In this document: in pieces, positions 1 through 64,000 of the stretch
Numbering within the stretch: the first letter of the stretch is position 1
Layout: each line of letters starts with the position of its first letter
Source of the DNA: Erythrobasidium yunnanense
Lineage: Eukaryota; Basidiomycota; Cystobasidiomycetes; Erythrobasidiales; Erythrobasidiaceae
DNA: 64,000 bases
Direction: 5' to 3'
Assembly: GCA_001600175.1 (NCBI GenBank)
Contig: BCJC01000002.1
Location: 998,318-1,062,317, forward strand
The notes under the pieces: generated by a model
Told to the model about the DNA's origin: nothing
Seen by the model: the letters and a program-made list of their open reading frames with translations, nothing else
Databases searched by the model: none
Position numbers and translations under genes: made by a program

Positions 1-3000
1 GAACAAACCAATGACGCATTCATCATCCTTGCCTCTGAATCTGGGTATGACCATGTCGATCATCGAGAGGTGGTCATGCGAGCCTAGCGTATCGGCGACG
101 CCGTAACCCATCTCGTTTATCGAGGATAGAGATGTACGGACCCGGCGGTCTTCTGACTCGTCTGGCACAGAAGGGATCATAAGGGTGACATCCATTAGCC
201 CCAAGACTCGGAGCTTGTGGAGCGCGGCAAAGTCCGATAGGTTGCGTTTTCTCGTCGGCAATCCATCCGGTCCAAACTCCTGGTGTGATTGCGCGGAAGG
301 CTTGATCTCCAAGCGTTTATTGCCAGATAAGTTGAGATACCGCAGTTCCAAATTCCAATTCCTGCAAAGTATCGTGCTCAATAGCATGTCATTAACGGCA
401 GGCAGCTAACTTACCAGTTCCAGTCGTACGGCCAGTTCGCGATGTTGTACTTCAGAGCATTATTGCCCACATCAAGAGCGAAGAGGCCCGGGATCTTGCC
501 AAGCTCGGCAGGGAGGGTTTGAAGTTTGTTGCCATTTAGGTATAGCACCCGTAGATTCGTTAGGCGCTCCAAGTCATCGGCCGGCAGGCTCGTAAGCATG
601 TTGCCGCTGAGGAAGAGATAGGTGAGCTGATGGCACTTTTGTAGCATGCCTGGAGGGATTTCGTAGATATCGTTGGAGGAAAGATTGAGAGTAGTGAGTC
701 CAGACATAAGCGAGATGGGTCGGAAAGAATCGTCCCTAAACCGGTTGTAGGCCAAGTAGAGCTTTTTGAGACTCATCGCGAGCGATGGTGTAAGCCTAGC
801 AGGCGATGGATTTGACATCTTGCGCTCCGCCTCCTCGTGATCTTCCGCAGTCGGTTGAGGAGGATCGGGAAACTCGACTATGTTGTTCGAAGTCAGGTTG
901 AGGATCGCAAGTTCGGAGCATAGCCATATCGAATCCGGAATGGTCGTAAGCTTATTGTTCGAAACATCGAGCGTATGCAAGCGTTGCAGTTTGCCGAGCG
1001 ACTCTGGCAGAGAGAGGAGCGCATTATTGTTGAGCGCTAATCTTGCAAGCTTAGACAGATTCCCGATGTTCTCGCTAATTGCTCGGATCTTGTTATCGCT
1101 CAGGACCAGAAGCTGAAGAGAAGAGCATAGGGTGAACAGATCCTCCGGTACTGTCTCCAATCTGGCGCAGGACAGGTCCAAGTGGGTAAGGGCGGAAGGG
1201 GTTGTGCCCGCAGTAACGGTGAAGCGGGTGATAGCGTTGTTCGAGAGATTCAGTATCGCCAGATTGCCCACTTGTAGCTCCAGCGCTTTTGCCATGTTGT
1301 ACTGTGCTCGTAACAGCTTCAAGTTCGGCATTTGGCTGACTGGCGCAAAGTCTGTAATGGCATTCCGTCGACAATCGAGCTCTCGCAGAAGAGTGAGCAT
1401 TCCCATTGTGGCGGGTAGTGTTGTGATCCGATTAGAAAGGATGATCAGACGCTCGAGATTCTTGAGTTTGCCGATCTCAGGCGGAAGGGATGGTAAGAGG
1501 TTGAAGGAGATGTCGAGGTCATTGAGCGATTCTACTTCGCAGACGACGACTGGGAAGGTATCGAAGTGATTGTTCGAGATATTGAGGTATTTGAGGGCGT
1601 GGAAGCGAACGAAGTAGTCAGGGAGAGAGGTGAGACGGTTGTTGTGAACAAAGAGCGTTGTAAGCTCTCTTGTCTCGTCGAGCGCGCAGTGCTCCAGATC
1701 AACTATGCGGTTTATACTGATGTCGAGACGCGTCAAGCCCGTCACTTGCCGCACAGTTTGTGGTATCCTCTTCCAACCCATCTCCACCATCTTAAGATCC
1801 CTCAGCGACGTACATAGCTGCACAAAGTCTGTCGGAAGATGTAGACGTGAATTCCGCGAGACGTTGAGGGAGATGATCTCGTGGGCATGCTTGTAGAGGA
1901 AAACAGGCAAGTTTTCGATTCCTCTACCAGCCATGTCGATATAGTCGAAGCCTTCGAAGCCTTCCTGCTCTGCTCTGATAGCAGACAGAGTCTCGGCCTT
2001 GAAGATAAACTTAACAAGGTATGAATGATCCTCCCTCCCAAGTTCCTCTAAGCGGTCCGCTTCAGGGTCGTAGCCAGCACTGCGAAACTTGCGGTCTTGC
2101 CAAAGCAGGGGCTTTTCTGCACTAGCCATCATTCTCTCCAATCCTCGTGCCCGGCAATACAGCCTGTATGCTTTGGCGGGAAGCTTCGAGTTTGTCGGTA
2201 TAAAGCCCGGTTTCTTGCATATCATGGCGTGAAGTTCGGACACCGTAATGTTCATGGGGACGTTAAGAATGGTGTGTGCATTGTCGGCTTTGAATATACG
2301 AATAGCACCCTAAACCGAGCAGCAAGACACTTCAGCTTCAGCCCAGCTGTACTTGGTAAACGGACACTTGACTAACCAGAGTTGTATTATGCTTCGATAT
2401 GCCCAGCGAAGGGAAGAGACTGTTACCTGTCCCTGGCCTTCTGATGTGGGCCGTGCGTCCAGTTGTTTCGCTTTCAGCCTCGCCATTCAGCAAGGGTGTC
2501 GGCGGAAGACTGGCTCTGTCCAATTTGGAGCGTTCGAACTCTTCATCCGAATCATCATCTTCCGTTTGGAGCTTCGCTCCGGCAACAGGCTTGACAGCCC
2601 ATGAGTCGGGTGCAGTCCAGCCTGCATCAGGGTTGACGGGCAGTCCACCGGCTGTCCCTTCGGACCCACGTCGGTCTGCAGCTGCCAAGCTTGCAATGGA
2701 AGCTTTGCGAGGTGTTTCGACTCCGGGGTGAACGCCTAACCCTGCTCCAAGTCCACCATTGGCTGACCATCTAGTCATAGAACCAAGTATATCTACGCTA
2801 TCTCTCCGTGTAATGCCCAGTCTCTTCCCTAGCGGTGATGGATCCGGCTGTGCGTCGCCTGGTACAAACTCGTATCTGGTAGACCCTGCCAAGCTAGGCC
2901 GCCGCAGGCCGTGAAGCTGGCTTGGTGAAGGCGGCGTTCCAGGTCTCGGACTGTTCGTGCCGCCTGCTGTCCCATTTGGATTGGCTGTCACGGCATTCAA

Positions 3001-4814
3001 GTGATCGTATGGCTGCGCTATCGAATAGCCTTTTGCGAGACTCTGTTGCAGGTTGTCAAGGTTCACAATGCCTTCCATCTCATCCAAATTAGTATCGAGA
3101 CTGATACCAGTGTGGCCGGACGGGTATGCCCTCGACTGTTCCGGTAGAGAGTTCTCTCGCTTCTTGTCCTTCTTGTTGCCTTTTTTCCGCGAACCTTGTT
3201 CTTCAGGAAGGGCAGTCGCCGATCTGGGAGCCATTTTCGGTCTTCCCATGTTCTTGGTAGAAGGTATAGGCACAGAAAGGGATCCTGCGCCCGATCCTGA
3301 TCCTTGTCTACTGTTCGATGGAGAGGTCGTCGGCCCCTCTTCTCTATGATTACCCAGGACATCGTGTAGATTGACTGCGATAGCTGAGCTTTTCTTTCGA
3401 AGCATGCCCATGAATCTTCCACTTGCTTTACGTTCTCGTTCCGCTGGTTGTCTACCTGCACTATCGAACGAAGGCGTACTCTCTGATCGCCCAATAGCTT
3501 TGACGTTGCTGGTTGACTTCGATGCTCGAAGGATGCCCGATACTGACGGCCGCGGCCCTGTAGCCATTGAAGGGTTTCTCGAGCGAGGCGGTGAAGACAG
3601 CGTACTTGGGGAGCTCGGTCGTTTGCCCTGTCAGACGAGAGCGTCAGTCAAGATAGGAGATACACTCGTAAAAGACTCACATCTGAGCCTTGATACAGCC
3701 ATGGCACAATTTCCTCGAGTTGCCCATCATCCGCTGCTGTATCCAAATCTGTCGACTTGCCATTTGTCCCAGCCCATCTGGCACCAGTACTCCCTCTATC
3801 TACAGAAAGAGGAAGAGAGCCAAACTCCGTTTCCGGCAGTGAGTCTGAGCGTGCGCCTGTCACCATACCGCTAGGCGCAAGCATGCCTGCTAACCCCTCG
3901 GAGCTAGGGGAGGTAACTAGATTTGGCGAACCCGAAAAGATCGTGCGTGGAGATGCATCCACTGGAGGTAGACCGATTTTGAAAGTTTGTACGCCCGGAG
4001 GAGCTGATTTGCCTTGTCCAGATTTGGATGGCGACAGCTTCAGACTTGATGAGGAGGAAGAGACGGTCCGGTGTGAGTGCATACGCTCCCGAGGCTCTCT
4101 GTCTGGCGTTGGTACTACCGCATACTGTGATCGTACTGATGCTGCACCCGGTGAAGGCTGAGGGAATTCGAAGTATGATAGATTCGAAGTCGAATCGGTC
4201 GATCGAGACTGCTGAAGGGCCGAAGAGAACGGATTTGTAGCACTTGGTGTCGTTGTAGGCGATATTCCGCTGAGAGGGCTTACTCCACTACTACCGCTAT
4301 TGGAGAAATGCAGTCTCGGCGTCGAGGACATCTTGCGAAAGTGCTTCGGCCGCGAAGGTGACGCATTGGCATTCGCTTCTGGAGTTCCTTCTCTTGCTAG
4401 ATTGCCAGTGCTTGATGCGCGCGGAAATGTATGCTGAGATGATGACCCCGCCTTTTGCGATGCAAGAATGTCGGCTGGTTCGCCAAGCTGTGAGAGGATC
4501 TTAGACCTGCATAGATGGTTCGCACAACAAGATTGTAATGATTAACAGCAATCAGCGTACTGTGCGAACGCGATTCGGATGCACGTAGCGGTTTTCTTTT
4601 CTTGCACTCACCGGCTACCAGCGCCGACGAGAGGTAGGGTACTCGATGTGCGGTCGGCATGCATGCTGCCAGAGAACAGCGTATTGGTCATTGAGCCATC
4701 TGTGAGGTCCAGGAAGCCAGAGATCTGGGTATTGCTCGATCCGGCGTTGTTGCTGCTTGTGCCGTTGGCTGATGGCTTTATAGGGCTGATTGACTTCTTC
4801 CTACTTCCCAGCAT
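1..4814 (-). CDS. CYR1: Adenylate cyclase (CYR1/UAC1 type), 3' end outside window
   Basis: Makes cAMP from ATP downstream of Ras and Galpha at the fungal plasma membrane. My exon model on the minus strand is 4612-4814, 3681-4506, 2377-3627, 415-2309 and 1-361, all joined in phase through introns of 53-105 bp, giving 1512 visible residues. The first about 760 residues are Ser/Thr/Pro-rich and look disordered. A Ras-association domain then starts with GAIRIFKADNAHTIL and spans about residues 760-850. A long leucine-rich-repeat array follows (about 885-1420), with repeats of the LxxLxLxxNxLxxLP type. The last visible exon ends in a PP2C-like stretch (MGYGVADTLG, VIPRFRGKDDE), as in fungal adenylate cyclases. 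The cyclase catalytic domain must lie to the left of position 1. The start ATG at 4814 has an in-frame stop just upstream, so it is preferred, though an upstream exon cannot be excluded. The domain order RA-LRR-PP2C makes the family call secure. Confidence 0.93.
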
Positions 4815-5393
4815 GTTGTATAGCTGTTATTCACGGCTGTAAGCAGCGTGTATATCTAACTTTGCCCGTTCTTCCTGCCAATCTCCTTCGCAACCTCTGC
4901 TAGCTGGGCTATGTCGTTCGTTATGGGCAAGTCATTCGCGTCGTTTGTGGATTCGCAGGCGCAGTAGCGTTATCTTGGAGGTATACACTGCGATGTGCGC
5001 AGGAAATCAAGGCGAAAAAGGCCTGGATAAATGGTTGTTGTTGGAAAGAGGCTGGCTCGGCATGCACTCAGGGCAGTGAATCTGGAGATACGTTGATTGC
5101 GAAATACCGTAGTCTTGAAAGTCTTGATATGTGGGCAATGTGAAAGATTTAAACCGTATCTTTGGTACTTTCCGCGAAGTCAGCAGAAAATCAAGCTTGA
5201 ACGTTGCGTTGATCCGTGACAACTGGCAAGATCGTGCAAGACTGATTGTTCAGGTTTATATGTCTGCACTGGTGCATTATGAGCACTTCTTAAGCTGAGT
5301 AGTATCCCTTACTGACTTCGAAAGCAGGCCTTGCGATATCAGCTCGGCTGCATATGCCCGGTGAAGACCCCTCAATTGACTTCAGACTTCGCA
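4815..5393. other. Intergenic region, divergent promoters
   Basis: This 579-bp gap lies between the start of adenylate cyclase (minus) and the first F-box-like gene (plus), so it should hold both promoters. I see only short frames without coding character and no clear repeat or RNA gene. Confidence 0.6.
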
Positions 5394-6672
5394 ATGCCTT
5401 CCCAATCCACCTCTCCTACATATCACATCCCAAACGAAGTTACTCTTCTGATCTTGGCACACTGCGACTCGGCGACTCGATATGCGATCCTGCGAACGGA
5501 TCGAGCCAACTACAATCTGGCTTTGCCTTTTCTTTACGAGCACATCACTCTCTACACTCCTAAGCAACTGCGATGCCTTGCGGAAAGCGTGCAAGCTGTA
5601 AGCTCGTCATGCTCTCTTCCAAACCATTTCAAGCATACAACGGCCTTTACCTATGCCTTGACTGCACGGTCGCCGACTGCTGTCCAAACAGACTTGAATC
5701 TCAGACTGTATAATTCTCTGGCCCGGATACCGTATTTCAACCGGACAGAAGGGTCCGAAGATCCAGAGCCGCTCTTTCCAAATCTGAAGACAGCCTACTT
5801 TTATCCTTTGCCTATGCTCGAATCCGAGCCTCAACCATTGACTTCTTTCCTCGCCGGTATACAGCATCTTCATCTGCTGCATCACCAAGATACAGCCTAC
5901 GACAGCATGCCTCATCTGCCCAGTCTAGGCATCGACTCCTTACAGACTCTCCACATCTACCATCTTCTGGGCGCCGAGCTATACTCAGCTCCAAGTCACC
6001 TGAATCGATATCTTGGTTTCCAGAACAGCTTGGCGAGCATTGACTTCCAGCTACAGGCATATTGCGAGTATGCTTTGGAAAGCATAGTGACGCGGCAGGC
6101 AGAAGGTTGTTCACCACAAAGTAAGTGTCAAAGCTTCAGGTCAGTCTATATGCTGAGTACTAAGTCTTGCCCAGCGCCAGGTGCCGGAGAGCTGGCGTAT
6201 GCAGCCACTGCATACACAAGCGAATGTGCGCAAGTCATAGCGTCTGTGCTGCAAGAGATCGTATTTGGAGAAGTCGTGGTCCCATCTCGAGGTTTCTCGC
6301 TGGTCTGGACGCGGTGGACGCCAAATTTGAACCTGGTCAGCCTGACTATACCCTTAGAGGGCCGAGAGGGCTTATCACAAGAGACTCTTCCTGGACTAGT
6401 CAGATACGAGCTTGCGTCGATGTGGGAGCATGCCCTCAATTCCCCGCATATACCGTCTCGAGCAGTGCCCAGATCGTTGCCTCTCATCGTCCTGAATACT
6501 GTTGGTACGACGTCTACAGAAGCAGGAAGAGCGTCGAGATGGGAGCTAGTCAGTCAAAAAGAGCATGCCTGACGCTGTACTATACTGATTCCTTCAACAG
6601 CCGGGAGTCGGGGACGAAGCATTCTTGCGCGAGCATGCTGACGATCCCTGGCAACTCATCGAGAGGTCTTGA
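5394..6672 (+). CDS. F-box-like protein, tandem paralogue 1
   Basis: Model: 5394-6120, 6175-6548 and 6601-6672, 390 residues. The N-terminus carries an F-box-like motif (IPNEVTLLILAHCDSATR, then RTDRANYNLALPFLYEHITL). In F-box proteins this helix bundle binds Skp1 in an SCF ubiquitin ligase. The rest has regular Leu/His-rich segments (LFPNLKTAYFYPLP, LHIYHLLG) that recur in the three neighbouring paralogues, so it is a family-specific substrate domain rather than a recognisable LRR or WD40. The first intron (6121-6174) is 54 bp and stop-free in frame, so a naive reading runs through it. The last intron (6549-6600) is placed by the shared start of the final exon (PGVGDE here, PGIEDE in paralogue 3). 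The ATG at 5394 is chosen because it leaves 12 residues before the motif, as in paralogue 4. The F-box call rests on the pattern only; the target is unknown. Confidence 0.7.
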
Positions 6673-6978
6673 TAAAGTTTCGACCTTGCTGCCACAAGGC
6701 GAAGCGATCAGGAAGAAGGCGCATTCTGGGCCACCGTCCAACTGCTAGACACCCAAAACCAACTCTTCGCAATGGCGCTAGGTGAAAGCACTATACATGC
6801 GCTTGACAAGGCTCCAATTGCCTCTCACTCTGCTCTTCCTCCCCTCTCAGACTCTTACCGACACAAGGTGTCAGATCGCGACCAAACAGTACACGTCATC
6901 CGTTCTTCGCACGTCTGCTACTTGAGAATCGCGTGTTTGGAGGACATTAAATACTAGCCTCAATACTCAGTACCTCAG
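6673..6978. other. Intergenic region between F-box-like paralogues 1 and 2
   Basis: This 306-bp gap holds the terminator of paralogue 1 and the promoter of paralogue 2. No further gene, repeat or RNA could be supported. Confidence 0.55.
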
Positions 6979-8325
6979 ATGGATCTAGCCAGTGAGTCTG
7001 AGCAAGCCAAATCAAGAATACCCAAACTTAATCTGCGCACAGACCGCCTGCAGGCCGAATGCTCCACAGAGGAAGTAGACCCTTCAGCTTCTGTTGAGGC
7101 GATTACGCTCTCTCCTCGCCTGCCCAGCGATGTCATCCTGAACGTTCTGGCCTTCTGCGAGCCATCAGCAGCCAACGCCATTGTGCGCAGCTGTCGCGAG
7201 TATCACCATCTCGGCACACCTTTCCTCTATATCCAAGTCAAAGTATACACGCCTCAGCAGGTGCATCGCCTGGCTGCATGTGTACAGGCCGTTCAGGCGG
7301 GGACCGTCAATCACAACTACTTTCGGTTTACGGAGGCCTTCACATATGCTTTGACAGCCACATCAGATAGTCACTACACTGCTCTGGAACATATGTCAAC
7401 ATTCCCTGTTCTGGCGACAATTCCCTCTCAGTCTCATGCCAATTTGCCAATCTTTCCAAAGCTTACAGAGGCTTTCTTCTATCCTCTGCCGACTTTGGAT
7501 CCATCGCGAACAGTAGCAGATCCTTCAAACTGCGTTCTGCACAGTATAACACGCCTACATCTACTTTGGACACCTCACACGATATACAGCGACCTTCCAA
7601 CCTGTCATAGTATAGGCATGACCGCTTTGCAATCGGTGACGCTGTATCACTTGATGGGCGGTGAAGCGGGTCGATGGCCCACTATCCGGAACTTTCTGGG
7701 CTTTCAGCAATGCCTGACCCACCTCGAGTTCCGCCTGGAAGAGCATTCGTCGCACTTTCTGAGCCCTTCAAGAGATGCTTCTGTAACTATACAATGTAAG
7801 GCGATATTTCATTGCATGATTCAACTGAAAAGCTTGCATTTGTGAACAGGCCTGCCATATCCGAGATCAGACATTGTTGTTCCGACACCATGTTACTCCT
7901 ATGCGACGATAGTAACGAACATCCTCCACAAAACAGTATATCGCCTCATGACGGGCTGGCGCGTCCAGGAAATGACCTGGCGAAGGAAGATGCCAAGTTT
8001 ACAGCAAGTCGTCATTAGTCTGCCACGTCGAGACAACAGAGACATGCAGTACTGTATCGATACGCTAGCATATGAGTGTCGAAAAGGGATCACCGCTGTC
8101 TACAAGCTTCTGGATCATCCATATAGATGTCCCGATTTGGTGATAAGGATACCTGACTCGGCGGAGGAAGCAGGTTCTGAGTGGGCCTTGGTGAGGATCG
8201 TGGCCTGCTCTGTCAGTGCAGCGTCGCTGAATCCCACTCTGCAGCGAGGTGATCTGACCCTTGACGAGTTGAGGCAAGGATTCGAGCAGCTATGGGATTA
8301 CAGGGAGATGCTGGGACCAGAATGA
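6979..8325 (+). CDS. F-box-like protein, tandem paralogue 2
   Basis: Model: 6979-7795, 7850-8190 and 8245-8325, 412 residues. It is longer at the N-terminus than its neighbours, with about 45 extra residues before the F-box-like motif LPSDVILNVLAFCEPSA. The segment VYTPQQVHRLAACVQAVQ matches LYTPKQLRCLAESVQAV in paralogue 1, and FPKLTEAFFYPLPTL matches FPNLKTAYFYPLPML. Both introns are 54 bp and sit at the same places as in paralogue 1. The second (gtgagg to ctgcag) has no in-frame stop, so an unspliced message would stay open and add 18 residues. The C-terminus diverges from the PW-containing tail of the other three copies. Role inferred as an SCF substrate adaptor; substrate unknown. Confidence 0.68.
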
Positions 8326-8705
8326 TCGCCGTGCTTGACGATGCAGCTCAGCCAGATCAAAAGCTGGCGGGCACGCCCTTCTGTGAGTATCCTGGACGCG
8401 CGACCCGCTTTGTCGAAGCTGTTACCGGAATAGGTTGCATAAACATATGATATGCATAGCATGATAGTTAAGATGCTTGATATGGGAGACTTTGCTTCTT
8501 CAACCGCGGGTGAAAACAGTCGCGTAGCTTTCCTTCCGCCCGACTCATCCAAATGGCAGTCCACAGCTTACAGCCCTGACGCAGCTGCGTATTGATGTCA
8601 CCAAGTGAGCGACTATCCTCTAGGGTCGTCGCTAGCTGGCCTTGCTCAATCTGACCCAGCTTGTTTACAGGAGGTCCGCCTAATACCTGCGTACAAAACG
8701 GCCCG
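8326..8705. other. Intergenic region between F-box-like paralogues 2 and 3
   Basis: This 380-bp gap should contain the paralogue 2 terminator and the paralogue 3 promoter. The reading frame of paralogue 3 is open some way upstream of its first ATG, but no ATG lies in that extension. Nothing else was recognised. Confidence 0.5.
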
Positions 8706-9927
8706 ATGAGAGCAGCTACCATGGCCGCTTCGCTGTCGATGAATGGTTACAACATGCCCACTGTGGTCATCCAGCTCATATTGGCCCACTGCGATGATTC
8801 GACCCTATACGCGTTCATGCGAACGTCTCGCTCATATCTGAAGCTAGCAACGCCGATCCTGTACGACCACATCACTATCTCCTCCATAGCACAGCTCGGA
8901 CTTCTCAAGGATTGCGTACTGGAGCAGACCCTTCACGCAGATTGTCCTGGAACTCCCTGGACCCGATGCTTTACGTTAGCCCTGCACACGGTAGCTGCAT
9001 GGTCTGGCCCGTTTCTATCATCGATACAGACCATCATCGACTACCTGAGCAGCATTCCGCATACCTCTGAAAGAATAGGCGGCCTCTTTCCCAATCTCAC
9101 AAAGGCATACCTCTACCCTATTCGAGGATACCTCTACTACACACATTACCCTTCCGAGGCGATCAGAAAGACATTCTTGAGCAACGTTCAACATCTTCAC
9201 TTGCTAAGTGACGGAGTATCTGGTCCTTTCTCCCTCCCTAATTGCCATCCGCTCGGGATCAAGCGCTTGCGCGACATCCACGTATACGACTATCATCTTG
9301 CTTTTGATCCATTCGCAAACGTCCCAGAGGGCGGGTTCTGGCGATTCATATCGCAACAGCCAAATCTCACCGCCATTCATGTCTATCATCAAAGCCAGGC
9401 TTGTCTTATCAGTGAAGAGGCTCATCCAGACGGCATACCAATCGACGATTTCCTAATAATCCCTCCTGAACCGCCTTTGATACCTGTCCAACGTCTACAC
9501 TACGACTCGGACCGCATCGCAAGTCTATGCGGCGAGCTGGCGTATGCCATTGGAATGGTCACGTCGAAAGACAAACTAAGTGTTAAAGAGAGCCTGTTCT
9601 ACGCATTCTTTGTGCCAAAGCTGGAGCATATCGTGATCAAAGTCCCGATTACTTGCGGCGACCTTCGATGGGAATCCTCGAATCTTCTGCAAAGACTTCG
9701 GGCGGGTGTTGAGCTTGCTCGCGACCAGTGGATGGAAAGCCACTCCTTAAGTCCGGCTATCACAATCAAGATCAAATGGACCCAAGATCAAGGAAACAAT
9801 CAGCAGCGAGACATGGAAGCAGAACTGGTGAGGCAATTGACGCTGCATGTATGAGTGAAGACTGACACATCATACAACTCAGCCTGGAATTGAAGACGAA
9901 CCATGGCGTTTGAGCGGGTTGCATTAA
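8706..9927 (+). CDS. F-box-like protein, tandem paralogue 3
   Basis: Model: 8706-9827 and 9883-9927, 388 residues. The F-box-like motif is MPTVVIQLILAHCDDSTLYA followed by RTSRSYLKLATPILYDHITI, very close to paralogue 4. Downstream blocks (LFPNLTKAYLYPI, LSNVQHLHLL, CHPLGIKRLRDIHVYDY) align with the other copies. The first intron of paralogues 1 and 2 is absent. The last intron (9828-9882, 55 bp) is kept, and splicing replaces a short in-frame tail by PGIEDEPWRLSGLH, which matches the paralogue 1 ending. The first in-frame ATG is 8706; a second at 8724 is also possible. SCF adaptor role inferred only from the N-terminal motif. Confidence 0.7.
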
Positions 9928-10384
9928 CTTGGTCTAGCTGCAGTATGGCGGCCTAGGCGCTCTCATTATTCGAAAGCCTACATCCATTTGAAAGAAAAAA
10001 AATATGATCAAAGTAGCTCCGCGAATAAGAAGGGATGCGTATGAGGGCGAATCATCGATCGCCGCGCTGGGAGCGCAGGAAGGGATGCAGAGTGAAGAAG
10101 CTAGTCTCGTAGTATGTCATGCCTGTTGTAATAATATTTAAGCTCAGCAAAAGTAGGGATCCGAATCTGAGCGACTGCTCCCTTGCCTCCCGCCAAATCG
10201 CGATTCTGCACGAGCCCCATCGAGGCAGCTCAGCTGGTCCATCCGTGCCCACACTCAGATGCCTGCCGTCTGATTCGCGAAGGTAACACTTGACAGCTCT
10301 GTATGGGCCTGAATCGCGTCTCACATCCTGCTCGAATTTCCAGAACGTCCCTCCCAAACAAAGGATCGACTCTCCTCTGCTATT
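9928..10384. other. Intergenic region between F-box-like paralogues 3 and 4
   Basis: This 457-bp gap contains a short A-rich stretch near 9994-10003, and no open frame of coding quality. It probably holds the terminator of paralogue 3 and the promoter of paralogue 4. Confidence 0.5.
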
Positions 10385-11572
10385 ATGAGCAAGCCGATAC
10401 CATCCAAAGGCGGTAGCTTGCCAGTCGAAGTCATACAGCTTATTCTGGCCAAATGTAATCACAATCCGACTCTCTACGCCTTCGCAAGGACCTCACGAGC
10501 CTCTTACAGTCTGGCGATTCCTCTCTTATACAAGCACATAACCATCTCGTCCTTACGCCAGCTGGGACGCTTTCAAACATGCATGCACACCCAGAGGGTG
10601 CACGCGGAACGTCCAGGATCGCTTCACACAGCCTCGTTTACATTGGCCATAGCCATAAGCGTGTCTTCGGGACTGCCATTAGCGGCACGAGTGTCAGAAA
10701 CGATAGCTAGACAGCTCGTCCAGGCTCTAATCGATATACCTGATACCTCGCCAAAGGGTGGACCTCTCTTTCCCAAGCTCACCAAGGCATTCCTGTATCC
10801 GCTTTGCGAATTCACGATAGCAAATGCGCGTACTCGCATTAAAGATGCACCCAGATCGACTTTCCTCAGCAATATCAATCACTTGGAGCTCATCGACGGC
10901 GGCCAGACAAGCCCTTTCGACATTCCCACATGTCGCCAACTTGGCATCTTCTCTTTACGTCACGTACACTTGCATCGCGTCAGTGTCATGACCATAAGTC
11001 TGCGCGCTGAAACTGCGCCCGAGGGATTCTGGCTTTTCGCCGGCGTCCAGCCTGCCCTCGAGAGTATCGGTATTCACATCCAGAGCTCCGGTTCACCGCT
11101 TCAGGGGCCCATCACGCGGTCGACTGTAGCAGCCTCCATATACTCTATAGCGGATCGAGCTCTCGTAGCTGGGTTCCTAAAAAGAATGTGCCAAAGCATA
11201 CCATATTCCAGTGGAGGCATTCCTGAGCATGATGGCTCACTGCGACACACTTTCAGCTGGTCCGAAATGCCAAACTTCCGATACTTCATCGTAAGCTATC
11301 CAACTATCGGGGCCGACGAGATAGCGGCGATGCATCGATTACGTGGTGTGCTGGAAACGACACGCAATGCGCGCTTAGCAAGATATATACTTCAGTCTGC
11401 GCCAGATGTCATCGTCAAGTGGAAGAGCAGTCTTGAAGGCAATGAAGAACAGCCATGGCAAGCAGTATTGGTGAGGATAATCCAACATAGCTATTGGACA
11501 AGCCTGACGAAGTCTTCTCCGCAGCCGACCGACTCCGAAAAGCCGTGGCAAGTAATGCAGTGTAGTGACTGA
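10385..11572 (+). CDS. F-box-like protein, tandem paralogue 4
   Basis: Model: 10385-11470 and 11525-11572, 377 residues. The motif LPVEVIQLILAKCN with RTSRASYSLAIPLLYKHITI is nearly the same as in paralogue 3. LFPKLTKAFLYPL, FLSNINHLEL and CRQLGIFSLRHVHLH follow in the family order. The last intron (11471-11524) is exactly 54 bp, opens with gtgagg like those of paralogues 2 and 3, and is free of in-frame stops, so retention would insert 18 residues without a frame change. The short final exon encodes PTDSEKPWQVMQCSD, sharing the PW-Q element of paralogue 1. The plus-strand order of the four copies suggests unequal crossing-over as the source of the array. Confidence 0.7.
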   Translation: MSKPIPSKGGSLPVEVIQLILAKCNHNPTLYAFARTSRASYSLAIPLLYKHITISSLRQLGRFQTCMHTQRVHAERPGSLHTASFTLAIAISVSSGLPLAARVSETIARQLVQALIDIPDTSPKGGPLFPKLTKAFLYPLCEFTIANARTRIKDAPRSTFLSNINHLELIDGGQTSPFDIPTCRQLGIFSLRHVHLHRVSVMTISLRAETAPEGFWLFAGVQPALESIGIHIQSSGSPLQGPITRSTVAASIYSIADRALVAGFLKRMCQSIPYSSGGIPEHDGSLRHTFSWSEMPNFRYFIVSYPTIGADEIAAMHRLRGVLETTRNARLARYILQSAPDVIVKWKSSLEGNEEQPWQAVLVRIIQHSYWTSLTKSSPQPTDSEKPWQVMQCSD

Positions 11573-11745
11573 CGGACCTTACGTGCTGCTTCTGCAACAA
11601 AGTCGAGACTATCTGCCTTTGGTAGTGAAACAGGCCGGAAAGCTGCAGATAATCTCGAGGCAAACGCTCTCAAAGAATCTAGGATGACCGAATTACGCTG
11701 CTAGTATGCTACATAGTGCTTTGGAAGGGAATCGCAATGGAAGGT

Positions 11746-13068
11746 CTAGTCCTGCCAATCCCCCGCATACCACTCTTCCCGCATCCCAGCTTTCCCTCGA
11801 TCTTCCGCATTGAACGGACCCTTCAGCTTGCCCTTGAAGTGTTCTTTGACATTACTTCTAAACACCATGACCGGATCAAGCTTCTCCTTGTCGCATACGT
11901 ACGTCAAGTATCTATGACCCGCCGCAACGTGCGAGATCTCATCTGCATGCACAACCGTCATTGCTTTGACGCTTTCGTGGTCGCCCAGCTCTCTGAATTT
12001 GTCGATTTGTTGAGGATTGACGTCTAGCCCTCGAGCTTCGTGAACCAGACATACGATAGATAGGCGCGCTTTGATGTCATGCGCCGTCGAGACTGCTGAA
12101 TCCCATAGCCCATCTTGCGTCTTGTATTCTCCGTAGTACGAGCCTTTCGCTTCTAGTCTCGCTCGCAATAGCGTGAAATGCTTTGCTTCTTCCTCCGCTA
12201 TTGTCGCCCAATCTTCGAAGAAGGAAAGAGGCATGCTCTCCTCTGCATCGGCTTGGAACGGCCTCGCGAAACGAGCTATTAGATCCCACGCAAGATCGAT
12301 TGCCCACTGTTCGATATGCGTGACGTTGTGTAAGAAGCCTTTCTGCCCTTTAGGAACCCTTGCTCCCTTCACAGCTGCCAGACGCGGAGGCTTGGCAGGC
12401 GGCTTCTGTTGTCCAATTATCCCTTGTGGATAGGAGAAAGCGCCAGAGCGTAGTTGACTGACGGCTTCTCGCGTAAGAGACACTTTCTGGTCTGGATCGG
12501 CGGTGTTCAGGATAAGGCATGCCCAGTCTGTGAGCGTTTCCGGAGGTGGCAGGGAGAGACTGATGGGAACGGTGGGTTCCACGAAGGCTATTGTATACGT
12601 TAGCGCAGTCCGCTTTGATACGCTGGCTAGCCCACCTTCGCTGACACCCTCGATAACCGTTACCCTCCACGCTGCCGTATCATCCGGACCTTCCATAACC
12701 ACCGTCTGAGAGTCTCCTGCGACGCTCACTCGCCATGTACACGCCCTTAAGCCAGTTGACGATTCCCCTGTCCTCAGATCAAAGTCGTATGAATGCCATG
12801 GACACACAGCAATCACTGAGTCCAGATCTTCTATGTCTCCTGTCTCTGTATCACCAAAGGCGATCTCGCTTTGCACCATTGGCGCGCCAGCATGCGGACA
12901 TTCTGATTCGATTGCATAGAAAGTATCGAGGCCTTGCCTTGCCAGCCTGAACAGAACGACTTGACGAGTGTTTGATGGATCAATTAGGGATTGTAGGGTT
13001 AAAAGGTAGCGGTCATGGGAGAGGAAGTGCGAGAGGGGACCAAGAGACAGCGATGGAGCGCCAGGCAT
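11746..13068 (-). CDS. Rieske [2Fe-2S] - DUF455 (ferritin-like) fusion protein
   Basis: A 440-residue protein in a single exon. Residues about 15-140 form a Rieske-type domain with both cluster-ligand boxes, CPH (residues 57-59) and CPWH (89-92). The spacing is usual for soluble Rieske ferredoxins. Residues about 180-435 match the DUF455 family, a ferritin-like helical bundle related to MiaE: HIEQWAIDLAWDL, FFEDWATIAEEEAKHF and HADEISHVAAGHRYL supply the Glu and His residues expected to bind a di-iron centre. The likely chemistry is an oxygen-dependent oxidation in which the Rieske domain feeds electrons to the di-iron site; this is inference, and the substrate is unknown. The gene is convergent with F-box-like paralogue 4 and divergent from RER1 across about 150 bp. 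The ATG at 13068 gives a normal Rieske N-terminus. Confidence 0.85.
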   Translation of the reverse strand: MPGAPSLSLGPLSHFLSHDRYLLTLQSLIDPSNTRQVVLFRLARQGLDTFYAIESECPHAGAPMVQSEIAFGDTETGDIEDLDSVIAVCPWHSYDFDLRTGESSTGLRACTWRVSVAGDSQTVVMEGPDDTAAWRVTVIEGVSEGGLASVSKRTALTYTIAFVEPTVPISLSLPPPETLTDWACLILNTADPDQKVSLTREAVSQLRSGAFSYPQGIIGQQKPPAKPPRLAAVKGARVPKGQKGFLHNVTHIEQWAIDLAWDLIARFARPFQADAEESMPLSFFEDWATIAEEEAKHFTLLRARLEAKGSYYGEYKTQDGLWDSAVSTAHDIKARLSIVCLVHEARGLDVNPQQIDKFRELGDHESVKAMTVVHADEISHVAAGHRYLTYVCDKEKLDPVMVFRSNVKEHFKGKLKGPFNAEDRGKAGMREEWYAGDWQD

Positions 13069-13218
13069 AGTTTGGGAGGTTCGCCGGCAGGAAGTAACGC
13101 GCTGTACGAAGCTCTTATACGTCTGCGAACTGGATTAGCTACTTTCGTGATTTCGTCAAGTCGGAGTTGTGTAAAAAGCTGCTTTTGGCCTTGTCACGAA
13201 ACAAAGCAAACCTTCGAC

Positions 13219-14185
13219 ATGAACGGTGAGGACACCGCAAGTTAGCCATAAGGAAAGGTCACTGATATGTATATGGCGAACACGCAGACAGCGAGCCGTC
13301 GTCGTCGCCGCTGGACGCCCTCAAAGACACTGCGCCGTACAAGCAGGTGCAGAAATGGCAGCGGGTGAGGGAGCTGCAAATGGTGTCACAAGCCCGTATA
13401 CATCTTGCTGACGAAGTGTCCTTACGCATACTCCATCTGTGACCTTTCTGCTGGCCGTTCTTCGTATCGTTCCTCACCGTTTCCCTGCGCGTTCTCCTGC
13501 CTCTTCTGGCACAATCCGTCCAATCTACAGCAATACACCGCTCTGCTAGGTTCGCATTGACTTCAAGTGGTGGTAAACGAGTGCACAAGCTGACGGGAGC
13601 TGTCCACTGCAGATCGCAGCACGCCGCAGACCCTGTACAGATGGACGTTCACTTGGGTCATGACTCTGGTCTTCCTGCTCGACATCTATTTCCAGAGAGC
13701 ATACTATATAGTCACATACGCATTGGGAATCTACCTCTTGAACCTGTTCCTCGCATTCCTTCAACCTAAATTCGACCCAAGCATTGAGCAAGACCTCGCA
13801 GAGCAGGACGTGGAAGAGGGTGCACCCGGCTTGCCGACAAGCAGTCCAAAGATTGGTGGTAGAGGAGACAAGGAAGACGAGGAGTTCAGGCCATTCATCA
13901 GGCGGTTGCCCGAGTTTCAGTTCTGGCTGTCAGCGACAAAAGCTATCGTCTTTAGCATATTCGCAACCTTCTTCCCGTAGGCCGCTCGTGATTCCGATCC
14001 TCGAACCTATCTAAGCCTCTCTGTGCCTTTGCAGCTTCCTCGACATCCCAGTCTACGCTCCTATCCTTCTCGTATACTTCTGCGTGCTCTTCGCTCTGAC
14101 AATGAGGAGGCAGATTGCGCACATGCAGAAATACCGCTATCTCCCATTTGACATTGGACGCAAGACACGCTACAATAGATCGTAG
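13219..14185 (+). CDS. RER1: Rer1, Golgi-to-ER retrieval receptor
   Basis: Rer1 returns ER membrane proteins from the early Golgi. My exons are 13219-13225, 13288-13364, 13531-13549, 13613-13976 and 14035-14185 (205 residues). The first exon holds only ATG AAC G. Diagnostic blocks are [66 protein letters not shown] and the C-terminal [15 protein letters not shown]. Hydrophobic segments surround [32 protein letters not shown] and [15 protein letters not shown], giving the four-pass topology of the family. The least certain joint is after WQR: the 166-bp intron model lacks about three residues relative to known Rer1, while a donor at 13383 would instead add VRELQM. The true junction may involve one more tiny exon. 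Confidence 0.9.
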
Positions 14186-14391
14186 TATTGTCGTAGTTAG
14201 CAGGCTTTAGGGATTCGATACATGCTAGATTGGACTGTTTAGACCTTTTTATACCCTCTGAAGTGCAGGCAATCAGTACATAGCTGCCAGTGACGATGCA
14301 TCTCCCCTGGATTCCATACCCGGAGATACTGACATTATGTTGACGGGATTAACGCGACCTCGCAAATCGCTTTCTAGCTTCTTTAATCTGT

Positions 14392-17300
14392 CTATCGCGG
14401 TACAACAAAGACGCTCAACCTCTCCTCTGCTGCGTTCGAAGACGCAAGTGCTTGAGCATGCACAACCCTAAGATCCCTAATTCTCGGTCCTTCGTATGCA
14501 TCGCGATCTTCTTGATCCGATGACCTCTGCCGCCTTCGTTGCTGCTCCATAGCTGGAGTGTCCAGTATCTCCACCGCTCTGAACAGCGGCAGGTCAAGCA
14601 ACCCAGTATTCCCGATCGGCACGAATGTATATTCCGCCAATAGACAGTCTTCCCCATCTTCACTCATAAGAGCAGGTAATACAGTCAATCTCTCTATCTT
14701 CCGAGGTCCAGAAAAGACAAAGTTGTCCGTCGCTGATTCAGTTTGGAAGCTGATGATTCGGGGTTTGGAGAGGAAAGACTCGGATGCAGAAGGTGGGAAA
14801 GCGAGGTTATAGCTGACTTTGAATGGCTTGTGGAGCGTCACTTGGGATGGCATCGTCGTGATTACGAAAGGCTCGACTTCGCTGATGTCTTGAGCGGGTT
14901 GAGGGAGATTGAAGGCTGGAATGGGGACGAGAGTCTTGGCTGTTGCATACTCGGCATCTTCGCTGGTAGCAACTCGCCGCCATAGTATCTCGAGAACGCC
15001 AGGAGGAGAAGAGGCCGAAGGCGTATGCGCTTGCGAAATGTCCAAATCATACATAATGGTAAACGGATCTTCCGGCTCGAAGACTGGGAAACAAAAAGTC
15101 AGGATCCATATTCGACACCCAACAAAGTTCTGGACCTACCGCTCGGTAGCTGACCATCATCGTCTTGGAGCGTAGAGTTCGTTATCCGGATTGCCTGTGA
15201 TGGCTGGTATATCTTCATCAGTGCAGGCTTATCTATGATTCTAAGCTCGTTCTCACCCCAAACTCCATATTTATAGCAAGCACTTCTAGTTCTGTCGGAC
15301 CAAGACCCCCCAAACTTAGTGCCAGCTGCGCTTTATACGCATTATCCCACTGGTCTGGCTCTTCCAGGCTGAAGAGTCCCGCTTGTTTCCGAATGCGTTC
15401 TGCAGCTGTGTTGTAGAACGTGGTGCGGAAGTCGCAGAAGAACGGATGTCCAGCATTAACCGATACTTGCCGTGCAATCTCGGTGGTCGTGACGACGGAG
15501 AGGTCAGATTCTGCAGAGGGCTTGGCTGATAAAGATAGATCGACTATTCGGGCGCCTGGATGACCGATGCATTGTAAATAAATTGTCTTTGTTGTACGTC
15601 CTCCAGGCGCGAGCTGTTCATCGAGTTGATGACCTGATATACTGGTAGCACCTGATTGTGATGTGATGTCTACCCGCAGCACATCGCTAGATGCTTGACC
15701 CTGCGGAGAAGAGAAGGGCTGTAAGAGGGCATGAAGGGAGAGTGAGATAGGGATATTGTCGTTATTGACTATAGAGAGTTGTATGGCGTAGTTTTCGCTC
15801 AGGTAAGCTGGTTTCAGCGGAAGAATGTCGAAGGAGAGGTTGATATTGCGAGGCCCGAAGCTGTTGTTAAGTTAGTCAGCTGGGATTTGAACGCGAATGC
15901 GTACCACTTACCGACAGAGCGAACGATCTTCAGTACCAGGGAGAGGCAGATAGTCGTGCTTTCCTGATTCATCGGTCGGACAGAGCCACCGCGCATTCGC
16001 TGAAGGGCTAGGCCGAATTACGAATGTGAAAGGCTTGCTATGTATGCGCATCTCCAGCGTGATGGACTCGATGGACACATTTGCAGCGGTCGATGAGCTG
16101 ACGAAGCCAGCGAAGACTTTGCTGCCGCTGCCGTCGAAAGCGAGATTTGCTGAGGTGTTTTCTTGCGGTGTGAGAGATACGAGGAGACCCTCGTCTGCCT
16201 CGCTGGAGTGCTTAACCTGGAAAGACTGGCTGTCTCCGGATGTAGTAATCTTCACACTGTCGAGTTGGATGTCTTTGGATGCTCCGGCGAAGGCTGGGGC
16301 ATCAAGGTGTATCTGGAAAGGTATATTTTCGCCTAGGCTCGCACGTGTTGACCAGAAGATACTTCGACATGTGAAGGGCAGGACATATTCTGCCGAGTCT
16401 AGCGTGAGAGCTGACTGATTCAGAGACCTTTCCAAGGTTCCGTAGAGGTCACAGAGCTGTTGAAGCAGCGTCGCAGACTTTGAGGACGGTGACGAAGCTC
16501 TCGCATCTTTCGCCAACGCAAGGCGCTCCAGTAGTAGTCGCGCAGCGTTGTCTGAATCGATGGCCGGAGCTTCCGTAGACTGTTCGTCCGCATCGGACTC
16601 GGTGCTTTTCCGCTTCGCTGGCCGTCTAGCAGCTTCTGTTGACCTGTCTAGAACTGTTCCTAGCACTTCTTGCCATCTTTCCCTGCGATATGTCTTGGCT
16701 ACTCTTTCGTTGAATTTCGCACTAGTCTCTGTGTTCCCATCTTGAGCATGTATCTCAGCAATCTGACTTGCCAAGAACAGCGTTACGCGCGTTGCTCTGG
16801 CCTTCTTGAAGTGTTCATAAGCCAATGTAAGCAATTCTACGATTTGTGCAGAATGTGGGATAGATCGTTCATGCCGCAATGCAGGCGGCTCAGGGACTGA
16901 CGTTTGGGACGCTTCTGTACCATTCGCTCGATGTTGTTGTATTTGTAGATGCTCGAAGTCGGTAGCTGCTTTTTGGAAACACTCTTTGCGCCCAATAGCG
17001 GAAAGTGCTGCCATGTAGAAAGGAAAGCCAGGATGCTGTAAGACATGGCTGGGAGTATGTTGAGGTGGACTTCGCGTGTTGGTCGAGGAGGATAAGGAAG
17101 GATTAGGCAGCGGAGGTATCTTGTACCCAGCTCTAAGGGCTGCTTCTAGCAGATCTGCGAACATGCGGTGTCTTTACAAACATGCGCCATCAGCAATTGT
17201 CGACAAACGGATATTCATATGCCACCTACTGCTTGCTAGCCCAGCTCCAGTACTCGAAACTTGCTTCGCCCATACTCCAGTTGTCTTTCGCCAAACGAGA

Positions 17301-18706
17301 GTAGTTCTTTATATGGCTTCTATACTGCGCGACTGCAAAGCTAGGGTTTCCGACGTAGAGATAGCATTTCGCTATCCGTATACTCAGGCAGTCGGACAGG
17401 ACGCGCGCTTCCGCCCACCGCTTCGTCCGAGGGTATAAGATTGTCGTGATTTGGTGAGCTGCATTGGATGACGAGGGTGCGGAGTTTGAACCAGGTTGTT
17501 GGATGAAAAGATCGGATAGGGCTGAATAGCAGTCTTCGTAGTGCTTGAGTGCAACTTCCATCTCTCCCCTGAACTCCGCGAATGTAGCTGCTTTGTACTC
17601 ATAGCGTACACTGAGCGCCTGTGAGCTTAATCCCCGATTTTCCTGCAGTTCCGATGGGCTAGTCGCAGAGGAGCTTGCACTCATCAAGACACTGCTCGCC
17701 ATGCCTGTACTGGCGTTCACAGGTCTGCTTCTCTTCCTTCGTAAACGTCGCCCGTGCTCTCTGTAGTAATCGATTGCACTTTCGTATAGCTCGCTCTTGA
17801 GTGATGTAACGAAGTTTTGTACTTCTTCCTGAGCGACTGGGGACAAAACAAAGAGAGAAGCTCGAGAGTCCAGGGTGCTTGCGCGACGTATCGCAGAAAG
17901 TCGAGGATCGAGAGCCGGATCGTCTGTAAAGACCTTATGGTTAAGCTATTTCATTCCTGACATAGTTTCGAGGGCTCACCTAATAGATCACGACTCGTCA
18001 ACAGCACGACTGCGAGTTTTATACCTCTTTCCGAGCACAAGCGCTTGCGATTCACGATCTCTTGCACGATGTCTGCATCCTTTGCCTTCTCCAGTTTCTC
18101 CTTGTCGAGCGGCCCAACATTCACAGTCTCTCTCTCCAAAGTACCACCAGCTGAGGTGATACCTGTCTTCTCAGCTCCATCTCCTTGCGAATCATCCTTG
18201 GTGCCGAACTCGTATAATCGAAGAACGAGTATGAACACGCTGGGGACCAGTTCCCGATGCTTCCTAATCCATATCGGCGCTATCAGACCGTCGGGATATA
18301 AGGGTGAAGATGGTGTAAATGGAGAAATAGGCGAGTGTGGTCCAGTCTTGTTATTCGGAAGTCGCGCTTTACGAGGCGGAAAGCGGATAGCCTGTACCCT
18401 TGGCATATCAGGAAGAAGATCAGATACATGCGTGGGAATAATGCTGCGCACCTTGTCTACCAAGATGACATTGAAGTCCGTGCCTTGTCCTCTAGCTGCC
18501 CTGGCGTCGTAGACAGCATAGCTACGCTTCGCAGTCAAGACTTGACGCAGCGATTGAATGAGTGAGGAGAAAGTCGGCGTGCCATCGGTAGATGCTGGCT
18601 CTGAGCTGGCTTGGACCGGTCCTTGTTGCGGTTGCTCTCCTCCCAGGCCAGCGACAAAGAGCAAAGGACATAGATGCGTTACGAACTCTGAAGGAACGGA
18701 TTGCAT
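14392..18706 (-). CDS. TRAPPC11: TRAPP complex subunit TRAPPC11 (foie gras / gryzun type)
   Basis: A subunit of the TRAPP tether needed for ER-Golgi traffic and autophagy. Six exons on the minus strand: 17980-18706, 17230-17923, 15912-17171, 15257-15860, 15140-15203 and 14392-15083, all in phase, 1346 residues. The foie gras domain is clear: EEVQNFVTSLKSELYESA, IDYYREHGRRLRRKRSRP and a TPR-like stretch with AATFAEFRGEMEVALKHYED. SKQHRMFADLL and FPFYMAALSAIGRKECFQ are also typical. The C-terminal half has beta-rich repeats of the gryzun type (IPFQIHLDAPAFAG, LDSVKITTSG). Introns are 51-58 bp. The last acceptor choice near 15203 versus 15194 is ambiguous; both keep frame and differ by three residues. 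It is separated by about 230 bp from the divergent HRD3, so the two secretory-pathway genes may share a promoter region. Confidence 0.9.
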
Positions 18707-18934
18707 CGTTGACAGCGCAGTCTATCCAGCAGAAAGTCCCAAGATTCGGTGCATAAAATGAGGTAACCGCTTGCTTCTTTCGCGCTGCAGCATACGTGGT
18801 TCTTGGTTCGCCAAAGTTATATGCGCATCATGTACGGTGTGCGAACATCTTGCCAGATTTCAGAGATATAGTCAGTTGGATTATCGCGAAGCTGTTGCTC
18901 TCTGAGCAGTCGCGACTGTTTCGCAAAAAAGGCC

Positions 18935-21900
18935 ATGAAACGCAGGAAAAGCCGGCCTCAAGCTGGCAGTGCGCTGGGATATGCTGCGATACTGCTCGCG
19001 ATATCGGTCCTCGTAGCGGGTCAGGCAGCAAAAGCCGACGAATTGCAGCAACAAAGCGTACTCCAGCAGCAACAGCGGCAAGATGACGCCAGTATACTCA
19101 GCAGCGTTGATTCTGGATGGTTCAAAGATCCCGTAGAACGCGTCAGAGAAGGTCAGGATTGACGACTAATGCCCTTTCAAGGGCTCGCCGGACCTTGCTG
19201 ATGTTTGCTTGATGACAGCGGACAGGACGTACGCTTCTGCGATGAGGATACTCGCAACATTGAGACAGAGAGAAGATACCGCCGCTGCATCAGCGTCTGA
19301 ACGCAGCTCGGGCTTTGCTTTGGGCACATCGTCATCCGCTTCTTCAGACAATACACTCACCACCAGTTCCCTCCTCCAACCTGCTTCCTATACTCCCTTA
19401 CTCGACTATCTAGACGCTACTTTACAGAAGCGAACGAAGTATCTGGCGAAGCTGATCAGATGGTATCGACGTGTCAAGGCAGAGAAGGGGGAAGATGCTT
19501 TTCCATACGCCAAACGCATCACTGGCTTATTTCACAAGTCTAGACAGAGCGTGGTCGAGACCCAGAAGCGAGCCGCTGTCGAAGCAGCGATAGAGCGGTT
19601 GGATAGATCATTCAGCCTAGGAAAAGCTGAAGCAGGACTGGTATTGGCAGATCTACATATGGTAAGTACTTTCCTGCTGGTCAGGACAAGGTGCTCGTTG
19701 ACCCAGGATCGCAGTGGGGTCGCTATTCTCTCCCGATAAATGCGACTAGAGCAACCGAATATTACGCGACAGTGGCACAAACGTCTGGCGACTCTTTCGC
19801 ACAATACATGCTCGGCTTCGGCTATTCCACCAATTATGGGCAGGCCGTAGCTTCTCTAGACGGGACTCTCAGCAAAGAAGGTGACGGCGATCAAGGCGCA
19901 GCTGTTTTGCACTACACATTCTCTGCCCTGTCGGGAAGGATTGAGGCGGAGCAGACCATGGGCTATCGATATTGGACAGGGATTGGTGTGCCGCAGAACT
20001 GTCAAGATGCTCTACCGTGGTACAAGAGCGCAGCAGATAAAGCTATAGCAATCTTCGAAGATCCTGCAGGACCGCCGGGAGGCAGACACCTACCGCCTCC
20101 TAAAGTCCGTCTGGCGGACGTGGCTGGAGGCGTATATGGGCCTGGCAGTTCAGCTATCTCGTCACATCCTGGCTCGCATCACCACTCTTCGCATGCCGGA
20201 CACCATCATCCAGTCACTGAGCGGGAATGGAACGATGTTTTGGAGTTCTACCAATTTCACGCGGACCGCGATGATCCAGGCTTTATGTTCCGCATTGGGC
20301 GAATATACTATCAAGGCTTCAATCCGCTCGGTCCTGGAGGAGGCAGTACGCTAGAGAACGGAGGGAGGGACTTTGCAAGAGCTTTAAGGTGGTTCATGCG
20401 TATTGCAAGGACAGTCTGGCCTCGAGATCCTCTACTCGCTTATACGAATCCAGCTCTCACGACACCTGGCAAAGCAGCTCCGACTGGACCAGCTAGACAG
20501 GTGTCTCAACAAGCGTATTATGATCCGAACAAAGATGTCAAGCTGAAGAAGGAGGACAGCTTATCGATGGCTGCTGGACTTGCAGCTGGTTACATCGGCC
20601 GAATGTACCTGCGAGGAGAAGGTTTTCCTGAACAAGACTTTCAGAAAGCTTTCCTCTGGTTCCAGAGAGGTATTGGCCAGGGCGATCGAGAATCCCATAA
20701 TGGGTTGGGCATCATGTATAGAGATGGACTAGGGCTGCCAACAGACATGACAAAGGCCGTCAGTCATTTCCAGACAGCGGCACAGGCGGATCATGCGGAG
20801 GCTCTCGTCAATTTGGGGAAGTATCACTATCGTCAGTCTACTTCTTAATTTCGTACGGGAGCACAATTTGACGTATGGAGTTGACAGATCGTAACGAGCA
20901 TATTGCAGCAGCGCAGCAATTTGAGGCGGCTATTCGACAAGGCGACACTTTCCAAGCATATTACTACCTTGCCGAGCTCAACTCGCAAGCCGCACAACGT
21001 GAATCCACATGCCCACTAGCGACAGCCTTCTACAAGCTTGTATCAGAGCGCGGAGATTGGGACACTGCAGCGCCATGGTGGGAAGCTGAGCGAGCTTGGA
21101 CACGAGGTGACCTCGAACGAGCTCTTCTGGGGTACTGGATCATGGCGGAACGAGGGTACGAAGTCGCGCAGAACAACGTGGCGCATATCCTAGATCAGAA
21201 CAAGAGACGTCTCTCGCTACCGTACTATGATCTTCAGCTCGGCAATATGACAGAACGCCTGGCTCTCATGTTCTGGACTAGATCAGCTGCTCAAGACAAC
21301 GTGGACGCGCTAGTCAAGATGGGAGACTACTATCTCAAGGGAATAGGAGTGCCTTCAGGCATCCCGCAACCTGAGAAAGCAGCTGCGTGTTACGGCTCAG
21401 CCGCCAGCACGCAAATATCCAGTCTGGCCATGCACAATCTTGGATGGATGCACGAAAATGGTATTGGTGTTTCTCAAGACTTCCATCTAGCCAAACGCTA
21501 CTATGATCTGTCGTTGGAGACCAACACCGAGGCCTATCTGCCCGTCACGCTCTCGCTCATCAAGCTGCACATCCGATCGCTGTACAAAGCCGTGATGGCA
21601 GGAGACATCAAGGCGATCTCCTTGTTCCTTTCGAACGAGTACTGGATCGACGAGAGTGGAGTAGCGGAACAAGAAGGAAATACTCCTGCCGCCAAACCCT
21701 GGTTATGGAGCTGGCGACGCATTCGGGATGAATTCTTCAAGCGATGGATAGGTGAAGAGATGGCACGTCAACAAGCTCAAAGGCAGATACAGCAACAAGA
21801 AGCTAGGGCCGGGCAGGCGCCTCCGGTAGACAATGCTCAGGCGCGTCCCGGTCAGCTGGACCCCACGCAAGCCCAGAACGCTCGAGCTGCGCTGGAGTCG

Positions 21901-22275
21901 CAAGATGATCCAGTCGAGTGGGCTAGAAGGCGAAGAGAGGATATGTTGCAAGACGACCTTGGCGACGATCTGGACATACCTGACTTTTTCGGTGATACTC
22001 TTGGAGGCAGAGGGCGGGATGGCGGTGATGATCTGATAGAGACAGTCGCGATACTGGGTCTCTGTCTAGTTCTAGGCTGGCTCGTATACATCCGACAAGC
22101 CAGATACGATGGCGCGCGAGCTCGTGGCACGCCTGCAAATCCAGTAGCTGCGCAAGCGCCGACACGAGCACAGGCCGACGAAGCTGCTGCCGCTGCTCCA
22201 GCTCAGCAAGTTCTCACTCAAAATGGCCAACAAGGGCAAGGAGAGGCTAATCAGCAAGATCGACCTGTTCCGTGA
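18935..22275 (+). CDS. HRD3: ERAD ubiquitin-ligase subunit Hrd3/SEL1L
   Basis: Hrd3 is the luminal partner of the Hrd1 ubiquitin ligase and receives misfolded glycoproteins in the ER. Exons: 18935-19151, 19219-19661, 19715-20831 and 20888-22275, 1054 residues. An N-terminal hydrophobic segment (ALGYAAILLAISVLVAG) follows basic residues and is a good signal peptide or anchor. Sel1-type repeats are plain: QTMGYRYWTGIGVPQN, YIGRMYLRGEGFPEQDFQ, NGLGIMYRDGLGLPTDM, HNLGWMHENGIGVSQDF. Near the C-terminus AILGLCLVLGWLVYI is a single transmembrane helix followed by a short Ala/Gln-rich tail. That order (signal, Sel1 repeats, one C-terminal helix) is the Hrd3/SEL1L architecture. The His-rich HPGSHHHSSHAGHHH segment near residue 365 is an unusual insertion. 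The first intron begins with gtcagg, a weaker donor, chosen because it alone joins the phases. Confidence 0.92.
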
Positions 22276-22357
22276 GAGAGGATCATAAGTCAGTTTTGTT
22301 GCACTGTTGTCGTAGTAAGACGTGAAGATGAAATGGAAGTTGGGTTTCGATTGCATT

Positions 22358-22788
22358 CTAGTCGACTACGACATCCTTGGAGGTGTCTAACTCTTCAGAT
22401 CTGCGGAGATCCATGTCTTTCGCAAGCAGAGGAAGCACGTAAGGATCGAAGGTTTTCCAGTAGCTGCGCAAAGAGTATTCAGCAGGCACAACAATGCTCG
22501 TTATGCAATCGGCATACGGGTTCTCGAGGTGGTATTTCTGGCTCTGCAGTGGAAATTAGCCAAAGCAAGCCAGACACAGCAAGTGAACAATAAGCTTACG
22601 GACTCCTGTTCGTATCTCTCTACGATAGTGAATGCCCGGGGGTCGCTTGTGCTCTGACTGACGAACCAAGAGAGCGTCTCTCTATCGTTGCTGTAGATCC
22701 GGGAAGCTTCTATGAGCTTGTTCTTGAGCTTCCTGATACATTCGCTGTCATCTTTGGCGTATAGATGGACTGTGATGACATAAACCAT
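22358..22788 (-). CDS. ABM-like (dimeric alpha/beta-barrel) small protein
   Basis: Exons 22600-22788 and 22358-22543 with a 56-bp intron, 124 residues. The fold markers are a first strand MVYVITVHLYAK, a helix with KLKNKLIEASRI, a central strand AFTIVERYEQES, and after the splice SQKYHLENPYADC. This is the pattern of antibiotic-biosynthesis monooxygenase (ABM) domains, where ExYxxxxxxxxH is common. Members range from quinol oxygenases to proteins without known activity, so no substrate can be given. It is the 3' neighbour of HRD3, convergent, with less than 90 bp between the two stop codons. Family call moderate, function open. Confidence 0.72.
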
Positions 22789-22988
22789 TTTTTGTGATCA
22801 GTGCGGAGGAGAGCTGGAGAAGCGGGGAATGCGTCTTGCAGGCCAAGCATGCGAGATTCAAGACGCTAGAGCACCGCTGTAGCGCAGGACATTCCGTTCG
22901 AATGGGCAAGAAAGGCTAGAGAGCGTATAGTCGATTGCAATGACAATCGTTTTTATGCGTAACAAGTGATACCCCGGCTGCCAGTCCT

Positions 22989-24303
22989 TCACTTGCTAAG
23001 CTCGCGCTTCACAATGCTCTCCATACTTAGCATTACTTCTTTCATGGTAACCGGACTTTGGGGCGTCGCATCAGCCATCTTCCGCAAAAGCTTGTCCAAG
23101 GCTGGAATCGGGAACTTTCGTCGAAGCTTGAGAGATATGAGAAGCGTCAGCAGAAATTGCTTCATATACTTGTGGCCACTCACGTCAACGAACGGCATTC
23201 TGCCGAGACAGACGATATCTCTGATTCGAGGATCTACGAAGTTGGCTCCTGTCATGGGCTGCATGGTTGGCGGATGAGGAGCTTTAAGCATTGCTTGCTT
23301 GGTCTGAAACTGCTGGGAGAATGCCCATTCGGCATCAATTTTGAGGTTCGCGCTGCGGAGCAGTCTGTTCTTCGCTTTTAGATCCATCTGAACGGCCCAC
23401 TCGAGATCAAGCAGGGTTACGCAGCCAGTCGCGTCGTTGTATATGATGTTGTTATCGGCAAGGTCACCATGTGCCATACCTTGTGCGTGCATGAAAGCCA
23501 CAGCCTAAAATGTCAATCTCAGTTTTCTGCAAGCAAGTAGTCGTGGCAGGTTGCTTACCTTGAAGAGGTTGTATACAAATGTCAACCACTGCTTTCTGGT
23601 CTGATATCTGTCAGTCTGCGAGAAGTTGCATTCGTGGCCGCTGTCCGGAGTGACCATGACTCGGACGTCGACACCAGCGCCTTTGAGGGGGAAATCTGCG
23701 ATGATGTCTTAAGGATAAACATCACATTAGCCAGCGATTGTTACTTCAGGGGAGGTGCCACCCACCAATCATGCGCGCTGACGATCTCTTGCCAGTCTTA
23801 AGATCCCTTTGCTTCTGCTTTGCGTTCAAGTAGCCCAGAAACTCAGGTTCCTTCGAATCAGCATCCATGACACGCAGATATACTGGTCGCCCATCCGATA
23901 TACGTATGCCTTGTGCAACGTAAACCTTGACTTCGAATGTTTGTGCGAGTCTAACCGCGCCCTTAGCATCAGAGCCAACCTTGAAGCCAGCTCTTTCGAT
24001 CTCATGCTTGAAGCGACCCCAGTGATTGATAGTCCAGGGTACTCCGGACATTCTGAGGAAGGTTGCGACATAGCCATGCCATGTCGGCCCCTTCTTCTGG
24101 ATGGAGCTGCCAGTCGAGCCGGACGAAGAGGCTGATGAGTCCGAGGGCGCTATCACGGAGATGGTAGGAGTACGGCGGATCCTGTTGTTCAGGACGGATT
24201 CGAGTGAGCGAGTAGATGAGGCTGACGAGACGCTAGATCGACTGGATCGCTGCGAGTCGATCGAGGTACGGCGGGAGGGAGAAGGTGAAGTGCGGGTGGA
24301 CAT
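22989..24303 (-). CDS. Kinase-like fold protein, probably an atypical or inactive kinase
   Basis: Exons 23766-24303, 23559-23707 and 22989-23504, about 400 residues. After a Ser-rich basic N-terminus (residues 1-70) comes a region like the small lobe of basidiomycete protein-kinase-like proteins: FEVKVYVAQGIRISDGR, VYLRVMDADS. The catalytic-loop equivalent is HGDLADNNIIYND (about residue 241), matching HxDxxxxN. Where a canonical kinase has DFG there is LLDLEWAVQ, so the metal-binding Asp is followed by LE. A late block, FVDPRIRDIVCLGRMPFVDV, resembles the activation segment of this fungal subfamily. The N-lobe lysine cannot be assigned with certainty, so activity is doubtful. The frame is open above the ATG at 24303 but has no further ATG. 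Confidence 0.65.
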
Positions 24304-24712
24304 GATGAGATTATAGGCTGGGCTCAATGTCCTGTAATGAGCTGGATTGTGTGAAGAGCGGAAGAGAGAGAGCGGATCAGCGCTCGTCCGGCTTCAAGTA
24401 GGTAGCAGGCTGGCGATGCTTGCTGTCGAACAACAAAGAAAGGACAGGAGAGACAAGAGGAGCGTGGAAAGATCAACCAAGCGGAAGGAAAGAAGATCGT
24501 CAGACAGAAGTGCTAGCAGGGAAGTGAACTTCGTTTATATGCAGGTCCGAAGGCCGTTCGTTCTGGGCAGATCAAACGCGTTCGCATTCGCGTCGAGCGC
24601 CTAGGAAATGGATAAGCCGCAGCTGAGAAGCTGAACGAAATACATACCTCTAGCTTTGGGTGAAATACATACCTCTAGCTTTGGCTTACGTCTTTGGGAA
24701 GACATTAAGCAG
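24304..24712. other. Divergent promoter region with a 25-bp tandem duplication
   Basis: This 409-bp stretch separates the kinase-like gene (minus) from the Arg/Gln-rich gene (plus). It includes a 25-bp unit repeated head to tail at 24637-24661 and 24662-24686. An upstream exon of the plus-strand gene should lie here, since its first long frame lacks a proximal ATG. No other gene could be supported. Confidence 0.5.
24637..24686. repeat. 25-bp tandem duplication
   Basis: Two adjacent copies of a 25-bp unit starting GAAATACATACCTCTAGC; the first 23 bases of the two copies are identical. Read on the minus strand each copy contains AGAGGTATGT, a good splice-donor sequence. Whether this has any function is unknown. 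Confidence 0.85.
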
Positions 24713-26298
24713 ATGAACGATCCTTTGATCGCTTGCAAAAGGCGCAGCGGCGCGAGTACGAGCATAAATTTCGCTTTGCTTTTACTAAGTCCAGGAGACT
24801 TCAGCAGACCACTCCGAGGCGACCGCTCATGCGGCCTCACTACCAGACGCAACAGCAGCACCATGTTCTTCGAGGTCGCATGCAAGGCTTGCCATGGCGC
24901 AGGAACACCATGCAGAACTACCAGCTCACGCCTCGTACGATGCATCAGAGAGGTCGTGTATGTCCTCAGAATCGCCAGTACCAGCAGCAGCAAAATCGTC
25001 AACGGTTTGGGGTGTTTCGAGGTCGCCAGCAGCAGTCATATCCGGATTACGGGAGGTCCAGCAACAATGTGACAGATAGGCAGCGACGACGAAGAGCTTC
25101 GATGTACGGTCAGCACCCTGGCATGTCTGATCTCGCAGACAGTTTCAGCAGGATGTCGGTCAAGCAACAAAGGCGTCGCAGTGGATTTGCCGGCGCGCCT
25201 ATGATGACGATGAACAGTATGCACAACAGAAGAAGAAGACGAAGTGGAATCTATGGTGCCTCTGTGGGTCGCATACTTCCTGCTGCTACGCTTCGCGGTC
25301 CATTCTATATCGTGGCTCCTGGCAACGCTCTGCTTGCTAGTGAGGAATATGAACAATCTCAGTACATACCTTCAAGACAGACTTACGACCCGCCCTCAGC
25401 TGGAGCAGACTTTCGAGGTGCTGGTCCGCCTCGACAGGTTCCGAGACCGTACGATGCCTCTGCGCAGTATGGCTCATCAAGCGCAGTACAAGCTAATCGT
25501 CAAATGCAAGCTCGTCCATCGCCCTTTCCTCAGCCTAGCGCGGTTCAAAGGCTTTCTAGTCCCCAGCCTGCCAGACCTGCGCTTCCAAGCAGACCCATCA
25601 CCGTTACAAGCAGTGTCTCTGCGCCTCGTCCTTCTCTGCCACCTATGCCAAGCACCAATGCGCGACTTCAACGCTCGAAGTCGATGGGTGATATGCGTGG
25701 AAAGCCTCCGCCAGCTGATATGCCGCCTCTTCCTCCATTGCCGAGACACCTGTCTGCTCCCACCAATAAGAGTGTCGCCAAGTCCAATGCTGTAGGAAAT
25801 GGTTTTTCCCAAGCCCCGAGTACCTTCGCAGTACCTCCTCCTCCGGGTCGTGTTATGCCTGATCTCCCTAGACGATCGCCAGCCAACGAGACAGTACGAC
25901 GCCCTCCTGATCCTATTACGAAAGAAACAGCACCTCCTAGTGCACCAAGCAACACGAAACAGTCTAAGGTTCCTCCTAGCAAAGCACCTATGCCTACAGC
26001 CGCAGCTGTCCCACCGCTGCCGAAGTTCGAGCTCAACAAGAAAATTCATTACAAGCCTTCTGCCGGGTCAAAAGACGAGAGCGACACCTCTTCAATCTAC
26101 ACCGCGTACTGGCACGATTCTCGACCTCGAGTCGGCGGGGCTTTGTTCAGTAACAAGACTGAGGGGATCGGTATTCCGAAACTGGGTGGCTCTACTGTAT
26201 ATGTCAATAAGAAGACTATTTCGAAACATCCGGACGAGGAGAAGAACCGAGTGCTGAAGGACGAGGAGCTAGTGCTGGTAGTTTTCATGATGAAGTGA
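24713..26298 (+). CDS. Unknown Arg/Gln-rich then Pro-rich protein
   Basis: I do not recognise this family. One long frame of about 525 codons runs to the stop at 26296-26298. The first part is basic and Gln/Arg-rich (RLQKAQRREYEHKFRF, QTQQQHHVLRGRMQ, RQRRRRASMYG, NRRRRRSGIYG); the second is Pro/Ser-rich and looks disordered (PPLPPLPRHLSAPT, FAVPPPPGRVMPDLP). The last about 90 residues (FELNKKIHYKPSAGSK, SSIYTAYWHDS, GGSTVYVNKKTIS) are less biased and may be a small folded module. The frame is open from an acceptor-like cag at 24710-24712 while the first in-frame ATG is only at 24829, so a short upstream exon probably supplies the start. Proline-rich SH3-ligand-like runs suggest a scaffold or cytoskeletal role, but this is conjecture. 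It converges with the senescence-domain gene. Confidence 0.55.
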
Positions 26299-26571
26299 AG
26301 GATACAATGTTCTTGAGGCCGCCTGACTTCCATGAGAGGAATAATGGGCAGACGAGGTTGGGCAGTAGCTATTGATTAGCCATCTATCTTTGTCGGTCTG
26401 GGTGCAGTCAGAAGAAATAAGAAACGAAAGTCCGTGTGTATAGATTACGTGCGATGCTACACTGTCAATATGTATTTGCTGAACCATACAGAGTGATATC
26501 GTGAATCGTGATGAAAGAAACCAGACGCCCGAGAACAAGGGCAAAGCTTTCAAAGCAGGTCTTCGTTGGAT

Positions 26572-28337
26572 CTAGTTTGTCACTCGATACTTGGGAGGGA
26601 CAGGAGGTGCTTCCGGTCTTGCAGGTGGTTGTCTCTGCAGCAGCTCAGACTGGCTCTTATCTGAGGTCTCGAGCGCCGTCGAGTATCCACCGCTCGCAGT
26701 CCCGCCTCCAAGGTTGATCTGCTTGTTCGTATCGTCATCCACTACTATCAAATTACCTTTCTCATCTCTTTCCGTGTGCTGATTCTCCATTCCTGGATCG
26801 TCAAGCACGACTTGTCTTCCATCTTGCATCTGTGCTCGTATAGCTCCCTTCCCTACTCTTTTCAAGAGGGCCTTGTGCATCACACCCCTTGCGTCCACAT
26901 AGACAAGCACGACATTACTTCCTGCACTCGTAATGGAGTCCGTCAGATTTCTCGCTTCATCGCCATATCTGTGCCCAACGACCGTATTCGTAGACGTCCT
27001 CGAAGTCTCCAAAAAATGTTTTCCACCCTTCTCTACTCCTTCCGCTAATAGTAGAGCAGCTCGCGCTGTGTTTCTAAACAGTCCACCAATTCCAGAATTC
27101 GGATCTTTGTTCTTCTTCTTCTCGGGATCAGACTCGACCAAGCCCAAGTTTTCCAATTCTTTACTCGTATAGCGAACAGCGTTCCCTCCGAACGTCTCTA
27201 CTTTCCCACCGATATAGTTGACGGCTCTGCGCGAGTACTTGGCTGCGGTCTCAGTTGCAGAAGCTACTTTCGCGACGCTCGCTTTCGTAGTATCCGAGAA
27301 CACTAAAGGCGAATCGGTCGCTTTTGTAGTTTTGACATAGTTGGAAGCGGCGCCCGATACGCTGTTTGCCCCATACTCGGCAGCGAAGAGTATGCCTTTA
27401 CTGACATATTCCGCAGCGCCCAGGATCTTACTGTTTGATTTCCCAAAATCCCGAGTGAGGTCGTCAAAGGGAGATACTTGGACTGGCTGTCCTGCGTGAT
27501 CACCCTCCTGATCGCCGTAGAACGATACGACGACAGCTTCGTCGGATGTCATTTGGCCAGGCTTGTCATTGGACGTGTCGATGCTCTGCCCGCCTGAGAT
27601 GGGCACGCTCTGGCTTAAGGGACCTAGAACCTTACCAGTCGCTTCGTCCATCAGCACGAGCTGGTTCTTAAAGTCTGAAGGAAGCAGATCGGGAGTGGTC
27701 GTTCCGCTCGATGCGGGTGTACCAGGGAACGAGTTGCCTCGATCTGTGTGTCGGCGAATGATGTTCTGCGAACTTATCTCGTGAGTATTCTACAGTGGAA
27801 CGTGGGAGAATCTCTGCGACCTACGTCCAATATCTCGTGCGATCCATTTCTGGGCATCTCCAGCTCAATTTTGACGATGTATCTCTCTCCATTGTCTAGT
27901 ATATATGTGTTGGGTTGCTCGAAGCGGACAGTCGTACTATCCGCGACGGGGAACTCGGTATTTCTGACTGAGAAGACCAGACCCGTCGATTCAGGCCCTG
28001 ATGGTACTACTTTCGTGTAGCTCAGACTTCTAGAAGGCATAGGAGGTGGTGCGAGGCCTGATGCTTCTCTCGACGCAGGGCTCGATGGCGATGGAGGGCC
28101 TTGGCGTGCTCCGCCAGCAGGAGTCGCACCTCTTGCTACTTGGTACACGGCAAAGTCGCCCAAGCTGACGAATATCCATTGTTCGGTATTTGCATCGAGC
28201 CTTGATGCTTTTGCGTTGGGTAGTTTGAGCAGCAACGAGCGCAGATTCGCTGTTGCAGAAGGGGCGGTCTGGATTGATGGCCTCGAAGGAGCAGCACAGG
28301 AAGACGAAGAGGGTGTAGGGACAGCAGGGTAGGACAT
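26572..28337 (-). CDS. Senescence/spartin-domain protein
   Basis: Exons 27825-28337 and 26572-27765 with a 59-bp intron, 568 residues. The C-terminal half matches the senescence domain shared by spartin and plant senescence proteins: GAAEYVSKGILFAAEYGA, TKASVAKVASATETAAKY, RAVNYIGGKVETFGGNA and a Gly-rich block GGLFRNTARAALLLAEG. In animals spartin binds lipid droplets and endosomes; fungal relatives are little studied, so a lipid-droplet role is inference. The first half (residues 1-170) carries a beta-rich region (EQWIFVSLGDFAVYQV, NTYILDNGERYIVKIEL) reminiscent of the plant-related N-terminal domain of such proteins. The tail is Pro-rich (PPARPEAPPVPPKYR). Start ATG at 28337. Confidence 0.82.
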
Positions 28338-28493
28338 GACTGAGAAGGAGAGTCTGCAGTTGGAGTCTGTCGAAGCTGCAAGTCGCCGTTTCTATTCATT
28401 CTCACTCCCTCAATCCATGACGCGGTCTGACAGAGAATGATCGGCACGTGAGAGAATTCACAGCTTGCTCTCCTACCACAATCAAGTGATAAG

Positions 28494-29511
28494 ATGACAG
28501 TAGTGAGTGTTAAAGAGTATGCTAGGTATCTCCTGGTTGACTCTGATTGGCTACTCTAGATCCGCACTCTCGACGAGCATATCACAATTTTCTCGAAACC
28601 CTTTGCACGATTCCAGCTCATCCCAGTAGGAGGAAGATCGACATCAGTAAATCCACTTCGCATCTACCCGGTTGAATAAGTCTAAGGCATTACTCCAGGT
28701 CAAGCTCGAGAACGGCAACTTGGTGCTATTCGCATCGCACGCCAGGGATCAGGAAACAGAAGACAGACTACGACAACTCGGAAACACAGTATCGCACATT
28801 ATAGCACTGGATGTCCCTCACAACCTCTACCTCGCCGTACTTTACCATCCATCCTTTGCGACTTTGGTGCTGACAGCGGATCTGACGTGTAGATTGTTTG
28901 GCACAGGACTATATCGAGATGTACCCTCAAGCAAAGCTAGTTGGTCCTAAAGGACTAGTCAACAAACGTAAAGATCTGAAAGTCGATATCGTACTGCCGG
29001 ACGATGGACTAGATGCCGAGCTCGACAAGGAGTTCCAAGCTACCCCAATGACTGGACATCCGAATGAGGTGCACCTCGTCGCTTTACTAGTATACACTCT
29101 GCTGACGTGTTCATGCAGGACATCGTATGGTACCACAAACGCTCGAAGACTATCATCGAGGCAGATGTAGTCTTCAACCTCATCGACAAAGACCAGAAAG
29201 CATTCAGCTTGCTCCCTGAGTTCCTGATAAAGCAGATGAGTCCTCATACTGCATTACATCGATATATCGTCAGCGGTTTCAGCAAGAAGGATGTGCCGTG
29301 AGCGTTTACTCTTTCCCTCCCGTTATGCATTCGGCTAACATGGATTGATTTAATGTGCAGCGGCTTCACTAAAGCAGCGCGGACAATCAACGATCTAGAC
29401 TTTGAGAGGCTCATACCATGTCACGGAGCGGTGATCGAAGGACCAGCAGCAAAAGAAGCATGGAGAAGCGTCTTCCGCAAGTTCTTGCCAGATGCAGACA
29501 AGAGGGAGTAA
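28494..29511 (+). CDS. DUF4336 metallo-hydrolase-like protein, copy 1
   Basis: Six exons (28494-28502, 28560-28646, 28699-28836, 28907-29068, 29119-29297, 29361-29511). The first encodes just MTV. The protein begins MTVIRTLDEHITIFSKPF and has FQLIPVGGRSTSVKL, IIALDVPHNLYLADYI, KLVGPKGL, GHPNEDIVWYHKRSKT, IIEADVVFNL and IPCHGAVIEG. This is the DUF4336 layout, which resembles metallo-beta-lactamase folds: HN near the middle, EAD and the CHG near the end are the putative metal ligands. Reaction and substrate are unknown. Exon 2 is 87 bp in both copies and the last intron is 63 bp in both. The early gene is short introns and tiny exons, which is why long frames are missing there. Confidence 0.78.
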
Positions 29512-29795
29512 TTTCAATCATTTCGATAATCTAAGCTGCCTTACCGCTTGCCTCGGATTTTGATTGTCCAAATCAGCAGAAGTGCCTACATTCTCTCGTC
29601 CGCAAGACCAGATAGATCTCGCCTAGTAATGAAGCTGTTCCCTGTAGCGATAGCGCAAATATGCCATACTCTAAGTCCGTCGCTGTGCCTGAGAGAGCGT
29701 AATCATGCCGATCTAAAACATGCAATCTCAAACTCCGATTCACCTCAGCTTGCTCTTTTCTCTTCTTCTCGCACATACACCTATTTCTTGCAATC

Positions 29796-30758
29796 ATGGT
29801 GGTCGTGAGTCCTTATCTTCGCTAGTCTGCAAAAGAAAGACGAAAGCTGACTGCGCGTCATGAAAACCAAAGATACGCAAGCTCGGAGACACGATAGTCA
29901 CATTCGCCGTCCCATTCACGAGGATGGGCTTCATTCCATTCGGTGGTCGTTCAACAGCCGTGCGCTTTCTTCCCTTCCTCTTGTCTTCTTTCTCTCGCTA
30001 ACTCCGCTAATTGCTGTGATGATGGCAGATCCGGATGGCTTCTGACAAGGTCGTCCTCTTCGCTTCTCATCCTATAGACAATGATACTCGGGAAGCATTG
30101 ACTGATCTAGGAGGATCCGTCTCGCATATCGTGGCTCTCGATGTCGAGCATCACATGTCGCGTGGGCTAGCATTCACTCAGAGGTGTTCGCTGCATTGAC
30201 TGAATCTTCTCTGCAGTTTCCGACTACATCAAGGAATACCCATCTGCGAAAGTTGTCGGTCCCAAAGGGCTCGTCTCCAAGCGTTCCGACGTGACTTTCT
30301 CCATCGTCCAACCCGACCAACCTCTCGACGCCGACTTATCCTCCGAATTCCAGACATTCGAGATAGCAGGGCATCCGAACCAGGATTTCCTCTGGTATCA
30401 TGAACCTACAAAGACGATTGTCGAAGCAGATGTCCTGTTCAATTGTCCGAGCAAAGACCAGACTAGTGGATCCATGTTTGAGTTGAACGTACTGGGAAAT
30501 CGCTTTCATTGGAATTCGGCCTGGCATAGAACTATGATGGGATTATTCTCAAAGTCGAAGCCTGAGTGCGTGGAATGCCATGACAACAATGTTACATGTA
30601 TAGCTGACAAGTTTTGTCTATGTGATAGGGAATTTAAGCGCGCTATCCAGGACATTACAGCTCTTCCTTTTGAACGAATCATCCCTTGTCACGGAGATAT
30701 CCTCGAAGGCGCTCAAGCCAAAGAAGCCTGGAACACCGCATTCGCAAGCTATATCTAA
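29796..30758 (+). CDS. DUF4336 metallo-hydrolase-like protein, copy 2
   Basis: Exons 29796-29804, 29873-29959, 30029-30161, 30217-30565 and 30629-30758. It is a tandem duplicate of the preceding gene: MVVIRKLGDTIVTFAVPF, MGFIPFGGRSTAIRM, VVGPKGLVSKRSD, GHPNQDFLWYHEPTKT, IVEADVLFNC and IIPCHGDILEG align block by block. One intron (copy 1, 29069-29118) has been lost here. The last intron (30566-30628, 63 bp) has no in-frame stop and would read through as 21 extra residues. Putative metal-binding His and Asp/Glu residues are kept, so the copy looks functional. A chemical role cannot be stated. About 330 bp downstream the FMO pair begins on the same strand. Confidence 0.78.
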
Positions 30759-31088
30759 GTCTATACTACGTTCTTGGAGATACTTGTTGTAGCCGTACAG
30801 CAGCAGTAGCATAATTCCGCATAGTCTCGTCCAGCTTCGACTTCCATCGGTGCTCTCGAGCTGTCACTGATGGCAAGTGCTGACGCTCGAGACAGAGATC
30901 AACTCGCTGTCCATTGGACAGACTCAGACGCTCCTTCCGTGCCTGAAGTAGCTCGGCTCTGACCCGGCTACTTTCGTCTCTCAGGCCGCTTCCGTTCGGC
31001 GTGCCCGCACGTTGTTGTCGCAATTCACTTCTTCTCCTCTCTCTCTCTCTCTCTTGCTCTCCTACCATCCCTCCATCATCTGCTCCCT
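30759..31088. other. Intergenic region with a CT microsatellite
   Basis: The 330-bp gap upstream of FMO copy A ends in a pyrimidine-rich tract with (CT)9 at 31037-31054, about 35 bp before the ATG. FMO copy B has a similar CT-rich leader. Such leaders are common just before fungal start codons. Confidence 0.7.
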
Positions 31089-33524
31089 ATGACTGATGAT
31101 CCAACCGCCGTCAACTCCTTCGCTGAGCTGCCAGGCAACTGGCCAGACCCCGCTTCGCTTTCGCCAATCGAGCCGAACGAAGGACTCCGACTAGCACAGC
31201 ATGTCTTCCCTCAGATCATACATATCTTCACCGCCCCGCCAGAGTATGCCGCGAAAGCTATACAAGATCTCTTCTTGCAAGATAGTTTCTGGAGAGACCA
31301 TGTAGCCCTGACTTGGTCATTACGGACTTTCCATTCGCAAGAGTAAGTTGGACATCATACCGGAGCTCGCTAGCACTGACTTTATTGTGGTAATTCAGAA
31401 TCATAGCGAACCGGATTCCAGCTTTCCTGACTGCTGTCAAAGTCGTCCCAGATTCACTTAAGCTCATCGAAAATGAGGTCGCAGTCGTACAGCTTCCTAT
31501 AGGGATCTCTATCATCCGTATGCCCGTCATCTTCAAGACTTCCGCTCCAGCTGCATCGTGTACGGCCGTCTTCAGACTCGTGAGAACGAAAGAAGGGCAT
31601 ATCCGGATTTTTACAGTCACGACTGCTCTGCAAGAACTGGATGTATCGCCTTGGAGAAGTTTGAACACTGGGCAGAGCGATGAGAAGTCCGCAAGCAATG
31701 AGCTGCCGGAAAAATTGGATGTCTTGGTGGTCGGAGCTGGGTAGAGACACAATACCATTCAGGATCGGTGCAAGCGCTGACGACGACCCATTGGATCTGC
31801 AGTCACAGCGGACTTAACATGTCTGCGTACTTCAAGGCGTTAGACCTGAACTTTGCGACCATCGACAAGTACGACGAAGTCGGCGACAATTGGGCAAAGG
31901 TAGCTCGATCCATAATGAGACGTCAGAGCGAAGTTTACAGACTTACTGCATTGCTTCTCAGAGATACGATTCAGCGACGCTGCACACGACAAAGAAGTTC
32001 AGCGAGCTACCCTACGTACCTTATCCTTCCAAATACCCTCAATACCTTCGCAAACATCACCTAGCGGAATTCTACAAAGACTATGTACAGAAGCTGGATC
32101 TTCCTGTCTACATGGGCCGAGCATGCCGTAGAGCTGTATGGAACGCCGAGCAGGAATGCTGGAACGTGTCAGTGTTGGGCAAGCATCGCAAGGAAGAACT
32201 TCAGGTCAAGAGTCTAATGTTCGCGACTGGCATCATAGGACATACGCCCTTTATACCAGAGATTCCTCAGCAGGTAGGCTATATCGGTGATTCTGACTGC
32301 AAGGCAGAACTGATGTCGACTTGCTAGGACACGTTTCAGGGTTCTGTTCTGCACTCGGCGCAGTATACGAACGCAGCCGACTGGAAGGACAAGCGAGTCG
32401 TCGTGATAGGAGCAAGTACGACAGGCTGCGACGTAGCTCTGGACGCTACAAAAGTAGGAGCAACTAGCGTGACGCTCGTACAGCGAGGCGAGATCCGCTT
32501 ATATCCGCAGGATCATGTTGGAATGATGCTGGACACTATCTTCCCGGAGAACATGCCATTGGAATTCAGTGATACTCTCGCAACGGAAGATCCAACAAAG
32601 CTTACTGGACATCTTGCTGCTGGCTTCTTAGCGCAATGTGATAGTAAGCTTGAGTAAGTCCACCTCACTCACTATGCTTCTTCAAGGCAATGTACTGACA
32701 ATATCGCTAGTCCCAGCTACTATGGGGACTTGAGAAACGCTGGGTTCAAGATCAAAACGTTCGGAGCACCAATGGAGGTATGCTAGCTGCCTTATATACG
32801 GAAGGCTCGATCCTCGACTGATTTGTCTATATCTAGCAATTGCTCTGTCATGGAGGAAGGCATTACATCGATGTGAGTATAATGCTATGTCCAATCACTC
32901 ATGATATCTGACGCCCTGTTCAGGTCGGCACCTGCGAAGCCATTCGGAAGGGGCTGGTAAAAACCCTTCGTTACATGACAGGCAATAGTATACTAAGTCG
33001 TGTCCCTAGGTCACGGTGAAATCGAATGCTGAAATCCAGGCATTCACTAAAGATGGCTTACTATTCGCGGATGGAAGCGAAATAAAAGCAGATATCGTCT
33101 GTTTCGCTACCGGGTCAGTGTCCGGATGCTCTAGCTAGATGACGCAGCTAATACGTCTTGACAGCTTCGAGAAAGATCTTCGGAAAGTATTGGTGCCCGT
33201 TCTTGGTCAAAGTGAATGTAGCAAACTCAAGCCGCTTTGGGGTCTTGATGTATGTGAAGTCTATATCATAAGCTTAGATGACGAGCTAAAGACCCACCTG
33301 GTGATGCACTAGTCGGAAGGCGAAGTTCGTGGAGTCTGGAGGCCAAGCGGTAGAGATCACTTGTGGTTCCAAGGCGGAGAGCTGCAGACGCAGAGATACT
33401 ATGGAAAGGTGCATTGTGCAGCTTCTTTCGGTGCTGGTGCTGTTACTGACATGACTTCCAACAGTTTCTCGCGATGCAGGTTGCGGCTGAAATTGCAGGT
33501 GTCAGGCCGAAGCCTACCGCCTGA
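31089..33524 (+). CDS. FAD-dependent monooxygenase (FMO-like), copy A
   Basis: Twelve exons: 31089-31342, 31399-31740, 31803-31899, 31962-32273, 32328-32653, 32711-32777, 32837-32872, 32924-32956, 33010-33113, 33165-33249, 33313-33408 and 33465-33524, 603 residues, every joint in phase. The first 190 residues resemble the NTF2-like N-terminal extension found in fungal FMO relatives (FLQDSFWRDHVALTW). The FAD-binding Rossmann motif is VLVVGAGHSGL (about residue 190). The second dinucleotide site is VVVIGASTTGCDVALD (about 355), and VCFATG near 520 is the conserved late motif. Such enzymes use NADPH and O2 to oxygenate N, S or ketone groups; the substrate is unknown. Introns are 51-63 bp. It stands beside a diverged tandem copy. 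Confidence 0.85.
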
Positions 33525-34014
33525 TCGAGCTGCCTCTGTCAACACATAGCAAACAACGTGTGCCTCACACATGTGGTTTACTTGTCTCGTGAGAAAGAAA
33601 GTACAGAATGTATGAGACCGCATGAACAGCCCACCGCTACTACTTATCGCTGGGCGGCCACGACGTCCCAGTCATCTTGAGGGTATACCTGTGATGCAGT
33701 CTTCGATAACTAAGTGAGCCCACCTCTGAAACCAGGAATTACGCATGGCTACTTGGCTTTACTTTCCAGCAGCAGTAATCCCAACCCGTTTGTGCGAGTC
33801 CAACCATCGAATCAAACCTTCTCCGCCCTCCCTCATTACCATATGAGTAGCCGGAACTGACGAAAGCAATACGCAATATTTGGCACGCTCGGGACGCTTC
33901 CGCTGTTGGGAACGAGACCTTCGCCGCGACGAGCGTGCGCCTGCAGGTCTTAACACTGACTGCCCTCTCTCGTCTCCTTCTCTCTTGTTCTCGTCCTCCC
34001 TGCTATTTCATGTC
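33525..34014. other. Intergenic region between FMO copies
   Basis: This 490-bp gap holds the terminator of copy A and a CT-rich leader for copy B (about 33963-34008). No other gene was recognised. Confidence 0.55.
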
Positions 34015-36349
34015 ATGAACAACTGTCCTTCAGCCATTTCGTCCTTTGCTGAACTGCCGGGCAATTGGCCTGATCCAGCTTCAGTCCAAGTCATCGAAGC
34101 CACTGAAGGCCTCACAGTTGCAAGAGATGTCTATCCCAAAATCCTACGTATATTTACGGGCCCTCGAGATAACGCCGCGAGTGCTATTGCCGACCTATTC
34201 CTGCAAGACAGCTTTTGGCGGGACCATGTAGCTCTAACATGGAATCTACGTACTTTCCATTCACAGAAGTGAGTCACTTGCCTTCAATAGTTAGCCTGGT
34301 TACCACTCTGACACAAGTCGACACTTCAGGACTATCGCAAGCCAGATTCCTGCCTTCTTGGACTCTGTGAAGATCGTACACGGTTCAGTCAAGCTAAATG
34401 AAGACGCCGTTGCTGTCGTGCCGGGTAATGCCGGGATCTCCGTCGTTCGCGTGCCCTTGACGTTCAAGACCTCGGCACCTTCAGCAACCTGTACGGCTGT
34501 CGTAAAGCTTATTAAGACGACAGAAGGACATCTCCGGGTATTTACAGTGACTACTGCCCTACAAGAGCTGGACATAATGCCATGGAAGAACTTGGAAGTC
34601 CGGCAGAACAACAGGAATGTAAGTGCTGGCCCTGCGCAGTTGCCTAAAGCACTGGACGTCCTCGTAGTTGGAGCTGGGTAAGCGAGCGTATCGTTCCAAA
34701 CCATTTGTCGAATTCGCTGACTGTGTATGGCCGGTGGCTCCTACAGGCACAGTGGCTTGAGTATATCTGCACACTTCAAGGCTCTTGGAATCGATTTTGC
34801 GACTATCGACAAATGTGGGGAAGTAGGCGATAACTGGGCGCTGGTAGGCTAGACGTCGACAGCCTTGCGCTCAGTAATACTGACCAACCCTACTGACAGA
34901 GGTACGACTCGGCAACTCTACACACAACGAAGAGATATAGCGAGCTGCCGTACATGCCTTATCCAGAGGAATGGCCCAAATACCTCTCCAAACAGCATTT
35001 GGCCACCTTTTACCAAGATTACGTGCGAGCTCTTGATTTGCCTGTCTACACCGCTAGATCATGCCAAGCAGTTACATGGAACACAGACCGAAACCTTTGG
35101 GTGGTAAAGATATCTGGCCAGCACGGCGAAGAGAATGTTCACGTAAAGAGCCTCGTATTCGCATCTGGCATTGTAGGACATGCTCCCTACATACCAGATG
35201 TTCCACACAAGGTGACTTTATCTTCGCAAGCATCTCCGGTGTTGGAAGGTGGCAGATCTGACATGTAATGCCAACAGGAACTGTTTCACGGGTCAAGTCT
35301 GCACTCTGTCGAGTATAAGAACGCATCTACTTGGGAAGGGAAACGGATAATTGTGGTCGGGGCCGGCACGACTGGATGTGATCTAGCGTTGGATGCAACG
35401 AAAGCAGGAGCGCACAGCGTAACTCTTGTTCAACGTGGCGAGACCCGCTTATATCCACAAGCGCACATTGAGGTGATGCTAGAGATGATCTGGGCGAACA
35501 ACATGCCGCTAGAGCTCAGTGACACCCTAGCGATGGAAGATCCTCTAAAGGTGGGTGCAGCTCTGGCTTCAGGTCTTTTGGCAGATCTGGACAGCAAGCT
35601 TGAGTGAGTCGGAGATTATACTTTCGCTACGGTAAACAGACGGTCTCCACAGCCCGGCCTACTATGAAGAGCTCAGACAAGCCGGATTCCGTATCAAGAC
35701 CATTGGCCCACCAGCTGAGGTGAATGCGCTTCTAAGACTTCTCATCGCTGTCCTTTCTATAAGCCGGCTAATCTTCGATATTCAGCAACTCTTCTGTCGT
35801 GGCGGCAGACACTACATGGATGTGAGCCCGCTGGTGCACTCGACGGTGTAGGCAAGGCTAAGATGCAAGCTTTACTGCAGGTTGGCGCGTGCGAAGCTAT
35901 CCGGAAGGGACTAGTACGACCGAGTCGATTGAGAAATGGCAGGAGCTGATCAGAGGCTCCTAGATTACTGTCAAATCGGATTCGCTTATTCGAGCCTTCA
36001 CCAAAGACGGCCTTTCATTCGAAGATGGAAGCGAAGTCACGGCGGATGTGGTTTGCTTCGCTACAGGGTAGGTGCGACATAGACTGCTGTTGTTAGAAGG
36101 CTGAGAGATGGCACGACAGCTTCAACAATAACCTCCGAGATACGCTATCGTCTGTTCTTGGGGACGAGTACAGCAAGTTGCAGCCAGTTTGGGGTGTTGA
36201 TGTACGTGCGAGACTATCGAGACTCTTTACTTTGACTGAGTAGGTCTGCGACTATGCAGGCAGAAGGAGAGATTCGAGGAGTCTGGCGACCAAGCGGCAG
36301 AGATCATCTATGGTTTCATGGCGGTGACTTCATGACTCAGAGATACTAG
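34015..36349 (+). CDS. FAD-dependent monooxygenase (FMO-like), copy B, C-terminally truncated
   Basis: Eleven exons: 34015-34268, 34330-34677, 34747-34843, 34900-35211, 35278-35603, 35653-35719, 35786-35821, 35881-35913, 35964-36067, 36120-36201 and 36260-36349, 582 residues. Exon lengths equal those of copy A except two small in-frame differences, so the pair arose by tandem duplication after the introns were in place. Motifs VLVVGAG, IVVGAGTTGCDLALD and VCFATG are intact. Near the end copy A reads RYYGK and splices to a last exon; copy B has one T fewer at that spot, so TAC is followed by TAG at 36347-36349. The former last exon (about 36411-36469, VAAELAGLRPKTAA) is still recognisable downstream. 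Loss of about 22 residues may or may not abolish activity. A sequencing error is possible. Confidence 0.8.
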
Positions 36350-36839
36350 GAAAGGTAACGCTTATAAACATTAAGATAGAGAAGCCTTGCTGAATCAGTG
36401 TCTCGACAGTTTGTTGCGTTGCAGGTCGCAGCCGAGCTCGCAGGCCTTAGACCAAAGACTGCTGCATGATAGTCAGCTTTGTGATATTTGGTCTCGACTG
36501 ATCTTGTAAGAACTCAGCGCCGCTTAGCCATCTTAGCAGTTTAGTTTGCATTGCAAAGAAACGAAAAGCAGCAGCTTTCTATTCCGAGTTCTGGTCTACA
36601 CTGACTGACGAATGTGTATGCGAGTCTTTCGCCTTACGTGAGTGACAGGAGGCGGAAGTCGTGGAGAGCGAACGACGGAGGTGATGCGAGAGTGGACAAA
36701 GTATACAGAGGCACTGAGCAGAAAGAACGAGACTGAGCCGAATTGGCCTTGCATGCTTGACGTATTTGAGTGCTTGAATTTGTGATGATTTGCGATAGTA
36801 TTCGAGTCTGAAATTGACTGATGGACGGGTTGATGGAGA
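36350..36839. other. Relict last exon of FMO copy B and convergent intergenic region
   Basis: The stretch up to 36469 still aligns with the final intron and exon of FMO copy A. From 36470 to the TOP1 stop codon there is no coding frame of quality; it should hold both 3' ends. Confidence 0.55.
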
Positions 36840-39800
36840 TTACTGCACAAAAGGTCAAATCGGTGACTGCGCCATCTTTATGGCGAGAGACTCACAAATT
36901 CCCAATCTTCAGGAACATCCATAGCCCAGACTACGAAAGAAGAGGATTAGCCGACAACCTCAGCACAACAGTCAAGGAGACTTACCGAATTTCTTGCGTA
37001 AAGTAGCTGAAAAGATCTTTTCGAGTGGTACACCGAATTTCTTGCTGAAAGCGATGGTGATTCTCGGGTCCTTTAGATGATAATCAGCCATAATACCTTG
37101 CGACTTCAAGCCAAGCATGCTCACCATATAGTTGATCTTGGAGGTAGTCAGAGAGACTTCTTTGCCTTCCTCCTTGTCGACGGCAGCGATCTTTTGCGCT
37201 TCGATACGATCGTCGATCTTGCCTAGAGCGGTGACGATCTTGGCCGTTGTTTGCGATGATTTAGGTTCGACGCTGTGAGAACAAGATATGATTAACTGTA
37301 CACCTATAGCGACGATGCTGCTGCGACTTACTGCTTCTTTTCACGCTCCTCCTTCAGCTCCTGATCGAGACCATCGACCTCTTCGAGCAGCTTCTCGAGC
37401 TCTTTCTCGGTCGACTCCTTCTCGCCTTCCGCCTTCTTCTTCTCGTTGTCCTTCTCCCACTTCTTTTTGATCTTTGCTTTCTCCTTCTCCATAATGTCCT
37501 TCTCGTGTGACTCGCACCAATCATCATCGAGGTCGCTCTCCATCTCCTTGTACTGCTTATATTTCTTTTTATTATCTGCATCGACAGCCCATAGTGTATA
37601 TCGAAGCTTCATTCTTTGGTACTTGATGGCTTTGACTTTATCAGCGAGCTTCTCCATGGCTGCCCCGTGGCCCTTGGCAGCGGCACGTTGATGATTACAT
37701 AGTTCGGCGACAAGTCGATTGGCTCGGTTGTAGTGCAGCATCTTGTCGGCTATCGTAGCGTCTTTGGGTGTAGATGCCAGTTGCTGCTGAAGCAGGATGG
37801 AAGCATTGTATGTACGGAAAACTTTAGCGGATAGACCTTTCATGTACGAAGAGAAGAACTTGTTGAGGATGGTAGGCTGGTAACGCGAGAGTCAGTCTGT
37901 TTCGAAGCAGACAAGGACAGAGTGAGGACTCACGCTGATTCGATCGAACAGGTCGGCTCCTTCCTCGCTTCCCTTCTTGAATAGCTTAAGATTCTTGAAT
38001 ACTTGCGTGGTGACCTCCTTATCAGGCTGATAAAATCTGATAGAGTCTTTACCCAAAAAGTCGAAAGTGACTAGATTCGGTTCCTTCAGGGTAACGTGTT
38101 CGTATCGAAGAGAACAGCAGCCGACGGTGTCTGCTTCATCTTCTCCTTTCTCATTTCCGACACGAAGTGCGAATCGATCGATGAAATAGACGGCGGTTGC
38201 TCGCTGGCGGTCTGCCATGACTTTCGACGTGAGATCCGCTTCATAGTCTTGGCGGATGGTAGTAATCATGTCCTGCTCATCTCGCATCAGTGTCATGACC
38301 TAGAAGGAGGAAGCTAGACAAGGGATGTAACGCACCTTGAGCTTTCGAGCCTTCTCGAACTTCTTCAGATCGCTCTGTCCCTTCCATGCTGAACCAGCAG
38401 CGAGGAAGACATACTTTGTACCACCATTGATATTCTCTTTCCACGTAGCCAGCCAAGTAACGTTCGGGTCATGCTGCACTTTGGCCCACTTGTGGCCGGC
38501 AGGAGGTTCGGGTACTTTGGCTTCTTTGCCAATGTTGATAGTGATGTCTTCCGCTTGGAGTCGGAGCTGAATGTCATAAGGACGGTTAGCATGCGATATA
38601 TCGAGTTGTATACGGTAACTCACCTTGAGCGTTCCCTTCTTTGGATGTTCTCCTCTCCCTCTGAACAGACCAGGCGGTTCCAATCTAAAGTTACCTACTT
38701 TCTCCACTCTTCCATCTACCAGACACGTAATGAAGCCTTTCTCAATAGCGTCTTTTTCTTTCTTCGCTTCTGCTTTTTCAGCTTTCGTCATAGCCTTCTT
38801 CTTCTCCCTCTCCATTTCGAAATGATCATACATAGGTCTGAAATCCAGCTTGTCGAAGTCATTTTTCCCGATGGTGATCTTGTTGCGAGGAGGATACTCA
38901 GCGAGCGTCTCGAGGAAACCCTTGAAGAAATTGGCTTGGAAGGTGCTGTCTTTCGCATGGTCCGTCTCTAACATTGCAGCGTAGAAACCAGCAACTTCTT
39001 CAGACTCGGGCGGTAGATCAACAGGCTTGCCTGGAAGGACAGATACGAATTGTCAGCAAAGAAGCTCTCAGACGCGCACGTAAGGTCGGAGCATACCATT
39101 GTAGAGTAATTTGACGTTCTTAGGGAGGGGAGTGTATTCAGGCGGGAAGAGGACGCCATTGTGTTCCAGGGTCTTCCACTTCGGACCTTCTTCTCCATCG
39201 GCATTCTGTTCAGCCCACCATTTGTACTCCTCACTATCCTCGTCTTCATCCTTGACTCCATCCTTGATGTCCTCGTTCTCATTCTTGACCTTCTGTTTGC
39301 CCTTCTTGCCTTTAGCCGATGTGCCTGCACCTTCATCTACGGAGTCTTCCTTCTTGACTTTCTTTCCTGCTCCTTTGCTCTTGGAAGCACCTGTCTTAGC
39401 CTTCTTCTTAGCAGGTTTAACATCCTCGGACTCGTAGGCTTCATCATCGTCCGAGTCCTCCTTCTTTGCACGCTTCTTTCCCTTAGTAGCAGCTTTCTTG
39501 GGCTTGGCTTTTGCAGCTAGAGGAACATCGTCATCCTCGTCGCTGGATGCTTCCTCCTTCTTGACAGCTTTGGCAGGCTTGGTCTTGCCATTGACCTTAG
39601 CTGCAAGGGGAGCATCGTCATCGGAGGTAGAAGAAGAGGAAGCGTTACCATCTTCGTCTTCATCTTTGCTGGATGTAGCTTTGCTTGATGAAGCTGTAGA
39701 CGATCTGCTCTTTCTCTTGTTGTTCGAAGAAGAAGCTTTCCCATTCTTTCCATTCGTAGTCTTAGCAGCTAGAGGTTTGTCATCGTCACTACTGCTTGAA

Positions 39801-40558
39801 TCATCCTTCTTATCGACATCCATCTTGGAATCCTCGTCATCCTCCTCTTTCTTGACGGGTTTTGCGTCTGCCATAGGATGGTCTGCATGTGCTCCGGTAG
39901 AAGAGACAGCATTGGTGACGCCGACAGGGAAGCCAGCTGCAGCTATCTCTTGTCGGAGATGAGCGTCTTCCAAGCCTAGCTTAGACGTGTCGGGCTGTTG
40001 ACGGGATCATAGAGGGAGAGGGAAGTGAAAGAAGAGTCAGTAAGGTTATGTCCATGGATATGTATATGCGCTTGTCTTTGTCTGCAGGCGCTCCTCTAGT
40101 CTCTTGCATCACCCGACAACGGGTAAAGTGCGTATTTTCATGACGCGAAATGACCACGATGATGAGAGTATGCAGTGATTTCCATCCCCAACGTCGTGAT
40201 GCATGGTACAGTATAACTGTACAGCGTCTGGACGCTGTTCTGGGAATGTCACAACAAAGGTCCAACGAGCTCGCGTGCCCGACGCGACTTTGACGAAGGT
40301 TGCGCGAAGCAGGATAGGAAAGGGAAGAGGATATAAGGTCGCAAGAAGGTATAGAAACATGGATGGAAACAAGCCTGGAAAGCGTCGACTTACGACTTCA
40401 TGATTTCCGGCTTCTTTGAGGATAGCACCACCATTAGCTACAGCTTCAGGATTGCTGTTATTGCTCGTTGTTCGCTGCATCAGTGGCGCATCATCATCGT
40501 CGTCGTCTTCACTCTCGCTGATGACTCGTTTCTTGTATGTTCCCTTGGTGCTGCTCAT
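36840..40558 (-). CDS. TOP1: DNA topoisomerase I (type IB)
   Basis: Relaxes supercoils by nicking one strand through a 3'-phosphotyrosine. Exons: 40394-40558, 39097-39994, 38624-39030, 38336-38566, 37934-38299, 37332-37876, 37125-37272, 36986-37070, 36896-36930 and 36840-36842, 960 residues. The N-terminal about 270 residues are Lys/Asp/Ser-rich and disordered. The core starts at EYKWWAEQN, with [30 protein letters not shown] and [29 protein letters not shown] is the conserved catalytic block; a charged linker rich in [11 protein letters not shown] follows. The active-site tyrosine is Y919 in [16 protein letters not shown], split by a 54-bp stop-free intron. The end is [13 protein letters not shown] place the stop codon in its own last exon because this reproduces the exact family ending; reading through gives VSLSP and a stop at 36878. 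Intron 1 is long (399 bp). Confidence 0.93.
39995..40393 (-). other. Unusually long TOP1 intron 1 with two adjacent hairpins
   Basis: The intron is 399 bp, about seven times the window's usual length. It contains GTACAGT-ATA-ACTGTAC at 40206-40222 and, overlapping by two bases, ACAGCGTC-TG-GACGCTGT at 40221-40238, both perfect inverted repeats. I see no open frame worth annotating in it. Confidence 0.75.
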
Positions 40559-40734
40559 TGTAGATGATGGGACTTAGACGAATTTCAGTCGAAATTGGAG
40601 CGAAGGAGAGAGAAAGGGGACTTAGACGAAATTCGCTCGAATTTTGGACAAAAGTGGCTGAAAACGGCTAAGTCGTTTTTCAGCAGAGGAGCAACCGGCC
40701 AAAGGGGAGCATCCAATCACGAGAAGCATACACA
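40559..40734. promoter_or_regulatory. Bidirectional promoter of TOP1 and NDUFB3 with repeated element
   Basis: Only 176 bp separate the two start codons. GGGACTTAGACGAA occurs near 40569 and again near 40617, each followed by an ATTTC/AATTC-like run, and an inverted related core, GGCTAAGTCG, lies near 40665. Repeated elements in so short a shared promoter are good candidates for transcription-factor sites, but this is inference. Confidence 0.5.
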
Positions 40735-41180
40735 ATGTCATCGTTATACAGAGGTGAGTTGGGATATCGTAATGCTCGAAACTATCATCGTATTCTGAAG
40801 GCTGACTTGTCGTTTGGCCCGGGCAGATCCATGGGCGAAGCGCGAAGCATGGCGAAAGGTAGCTTGCACATCTACGATAGCATACATCTAGAATGGCGAT
40901 GATACTTCAAGCTGGGATTCCACGCTGACTCGCTGCGCTCCCGTCCTCCCAGCACCCCATCTTCTCGAAACGAGCAATGTTCAGCAACCTTTTCCCTGGC
41001 TTTGGCATCGCAGTCGTGGCTTTTACAGCCTACGTGATAGCAGACAACCTCGTACATCCGGACAACATCGAGCAGCTCAAGAAACAGGCGCAGGAATCAG
41101 CAAATAGGCCGTCCATGCTTACTCTACTCAAGGGCAATAAGGGCAACGCATCAGGGCAAGCACAGGAACAGGAGCAATAG
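40735..41180 (+). CDS. NDUFB3: NADH:ubiquinone oxidoreductase B12 subunit (NDUFB3)
   Basis: An accessory membrane-arm subunit of mitochondrial complex I. Exons 40735-40753, 40827-40858 and 40953-41180, 92 residues. The start MSSLYRDPWAKREAWRKHP has the DPWAxREAWR signature of the family. A single transmembrane helix follows (FPGFGIAVVAFTAYVIA), and the tail is Lys/Gln-rich. The first two exons are too short to stand out, and the frame was fixed by the two phase-1/phase-0 junctions and the signature. Introns are 73 and 94 bp. It shares a short promoter with TOP1 and is convergent with TRPC, about 90 bp apart. Confidence 0.9.
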
Positions 41181-41271
41181 CAAGCAAGAGGGGCAAGAGC
41201 ATGTATAAGTAGAGGTTGGCGGAAGTTAGTCACTGTAGAACCATCTTCATTTAATCCTCTATCGAGGGCGT

Positions 41272-43950
41272 CTATACCGCCTGCTTGGCAGCTGCTATAA
41301 ACCGTCTAATCTTGTCTAGGTCCTTCTCACCATTCGTCTCTACCCCACCACTGACGTCCAATCCCCACGGTCTGACCATCCTGACTGCATTCCCAACATT
41401 CTCAACCTCCAGTCCTCCCGCCAGGAGGATAGGCAATTCTTTCTCTTTCACGAGTTTCTGCGCAATACTCCAATCAAAGCTCTTGCCTGCTCCTCCACTC
41501 AAGCCTGATTTCCCGACTTTTGTATCGAGTAGAGGAATGGAATGATAGCCTGGTCGAGAGGCTTCCTGTAAAGCTAGAAGCGTAGATGAGGAATCGTGTC
41601 CTTCAGCAGATACAGCCTCGTCCACGTGGAAAGCCTTGAATGTAGGAACGCCCAAAAGGCGACACCACTCAGCAGGCTCGGAGCCGTGAAGTTGGACGAT
41701 GTCGAGATGCAATGCATCAACTGTTTGGAGCACAGTCTCGAGAGGTGCATTCTGGAAGACTCCAACGAAGAGCGGCTTCCGGCGTGTCTTTGACAGTTTC
41801 TCAGCTTGTAGCGAGAAGTAATCGTTCGATGGATACAGGCTGCTCTGCCCGTCGTCTTTGCTGGCTGAGGAAGTAGAAGAGGTATGCCGCGCCCTGACGC
41901 TGTCGATGACTTTCTTCGCTTGGTCAAGCTGGATATACCTCTTCGACTTTGGGACGAATATTAATCCGATGAAGTCTGCTCCGGCTTCAGCGGCAGTCAG
42001 AGCCGCTTCGACAGTCTTGACACCACAGATTTTGACAAGTGGCTTGTATGCGTCTATTGACGATGAGGAAGAAGTGCCGTTAAGAGGAGTATTGCCGGAA
42101 TCGACATATGTCTCGGGCGTAGCTAGACCATCAGGAGGTCCAGTAAGCTGAGCTTGCGAAAGTCTTCTTGGTCTAGAGCTTGTCGTTGCCGTAGATGGAC
42201 TGGAGACGCCCAATAGCGTCCTGACAAACGCGCCTCTATCTTCGGCTTTCATAAGTGCTTCTCCCACTAGGACGGCTCCTACTCCTTCGTTGACGTATCT
42301 CACTACATCTTCCCTTCCCGTGATCCCACTAAGTGCACACAGTATGACTTTCCTTTCATCTCTCACTCCTCCTCCATTTGCCTTATTCATCTTATCCGAG
42401 TAATCATTGATGACTTCAGCGATCCTGCTCGTTGTGCCCATGTCCACATTGAAATCATGCAGGTTCCTATTGTTGACTCCGATAACTTTCGCACCGATAG
42501 CCAATGCTCTCTTCAACTCTTCTGGGTTGTTCACTTCCACCAACGGCTCCATTCCCCTCTTATTCCTCGCGTATTCATATAGGTGCTTGAGCGTGGTATC
42601 ATCTAGCATAGCTACGATCAGCAGTACCGTATCTGCGCCATACAATCTCGCTTCGTCGATCTGGTACGTGTCGAATACGAAGTCTTTCCTCAAGATAGCG
42701 GGCCGGTTCGCGAGTGTAGAAACGACGTTTCGAACAGCTAGCATGTCGTTGAGCGTCCCTTTGAACCATGTGGGCTCAGTCAAGACGGAGATGACACTAG
42801 CGCCCGCTTGGGCATACGAATAGGCGATTGTTGCGGCTGTCAAGGGTGAGGAAGGTGGTAGAATGTCGCCTTTGGAAGGCGAGGCACGCTTCACTTCGGC
42901 CATTAAGGCTACGCTCGCTTGAGTTAAGGCGGAAGAAGAGGAAGTGATGGATGATGCGGAGGATAAGATGCGCTCGTAGAAATTGATCTGGGGAGGTGCA
43001 ATGTGCAAGTCGATGAGCGCTGTAAGGTCGGAGGGATAGGAGCCTGGAGTAGCTTTTGCTTTTGTAACGTCTTCCTGCCGCTGTGCGTAGATCCGCGTGA
43101 GGATAGTAGGTGCTGAGCCTGCATTCTCCTTAGCTTGCTTGGGTGCCCCTTCTGTGGAGTGACCATTTGATAGAGATGACGGCAAGCCAAAACCTGGGTT
43201 CTCCTCCCATTTCCCTCCCTTGAGCTGCAGGAAGTTCGCAAGCATAGACTGTCCTTCTTCTGAGAGTATGGACTCGGGATGGTACTGGACGGCTTCCATT
43301 GTGAGTTCTTTGTGTCTGATACCCATGACTATCCCTTCATTGCTTTTAGCAGTCTGTCCTACTCTCGGTGTTCTGCAAGTGACTTCCAGCTCTTTCGGCA
43401 GTGTCACGATATCTCCCGCCAGTGAGTGGTATCTCGTCCCATCAATCTCATTCCTGATGCCTTTGAATATTCCCTTTCCATCATGAGTAAGAACACTCGT
43501 CTTGCCATGTACTATTTCTCCTACTCTGTCGACTGTCCCTCCGTACGCTGCAAACATGCACTGCAAGCCCATGCACACGCCCAGTATGGGAATCTTGCCT
43601 GAGAAATGCTTGATGGACGGTATACTGATGCCACTATCTTTTAACGGATGTCCTGGGCCAGGTGAGATTACGAGGTGCGAAATGTCGGGATGGGTACTGA
43701 GCAGCTCGTCGAGAGTAAGGTCGCCAGCCCGTACGACCGTCACTTTCGCATCCTTCTGCACAAGACATAGATATTGATAGAGATTCCAGGAGCTGCGAGC
43801 GTATTCAGTATGCCTTTTTCTCTTTTGACGAGTCAGTCCAGTAAGATGGCCTTACAAGCTGCGAACAGGGCAGTCAGCGCGATGCCACGTTTACTGGTGA
43901 TTTAGTACCCACGAATCATAGTTATCGATGAGCAGGATATGCTGGGCCAT
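41272..43950 (-). CDS. TRP1: Trifunctional tryptophan biosynthesis protein (GATase - IGPS - PRAI)
   Basis: Combines glutamine amidotransferase of anthranilate synthase, indole-3-glycerol-phosphate synthase and phosphoribosylanthranilate isomerase, the usual fusion in filamentous and basidiomycete fungi. Exons: 43913-43950, a 3-nt exon 43856-43858 and 41272-43792; 853 residues. The start is MAQHILLIDNYDS. The amidotransferase nucleophile lies in GVCMGLQCMFA (about residue 87) and the His/Glu pair in QYHPESILSEEG. The IGPS domain (about 265-540) has LMAEVKRASPSKGDI, RKDFVFDTYQI and KVIGVNNRNLHDF. The isomerase (about 590-853) starts VKICGVKTVEAAL, with LLAGGLEVENV and GLDVSGGVE near the end. 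The tiny exon supplies the Phe of the universal DSF element (see findings); without it the protein would read DSSWN. Confidence for the gene is high, for the tiny exon moderate. Confidence 0.95.
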
Positions 43951-44238
43951 GCCTGAACAAGTTGGAGAGCAAGGAACGGGCAGTTGCAGTCGCAAAGACT
44001 TGAGACTTGAAGATTAGCTTTCTGGACAGCAGATTCAGTTATACAACAGCTTGTTCATCCATTGTACATTCATGTCCTGTTGTTATCTATTTCAACGTCT
44101 TTCAGCTATTCTTGCCCTCGGCTCATCGGCAGACTTGTCTCCGCCGTCTGAAGAGCTCGTCATCAGGACTGCCTGCTTGCTTGTATTGCTTCTTTCTTTT
44201 CTCCCAATTATCATCTTCAAGCAGATTAAACAATCATT
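43951..44238. other. Divergent promoter of TRP1 and the aldo/keto reductase
   Basis: A 288-bp interval between two outward start codons. The side next to the reductase is pyrimidine-rich with an AATCATT context before the ATG. No specific operator was recognised. Confidence 0.5.
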
Positions 44239-45754
44239 ATGTCGTCCAAAAGCAAGACTCAAGTCGGATACACTCGCCTGGGCAGCAGCGGGTTGCAGAT
44301 ATCAAGGCTGATTCTGGGTGGGAGCGTCATCATCCACTATCTATATAGTATACTGACTTGGTTCGCAGGCATGATGAGCTACGGCACAAAAGAGATGAGC
44401 CTGGCCCTGGCTTCTGGCGATTGACCTTCCTATCGCATGACTAACCATCTTTCGTTCATTGTTTCTACTGGGCAGAATGGACTGTGGGCCAGGAAGAATG
44501 CTCAGAACACGTCAAGTTTGCGTGGGAACACGGCATAAATACATTCGACACGGCAGACATGTACTCGCAAGGAGTATCAGAAGTCATGCTTGGAAAAGCT
44601 CTAAAGCAGCTCAATGTGCCAAGAGACAACTTTGTCATCCTCACTAAGGTGCCTTTCCACCCTTCCTGTCTCTACCGCGCCGAGACACTGAGAAGACTTA
44701 TGCGCAGTGCTTCCAACCCGTCAAAGCGGGACCACCGGGAGGAGGACGACCTCCCATGACGGACCAGGAGCTCGATGAACAAGGATTCGTAAATCAGCGT
44801 GGTCTCTCGAGGAAACACATCTTTGATGCCGTGCAAGCAAGCTTGAGAAGACTGGACACAGACTACATCGACGTATTGCAGTGCCATCGTGGGTGTACTT
44901 CCATGCGCACTCTTATGATGCTGGATGTACTGATGTGGGGATATTGGCAGGCTTCGATTACAACACGCCTATCGCGGAGACCATGCAAGCTCTGCATGAT
45001 GTAGTCCAGAAAGGCTGGGTCCGCTACATCGGAATGTCATCCTGCTACGCCCATCAGTTCTGGAAGATGCAGAGTGCGTCACATCCATCTCTTTCTTCTA
45101 CCTGCCTTCGCCGCAGTTGGCTGATTCTTGGCAAATGATCGCCAGCCTACGCGATCCAGAACCGCTTGACGCCTTTCATCAGCATGCAAAACTTCCACAA
45201 TGCAGCTTATAGAGAAGAAGAGCGAGAAATGGTACCCACGCTAAAAGAGTTCGGCGTCGGTATGATTCCCTGGTCTCCCATCGCACGCGGCTGTAAGCTA
45301 TCTTTCTCCATTTCCTCGTTCTCTCTGCGCCGACTAAAGAATCTCTCCTATGCATATAGTTCTCGCTCGACCTCTAGGCGAACAAGGCTCCACCACACGT
45401 GGCGGAGGTGCAGATGCCGTATTCAAGCGCTTCAATTCCACCGAACTTGAATCTACGAGAGAAATCAATAGACGGATCGAGAAGATTGCCAAAGAGACGG
45501 GGCATAGTATGGCGCAGATCGCTTATGCATGGAGCATGGCACAGCCGTTTATCGATGCGCCTGTCATTGGTGGGTCGCGACTTGACTTTGAGTGGGAGAG
45601 GGGAAGGCTGATCCTGTTGCATGGTATGGTAGGTTCTACTAAGCTGCACCACTTGGAAGAAGCGATTGAAGCTACGCAGATCAAGCTTACAGACGAACAG
45701 ATCGAATCTATCAAGGAAGCTTATGCACCTCAAGCTATCAGAGGACACAACTAG
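44239..45754 (+). CDS. Aldo/keto reductase
   Basis: NADPH-dependent oxidoreductase of the AKR superfamily, close to fungal YajO/aryl-alcohol-dehydrogenase-like members. Exons: 44239-44317, 44369-about 44398, 44476-44648, 44708-44888, 44951-45073, 45146-45292, 45360-45569 and 45633-45754, about 354 residues. It begins [17 protein letters not shown], then [17 protein letters not shown] with the catalytic Asp and Tyr, VILTK with the catalytic Lys, YIDVLQCHR with the catalytic His, and [13 protein letters not shown]. The C-terminal cofactor block is [14 protein letters not shown]. After exon 2 no GT exists before the frame closes, so this junction must be non-canonical (a GC donor at 44399 fits the phase) or broken. 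The last intron (45570-45632, 63 bp) is stop-free in frame. Family certain, function of this copy less so. Confidence 0.85.
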
Positions 45755-46301
45755 GTCGCTCTTTCCTTCAAAACTGAGGGTCCAGGCGTACCTTGGAAGA
45801 CGAAGCATGTATAGGCAAAACGAACTGTAGCTTAATGACGCAAAACGTCCTGCTGCAATACTGCTGAGCAAGCTAGTGTCATCAGTTCGTCCACTTCCGT
45901 AACAATGGAGAATGCCGATCGTCAAACTCCACTGACATGAACGTTTGGAAGATATCATGCATACTATAAAAGGGCTGCCTGAAGCTGCTTCTCTTCTCTC
46001 TTTCCTTCTCCATTATCATCTTAATCAAGTTCAGCTAATTTTCTTTCATCTTTCACTATACCTCTCACATCCTCTTATTTTATCCTACTTCGTCACACTT
46101 CCTCATCTATCTAATCACATCACATTGACAGTACATCTTCATGCAGCTACTTTGAACAGCAAAGCTTCGCATCCCGACGGATGTCTCCGGTGCATGACTC
46201 TGCGAAGATGATCAGCGACAATCTATCTACTCATCACTAGCCTCTGTCATCAAGCCGCTACTCCGCTACTAGTATCACACTCAGATCAATAACCTTCTAG
46301 C
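45755..46301. other. Intergenic, pyrimidine-rich region
   Basis: A long C/T-rich run with many TCTTC and CATC motifs fills about 45990-46130 and looks like a fungal promoter or leader. No frame of coding quality was seen. Confidence 0.5.
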
Positions 46302-49300
46302 ATGGAGTGTGCCGTCTGTCGGCGCGGACACTGGCCCACAATCGCAAAGGAAGTGCACAGCTTCGTCTTCATCCACGCAATCCACGTGGGCCTCTCAACA
46401 CTATTCAACGTAAGCAGCCACAAATCTCGGTATTCGCTCACAATGACCGTAGTATACGTATTGCAGGACCTGTCTTGCCCTGTATCGCAAGTTGAAGCAT
46501 GATTCTGCCCTTACTCTTCACTATGTGCATCGACTGGCGCATGCACTGATAGTGCCGCAGCGGACGCGAGCGAATGGACGAAGAAAAGGTTTGCTGGGAC
46601 AATTTAACGGATTCTTGGTCTTATTACACCGCTGGAACAGCCTTCGTGAAGGAATGGTACAGGTTCGCATACCTGACAGGACTGGCAGGCTGTAAGCGCC
46701 TGTAGCCTTACCTCATCATGCCCAGCGAAAGCAGACGCCGGTCTTCTCGCTATTTGGCGCGTCGTTAATGGCAATATCTCTGGCGGCAGAATGATAAATT
46801 CCGCTCCACTGTGCGAGGGCGAAGCTGAGGTATCGATAGGTGGACAAGACGATGACGTCGGCAAGATGCACATCCAAAACGGCAAAAGCCGAAAGTGAGT
46901 GTCCCCATACGTGCGCCCTTTGATAGTCTGGCGAACCTTTCAAACATGGTCAAGGCTACAATGCTGCCCAGATCCACCGTCTCTTGGATGCCATCCTAGT
47001 TTAGATCTTGGGTTAACCTCCTTCATCTGTCGCTGTGCAAAGTTCTACAGCTCAGATTCGATCTTCCGAATTAAAGTCGCAATCTAAAACACATTACACT
47101 AGCGTGTATTCCCGCAATACTCCAGGTATAAGGCCGCGCACGAAGGGCATGCAAAGCTCCACCGTTTCGAAACACCCAATGACAAGTAAACACTTCGAGA
47201 TGTCTCCTTCGGCAAGAGACTCCTAGCAGGTGGTTTCACCTGTGAACGGCAAGTCCACCTATACTCCGGAGACAATCTCCAGAAGGAGAGCAGAGTGGAC
47301 TTCGTCCTCACGATGATCCATCGGGTGCCACACCCTCCAAATTGGATCGTCATTCTGATGTTCGACGAAGATAACATGCACCTCCGACCAGCCGATATTC
47401 GAAAAGATTCGCAAGAGGTACTACCATGGCTCGTGACTTACGGAGCCATGGTAGAGAAGCTCATCGTAGTGAGAGCTCTCTCTGGAGATTACACAGTCGA
47501 CGACGACGACTCTCGCATAGGCTCCCCCGAGATCGCGGCAGATCGTATCATGACGCTGATAGGAAGAGGCGAGATAGGCAAGTCCGTGCATAAACTCGAA
47601 ATGGCATCGCGACTCTTTCGCCAACGAGATGAAGCTGCCTGAAGAGCTGGCCTCCATTGTTCAAGGCAGGACTGGTTGGCTTTCACATTAGTGACCATGG
47701 CCTGAATGTACGTGTCCCTTTCATCAGCGATGCCGACACCTTCTCAGAGTGGATTCCAATTCTTGCAATCCGAACAGGAAGTGCAGGCCTTGGAAGCAAT
47801 CATGGAGGATCTCGCTCAAGCCGTCGAGAAGGCCAAGGCGCCACGAGTTATGTCCGTTAGCCCAAAAGCCTTCATTGCCAAAGAACATTTATATTCGTGT
47901 TCATCATCATACACGCCTCCTCGATCATCACATCAGCGAAAGAGGTCGCTCGCAACCTCGTGCTCTAGCTCATGGCCGGGATTTTCAACAAGTGTATAGG
48001 GGGATGGTCAATTGCAAGAATCTGCTGGAATGTCGAACAGCATCCTAACGCCAAGGGCATTGACCTGGCGAAAATTAGCGTTCACGATGTCTCAGGCAAC
48101 GGCACGGAGGTGCGTACTCAGCGCAATTGCATCTATCTGTACCCGCTGATGAAAGTATCAGTGGCTGAACTATATGTTCGCCCCCAACGGTCTCACTCAG
48201 CGCCCGGGTGGATACTGGAACACCTTGAGGGCAGAAGACGCGGGCCAGCGCACATTCCTCAGATGTCCCATCGAGGCCTGCTCTTTCAGGGCATCAAATT
48301 CTCCAAAGGTCTTCCACGGTGATGCGACCTGACGGTATTTGCCAAATCGCATGATGATGCCGCAGCTTCCGCCTGCCGTCATCGAATGGAGCGAAGACGG
48401 TCGCTTCATACTGGTCAAGAACGATGATGCGCTTCCTCAGCGAAATGACGATGGGTATTGTGGCCATTGCTGCAGTGCAGTCGCCTGTGGTTATTACCGG
48501 GATCCTAGGCTTAACCCACCTGGCCCTCAGAATCTTGGTTGTCGCAGGGGAGAGGGACGTCGTCTTCGCCTTCCTCCAGAACTTGACGCTCAACTGATGC
48601 GCAGAAAATACGAACAAGGCAACAGACAATTCGGTGGAGCAGCCAGGCCTGCGGGCCCAGACGGAGAGGTACACAGAGCTTTTCAAGACGCCTGAGTTGC
48701 GAGCTGTACCGGATGAGCCTGGTTCACCATACTCACCGATCGACCGTTGGCTTCAGCAAGGATCCTGCAGACATGTGCGACATCAGCATCCATCCAGCGA
48801 TATCAGTATGCACACAGACGACTCGCTCCCGTCACTCATAAGCAGATTGACCAGCCGATAATAGAGAGTTCGGAAGGAGCACCAAGCGATAGGGACCAGC
48901 AGGAGAGGTAACAGCAGGAAAAGCAGTCATTTGCAGGCAGACACGATGCAGTTGCCCAATTCATTGCAGCACACTGGTCTTGAGTGTATTCGCCAACAAA
49001 GGCTGCCCAGAGACCTAATTTCATTCGGGCTCTTCTACAGGGTGACGACCTCTTCTGCTGGATCGGGCTTGCGAAGTTGATACCGACTGACATGCTTCTG
49101 GCCTATTCGGAAGCTAAGTGACACGCTTCATTTGTGAAGGACTTGTCTTGCTGACTGTCTTCCTGCCTATCTTGATTCTGGCCCTCCTGAACTTCTCTGC
49201 AGTTATCCGAATCTCGCATGCGCAAGGCAAAGGAGCTACTTGCAACGTGGTCATGGCAGGGCAACTGTCCAGCACCTGGACGGTTGTATACGCATCGTCG

Positions 49301-49312
49301 AAAGCGGCTTAG
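46302..49312 (+). other. Tract of interrupted coding potential, family unknown
   Basis: About 3 kb with protein-like composition on the plus strand, but in short pieces that switch frame. Pieces that look genuinely coding include YYTAGTAFVKEWYRF near 46620, GNISGGRMINSAP near 46770, the longest open piece at 47242-47642 (WIVILMFDEDNMHLRP), EAIMEDLAQAVEKAKAP near 47810, KCIGGWSIARICWNV near 48000, and VIEWSEDGRFILVKND near 48380. Very short introns of the 34-bp class could join some pieces; others do not fit any splice model I could find. It is either a gene (or two) with an unusual exon structure, or a decayed copy of something. No domain was recognised, so no function is proposed. Origin, host or foreign, is undecided. 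Confidence 0.4.
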
Positions 49313-49332
49313 ATGGGAGAGGTAGCCAACGT

Positions 49333-50188
49333 TTACACTTCTGTAGGGATCAGATCTATTGCTTGAGGTTGTGTATGCACTTCTGCAAAGCTATTCGCCC
49401 AGTCTAAAGATCCGGTCTCGTGTGCTCGCTTGTTTGTGCCTTGCAGCATGAGAAGGGAAGCTGTTTTGCCAAGCACTTGTACAGAGTAGTCCATTGACAG
49501 TTCAGAGAGTGGGAGAGTAGCTAGGAAAGGAGTGACGGCTCTGTGCAACGACATCAGCGACCTTCTCGCATGTTTGACGCCAGACCTACGAGCTCGCGAG
49601 CTTCAAGATGACATCCCTCTGCGCTCCTTCTGGCCCTTGCTCGATAGACAGAATCTCCAATCCATCACCCAGCATAGAGATAGCTCCCGCTCCTACTTTG
49701 CCAAATGATTCCAAGTTTGCCTTGTTCAACAGCGATAGTAGCGTAGGTTTGTCGATAGCTTGGTGGATAGCGGCATCGCGAGGCTCTATACGCAGCTTCA
49801 GGTAGAACGTAGGCAGATTGTTCAGGGCTTTGCGTTGCATGTTATCTCGAGAAAGAGCCTTGTTTACGCGCTCAAGCTTGACGCGATACGACTGCAGCAA
49901 CAACGAAGAAGCTTGTAATCTACGATGGACGATCCACTGGGTACGTGAATCTTCATTGAGAGCTTCAGACGTGCTATGCAGACGGCTGACCTCTCTGTCT
50001 TCAAGTCGAATGGTGCTCTCACCGGCTCTTCTGTCTCGCGAACATAGCTAACAAGCTGGATGTACCTAATCCAGTCCTGTATGCGAAGACCTTCTGCCAG
50101 ACTCAGAGCTGCAGAACCATATCGACCATGATTGCAAGCCGGCATTACCGAGCTCAAGCACGTCGTCTGCAAAAGTCAAACCTGCCAT
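49333..50188 (-). CDS. Unknown coiled-coil protein, head to head with MGS1
   Basis: Exons 50149-50188, 50066-50093, 49590-50030 and 49333-49540; 238 residues with every junction in phase. Introns are 55, 35 and 49 bp; the 35-bp one belongs to the short class seen elsewhere here. It begins [20 protein letters not shown] helical, probably coiled-coil region follows (TIRLEDREVSRLHSTSEAL, LLLQSYRVKLERVNKAL). Then comes a mixed alpha/beta part (LPTFYLKLRIEPRD, AISMLGDGLEILSIEQG). I do not recognise the family. The start codon at 50186-50188 overlaps that of the divergent ATPase gene. The frame stays open further upstream and an earlier ATG is possible, which would increase the overlap. Confidence 0.65.
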
Positions 50189-52079
50189 GAAGCGCAAGGC
50201 TTCCATGTTTGACATTCCTACATCTTCCACATCCTCCCCATCCGCACCTTCTGCATCTACCTCTGTCAACGCATCGAGTGCAGCCGCTCCTTTGAAGAAG
50301 CATAAAGCGAGTTCTGCGCTAGAAGCTGCGAAACCGTTAGCTGAGCGAGTGAGGCCGAAGACGCTCGATGAAGTGATGGGCCAGAAGCATATGCTGGGCG
50401 AGAAAGCGCTCTTGCGGACACTGATCGAGAAAGATGCTGTAGGTAGGCATCTCGTTGTACCCGGTGAGTTTTCAGAAGCTAATATCCACGTATCATAGGC
50501 TCTTTAATACTATGGGGACCACCTGGGACCGGCAAGGCAAGTCCATGGCTTTACGCGCGTTCCCATGGTATGAGCTAACAGGTCTGTTCTTGTAGACCAC
50601 ACTCGCTCGAGTGATAGCTACGCAGACGAATGCAAAGTTCATCGAGATCTCAGCTACACATACGAATTCGCAAGAACTGCGCAAATCGTTTGAGGATGCA
50701 TCAAACCTGCTGAAGCTGACTGGGTAAGCAGGAACTCCTAAATCTGCTGTGCGGAAAGCTAATTTACCGAACCAGGAGGAAGACGATCCTATTCGTTGAT
50801 GAATGCCAACGTAAGTCGCCCCTGCAGCTACCGCGCTTGATCATATCAAGCTGATTATTCAGGCTCGCAGGCCTCGCAAAGAATATTCAAGAACTCTTTC
50901 TTCCGTACATCGAAGCAGGGACGATCACTTGCCTACTAGCGACCACCGAAAACCCAAGTTTCCGCTTGCAAACAGCCCTCCTGAGTCGGTGTCGAGTCTT
51001 CGTCTTACAGAAGCTTTCCATCGAGGAGTGTCAGAGTGTCCTTCAGCGCGCTTTGGCTATTTACAGAAAGGATGAACAGCCTGAGAGTACAGGAACGCCG
51101 CAGGGTGAGGATGGTGTGAATGAGGACTTATTGCACTTCTTGGCGGGTGCGGCGGACGGAGACGCAAGAGTTGCACTTTCGACGCTGGAACTGGCGCTTA
51201 AATCCGGTGGAACACTCAGCAAAGAGCATCTGCGGGAAAGTCTGCTGAAAGCCCATCTGCAATACGATCGGACGGGCGACAATGTGAGCTCCTTATGCTT
51301 GGTGCTTCATTCACCCATTGAGCGTTGAGTCTCAGCACTACGACACTATATCAGCTCTGCACAAATCAATACGCGGCTCGGATGCAGATGCTGCGCTATA
51401 TTGGCTCGCTCGAATGCTGGAAGGCGGAGAAGATCCTCTATACGTAGCTAGAAGGATGGTAAGGATGGCTGCTGAGGATATTGGAACAGCAGATCCCGCT
51501 GCCCTTCCTCTGGCGAGTCTGCCATTCTACGCCTTACCAAATATACACCGGTCTGACGTATAGCTCGTGATAGGCCATTGCTACGTACCAATCCGCACAG
51601 CTAATCGGCATGCCAGAATCCGACTGTATACTCGCAGAATGTGCAGTCTACCTGGCAGAAGCGAAGAAGTCCGTACGGGTTTATAACGCTTACAATGCTA
51701 CCAAAGCTCTTGTGCGCAAAGAGCAGGCCTACCCTGTCCCGCTACACATTCGGAATGCACCTACGACGCTCATGAAGAAGCTTGATTATGGCAAGGAGTA
51801 CTTGTAAGTAACTAGCTTCTGCGAAAGCTTGACGCTGAAAGTACGACTGTGATTAGGTACGAGCCCGGCTTCGCACATCCTGTTCATCAAACCTTCCTTC
51901 CGCCCGAACTGCAGGGAAAGACCTTTCTACAGCCGGAATCGTCCATCAATGGCAAGAAGATCGATTTGGACCGCTTGCAAGAGTGGGAAGAGCGGCATGG
52001 ACCATGGGCTGGGCGTACAGACCTCGAGAAGCAGGTTGCGGGAGGAGAACGCTCCAGCAAAAGGACAATGGACAGCTAG
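50187..52079 (+). CDS. MGS1: AAA+ ATPase Mgs1/WRNIP1 (RarA family)
   Basis: Replication-fork maintenance ATPase that interacts with PCNA and polymerase delta in yeast. Exons: 50187-50463, 50499-50536, 50596-50723, 50776-50810, 50871-51283, 51336-51512, 51574-51803 and 51857-52079; 506 residues. After a Ser/Ala-rich start comes [20 protein letters not shown]. Walker A is GPPGTGKTTLARVI (about residues 99-112). Walker B and neighbours are [11 protein letters not shown]; sensor 1 is [12 protein letters not shown]. The C-terminal family block has [51 protein letters not shown] and QLIGMPESD. No N-terminal UBZ finger is seen, as in some fungal forms. Two introns have GC donors (50537-50595, after the Walker A lysine, and 51513-51573), and the first intron is only 35 bp. 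All joints were fixed by the conserved protein. Confidence 0.93.
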
Positions 52080-52413
52080 TAATCGAATGTGCGGTCAGCA
52101 TAGACGGAGCTATACATGTATACCTGTCTATTATAGCTTCTGAGCTGTCACACCGCGAGAAAGACGACCAGCGGTCGCAGCCCTTTGGTTTGACCAACTG
52201 CGTTAGGATCGCTCCTTGAGCATACCCATTGCTTGGAATGCAAGCATGCCCGTGCACGACACGCATCGCTCTGCCCAACACATTCTATGAGCAGACTGCG
52301 TTCCGGCTGTCAGGATGTCGAGCCCCCCCGCTGAGTAATCTCCACGCTGACCATCTGTACATATCAAGAGCTCCGTCCAACTTCTCTTCTGGTCTACTTA
52401 ACCTTCGTCAACC
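52080..52413. other. Intergenic region between MGS1 and the arrestin-like gene
   Basis: A 334-bp gap with a run of nine C/G-poor and one C-rich patch (agcccccccgc near 52321). No gene or repeat family was recognised; it should hold one terminator and one promoter. Confidence 0.45.
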
Positions 52414-53819
52414 ATGCTCTTCCGGTCGCCAACCCTGACTATCGAGCTGCGTTCGAAGACCAACAATGTCTTCCTGTGCCCGAATCTTGGGAAAACAGGG
52501 GATGGCATGGCATGCGCCGATGATCCTACTTCAGATTCCATCGTAGAAGGACTCGTCAAGCTCGTGCTGCCCATACCAGCGAAAGTCGAAGGCCTGTCTG
52601 TCGCACTCATCGGCACGCAAAATGTCTTTCTGGGCAGTCGCGTAGCATCGTACAACACGATACATACGAGTCTAGACCTCTGCGACAAGGAGTCAGAGCA
52701 AATCATGACAGCAGGAGAGCATGTCTTCAGTTTCAGCTTCGTCGTTCCAGCATCGATGGCGCCGTCAGACGAGAGTCTCTAGTACGTACGGTAAAGCTAC
52801 ACTCTTTCCATTGCGACCATCTGACGGATGTATCAGCGGCAGAACTTATTACAGGCTTAAAGCGCAAGCTGGAGGTCTCGGACGTTTTGGAAAGGCCCTG
52901 AAGGCGGAACACCATGTCTATCTCGGTAAGGCGATGTCTACTTGTCCTTCGAGCAACTACTGACTCAACCTTACATGCAGTTGTGAATCCAAGTCCGATC
53001 GGCAGCGTCGTTCCAGCCTTCGATATGCACCGAGAAGGCGAGAGCCACGCACTCGGCACGATCTCTGTCTCAATGATGTCCAACCAGCTCAGCGTGGCAG
53101 GCTACGTGGGTCTGAGTATCAACATCCCGGATGTCAACAAGCAAGTCACGCTAGAAAGTATCGCCGTCGAGTTACACCAAGAGTTCGAGCTCCACCATCT
53201 ATTGGAGGCAGATAGCACTAGGTATACGCGTAAAGTGATCTTTGTCCCATGGAAGACACCTACAGAAGGCAAAAGCCCTTTGGCCGAACTCGAGCCTGGC
53301 CAGAGCTACAGTCTAGTCGAGCGCTTCCAGCTAGCCAAGGAGAAACACAGCAGCATACGGCCCTCCGCGGCCGGATACTCAAAGACAGGAATCGAGATCA
53401 GACATATGTTTGTCGTGGTGTTGAATATCGACTGCGAGGGTCGGCGGGAACGAGTTACAGTCAGTCATCCAGTAGTACTAGCGGCTTGCTGCTGCTTGTT
53501 GGAAGAGTTGCAGCTGCCAGCATACTCTGAGTACCCAGTAGAAGAGGACAGATCAATCGCGAGAAACCAGGTGGATTGGTGTTCCAGGTGTCTTGTGGGT
53601 GAGAATAGAGGCCTCTGGATATGTACTGATGGTCCCTTGCAGTGCACGCTCTCCGCCATGCCTCAATTCGTCGAGAAAGAATACGGAGTCTGCGAAGATG
53701 ACTTGCGCAAAGCTAGCATTCTGACTACGTCGACAGCGTGGAAGAATGACGAAGACTATTGCGCGGATATACAGCGGCTGCACAGTCAGGAGAGTCCTCT
53801 CCTTCTGCAAAACCTGTAA
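52414..53819 (+). CDS. Arrestin-related trafficking adaptor-like protein
   Basis: Such proteins bring HECT ubiquitin ligases to plasma-membrane transporters. Exons 52414-52781, 52837-52925, 52981-53594 and 53643-53819, with introns of 55, 55 and 48 bp. The arrestin N fold shows as SPTLTIELRSKTNNVFLCP, VEGLVKLVLPIPAKVEGL and GEHVFSFSFVVPASM. The joint to YGRTYYRLKAQAGGLG restores a typical edge strand. The C fold includes SNQLSVAGYVGLSINIPD, IAVELHQEFELHH and EIRHMFVVVLNIDCEG. The last intron is inferred: 53595-53642 has good ends and a TACTGAT-like branch site, and no in-frame stop, so a 16-residue read-through form cannot be excluded. No PPxY motif was seen, so recruitment of Rsp5 is not evident. 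Confidence 0.78.
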
Positions 53820-54019
53820 TGTCATCCGAAAGGCCAAGCGATCAGTGTATCATGGAGGACTGGACAAAGCTATCTCGGCAACAGCAGGCCAAGTACATAG
53901 CTTTACCCCGTCAGCGGAGCAGATGTGTTTTACTGCATGATCCTTTACCTCTAGAGCACTTCAAGTAGATATAACGTTCCTACCAAAGCATACAATGTCG
54001 GAACAGCATACAATCCAGC

Positions 54020-55696
54020 TCAATAGTCATCATCTACCTCTTTGCTACCGCAAAGTTCTATAGCTTGGAGGAGATAGCTGATCATCGCAGTCATAGCCGG
54101 TGTATCCCTGTATAGCTCGCTTGTCAGCTATATTCTCCGCTAGTGATAAAGCGGCTTACCGATAGTGAGAATGATCAATCGTGTCCTCCAGGAAAGGCAG
54201 CGAGAGCGCGAACCCGTCAATGAGGCTAACGCGCTCGATATCCTGGAGCATCATCAACGCTAGCTCTGACCAGTCATTCATGCGGACATTGGTACGCCAA
54301 TCTCGATTGTACTGAACGACGCCATCTTTGTTGGGCGGAAAAGCTGGAGAAGACATGTAGACAAATTGTCGGGTTCGCCCACGACGGGCATCGCTTTGCT
54401 GTGTCCAGTGTATCCGTCTAGCTATGTGCTGCAGGTGCTCCTTGGTCCATGTCTGACGATCTACGTGCCAGTACGCTTGGTGTGCACCAGTTGATAAGAT
54501 CCAGATATCATTGTCGTAGGATTTGCTGTCCGGATGATCTCTGAAATGCTGCAGCTGTTCATCCCAAACAAATGCTATGTCTATATCGCCGATGCGAGTA
54601 CTCTGACGCTCGTTCTTGATCTGATTGTTCCGTGTCAGCGATAGTGATGGGCCGGTCTCAGTAGGGTTGTCTCACATAAATAGGCTGACGCCCGTCGCCA
54701 GCCAGTACAGCCGCAAAGTTCTGGTAGAGCATTCTTGTGTGCGAGTCTCCTTGAAAGACTATCCTTCTAAATGGATGACTTGTATTCTGACTCGCCAGAC
54801 ATCCTTGGCGTACAAGCTGTTGAGAGCCATCGAGGGCATTGATCGGAGTAAGAAGTGTATTGGTTGGTTCCGAGAGACGACATTGTCTGGGTATAAAGCT
54901 GTACGGAAGACGACCTGCATCCTCAGCAGCTGGATAGACTGCTTCCTCCGGTAAGCGAGAAGAGCACACTCGGGTAACGCTGTCTGTGTCAAATTTGGCT
55001 ATAAAATCGGAAGTATGAAAGTCGAAAGGTGTCTTGAGTATTCTCGAGTTGTCTAAAGGTGGCCAGCGCGGTGTACTGCCGTCTTTGAGCAGAGTTTTGT
55101 TGTATTCTCGCCCAGGATAGACCTGACCAGGCAACTCAACAAGATGGTCTCGGTATGCCATCCAGTCTGAATAGGTGTGCTTGATCCTCATCTTGTACTG
55201 GCCTTGGATATTGATGGGCAGCTGGAAATTGTAGGTGCAGGTGTGTTCGTCGTACGAGTCTGGCACCGCAGAAACAGCTCTTGCGGCTCCGTCTAGAACG
55301 ACATGGAACGAATGTGGTCCTAATTCAGGTCGAGGTGCATCGTTAGGCGCTTCCGTATCAGAGTCGCAGTCGGTCTCTCTGATCTTCACGGCTATCGTGT
55401 TCGGCTGAATGGAAGGGCAGACTTGAATATCCCAAAGGTTTGACGTTGTAGCTAGTTGTTGGCATTGGAGAGTCGCCTGTGCAGACACATCGTCAGCTGC
55501 AATGTGTCGGAAACTGCAGAGAGAATTTGCTTACCGATGCGCTGCTCCAGTAGGCTTTCAGTGTCGATACTGTTTCGCGATGGTATGCAACGACTGCTGC
55601 AGTGGACTCGTCCGAAACGTAAGCTGAGAACAGGACGACTGCAAGGAGGAGAGCGATAAGGACAGTGAGGTAGACTGAGCGTGACGAGCGATCCAT
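54020..55696 (-). CDS. Type II membrane protein with PC-esterase (GDSH) motif
   Basis: Exons 55535-55696, 54676-55476, 54160-54620 and 54020-54107; 503 residues. The N-terminus is short and basic, then YLTVLIALLLAVVLFSAYV forms a signal anchor, so the bulk faces the Golgi or ER lumen. RIVFQGDSHTRMLYQNF (about residue 295) is the GDSH nucleophile block of the PC-esterase/Cas1p-like family. DTIDHSHYRD near residue 475 supplies a DxxH-like acid/His pair. These features suggest an O-acyl transferase or esterase acting on glycans, as in capsule and cell-wall acetylation; the substrate is inferred only. Six or more cysteines in the lumenal part may form disulfides. The third acceptor has two in-frame choices six bases apart. 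Confidence 0.75.
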
Positions 55697-56151
55697 AGCA
55701 AAGGAATGTGTATGTTAGCGAGAAGAGAGAGCCATATCGTGTCTTGTGCTTTTCAAACTCCGACTTGCAGTCGCGCTCTCAATCGAGGGACAGGAGGTCT
55801 TTGCGAGATCCCTGAAAGTCGGTAGAGTCTGGACCGCTCGCAGATATGTGGTGCGGTTAGACGATACGATATTGATGGCGTGCATGCTAGCTACGTCCAC
55901 CAGACGCAGGTCGGGCAGCTTGAACAGAGTCAAGAGGCATAGGCGCGAGTGTGCAGATACGAAAGGCTTGCATTGCGCTGCACAAGACATAGAGTCGCAA
56001 CGCATGAAGCTGTCTCTTGGGAAGACCTAACAAGAAACCCAATCTGTGATTACCCAGAAGCCACCCATACACCCGGTCCAAGAAGGGAGCAGAACAACCT
56101 TAATCCCAACCCGCAACGTAAGACAAGCATAGTCCTCTCGATATCAACTTC
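55697..56151. other. Intergenic region
   Basis: A 455-bp gap between the PC-esterase gene start and the 3' end of surface paralogue A. Open frames occur on both strands but lack coding character and conserved motifs. No RNA gene was seen. Confidence 0.5.
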
Positions 56152-57916
56152 CTAGAATTTACCAGCCGTGATGGTATTGGCGTTGGTGTTGAAAGTAAGA
56201 AGGGTACCTGGTGTGATGACAGCCTGGTTGTCTGAATAGTTCTGGAAGAGCGATCTAGCTCCTGTCAAAGGCGTCTCAATGAGCCTTGATAGATGTAAAA
56301 CGGACAAGGATCTTCTGACGACCTACCATTCTGCATGCCGATAGTAGCGCCATCAACCCCATCGCTGGCCTCGTAATAGCGGACCTGAATCACTCCGGGA
56401 ACGGCCGAGTCGTAAAATGCGGAGAAGTGATATATACGCTCGCTATGGTTGAAGCGCGATACGAGGCACTCGATCTGATTCAGGAAGAGCCACAATATAG
56501 CAGGGTCAGGGCGGTTATCGAAAGCCCAGAAGACTGAACCCACCGTTACTGTTCTTCCGTCGGTCTTATAGTATATGTTCTGGGTTGTGCCCGGATAGAT
56601 ATACAGATCGTCCCAGAAGAGCGCAATAAGAGCGCCATCGCTCAGCGCATCGCGAGGGAATGCATAATTGCTGCAATAGGAATGGGCCGAGCCCAATCCC
56701 AGAAGCTTCAGAGGCAGAGGAATGAGCTTCCCGTCACAACTGGTCTGGCAATCATGCTTGCGCCACTCACGCCATTGCTCGAAACCCAGATAGAGCTTGA
56801 CGATTCTCCGTACAAAGTCATGGCGAAAGGCAGAGCAATGCGCTGCGCTTCATCATCTACAGGCCCACGAGAATTCCACAGGGTGGCTCCGCCTGATAGA
56901 ACGGGAGGAGGGCCAGGAAGAGGAGAGACTGTGATCGTTGGCTGGACGATAATGGTACTTGTGATCGTCTGGATTGTTGTGGTCGATTCGTAGACAGTCT
57001 CTTCAGAAGCGGTGTCGGCTGAAGACTCAATCAGCTTAGAACGATTCCAAAGACTTTGGAGTTGGCACGCACTGTCGGTGACCACTGGCGCTTGCTCGAT
57101 CTGGGTCGTGAGCTTTGTGACGGTATCGAGGGTTCTTGTGACAACCGTAGGCTTCGCGGTGTTGATCGAAGACTGTAACGAAAATCAGTCTATCGTCATG
57201 CCAAGCTTTGAGCGTCGAAAGGAAGGACTTACGATGGTTGACGTTGAGATGTATCTTGTAGCGGTCGAAACAAGGGTCGTTGTGGTCCTGGGAACAGAGG
57301 TGCCAATGATGACACTGCATGCCTCGGATACGATTGGCCCGGCAAACAGCTTGAGAATAGGTGCCATGTTGAGGTGCCTCTTGACTTTCGCCATACCAGC
57401 TGATGATGTTACGGTGATCGCGGGGGCTGTCGAAACTGTGCTCTCCAGCTGCGTGATCGTTTGAGTGGATCTGCTCGATCGCAAAGTACATCAGGAATTG
57501 CACATCGTGGCATGGCAGCAGGTGCAGCTTACGTTGAAGTAGTAAGGGGAGTGCTGATGACCGTGGTCCGAGGTGTACTCGTCTCTCTACAGTAGACAGT
57601 CATTTACGCATTCAGTCATAGCGGTTGGCCTTCTCACTCACCGCATGGTCAATGTCGTGGATGGGGAATAGGTCGCCGTGCTTGTAGATGTAGTATAGAC
57701 TGTTATGCCAGTCGTCGCAACCAAAGTCCTGGTTGTAGTCGCAGTCTTCTGGATTGTCGAAGTCTTGACGTTTCAGAAGGATGAACAGAATGTCTGAATT
57801 CCAGCCAACGGCATAAGTTTCATAGCTTGCGAACAAGCTTTCCCCTGATCCGAAACCGCATTTGCGGAGGCCGCAGAGAGCGCGAGCCCGACAGCGAGAA
57901 CTTGGAGAATGTGCAT
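56152..57916 (-). CDS. Secreted Thr-rich surface protein, paralogue A (NIDO-like C-terminus)
   Basis: Starts MHILQVLAVGLALSAASANA, a signal peptide that matches the other copies. A Thr/Ser-rich stalk follows across several short exons (TATTTRTLVATTGITVYTT, ARVKRHLNMAPILKLFAG, ISEACS-like block IVSEACSVIIGTS). Unlike paralogues B and C there is no Cys-rich module. Instead the C-terminal about 200 residues form a beta-rich domain: AQRIALPFAMTLYG, SIWVSSNGVSGAS, DGALIALFWDDLYIYPG and VIQVRYYEASDG, a NIDO-like or related extracellular sandwich. The last intron is 56262-56326 and the end is NTNANTITAGKF. In the early stalk an in-frame TGA (57773-57775) stands where B and C have Leu. Either this copy is inactive, a splice or start differs from my model, or the base calls are wrong. 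Cell-wall or adhesion role inferred. Confidence 0.65.
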
Positions 57917-58175
57917 CAAGGAACAATCGCCGCTTAAAGAGTGTGAGGAAAATGAATGTGGTGATCAGTAAAGAATGTGGATTGGTCGCTCCAGCGCAAG
58001 TCAAGCTGGGAAGCTGGGAAGAAGAGCAGAAGGGAGAGCAGTCGCGAAGGGCAGCAGAAGAAAAGGTGCAAACATGTCAGGTAAAGCGGGAAGACAGGAC
58101 CGTTCTTAGGGAATACAGGTGCTGTGTTCGGAGAATATCGATTAGCCTCCGCGTACAATCAGAACATGGTGCAGC
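57917..58175. other. Intergenic region between paralogues A and B
   Basis: About 260 bp with the promoter of paralogue A. Part of the B 3' end may extend here, because the last B codons TCTTC-GTAAGC also read as a splice donor. Confidence 0.4.
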
Positions 58176-60014
58176 TTACGAAGAGCGCTGAATCTGAGCA
58201 GGGCATTCAGCATCACCATACGTCTTGGCACCAGTCTGGACGCTGTATATGCAGCCGAAAGCATAGTCGTTGTTGGGCCCGTTCGAGTAGTAGCTGAAGA
58301 GAGATGCCCATATGAGGGTCGGTCTTGAAGAGGTGGGGACTGGGTGCACTCACCAGTTCAAGGAGCTGTAAACAGGTCCACGCTCCAGATCCAAGTAGGC
58401 ATTGTTCTGGTAGTTGACTGCGTTGGCCTGTAGTAACGAGATGTGTTAGCGATTTGTCGTCATTTTGAGACAAACTTCAAAAAACGTACGAGAGCCGGCG
58501 GGCAGACGAGATAGCATGCTCGACCATCAGAAGTAGCAGGTCCAGCCTGAGCAGGTGCGACGAAATCGTTGGTGTCTGAAGTGTTAAAAGCTCAGTATCT
58601 ATTGATCAGGCCTTGATATTCAAGACTCACATGGATTGGTAGTGAGTCTGCCATCTGAAGCGCGGTAGTATGAATATCTGTTGTATTGCTGGCCAGTAAT
58701 TCTGTACGAGCATTGCAGAGTATTATCTCTTTTAAAAGGAGTCGAGACCCCGGCACCGATGAATGCATAGCCTTGTGGACTAGCAGGGCAGGCTGCGTAA
58801 GCAGGTCCAGGGGGATAAGTAGTCATTCCGACAGAGCACTGTCTGTTGACGCAAGTCGCTTTCCCGATGGCTGGGACAGGACAGAGCGATGTGTTGCTCT
58901 CCGTGCAGACTTGGCAGGTTTGATCTGAGGTGTCGAGTATCCTTCCAGCCGGGCAGGCGCATGCGTTGGTGGAGGGATTGTACGTCTGGCCGGATGGACA
59001 AGGTGGTGCTACTGTAATCGTCGGAGTAACAGTTGAAGTGGATGTGAGAGTGATTGAGGTTGTGATGGTCTCGAAAGCGGTCTCTTCGGCAGCGGTATCG
59101 GCTGGGAAAGATCAGATCGTTCAGCTCGTCTTATGAGGCCAAGCGGATGGCGCAAAGCTTACTATCAGTCACCAGCGATGCCTGCTCGGTTTGCGTAGTT
59201 GTTTCGATAGCGACATCGAGAGTTTTTGTAGTTATTTGTGGATCTGCTGTGATGACGGAGGTCTGCAAGAAAGGCAAAAGTATCGTCAGACCTTGCAGCC
59301 GGCGCTGGAGCATAGATAAAGCTGCCCACAATAGTCGATGTACCAGTATAGATAGTTTGGGTGGTCTTGAGGGTGGTCGTCGTCTTCGGCGAGGGATTAG
59401 CAACGAGCGCACTGCAAGCCTCGGAGATGAAGGGGCCAGCGAATTGCTGGAAGATAGGTCCCATATCTAGGCCTCGTTTGACTCGAGCCAGCCCTGCAGG
59501 TGATGTTATGGTAACAGTTTGAGCCGTTTCTGTGGTTGTATCGTATTCGGTGAGGGCGAGAGTCGAGCTGCGAACGCGTTGTAAGCTCAGAAGGGCAAAG
59601 GCGGAGTATATGTATAGCAGACTCACGTCGAAGTTGTCCTAGGGGTTGTTGTAATTTGTGTGCGAGGAGTGGTGGTCTCGCTGCGAACCAGCAAGTCAGC
59701 GAACGGCGCGCAGAGCTTCATGAGACACAGAGAACATACAGCACAGTCAAAGTAGTCGAAGGTGAAGAAGTTGCAGTACTAGTTGGAGTGGTAAAGACAG
59801 TCTTGCTGATTGTGCTGATCAGCTTCTGAGTAGAGGTAAACGTCGTTCGGATAGTCGAGGTCTGGATGTTCAAAAATGAAGAACAGAATGTCTGAACCCC
59901 AGCGAAGGGCATTCCCTTGAGCGAGGCGGATGCGGCTTTGCCTTGATTCGAGATTGCGTTCGCAGACGCGACCGAGAGCGCCAGCCCTGCGGCAAATACG
60001 TGAAGCGTGTGCAT
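58176..60014 (-). CDS. Secreted Thr-rich, Cys-rich surface protein, paralogue B
   Basis: Signal peptide MHTLHVFAAGLALSVASANA, then a Thr/Ser stalk. Early exons are 59740-60014, 59627-59680, 59330-59567, 59163-59262 and one starting at 59101. After ARVKRGLDMGPIFQQFAGP and further Thr repeats comes a Cys module with CACPAGRILD, CQVCTESNTSLCPVP, CVNRQCSVGMTTYPPG and ACPASPQGYAFIGAG. This spacing resembles EGF-like or scavenger-type extracellular repeats. A second part has DGRACYLVCPPALANAVNY and YAFGCIYSVQTGAKTYG. The minimal end is AECPAQIQRSS and stop at 58176-58178, but a further exon may follow. The composition (heavily O-glycosylatable stalk plus Cys modules) suggests a cell-wall or matrix protein; a GPI signal was not seen. 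Not assigned to a named family. Confidence 0.68.
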
Positions 60015-60749
60015 TGAAATGTTAAGTGTTTAGAGAGTGTGGAATGGGATGCCCAGGTCAATGGGAAGAGAGTGTGTGTCTGAAAAGGCAGGGGAGGAAT
60101 GGAATGGAAAACAAGGAAAGAAGAGCTGAGAGAAACGCAGTATTTATACTCGGCACTGTGCGGCCCAGATCTGTCGGTTTTACGAGCTTCCCGCGACCAC
60201 ACTGTCCCTGTCTGCCCCTGCCAGAATCCAGACTGGTATGCGAGCTTCAACCCCGGAGGACCCTCCAACTCGCTCAGCAAACGGGCACAGGATCAGAATT
60301 GTTGAATATCTGCATCGTAGCGGGGATGGCCAGATCTTCTTGGCAGATCAGAAAGTTGCTGTTCCCTCGTCGCTGATCTATCGCGACCAGACGCCAAGCT
60401 GAGTCTGGATGAACGAGGCTGCAACGCCGCTTTGTTACATCATACACACCATCGTCTCGCCTTCTATAGAAATCGCTGTCAGCTTGCGCTTTGCGAAGAG
60501 ACAGGGCGAGATGTGGATATGAGCGAGAAGGGCCTTTGTCGTGCGTTGAAAGTGAAAGTGAGGTCAGAACGGCAACTCTAGAGCCGCACTCTCCGCTGTC
60601 ATCGGTATGCTTCCTTTGCATCGTGTGTCCGGCATGAGGTTTGTTCCGGGCTGCGGGAAGGCAAGAGGCAACCTGTCATCGAACTCGAAAGACCACAGAG
60701 TCGCATAATGCCGTGTCCTCCCAGAGCATTAACAACGTGTATACATCCC
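60015..60749. other. Intergenic region between paralogues B and C
   Basis: The 735-bp stretch has only low-quality frames. The 5' part next to 60015 should be the promoter of B, and the part near 60749 the 3' end of C. Nothing else was recognised. Confidence 0.45.
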
Positions 60750-62812
60750 TAGAATGACAGAGAAAACCCCAAGTACACACCCGAAAAAGACCGAACTTCC
60801 CTCATTGAAGTATCTCCACCTGCGTAGAGCTGTCCAACAGCGGAAGCACTAGCATTGGTCGAAAGTAAGCAGGACCATCCAGCAGCATTGGGCTCCGATC
60901 TTCAAGGGATGCAAGTGCTGAGACAGGCGAGCATAGCATCAGTTTCCAATGCACACATCTAATTTACGCTGAACGCACGAAGAGCGCTGAACCTGAGCAG
61001 GGCATTTCGCATCTTTCGAAATTTTCAGACCAGTCTCGACACTGAATTCGCACTTGAATTGATTTTGAGGGCCGGAGTCATACGTGTAGTAACTACAGAA
61101 AGGAAGAAGTCGTGAGTTAGGGCATCGTCACGAGTTGAGCGTCTTTCACTGACCATTCCAAAGGGCTATAGGCACCACCAATGTCCAGATTCAAGGTCGC
61201 AACGTTGTAGAAGACGACAGCATTGGCCTGACATTAGCAACAGATTAGTTCCCCAGGCCCTGCCAAAGTCACAGAAACTCACAACGGCTGGCGGACAGAC
61301 GAGGTAGCACCCTCGACCATCTGGGAGGGCGGGGCCAGCACGAGGTGCGACAAAACTAGAATCTGGCGAGACGGTACAAGGGCTCTGAGCTTTCACATGT
61401 GCCGCTCCATGGAGCATGTTACCTACCTGAGGTATCTGTGAGTACGCCATCTGAAGGACGATAGAAGGCATTCCTCCTATCGCTTATTCCGGACACTCTG
61501 TATGAGCAGAACAAATTTTCGTTGCCATCGAAGGGGGCAATGACGCCAACACTGATCAAGCTGTACCCTTGTGGGCTACTAGCAGGGCAGCTTGCGTAAG
61601 CGGGTCCAGCTGGATATGTTGTCATGCCGACAGTGCATTGTCTGTTCACGCATGTTGTTTTGCCGATGCTGGGAACAGGACACGCCGATATGTTGCTGTT
61701 CGTGCAGGCTTGGCAGGTCTGATCTGGTATCAAGGACTGTTCCGTCTGGGCATTTACATCCCCGAGTCGAGGAATCGTAGCTTTGACCAGAAGGACAGGG
61801 AGGCGCGACTGTGATTGTCGGAGTTACAGTTGAAGTAGATGTAAAAGTGATTGAGGATGTGATAGTCTCGAATGCGGTCTCTTCGGCGGCAGTCTCGGCT
61901 GCGCAAGGTATCCGATTGTCAGCCTGGAATGTGATAGATTGCGACAGGTCTGCGCACTATCGGTAACTTGGGATGCCTTCTCTGTTTGAGTGGTCGTCTG
62001 TGTAGCGACATCGAGCGTCTTAACTGTCGTGGTTGGATCTGCTGTAATTACCGAAGTCTGAAGAAGCGCAGAGATGGCGTCAGATTGCATAACAGGGCCT
62101 TGCAGAAGACAAGGAGAAGGCTTGCGAAAGTCGATGTGCCAGTATAGATGGTCTGAATGGCCTGAAGAATTGTCGTTGTCTTAGGCGAAGGGTTCGCAAT
62201 AATTACGCTGCACGCTTCAGACACGACGGGCCCCGCAAATAGCTTCAAGATGGGGCCCATGTCCAGGCCTCTTTTGACCCGAGCCATGCTTGATGATGAG
62301 CCGGAAGTTACTGTCACAGCCTGTGCCGTTTCGATTGTTGTATCTACTTGCGTGAGCGAGAGAGTCGAGCTGGGCATTATGCCGTCAGAAGGAATCAAGA
62401 GAGAGGTGCAGAAATCGGGAGACTCACGTTGAGGTAGTCGTAGGTGTGCTTGTCACCCGAGTGCGAGGTGTTGTAGTCTCCCTGAATCGGCGGATCAGCC
62501 ACGTTTTCTGAAGCAGAAGGCTGCCTCTCGCACTCACAGCACGGTCAAGATAGTCGATGGAGACGATGTAGCAGTCTCTATAGGAGTAGTATACACAGTC
62601 GTGCTCGTTGTAGCCAGTAAGCGTTGGGTCGACGTAGCCGTCGTTCGGATGGTCGCAGTCTTGATATTGAGGAAGGACGAGCAGAACGACTGTACTCCAG
62701 CCAAGGGCATGAGCCTCATCGCTTGCGAACATGCTTTCCCTTGACTAGATATCGCGTCTGCAAAAGCTACGGAGAGCGCTAGCCCAGCAGCAAAGACGTG
62801 CAGGGTGTGCAT
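60750..62812 (-). CDS. Secreted Thr-rich, Cys-rich surface protein, paralogue C
   Basis: Closest relative of B: signal peptide MHTLHVFAAGLALSVAFADA, CSQAMRLMPLAGVQSFCSS, a Thr stalk, ARVKRGLDMGPILKLFAGP, then the Cys module with CQACTNSNISACPVP, CVNRQCTVGMTTYPAG and ASCPASSPQGYSLISVG. The 3' part includes DGRGCYLVCPPAV and KCPAQVQRSS. A TTC-GCAAGC junction near 62126 in the stalk is a GC donor at the place where A has GTAAGT and B has GTGGGC, with the acceptor before TSVITADP. The extreme 3' end is uncertain: the frame after QVQRSS closes near 60945, but splicing could add an exon ending near 60750, where weak similarity to the A and D tails is seen. Function as for B. Confidence 0.66.
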
Positions 62813-63390
62813 GGTTGTAGAATGTTAATAAAAGATGAAGAAGAGGAACAAGAGAGTGTGCATAATAGATGCATTGTTGGGAAAGTGAGATTTTAGGAGG
62901 GAATCAAATAGCCGAGGAGCAGCAAGCGAAGGAGCTGTAGCAGCCCGTTTTGGGAGGTCTTGCATTTGACGGGTTCCCAGGGACGTCTAGATCTGTTTAC
63001 AGCCCGATATTCTGCGCTACATTCGCGTAGCTCCTCACTAACATCGAAACCTCTCAAAGCTTGGCGTGAACGAACGAACGAACGAACGGCATGGCGCTGG
63101 TGTTGGCATGATGGGCGGATTGTCAGCATCGTGATACTGTCGGGAGGCAGTAAGCTGTTCGATGTGCGCGATACGCGAGATGGTGCTATGCGGGTTGAAT
63201 GTCGACTTTCATGGATCGCCGGAAAGAGAAGCGGCGAACATGTTTTCGAACTCGCGAAAGCGAAAAGTCGATATTGCATTATTACACCCCAAATCCCTAG
63301 CAAAGTGTATACATCCCTAGTAGAACAGAAACAGATTCACATAAAGAACCCTACACGACTCTCGTTGGCGAAAGCTCCCTGATCGAAGTC
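62813..63390. other. Intergenic region with a GAAC microsatellite
   Basis: A 578-bp gap between the starts and ends of neighbouring surface-protein genes. It contains five tandem GAAC units at 63068-63087. Longer frames on both strands lack any conserved motif. Confidence 0.6.
63068..63087. repeat. (GAAC)5 microsatellite
   Basis: Five perfect head-to-tail copies of GAAC, followed by one extra G. A simple-sequence repeat in an intergenic region. Confidence 0.9.
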
Positions 63391-64000
63391 CTACACCTCT
63401 GAGTAATTGTCGCACCTGGAAGAATTGGCGTTGATGTCAAGGGAGAGCAGAAACATGCACTGCGTTGAGATTAAAGAAGAACCCTGCGCGCAACCCCTGA
63501 AATGCGCCCTGGACCTAGTGGTTCCACATCCAGCCGATCTTTCTTCCGAAAGCAACAATGCAAGGACGAGAAAGAAGAAAGCAACGTACACCTTCTTAAG
63601 GAAGGCAGGTGCTAGATACGATCAACCTTATCAGCCTCTGCGCGCGCGGATCAATCTTTGCGAACGACTCACGAAGAGCGCTGAATTTGAATAGGGCAGT
63701 TACCACCTCCCGTAGCCTTGAGACCAGTCTCCACGGCATAATCGCAGGCGAAAGCAAATCGATTGTCCGAGCTATATCTGTAGGAACTGGAAAAGAGAAA
63801 ATCGGAGAGTAACAGAACGCAAAGGCAATATGTAAATAAGGATATGTTATTCCAATCGGAGCGTTATTCACTGACCATGATAACCTGTTGGTGGTAAATT
63901 TGGCGTTCAAGTATGCAGCGTTGAAATAGTTGACAGCATTGGCCTAGAAATCACCAACAAATTAGCCGATATCGTGCTCGGATAGCCAGAATGCGCACCA
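63391..64000 (-). CDS. Secreted surface protein, paralogue D, 5' part outside window
   Basis: Only the C-terminal end is visible. An exon with NAVNYFNAAYLNAKFTTN (about 63890-63945) matches NAVNYQNNAYLDLERG of paralogue B. The next, with RYSSDNRFAFACDYAVETG and GNCPIQIQRSS (about 63690-63790), matches YAFGCIYSVQTG and ECPAQIQRSS. After RSS the sequence reads TTC-GTGAGT, a strong donor, and a last exon ending DINANSSRCDNYSEV (stop at 63391-63393) resembles the end of A. This supports an extra final exon in the family, which B may have lost. Exon ends are approximate. Confidence 0.55.

Follow-up and report, generated by a model that had tools for sequence, protein, structure and literature searches.

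Results

Structure of the split 5′ end of TRP1

The three nucleotides CTT at positions 43858–43856 very probably constitute a genuine, constitutively included exon of a basidiomycete TRP1/trpC gene, spliced by intron definition, as judged from the DNA sequence and its homologues. Positions refer to the window, the whole 64,000-nucleotide stretch of Erythrobasidium yunnanense DNA that was analysed, which lies on contig C2 of a 20.9 Mb genome in 10 contigs. The trifunctional TRP1/trpC protein (GATase-IGPS-PRAI) is encoded at 43950–41272 on the minus strand, and the CTT is an internal coding segment between two introns, each with its own donor, branch site and acceptor (Table 1). The original prediction had the first exon ending at 43913, followed by a 54-bp intron, CTT and a 63-bp intron, both introns with normal ends; this anatomy proved exact when the coordinates were rechecked, and its reading of TC + CTT + C as Ser-Phe, with DSSWN on skipping and both forms in frame, agrees with the translation.

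Table 1 Features of the 5′ end of TRP1 (window positions).
Feature	Position	Strand	Description	Basis
TRP1 exon 1	43913..43950	(-)	38 nt, ATG...GATTC; codes MAQHILLIDNYD plus bases 1 and 2 of the Ser12 codon	sequence, ab initio parse
Intron 1	43859..43912	(-)	54 nt, GT-AG, GTGGGT...GCTGAC...TTCGCAG; phase 2, in the Ser codon	
Predicted micro-exon CTT	43856..43858	(-)	last base of the Ser12 codon, first two of the Phe13 codon	
Intron 2	43793..43855	(-)	63 nt, GT-AG, GTAAGG...CTCGCAG; phase 2, in the Phe codon	
TRP1 exon 3	41272..43792	(-)	2521 nt; remaining GATase, then IGPS, PRAI, stop	open frame, Pfam

With CTT included, the gene encodes a protein of 853 aa with the N-terminus MAQHILLIDNYDSFSWN, and with CTT omitted the motif becomes DSSWN. 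The spliced protein passed the Pfam cut-offs for GATase (residues 6–202), IGPS (245–540) and PRAI (669–847), and its GATase score was 156.4 with CTT versus 146.5 without. Searched at the protein level with the GATase portion of TRP1, the genome gave one match. Upstream, an open frame on the plus strand (44239–44424), which we take to resemble the start of an aldo-keto reductase gene, points in the opposite direction to TRP1, and the starts of the two lie about 290 bp apart.

Structures that restore the GATase motif

The GATase motif reads DN(Y/F)DSF(S/T)WN, and CTT completes its Ser12 and starts its Phe13. For ALTERNATIVES, we enumerated the open in-frame structures with one or two introns that lead from the ATG into exon 3, allowing GT or GC donors, AG acceptors and introns of at least 38 nt, and obtained 154. 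The CTT structure ranked first both by profile bits against an 84-homologue profile (317.1, with skipping of CTT second at 306.8) and by splice score (28.0, with the next structure at 22.3 and skipping at 8.3), and it was the only one of the 154 that contained DSF. When the splice rules were dropped and boundaries left free, none of 22,785 single deletions restored the conserved motif, and retaining either intron 1 or intron 2 led to an early stop. None of the alternatives yields DSF, and all were rejected: one intron of 120 nt, different acceptors, donors of the GC type, single deletions and intron retention. Because the enumeration and the single deletions fail otherwise, the Phe needs something kept between two removed pieces between these flanks; together with the homologues described below, these counts (1/154 structures, 0/22,785 deletions) indicate that a micro-exon is needed to restore the conserved protein sequence. 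The proposal that CTT supplies the Phe of DSF is supported in that this was the sole motif-restoring structure found and was also parsed ab initio; another acceptor supplying the Phe, which had been named as evidence against it, did not occur among the 154 structures.

Conservation of the phenylalanine

Among the best 120 of 5119 homologues, 85 had an intact DN-x-DSF[ST][WYH]N, 10 were interrupted there and 25 were without the stretch; a Phe-less form of the motif was found in none of these 120. A second homologue search used the Phe-less N-terminus as query, thereby favouring Phe-less proteins, and the Phe was present in all 58 of its matches. Both searches combined gave 174 homologues, with motif and Phe in 139, no intact stretch in 35 and the Phe-less motif in none. 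Phe13 was also the same in all 28 full-length homologues selected for an alignment, and DSF was present in all five alignments shown among 32 matching PDB sequences. In a predicted model of homologue P0005, rather than of the protein encoded in the window, residue 13 falls between a strand (2–8) and a helix (14–23); the model had a pLDDT of 91 for residues 1–10 and 83 for residues 11–20, and a pTM of 0.48.

The best named TRP1 homologues, presumably of Pucciniomycotina yeasts, had about 55–58% identity. Twelve closer TRP1 homologues had 63–70%, and the partial protein P0014 had 91% over 64% of the query; the twelve nearest homologues other than P0005 start downstream of the motif and are uninformative there. 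PF00117 had seven matches in the genome, one of which is TRP1. The other six, which we take to resemble two carbamoyl-phosphate synthase genes, a CTP synthase, a GMP synthase (two matches) and the histidine-pathway GATase, lack DSF[ST]xN on both strands, so that no paralogue is comparable at the motif.

Putative introns near the motif in relatives

The ten homologues broken at the motif, among the best 120 of 5119, were inspected from their protein letters. P0047, P0053 and P0045 look as though an intron ended AG|C ahead of TTC, which would place it in the Ser codon of intron 1; an intron in the preceding Asp codon suits P0045 equally well. An intron in the Trp codon would account for P0056, P0061 and P0065, and one before YQYL for P0051, P0057 and P0064. 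These readings suggest that intron 1 may be older than intron 2. A search for related DNA with a matching split, made in viral and prokaryote collections where fungal sequences are not expected, yielded none.

In the public protein P0047 (Phenoliferia sp. Uapishka_3) the motif contains an unusual insert, DSFSIAALSFTWN, suggestive of a wrongly predicted intron boundary in the Ser codon shared with intron 1. On the same protein-level reading, the stretch coding for DSFTWNLYQ is seemingly split at several different sites across Pucciniomycotina TRP1 homologues (P0045, P0047, P0051, P0053, P0056, P0057, P0061, P0064 and P0065), resembling a preferred site for the gain or shift of introns.

Ab initio gene prediction and splice signals

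A simple purpose-written gene finder was run on 264 kb, comprising the window and the preceding 200 kb, and returned 50 genes with 150 introns. Its final splice profiles were trained on 137 introns with TRP1 excluded; the intron penalty was chosen by hand and not tuned on TRP1, and the training of the coding model included TRP1. TRP1 was parsed into exons of 38, 3 and 2521 nt ab initio, without protein homology. The training introns had a median length of 58 nt (1st–99th percentiles 48–102). Only three of 109 internal exons were shorter than 40 nt: the CTT of TRP1, one of 34 nt and one further 3-nt exon. This second predicted 3-nt exon (C2:948883-952692) was rejected as an artefact that creates an in-frame stop.

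As a check of the gene finder, six predicted junctions of a topoisomerase I gene (window 36878–39874) were aligned with 30 homologues; the best protein match of this gene was a partial protein at 71%, and the named matches were at about 55–60%. Four of the six junctions were gap-free on both sides; at the fifth the query had no gaps and the homologues had 0.53 on average, and at the sixth there was one gap in the query.

The splice scores of the two TRP1 introns are ordinary, and neither is strong. Intron 1 had a splice total of 15.14, at the 61st percentile of the 150 predicted introns, with a weak donor (17th percentile), and intron 2 a total of 12.96, at the 23rd percentile, also with a weak donor (9th percentile). 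A CTGAC-type branch site had been proposed for both introns. This holds for intron 1, which has a strong GCTGAC site with 15 nt from the branch A to the intron end; in intron 2 the ACTGAC is 40 nt away from the intron end, unusually far at about the 96th percentile of the 137 training introns, and a nearer but weaker candidate, ACTGAA, lies 12 nt before it.

A further candidate exon of 9 nt, ATGGTTAAG, was observed outside the window at C2:863051-863059 on the minus strand (about 4734–4742 in L015), flanked by introns of 55 and 61 nt. The flanking splice scores are good (16.1 and 13.0), and the gene finder called no gene there; the candidate might encode MVK as a very short first coding exon.

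Chance expectation

The stretch between the outer splice sites was subjected to 20,000 dinucleotide shuffles as a null model. Some AG-N3-GT at suitable spacing arose in 1170 shuffles and one giving Phe in 72; none of the 20,000 contained a 3-nt pair with both introns scoring at least 12.9, a threshold placed just below the weaker observed intron (12.96). At this threshold the TRP1 pair was the only tandem intron pair separated by 3 nt on both strands of the 264 kb, and at a threshold of 10.85 there were three such pairs versus four in the reversed-sequence control. Tandem intron-like pairs 1–30 nt apart numbered 13 versus 6 in the reversed control at 12.9, and 73 versus 60 at 10.85. With these control counts, the exon is not proved by splice signals alone; what decides is the protein motif at precisely the position of CTT, which carries most of the weight.

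Discussion

Mechanism and rival explanations

Under intron definition, each flanking intron would be recognised as a complete short unit, and the length of the CTT exon would therefore hardly matter. Fission yeast pairs splice sites across the intron, and the short, uniform introns found here suggest recognition across the intron, which is tolerant of a tiny exon. The two introns would probably be removed sequentially, one after the other, since a 3′ and a 5′ splice site 3 nt apart could hardly be bound simultaneously. We infer that CTT is included in the mRNA in constitutive fashion. In the enzyme it would complete Ser12 and start Phe13 in the turn that links the first GATase strand to the first helix, where the Phe is presumably needed for function.

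Removal of a single 120-nt intron (43912–43793), with CTT an accidental AG-NNN-GT and an enzyme that works as DSSWN, would give an in-frame product that ranks second of the 154 structures on profile bits (306.8). We nevertheless regard it as very unlikely, because such an intron has a splice score of 8.3 against 28.0 for the pair, only one of the 137 training introns exceeds 120 nt, the Phe-less motif occurs in none of the 174 homologues, and an equally good intron pair arose in none of the 20,000 shuffles. CTT could also be spliced alternatively, with a main Phe form accompanied by a regulated DSSWN form in which the glutaminase domain is altered and IGPS/PRAI are unchanged. The frame is kept in both forms and both donors of the pair lie below the median, but the poor score of the skipping intron and the lack of a Phe-less form among the 174 homologues make it highly improbable, and the aside in the original prediction that inclusion of CTT could vary is left unsupported by the same figures. 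Regulated inclusion, to which we give very little credence, would provide the full enzyme together with a form impaired in glutamine use with IGPS/PRAI intact; if true, it would be a single-residue splice switch tuning nitrogen flow into tryptophan.

A nested, stwintron-like arrangement, in which one intron lies inside a splice element of another and leaves no exon of its own between them, would accord with two adjacent short introns in a fungus and with the removal of stwintrons by consecutive reactions that is described in the accessible part of the literature on them. It is extremely unlikely here: each intron is complete by its own score, neither interrupts the donor, branch site or acceptor of the other, and a nested pair leaves one junction, where none of the 22,785 single deletions restored the motif. 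A separate, constitutively included CTT exon is accordingly the reading that we retain.

Comparison with known micro-exons

Neither a micro-exon in TRP1/trpC nor a 3-nt exon in a fungal nuclear gene was found in the literature searched, which is weak evidence of absence as most subscription journals lay outside it. The statement in the original prediction that such small exons are rarely reported is fair, but 1-nt exons have been published in Arabidopsis and Fusarium. As described in the available portion of the report, Fusarium CYP621A has a 1-nt exon with RNA reads in support that is present in many orthologues (PMC12940212); like the CTT of TRP1, it is fungal, belongs to the smallest exon size class, lies inside a conserved motif and was found since the motif needs it. 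It differs in being an exon of 1 nt in an ascomycete P450, whose skipping breaks the frame, and in having orthologues and RNA reads behind it.

According to the accessible text of PMC9142197, bglA exons of basidiomycetous yeasts, derived from cDNA, go down to 6 bp in Rhodotorula minuta and 5 bp in Sirobasidium magnum. These organisms are likewise basidiomycete yeasts, and the R. minuta introns are about 60 nt long; the differences are that bglA is another gene, that a single gene contains many micro-exons (in R. minuta, 10 shorter than 30 bp) and that none as short as 3 nt appears in that text. Gene models of Phanerochaete P450s include one 6-bp exon, and a fungal mitochondrial gene has a single-nucleotide exon between two group II introns, both from sources available in part. 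A supposed 3-bp exon of Ganoderma gpd was discarded, being, in the portion of the source at hand, merely a 3-bp part of exon 2 in a construct; the first gpd exon is 6 bp.

Beyond fungi, a single-nucleotide exon has been described in Arabidopsis APC11 (PMC4674806), and conserved plant micro-exons include 1-nt exons confirmed by RT-PCR (PMC8831610). In the excerpts available, these plant micro-exons are alike in being coding, mostly included in transcripts and often absent from annotation, and differ in their plant origin, in verification by RNA-seq or RT-PCR and in the conservation of some across wide taxa. The micro-exon of Drosophila homothorax shares the length of 3 bp, but it undergoes alternative splicing within a larger exon of 48 bp, belongs to a transcription factor and was tested experimentally, as far as the available part of that paper describes it (PMC7392893). 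Given the published exons of 1–6 nt, the CTT of TRP1 belongs to an already known class.

Implications

A predictor that disallows such exons would produce DSSWN or a shifted protein start in TRP1, and short-read aligners are prone to losing a 3-nt exon. If transcripts confirm it, the CTT exon would be shorter than the 5–6 bp basidiomycete exons of the papers compared, would lie in a housekeeping gene, and would offer a clean natural test of an intron-recognising spliceosome with splice sites three bases apart.
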